From assembly GCA_002011215.1 (NCBI GenBank), contig MTML01000121.1, positions 1 to 5,622 on the forward strand: a DNA stretch of 5,622 nt, in the 5' to 3' direction. The notes under the pieces were generated by a model, which was not told where the DNA came from, ran no database searches, and worked only from the letters and a program-made list of their open reading frames with translations. Position numbers and translations under genes: made by a program. Below are positions 1 to 5,622 of this stretch, one piece after another; position 1 is the stretch's first letter, and each line of letters starts with the position of its first letter. The DNA comes from Archaeoglobus sp. JdFR-24 (lineage in GTDB: Archaea; Halobacteriota; Archaeoglobi; Archaeoglobales; Archaeoglobaceae).

Positions 1-1
1 A

Positions 2-226
2 TTCATCTATGGGTTTGAGATGGTGCTCGATGAAGGGAAGTTAAAGCCAAAATTCATCAAAGGTTATCATGCCTCTGGGCATGCTTCACCAGATGACTTG
101 AGGTGGATGGTTGAGGAAATTGATCCCGATATCATCATTCCGGTGCATACTGAGAATCCAGTGTGGTTTGCTGAGAACTTTGAGAATGTAGTGGTTCTGA
201 GAGACGGTGAAAGTTTTGAAATATGA
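2..226 (+). CDS. RNase J-like beta-CASP metallo-beta-lactamase nuclease, C-terminal fragment
   Basis: Only the last 74 codons are present; the frame is open from base 2 and ends at TGA 224-226, so the ATG at 20 is internal (it is preceded in frame by FIYGFE). Two motifs identify it. SGHAS carries a histidine at 80-82 and IPVHTE carries one at 146-148, exactly 22 residues apart. This is the spacing of beta-CASP motifs B and C (metal-ligand histidines) in RNase J and CPSF73. The segment is the RMMBL (RNA specificity) end of the metallo-beta-lactamase fold, and the protein stops about 27 residues after the second His. It therefore lacks the extra C-terminal dimerisation domain of bacterial RNase J, as archaeal versions do. 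Expected role: cytoplasmic zinc-dependent 5'-3' exoribonuclease/endonuclease in RNA decay. The active-site HxHxDH motif lies upstream of the window. The exact subfamily is less certain than the superfamily. Confidence 0.85.
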   Translation, partial: FIYGFEMVLDEGKLKPKFIKGYHASGHASPDDLRWMVEEIDPDIIIPVHTENPVWFAENFENVVVLRDGESFEI

Positions 227-282
227 CGCGAACGCTTTTGTTGATTAAAACTAAAAATGCAGAGTATTTGGGAATAGTTAGC

Positions 283-290
283 CATAAATA
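283..290 (+). promoter_or_regulatory. Candidate archaeal TATA box for the large gene
   Basis: CATAAATA lies about 52 bases ahead of the ATG. A start of transcription roughly 25 bases downstream, near 311, would leave a leader of about 30 nt containing the ribosome binding site, a normal archaeal arrangement. No clear purine-rich BRE precedes it (the sequence is TTAGC) and the whole gap is AT-rich, so the call rests on position more than on match quality. Confidence 0.35.
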
Positions 291-295
291 TTTTT
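291..295 (+). terminator. Weak T-tract, possible terminator of the upstream gene
   Basis: Five T residues about 65 bases after the stop of the RNase J-like gene. Archaeal RNA polymerase can stop at short U-tracts without a hairpin, and no stable stem precedes this one. It directly abuts the candidate TATA box, so it could equally be simple AT-rich promoter DNA. Confidence 0.2.
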
Positions 296-330
296 CAGGT
301 AAATTTTAGTAGATATTTCCAAATGACAAT

Positions 331-338
331 GGTGGTGA
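331..338 (+). promoter_or_regulatory. Shine-Dalgarno site of the large gene
   Basis: GGTGGTGA matches the archaeal/bacterial anti-SD complement GGAGGTGA at 7 of 8 bases and ends 3 nt before the ATG at 342, a rather short spacing. Its last three bases form an in-frame TGA stop, so translation of the large gene cannot begin upstream of 342. Two nearby ATGs, at 323 and 329, are in another frame. Confidence 0.65.
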
Positions 339-341
339 AGG

Positions 342-3300
342 ATGGTAAGCAGAATATCTAGCGACATCAAAAACCCCCAAGAAGCGATTGAACTTATCGA
401 TGCTGTTTACAAATCTTATCGACTTGATGATTTACAGCAATTAGCGCGTTGGAGAGGTGTAGCAAATGTTATAAAAGGATTCCTATACAAACCAGAGTTT
501 TTCATACGAGAGGTTATACAAAACGCTGATGATGCCAAATCAGAAGAGATAACGATAAGGGTTTCAGGATGTCATGTTGAAATACAGAATGATGGTGAAG
601 AATTTACCAAAAAACAGTTCGAGGCACTTTCTGCAATGGGTAAAAGCACAAAAAAGCTCGGAGAGTTTATAGGGAACTTTGGAATTGGTTTTAAGTCTGT
701 CTTTTATTATACTGACGAGGTTAAATTAGCGTCAGGTCATTTGAGGTGGAGGTATAAATCAGATACAATATGTGTACCATTCCCAGATTATGAAGGCATA
801 GATAATGTTGAATACATTGTTGGCACGAAGATATCCTTTAAATTAAGAGATGATAAGAAAGACATCTTTCTTGAGGAACTGAAGAACTTCCCGAAGGAAA
901 CAATATTATTCCTGCGTAATATCAAAAAAATTAGAATCATAATCGACGGTGAATGTGAAGAGATTAGCAAAGAGGATTTAGGAGGAAATAAGTGGAGAAT
1001 AATCGTAAGTAAGGATGGTTCAGAAGTAGAAAGATACTTTATACTAAAGAAGGATTATATAAAGTTTGATAAAGAACAGAGTGCTCGCTTTTTAAGGCAA
1101 AAACTAAGAGACAGATACGAGGAAGTTATCAAAGACTGTCCCGAGGAAGTTAAGTTATCCATTTCCGTAGCTATTCCTTTAAAAAACGAGTATGAAATTG
1201 ATGGTGATTACAATGGACTATTTTACACATTCCTACCAACTCAATCCAAAACTTATCTACCTTGCAACATTCATGCTGATTTTGTAATTGAGCAAGACAG
1301 GAGGTTTATAGACCAGACGAGCGAGTTTAACGAGCTAGTTGTTAAGAAGGCTTTGGAGCTAATAAAAGAGGTCATCGAATACTACAAAAACGCTAACTCC
1401 GATGATGAGAGGCTCCAAATATACAAGTGGCTCAGAAAAGCAGAATTTGACAAAGAAAAGGAGTCTTTGATTGCGTATTTGCACAGCGCGATAAGAGAAA
1501 TGTTTGAGAATGAAGACCTAATCCTGATCGATCATTCATTATACGATGATGTTGACAAAGTGTTTTTCAAAAGAGAAGAGGTGATAAACGCTGATGAATG
1601 GCTGTTTAACTATTTTGATAAGAAAGGAACCTACAAATACATACGCAGACATTACAAAAGATACCAAGCACATCCTGATGTCGTAAAGATACTAGAAGAG
1701 CACAACATAAAAATTAAAGAATTTACTTTTGAAGACATACTATGGAAATTAGAACATGATCGGTCTCTCCCGACCGAACCAGAAAAGTTGTTGCGATTTT
1801 ATCAAGCGATTAAAGACTATTGGATGAGTAAACCCAAGAATGACGAAGAAGTAAAGAAACTCATTAGCAATGCAAAGTTCTTATTGCTGGAAGAGAAAAC
1901 TTTCACATCCATTTCTCTATCTGAGGAAATTTACTATGTTAAATCCGAAATTCCCGAGAAGTACTTAAAGTACGCGGTTAAGTACGTCAACTTGCTGAAT
2001 AGAGAGTTAATAGAAAAAATAAAGCAAGTTGAAGACGCTGAGGAAATTTTCGAGTTTTTAGAGGAGATTGGAGTTAAAGAGCTAATTTTACAGAATATAC
2101 AGGATATCTTAGTTGAGGAGATAAACAAGAATCCTGAAAACTGGAGGAACTTGTTTGCTGAGCTTGTCAACATACACAAAGACAATCCAAGAAAGCTCGA
2201 TAAACTGAGACTTCCTTGTTATAGGCTGGCTACTCCGAACAAGGTTGAATGGTATAAACCCAACGAAATTTACTTCTCAAAGGCGTTCAAGAAAATCCTA
2301 GGTGGTTACGATTTAGAGGTGATTTTAAGGTTCTCTGAGGACGCCAAATTTGTTGTATCTGATTTCTTAAAGGGAGATTTCCTTGAGTTAATCGAAGGAG
2401 ATAGCATTGAAGACAAAAAGGAAGTAATATTTCGCTTACTTGAGAAGCAGGGAGTAAAACAAAGGTTGGATGTCAAAGATGAGGATAACATAGTAAAGCT
2501 ACCCAAATCTCGGAGCGGTAATCCTGTTGAAAAAGCAAAGGAGGAACTCAAAGAATTTATTGAAGAAAACAACATCGACTTTAGCGTTGAGTTCTTTGTT
2601 GGAGTGCCTTTGCAACCTTATAATAGTTATTACTATCCCAGTAAAATCCATGGTTATGTGTTCGGAATAATCGACAAGGGAATGGAGTACCAAGACAAAA
2701 TAATTGAAGAGTTCAGGAGAGGGGACAGAGATTATGTAGTCAATTTTAGCAATATGATTCTGAGAAACTGGCAAGATTATAAGCAATTCCTAAAATTAAC
2801 ATTGCTCTATTCTTACAGGATAAGTGCATACAACGAGGGCAAAGAACAATTTGGATTGAGCAAATTTGGGAAAATGCTCAAAGAAGAGTGTTGGCTGATA
2901 GATGCTAATGGTTATCCCCGCTCTCCTCTTGAACTTTTTGTTAACACTGAAGATAATCGAAAGTTAGGTTTGCCAGTCGTCAATCAGAACATACCTCTAC
3001 CACCGGATTTAATAGAGTTCTTGGAGCTCAATAGATCCCCAGACATCGAGTACTTACTCAAAAGGCTGGAAGTGGCAATAAATCGTGAAGATAGAAAAGA
3101 GACAGAAGATTTACTTTGGAAGATATACTTAGAAGTGAGTAAAGACGAAGAATCAAAAAACAAAGTAAAAGAGAAGCTAAGAAAGATACTGATCTGGAAA
3201 GATGCAGAAATCGAACTCGTACCAATCGAGAGGGTCTGCTGGATATCACAGATAAGGGAGGACGGATTTGGCAAAAAGCAACAGCAGAAGACAATACTAA

Positions 3301-5273
3301 AAATGATCACTCCACTTAAGGACTACTATGGTGAAGAATTTAGAAAATTCTTTGTTGATGTTCTTGGAATTCCAGAAATTATCCCTCCAAGCATTTTCTT
3401 CGACTATTATACTAAGCTATTAGAGAAGACAGAACCGCTAAGTGATGCCGAAGTTGCATTTGTCTTAAACGTATATATAAACGCTGACAGCTATGGAATT
3501 CGGGATGAGATTTTAAATACAGATAAGCTGTTAAACCTGAATCGACGGTTCGTGTCAAAATTCGATATTAAGTACTACTGCTTAAATGAGGATATAGCCG
3601 TCAATTTACTGCCAGAAATAAAGGAGAAGACGCTTATAACTCCAAGGAGGATAAAGGACAGAAATATCAAGGGTACAGTTTATGAGGTCTTATTCGAAGA
3701 ACTTACGGATATTGAAGAAATATGCACATATAAGTGTATACCGGTAGAGGAAAAAGATTACGACATAGACTTCGGGAAGAAATCTCTGGTTTTTGCCATC
3801 TGGAACTATAGAAGCAAGCTAGAGATTGATGTCGATAAAATAAAGGAAATCTGTTCAAGAATCCTTGGAATAAAGGTCAAAAAGGCGAAGAAAATTAAAA
3901 CGGTGTATGAAGTTGAGGGAGCGAGGATAACCAAAGAGGTCGAGAAAAACACTGCCTACGATGAATCCAGAAACACGATATATATCATAGATGAAAAAGC
4001 GCAGAAAAAATACTCCGCGTTAATCCAAATAAGAGATGCTTTGTCCAAGTACTTATCCACATTCAAGGGTATCGACGAGGTGTTTAGTAACTGTTTCGAT
4101 AGACCAACCGAATACGTTGAGGAGTTTCTGCTCAGTAAAGGAATTGAAAAGGTTGAGCCTCTTTTTGAATTAGAAGAAGTGGTCTCTGCAGCACCTACCG
4201 AAAAATTAACTGAAGAAATATCAATCAGCAAGCAAATCAGCGAAACATCTACAGAAATGGTTGAAGCACAAACACCTTCTGAATTGGCTGAAGATGTGTC
4301 AAAGTCACAGATCGGCGATACAAAAGTGATTTACGACACAGAAGAATTGTCCGAACACGTTGTAGAGCAAAATCTCGAAGTTGCATCGCAAGTAGGAGAG
4401 GTAAAAGAGAGACAAAGAAAAACAGTTGAGGAATCAAAGCCTTATGAAAAAGAAAAAGAAGACATCTTAATCCAGGAAAGTGGCTACGAGCAGAAAACTA
4501 CCGAAATTGCCGAATCATCAGAGCAAAAAAGTGAGCCCATTGGGTCAACAGCTAAAGATGTTGCGGAAGCTATAGAATCTGATGAAACTGTTAAACTTGA
4601 CACGCTTCAGAAAGTTGAAAAAAAGTCACGTGAAGAGTGGGAAGCAGAATGTGAGTCGAGTGAAGTAGATGTTAATATAATACCAGTAACATGTATAAAG
4701 CCAACTGGAGAATTTGCTGAAAGTTCAGAAGATTATGTAAAATTTGTAGAATTCTTACCTACTAAGCTTGAAAGTAGAGATGTTACAGAACAGTCATCAA
4801 GTAAAAGACACACTTTGAGTGAAGAAGACAAGAAACGAGTTGGCCGTTGGGGTGAAGAATTTGTATTTCTTTACCTTAAGAACGATCTGCTGAAAAATTA
4901 CGAAGACGCAGAAGTTGAAGAGCTTGACGATGGAGGAAAAGTTGTATTAAAGTATCATGGACGGATTTTGGCAGAAGTTCACTGGTTAAATCATAAAGAA
5001 GATGCAATGAAAGAATACGATATCAAAGTGGTGAGAGAGGGTAAAGAAAAATACATTGAGGTTAAATCGACAGCTAAAGATAGTAAAGACTTCTTTGAAA
5101 TTTCTCTAAATCAATGGAAGTTTGCTGCGAGCCATGGTAGTAAGTATTACATCTACAGAGTCTACAATGTTGGCACAAAAGAGCCTAAGGTAGTCATTCT
5201 CGAAAATCCACACGAGTTGTGGAAGCAAGGAATATTGAAAATTAGAGCCAATTCAATACAGATATACATTTGA
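342..5273 (+). CDS. Giant sacsin/NO VEIN-type GHKL ATPase with C-terminal NOV_C (DUF3883) nuclease domain
   Basis: 1643 aa (roughly 190 kDa), intact, with no signal peptide or membrane segment, so cytoplasmic. Start fixed by the SD and an in-frame TGA just upstream. Domains in order: (a) residues about 25-200, Bergerat-fold ATPase with N-box E57/N61/D64 (FIREVIQNADDA), G1 NDG 83-85, STK 102-104, G2 GNFGIGFKS 111-119 and a GT at 161-162; (b) about 270-340, Hsp90-type middle segment with FYTFLPT 294-300 and HADFVIEQDRR 311-321; (c) about 447-1090, helical scaffold with degenerate repeats; (d) about 1145-1270, conserved-looking alpha/beta segment before the linker; (e) 1275-1489, charged linker; (f) 1490-1643, NOV_C with GEE 1504-1506, VHWLN 1546-1550, YD 1559-1560 and EVKST 1573-1577. 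Family knowledge: SACS/Nov GHKL ATPases bind and hydrolyse ATP, and NOV_C is a PD-(D/E)XK-like nuclease domain. Inferred role: ATP-gated nuclease in defence or nucleic-acid surveillance. Substrate unknown. It probably stands alone as a transcription unit. Confidence 0.9.
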   Translation: MVSRISSDIKNPQEAIELIDAVYKSYRLDDLQQLARWRGVANVIKGFLYKPEFFIREVIQNADDAKSEEITIRVSGCHVEIQNDGEEFTKKQFEALSAMGKSTKKLGEFIGNFGIGFKSVFYYTDEVKLASGHLRWRYKSDTICVPFPDYEGIDNVEYIVGTKISFKLRDDKKDIFLEELKNFPKETILFLRNIKKIRIIIDGECEEISKEDLGGNKWRIIVSKDGSEVERYFILKKDYIKFDKEQSARFLRQKLRDRYEEVIKDCPEEVKLSISVAIPLKNEYEIDGDYNGLFYTFLPTQSKTYLPCNIHADFVIEQDRRFIDQTSEFNELVVKKALELIKEVIEYYKNANSDDERLQIYKWLRKAEFDKEKESLIAYLHSAIREMFENEDLILIDHSLYDDVDKVFFKREEVINADEWLFNYFDKKGTYKYIRRHYKRYQAHPDVVKILEEHNIKIKEFTFEDILWKLEHDRSLPTEPEKLLRFYQAIKDYWMSKPKNDEEVKKLISNAKFLLLEEKTFTSISLSEEIYYVKSEIPEKYLKYAVKYVNLLNRELIEKIKQVEDAEEIFEFLEEIGVKELILQNIQDILVEEINKNPENWRNLFAELVNIHKDNPRKLDKLRLPCYRLATPNKVEWYKPNEIYFSKAFKKILGGYDLEVILRFSEDAKFVVSDFLKGDFLELIEGDSIEDKKEVIFRLLEKQGVKQRLDVKDEDNIVKLPKSRSGNPVEKAKEELKEFIEENNIDFSVEFFVGVPLQPYNSYYYPSKIHGYVFGIIDKGMEYQDKIIEEFRRGDRDYVVNFSNMILRNWQDYKQFLKLTLLYSYRISAYNEGKEQFGLSKFGKMLKEECWLIDANGYPRSPLELFVNTEDNRKLGLPVVNQNIPLPPDLIEFLELNRSPDIEYLLKRLEVAINREDRKETEDLLWKIYLEVSKDEESKNKVKEKLRKILIWKDAEIELVPIERVCWISQIREDGFGKKQQQKTILKMITPLKDYYGEEFRKFFVDVLGIPEIIPPSIFFDYYTKLLEKTEPLSDAEVAFVLNVYINADSYGIRDEILNTDKLLNLNRRFVSKFDIKYYCLNEDIAVNLLPEIKEKTLITPRRIKDRNIKGTVYEVLFEELTDIEEICTYKCIPVEEKDYDIDFGKKSLVFAIWNYRSKLEIDVDKIKEICSRILGIKVKKAKKIKTVYEVEGARITKEVEKNTAYDESRNTIYIIDEKAQKKYSALIQIRDALSKYLSTFKGIDEVFSNCFDRPTEYVEEFLLSKGIEKVEPLFELEEVVSAAPTEKLTEEISISKQISETSTEMVEAQTPSELAEDVSKSQIGDTKVIYDTEELSEHVVEQNLEVASQVGEVKERQRKTVEESKPYEKEKEDILIQESGYEQKTTEIAESSEQKSEPIGSTAKDVAEAIESDETVKLDTLQKVEKKSREEWEAECESSEVDVNIIPVTCIKPTGEFAESSEDYVKFVEFLPTKLESRDVTEQSSSKRHTLSEEDKKRVGRWGEEFVFLYLKNDLLKNYEDAEVEELDDGGKVVLKYHGRILAEVHWLNHKEDAMKEYDIKVVREGKEKYIEVKSTAKDSKDFFEISLNQWKFAASHGSKYYIYRVYNVGTKEPKVVILENPHELWKQGILKIRANSIQIYI
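414..941 (+). other. SACS/Nov-type GHKL (Hsp90-like) ATPase domain, residues about 25-200
   Basis: Every element of the ATP site is readable. The N-box helix holds the presumed general base E57 and the Mg-coordinating N61, followed by D63-D64-A65. IQNDGEEF (81-88) is the sacsin/Nov form of the G1 box, with DG retained but without the DxGxG spacing of classical Hsp90. AMGKSTK (98-104) and IGNFGIGFKSVF (110-121) form the lid and G2 box. YIVGTKISF (158-166) supplies the last beta strand with its GT pair. No catalytic residue is missing, so an active ATPase is expected. Family resemblance is to NO VEIN-like and bacterial sacsin-like proteins more than to HtpG or MutL. Confidence 0.88.
1680..3611 (+). 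repeat. Degenerate protein repeats in the central scaffold, residues about 447-1090
   Basis: Units appear to share a plan: a short helix ending LExxGVK, then about 35 helical residues, then a beta segment rich in W/Y and proline. LEEHNIK 451-457 leads to LSEEIYYV 526-533; IFEFLEEIGVK 569-579 leads to YKPNEIYF 638-645; a third helix, IFRLLEKQGVK 696-706, may pair with LKEECWLI 846-853 across a long insert. Near 893, FLEL leads to PIERVCWI 961-968, and FFVDVLGIP 1003-1011 begins another. Two of the 11-residue helices are identical at 7 positions (I, F, L, E, G, V, K). The first three sit 122 and 127 residues apart. The repeats are seen by eye only and are not repeats at the DNA level. Confidence 0.45.
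4164..4808 (+). other. E/S/T/V-rich low-complexity linker, residues about 1275-1489
   Basis: About 215 residues dominated by Glu, Ser, Thr, Val and Lys with few aromatics, predicted disordered or weakly coiled. It joins the repeat scaffold to the nuclease domain and probably acts as a flexible tether. Within it, W1433-E-A-E-C1437 followed by the hydrophobic stretch VNIIPVTCI (1443-1451) and later FVEFLP (1471-1476) is less degenerate and may be a short folded or docking motif ahead of NOV_C. Reading frame and codon use continue without a break, so this is not a frameshifted stretch. Confidence 0.7.
4809..5270 (+). other. NOV_C (DUF3883) PD-(D/E)XK-type nuclease domain, residues 1490-1643
   Basis: Order and spacing fit the NO VEIN C-terminal family. 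A first helix has RWGEEFV (R1502 to V1508), where E1505 is the likely motif I residue. Then come VHWLN (1546-1550), YDIKV with D1560, and YIEVKST with E1573 and K1575, giving the D-(12)-ExK core of the PD-(D/E)XK fold. ISLNQW follows, with Q1591 in the helix where the family usually has a polar E/Q, and then YYIYRVYNV. All presumed metal-binding and catalytic residues are present, so nuclease activity is expected, although many DUF3883 proteins have not been tested biochemically. Confidence 0.8.
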
Positions 5274-5354
5274 TTTAAAGTTGAAATTTGAGATTGGGTA
5301 AGAACAATATAGAAAGACAAAACGGTAAATGAATTTTAAAGCGATTAAGAAAGA

Positions 5355-5359
5355 TTTTT
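5355..5359 (+). terminator. T-tract, possible terminator of the large gene
   Basis: Five consecutive T residues about 82 bases after the TGA of the large gene, without a preceding stable stem. This would suit U-tract termination in archaea, but such runs are common in AT-rich gaps. Confidence 0.2.
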
Positions 5360-5370
5360 ACGAAATAAAG

Positions 5371-5379
5371 AATATATAT
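5371..5379 (+). promoter_or_regulatory. Promoter-like TATA element without an obvious gene
   Basis: AATATATAT is preceded by CGAAATAAAG, which resembles an A-rich BRE next to a TATA box. Transcription would start near 5400 and run rightwards through DNA with no plus-strand reading frame of note, towards the 3' end of the minus-strand gene. It may be a chance AT-rich match. Confidence 0.2.
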
Positions 5380-5525
5380 CGGATAGTATACTTACAATAG
5401 AGAACTGAAGCCCAAAAAATGTGTAGTTAAACAATAGGTGCTCATTTATGGTAAAATAAAATGTGACTTCAAAGCTTGGGAAGAATGAGAAAATCGATTT
5501 ACACTGTGAACTATCCAGTAGTTTC

Positions 5526-5530
5526 AAAAA
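5526..5530 (-). terminator. T-tract on the minus strand, possible terminator of the convergent gene
   Basis: A5 on the plus strand reads as TTTTT on the minus strand, about 31 bases past the minus-strand stop codon. A second, longer T6 lies at 5414-5419. Both suit archaeal U-tract termination and support the idea that a gene ends here, but neither is conclusive. Confidence 0.25.
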
Positions 5531-5561
5531 TAGATTAACGAAAGCGATTGATCTGTATTGA

Positions 5562-5622
5562 TTACATACTCAGTATTTCCCTTATCATTCTCTCTTCAAC
5601 TGGCTTGAAATCTAAATACTCC
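5562..5622 (-). CDS. Partial convergent CDS, C-terminal tail, unrecognised
   Basis: Reading the minus strand inward from the window edge gives EYLDFKPVEERMIREILSM and then TAA (5562-5564). Only 19 codons are visible. They look like real protein: an amphipathic charged helix with K/E/I-rich composition and AGA/AGG and ATA codons, like the large gene. The other minus-strand frame checked hits a stop after eight codons. The start and most of the gene are off the right edge, so no function can be given. It would be convergent with the large gene, with 288 bases between stops, and so not in its operon. Confidence 0.5.
   Translation of the reverse strand, partial: EYLDFKPVEERMIREILSM

What the first reader, a model, noticed from the sequence alone, without database searches (positions are those of the whole stretch)
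342..5273. Single-gene ATPase-scaffold-nuclease machine, candidate archaeal defence protein
One uninterrupted 1643-aa protein joins a complete SACS/Nov GHKL ATP site (E57, N61, NDG 83-85, GNFGIGFKS 111-119) to a complete NOV_C nuclease site (D1560, E1573, K1575) through about 1000 residues of scaffold. GHKL ATPases and DUF3883 domains are each known from restriction-type and anti-phage loci. An ATP-driven clamp gating a nuclease would be a sensible stand-alone immune effector. The defence role is inference, since the window shows no other defence gene.
Basis: partly seen in the sequence, partly recalled or inferred. Interest (0 to 1): 0.72.

Follow-up and report, generated by a model that had tools for sequence, protein, structure and literature searches.

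The report
Tiamat-type ATPase-nuclease defence gene
The window holds an intact gene from an Archaeoglobus-like microbe for one giant protein with an ATP-binding head and a DNA-cutting-type tail; it belongs to a known but mechanistically unexplained family of single-gene antivirus systems and sits at a place where some relatives keep other antivirus genes.

Summary
It is not an unknown architecture: PADLOC files it in TmtA (Tiamat), E 1.1e-92. The NOV_C model resembles PD-(D/E)XK nucleases. The 'scaffold' is a degenerate ~120-aa repeat array plus a ~200-aa tether. Context favours defence: one relative has both flanks 185 bases apart with nothing between; another has a Mre11/Rad50-like pair there; 6 of 20 loci have McrBC behind the same RNase J-like gene. 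The GHKL part is in 7 of 57 genomes of the order. Distant relatives swap NOV_C for an HNH-like end, mostly beside a SNF2 helicase. Verdict: new archaeal member of a known kind; defence likely (about 0.8), ATP-gated cutting plausible (about 0.5) but untested.

The parts
342..5273 (+). TmtA-family (Tiamat-type) gene, 1643 aa
   Evidence: 75% identical orthologue L001
453..971 (+). sacsin/Hsp90-type GHKL head, residues about 38-210
510..524 (+). E57-N61, candidate catalytic Glu and Mg-binding Asn
   Evidence: invariant 40 of 40; roles by analogy to Hsp90/sacsin (passages)
588..698 (+). motif II N83-G85 through G111-S119 (GxxGxG)
   Evidence: G111, G114, G116 invariant 40 of 40, motif II variable
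1299..1301 (+). R320, candidate counterpart of Hsp90 Arg380 / sacsin Arg474
   Evidence: invariant 40 of 40; equivalence inferred, not superposed
1479..3671 (+). degenerate ~120-residue repeats, residues about 380-1110
   Evidence: profile self-comparison E 9e-13 to 3e-6, units
4182..4811 (+). low-complexity polar tether, residues 1281-1490
   Evidence: composition, 60% identity and dN/dS 0.41, pLDDT under 50 at 1441-1478
4812..5270 (+). NOV_C (DUF3883) PD-(D/E)XK-like domain, residues 1491-1643
5019..5066 (+). D1560, E1573, K1575 catalytic-type residues (E1505 at 4854-4856)
   Evidence: 44/44, 41/44, 44/44, and 31/44
2..226 (+). 3' end of RNase J-like gene, left flank of the insertion
   Evidence: Pfam RMMBL E 8e-7, NCBIfam RNase J E 5.9e-6
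5562..5621 (-). last 19 codons and stop of MNT nucleotidyltransferase gene, right flank
   Evidence: identical to the C-terminus of the G035 and G133 genes; Pfam Polbeta in G133

Best explanation
A Tiamat-type (TmtA) antivirus protein of an Archaeoglobus-like hyperthermophile, inserted between an RNase J-like gene and an MNT toxin-antitoxin-type gene. Proposed mechanism: the GHKL head and repeat arm sense an unknown invader signal (DNA structure or protein); nucleotide binding closes the head, probably as a dimeric clamp; this brings tethered PD-(D/E)XK domains onto nucleic acid, which they cut. Shown: intact ORF, conserved ATP-type and nuclease-type residues, fold predictions, repeats, tether composition, insertion site, context. 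Inferred: trigger, dimerisation, ATP gating, substrate, and whether it destroys the invader or the infected cell.
For: TmtA profile E 1.1e-92; full-length relative L047 matches the same model 6-1299 of 1302. Invariant head and nuclease residues. Sacsin/Hsp90 head and PD-(D/E)XK-like tail. Near-empty site in G035, other cargo in G133, McrBC in 6 of 20 loci. GHKL part in 7 of 57 genomes of the order. Neighbours of 16 relatives hit 167 PADLOC families against 21 for controls at E<=1e-25. In Pseudomonas, Tiamat and Type IV restriction are the most frequent systems of one hotspot (passage, PMC12629846).
Confidence: 0.6

Rival explanations
1. It is one subunit of a multi-gene restriction-like system, working with a HerA or SNF2-helicase motor or a separate nuclease, rather than a stand-alone effector.
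For: Relatives adjoin HerA and DruA (L044), HerA and a Type III restriction enzyme (L047, recurring in L048), DrmD/HmaA-like helicases (6 of 16 loci); in L001 a PDC-S11-like gene starts a few bases downstream.
Against: In the window nothing like the L001 downstream gene is found in the 349-base tail, and the next gene is convergent; 0 of 7 NOV_C-type relatives among the 16 loci adjoin the helicase.
Confidence: 0.2
2. A DNA repair or recombination nuclease (Hjc/RecU-like) used with the RmuC-RNase J neighbours.
Against: GHKL part present in only 7 of 57 genomes of the order; in G001 there is no RmuC match and only an RNase J fragment, yet TmtA is intact.
Confidence: 0.1
3. A sacsin-like chaperone whose NOV_C end binds rather than cuts nucleic acid.
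For: Head closest to sacsin SR1 and Hsp90; ATPase residues shared with sacsin (passages).
Against: D1560 and K1575 kept in 44 of 44, E1573 in 41; exchange for another nuclease-like end in relatives; patchy distribution.
Confidence: 0.06

Closest known systems
Tiamat (PADLOC TmtA, e.g. PDLC03972)
   Same: GHKL head, long middle and NOV_C end lie within one profile; E 1.1e-92 for the window protein, covering 40-955 in the best stretch
   Different: Window protein scores in three stretches, not end to end, with a long polar tether before NOV_C; hyperthermophilic archaeal branch, about 75-80% identical only to three full-length pool proteins
NO VEIN / SACS-NOV_C proteins of plants, animals, bacteria
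   Same: Same Pfam pair PF25794 + PF13020
   Different: Eukaryotic ones are about 2500-2900 aa; low identity (about 30-40% over short segments)
Sacsin
   Different: No DnaJ or HEPN match in the window protein; has NOV_C instead
SPARDA nuclease and archaeal Hjc
   Different: Different partners; 9-16% identity in the top rows
Hma / DISARM-type helicase loci
   Same: Some distant TmtA relatives sit directly beside HmaA/DrmD-like helicases
   Different: No helicase gene in the window

Membership tests
Tiamat (TmtA) | Match to a TmtA profile far above chance | tested here: met
   PDLC03972 E 1.1e-92; 8 of the 9 PADLOC families hit are TmtA. That TmtA names the Tiamat gene is recalled; no held paper has both words
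Tiamat (TmtA) | N-terminal GHKL/HATPase head with catalytic-type residues | tested here: met
Tiamat (TmtA) | Single-gene system | tested here: inconclusive
   No partner visible in 341 bases before and 349 after the gene, but relatives have adjoining genes
Tiamat (TmtA) | Anti-phage activity | not testable with these tools
   No experiment possible; primary paper not held
NOV_C / DUF3883 nuclease domain | Pfam NOV_C above its cut-off | tested here: met
   66.7 bits against 22.1
NOV_C / DUF3883 nuclease domain | PD-(D/E)XK fold with D, E, K kept | tested here: met
NOV_C / DUF3883 nuclease domain | Nucleic-acid cleavage | not testable with these tools
   none
Hma / DISARM-type systems | Linked SNF2-type helicase gene | tested here: not met
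   None in the 5.6-kb window; genome beyond it not held
Sacsin-type chaperone | Hsp90-type head with DnaJ and HEPN domains (recalled definition; in part) | tested here: not met
   Head present; no DnaJ or HEPN match at E<=1 in Pfam

The most novel reading that the evidence does not exclude
TmtA proteins are a modular immune receptor: a constant GHKL-plus-repeat sensor carries an exchangeable warhead (PD-(D/E)XK NOV_C, an HNH-like zinc domain, or NucS), or leaves cutting to a neighbouring SNF2 helicase that in one case itself carries NOV_C. In Archaeoglobales it is inserted at a site behind an RNase J-like gene that elsewhere holds McrBC or Rad50-like modules.
Probability: 0.4. Interest if true: 0.55.

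Novelty: new member of a known kind. Interest (0 to 1): 0.36.

Why it matters
Two papers seen in passages list Tiamat among systems of unknown mechanism (PMC10482375; PMC12926258). This protein offers named residues to test in both halves (E57, R320, D1560, K1575), shows a repeat arm and a tethered nuclease-type tail, and comes from a hyperthermophilic lineage, which may suit structural work. Warhead exchange among relatives points to the GHKL-repeat part as the sensor. The alternately filled site is a concrete place to look for further archaeal defence genes.

Tried and rejected
Housekeeping role: rejected as main reading, since the GHKL part of PDLC03972 is in 7 of 57 genomes of the order, 3 of those 7 with in-frame stops in a matched stretch. 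Companion gene downstream in the window: the L001 downstream gene and two others (from L044 and L047) gave no credible match in the tail. Sigma-70 promoter and terminator scans found no more than shuffles and suit archaea badly. Rfam: no match. Pfam domains in the middle region: none at E<=1. Three further tail matches (G142, G256, G260) are only 19-38 bases long and were not used, nor was a second short one in G035. Absence of families from VIA lists was not used as evidence. Weak points of the controls: the neighbour comparison counts PADLOC families, not proteins; one helicase hits many models; the neighbour set was longer (50,210 against 40,727 residues for 117 ORFs each), controls came from 12 of the 16 genomes and had hits too (21 families, e.g. 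mad3 in 4). The Fisher test on 13 loci ignores kinship. Literature: no held paper has Tiamat with TmtA or Tiamat, phage and Hsp90-like together; DUF3883 with defense gave two papers; most subscription journals are missing.

Full report
Observation. The window (5622 bases, 37% G+C) carries one long gene, 342-5273 on the + strand, 1643 codons without a stop; the longest open frame in 200 base shuffles was 231 codons. Pfam gives NOV_C (E 2e-18, 1536-1619) and SACS (E 9.9e-11, 42-133); NCBIfam the sacsin N-terminal domain (E 3.5e-20). The one relative found in the species-genome scan is Archaeoglobus sp. JdFR-37 (L001, 75% in the best segment, residues 1-1643). Against it dN/dS is 0.17 overall: head 0.18, repeats 0.12, linker 0.41, NOV_C 0.27.

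Family. PADLOC: 8 of 9 families hit are TmtA, best E 1.1e-92, best stretch 50-1011. That model includes a NOV_C end: in G001 it is covered at 28-955 and 951-1293 of 1302, and ten genomes match it only from about position 1130 on. The relative in L047 matches it from 6 to 1299. TmtA is the gene of Tiamat (recalled; no held paper has both words). A passage of PMC13321033 says, citing Millman et al. 2022, that Tiamat was in 20 of 382 complete archaeal genomes. PMC10482375 and PMC12926258 list its mechanism as unknown (passages). The primary paper is not held. An alignment search gave 580 proteins at E<=1e-10 (7997 candidates scored, 120 listed), fish and rotifer NO VEIN-type proteins among those listed; plant ones appear. 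So the architecture is known and common.

Site. Left edge: end of an RNase J-like gene. Right edge: last 19 codons of an MNT nucleotidyltransferase gene. In G035 the RNase J-like stop and the MNT gene are 185 bases apart; the window's head matches there at 74% and its tail at 74-78%. This is a near-empty site. In G133 the same flanks enclose a Metallophos plus AAA_23 (Mre11/Rad50-like) pair. Of 24 RNase J matches in 23 of 57 genomes I fetched 20 loci of 19 genomes; those in G254, G184, G174 and G108 were not fetched. Behind the RNase J-like gene: McrB and McrC homologues in 6 (first McrB frame 0.1 to 3.7 kb on; other genes intervene in some, and in L112 McrB is split), the Rad50-like pair in 1, nothing in 1, TmtA in 1 (G001), a convergent pair that looks metabolic by eye in 3, short or unassigned in 8. 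McrC identity rests on Pfam in L106 and on homology in the rest. An MNT homologue was found in 2 of the 20. RmuC matches (PF02646) lie just upstream in G035, G133 and G155 and are absent from G001, whose RNase J frame is only 68 aa; that fits transfer of TmtA with a piece of flank (inference). The G035 gene beside MNT matches HEPN toxins (E 1.3e-12); the G133 one was not tested. In Pseudomonas, Tiamat and Type IV restriction are the most frequent systems in one hotspot (passage, PMC12629846), an independent parallel.

Distribution. In 57 genomes of the order 17 match PDLC03972: 7 with the GHKL part, 10 only at the NOV_C end; 3 of the 7 have in-frame stops; 7 of 14 control genomes also ring at this loose threshold. 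The protein itself finds 17 of 246 genomes of the phylum at E<=1e-8. Distant homologues: 20 of 72,556 plasmid records, none over 80% of the query, and 27 viral-contig loci.

Neighbourhoods. For 16 loci taken from the hits, neighbours include DruA and HerA (L044), HerA and a Type III restriction enzyme (L047, cluster recurring in L048), HmaA at 1674 bits (L049) and DrmD (L050). At E<=1e-25, 116 nearest neighbours hit 167 PADLOC families and 116 control ORFs 21 (caveats under Tried and rejected). In L001 the genes after TmtA are PDC-S11-like, one without PADLOC match, and an SMC-type ATPase (LmuB 1.7e-33).

Warhead exchange. By motif 7 of 16 relatives keep the NOV_C ExK near the C-terminus (L043 on a separate frame; L053 and L056 lack the head's glycine motif in that frame), 6 have a CxxC HNH-like end, 3 neither (L057 also lacks the glycine motif). 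Five of the 6 HNH-like and 0 of the 7 NOV_C ones adjoin the DrmD/HmaA-like helicase (Fisher p 0.0047). The sixth helicase neighbour, in L049, itself carries NOV_C. PADLOC confirms HNH in L045. Of 32 pool proteins picked for lacking a listed NOV_C, 23 have CQ[IML]C near the end, 9 a weak HNH_2 match, 1 HNH, 1 NucS_C, 1 OST-HTH, and 2 do match NOV_C. In many the first HNH histidine looks replaced (sequences), so their activity is open.

Conclusion. Most likely mechanism: nucleotide-driven closing of the GHKL head, set off by something sensed through the repeat arm, lets tethered PD-(D/E)XK domains cut nucleic acid. Only the parts, their conservation and their context are shown.

Noticed in passing
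window 2-226 and 5562-5621; L104, L105: Insertion interval between an RNase J-like gene and an MNT gene: near-empty in G035 (185 bases), a Mre11/Rad50-like pair in G133, TmtA in the window.
   Followed up: yes
L106, L107, L108, L110, L112, L114: McrB and McrC homologues behind the same RNase J-like gene in 6 of 20 fetched loci.
   Followed up: partly
L123 10515-10721 (oriented); L074: In G001 only a 68-aa end of the RNase J-like gene precedes TmtA and no RmuC match is found in the genome, as if TmtA moved with a piece of flank.
   Followed up: partly
L045, L050, L051, L052, L054, L055: TmtA relatives with an HNH-like end in place of NOV_C; five of the six adjoin a DrmD/HmaA-like helicase.
   Followed up: partly
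L047 12352-19957; L048 12427-19963: Conserved cluster beside TmtA in two genomes: 440-aa unknown, HerA-like, two small unknowns, Type III restriction enzyme-like.
   Followed up: no
L043 7111-11877; G244:C145; G251:C73: TmtA relatives with stops or split frames; decay and assembly error not told apart.
   Followed up: no
L001 4838-9231 and 23422-24987: Further island-like genes around the closest relative, by eye a recombinase fragment and a DUF1156-type methylase; not tested.
   Followed up: no
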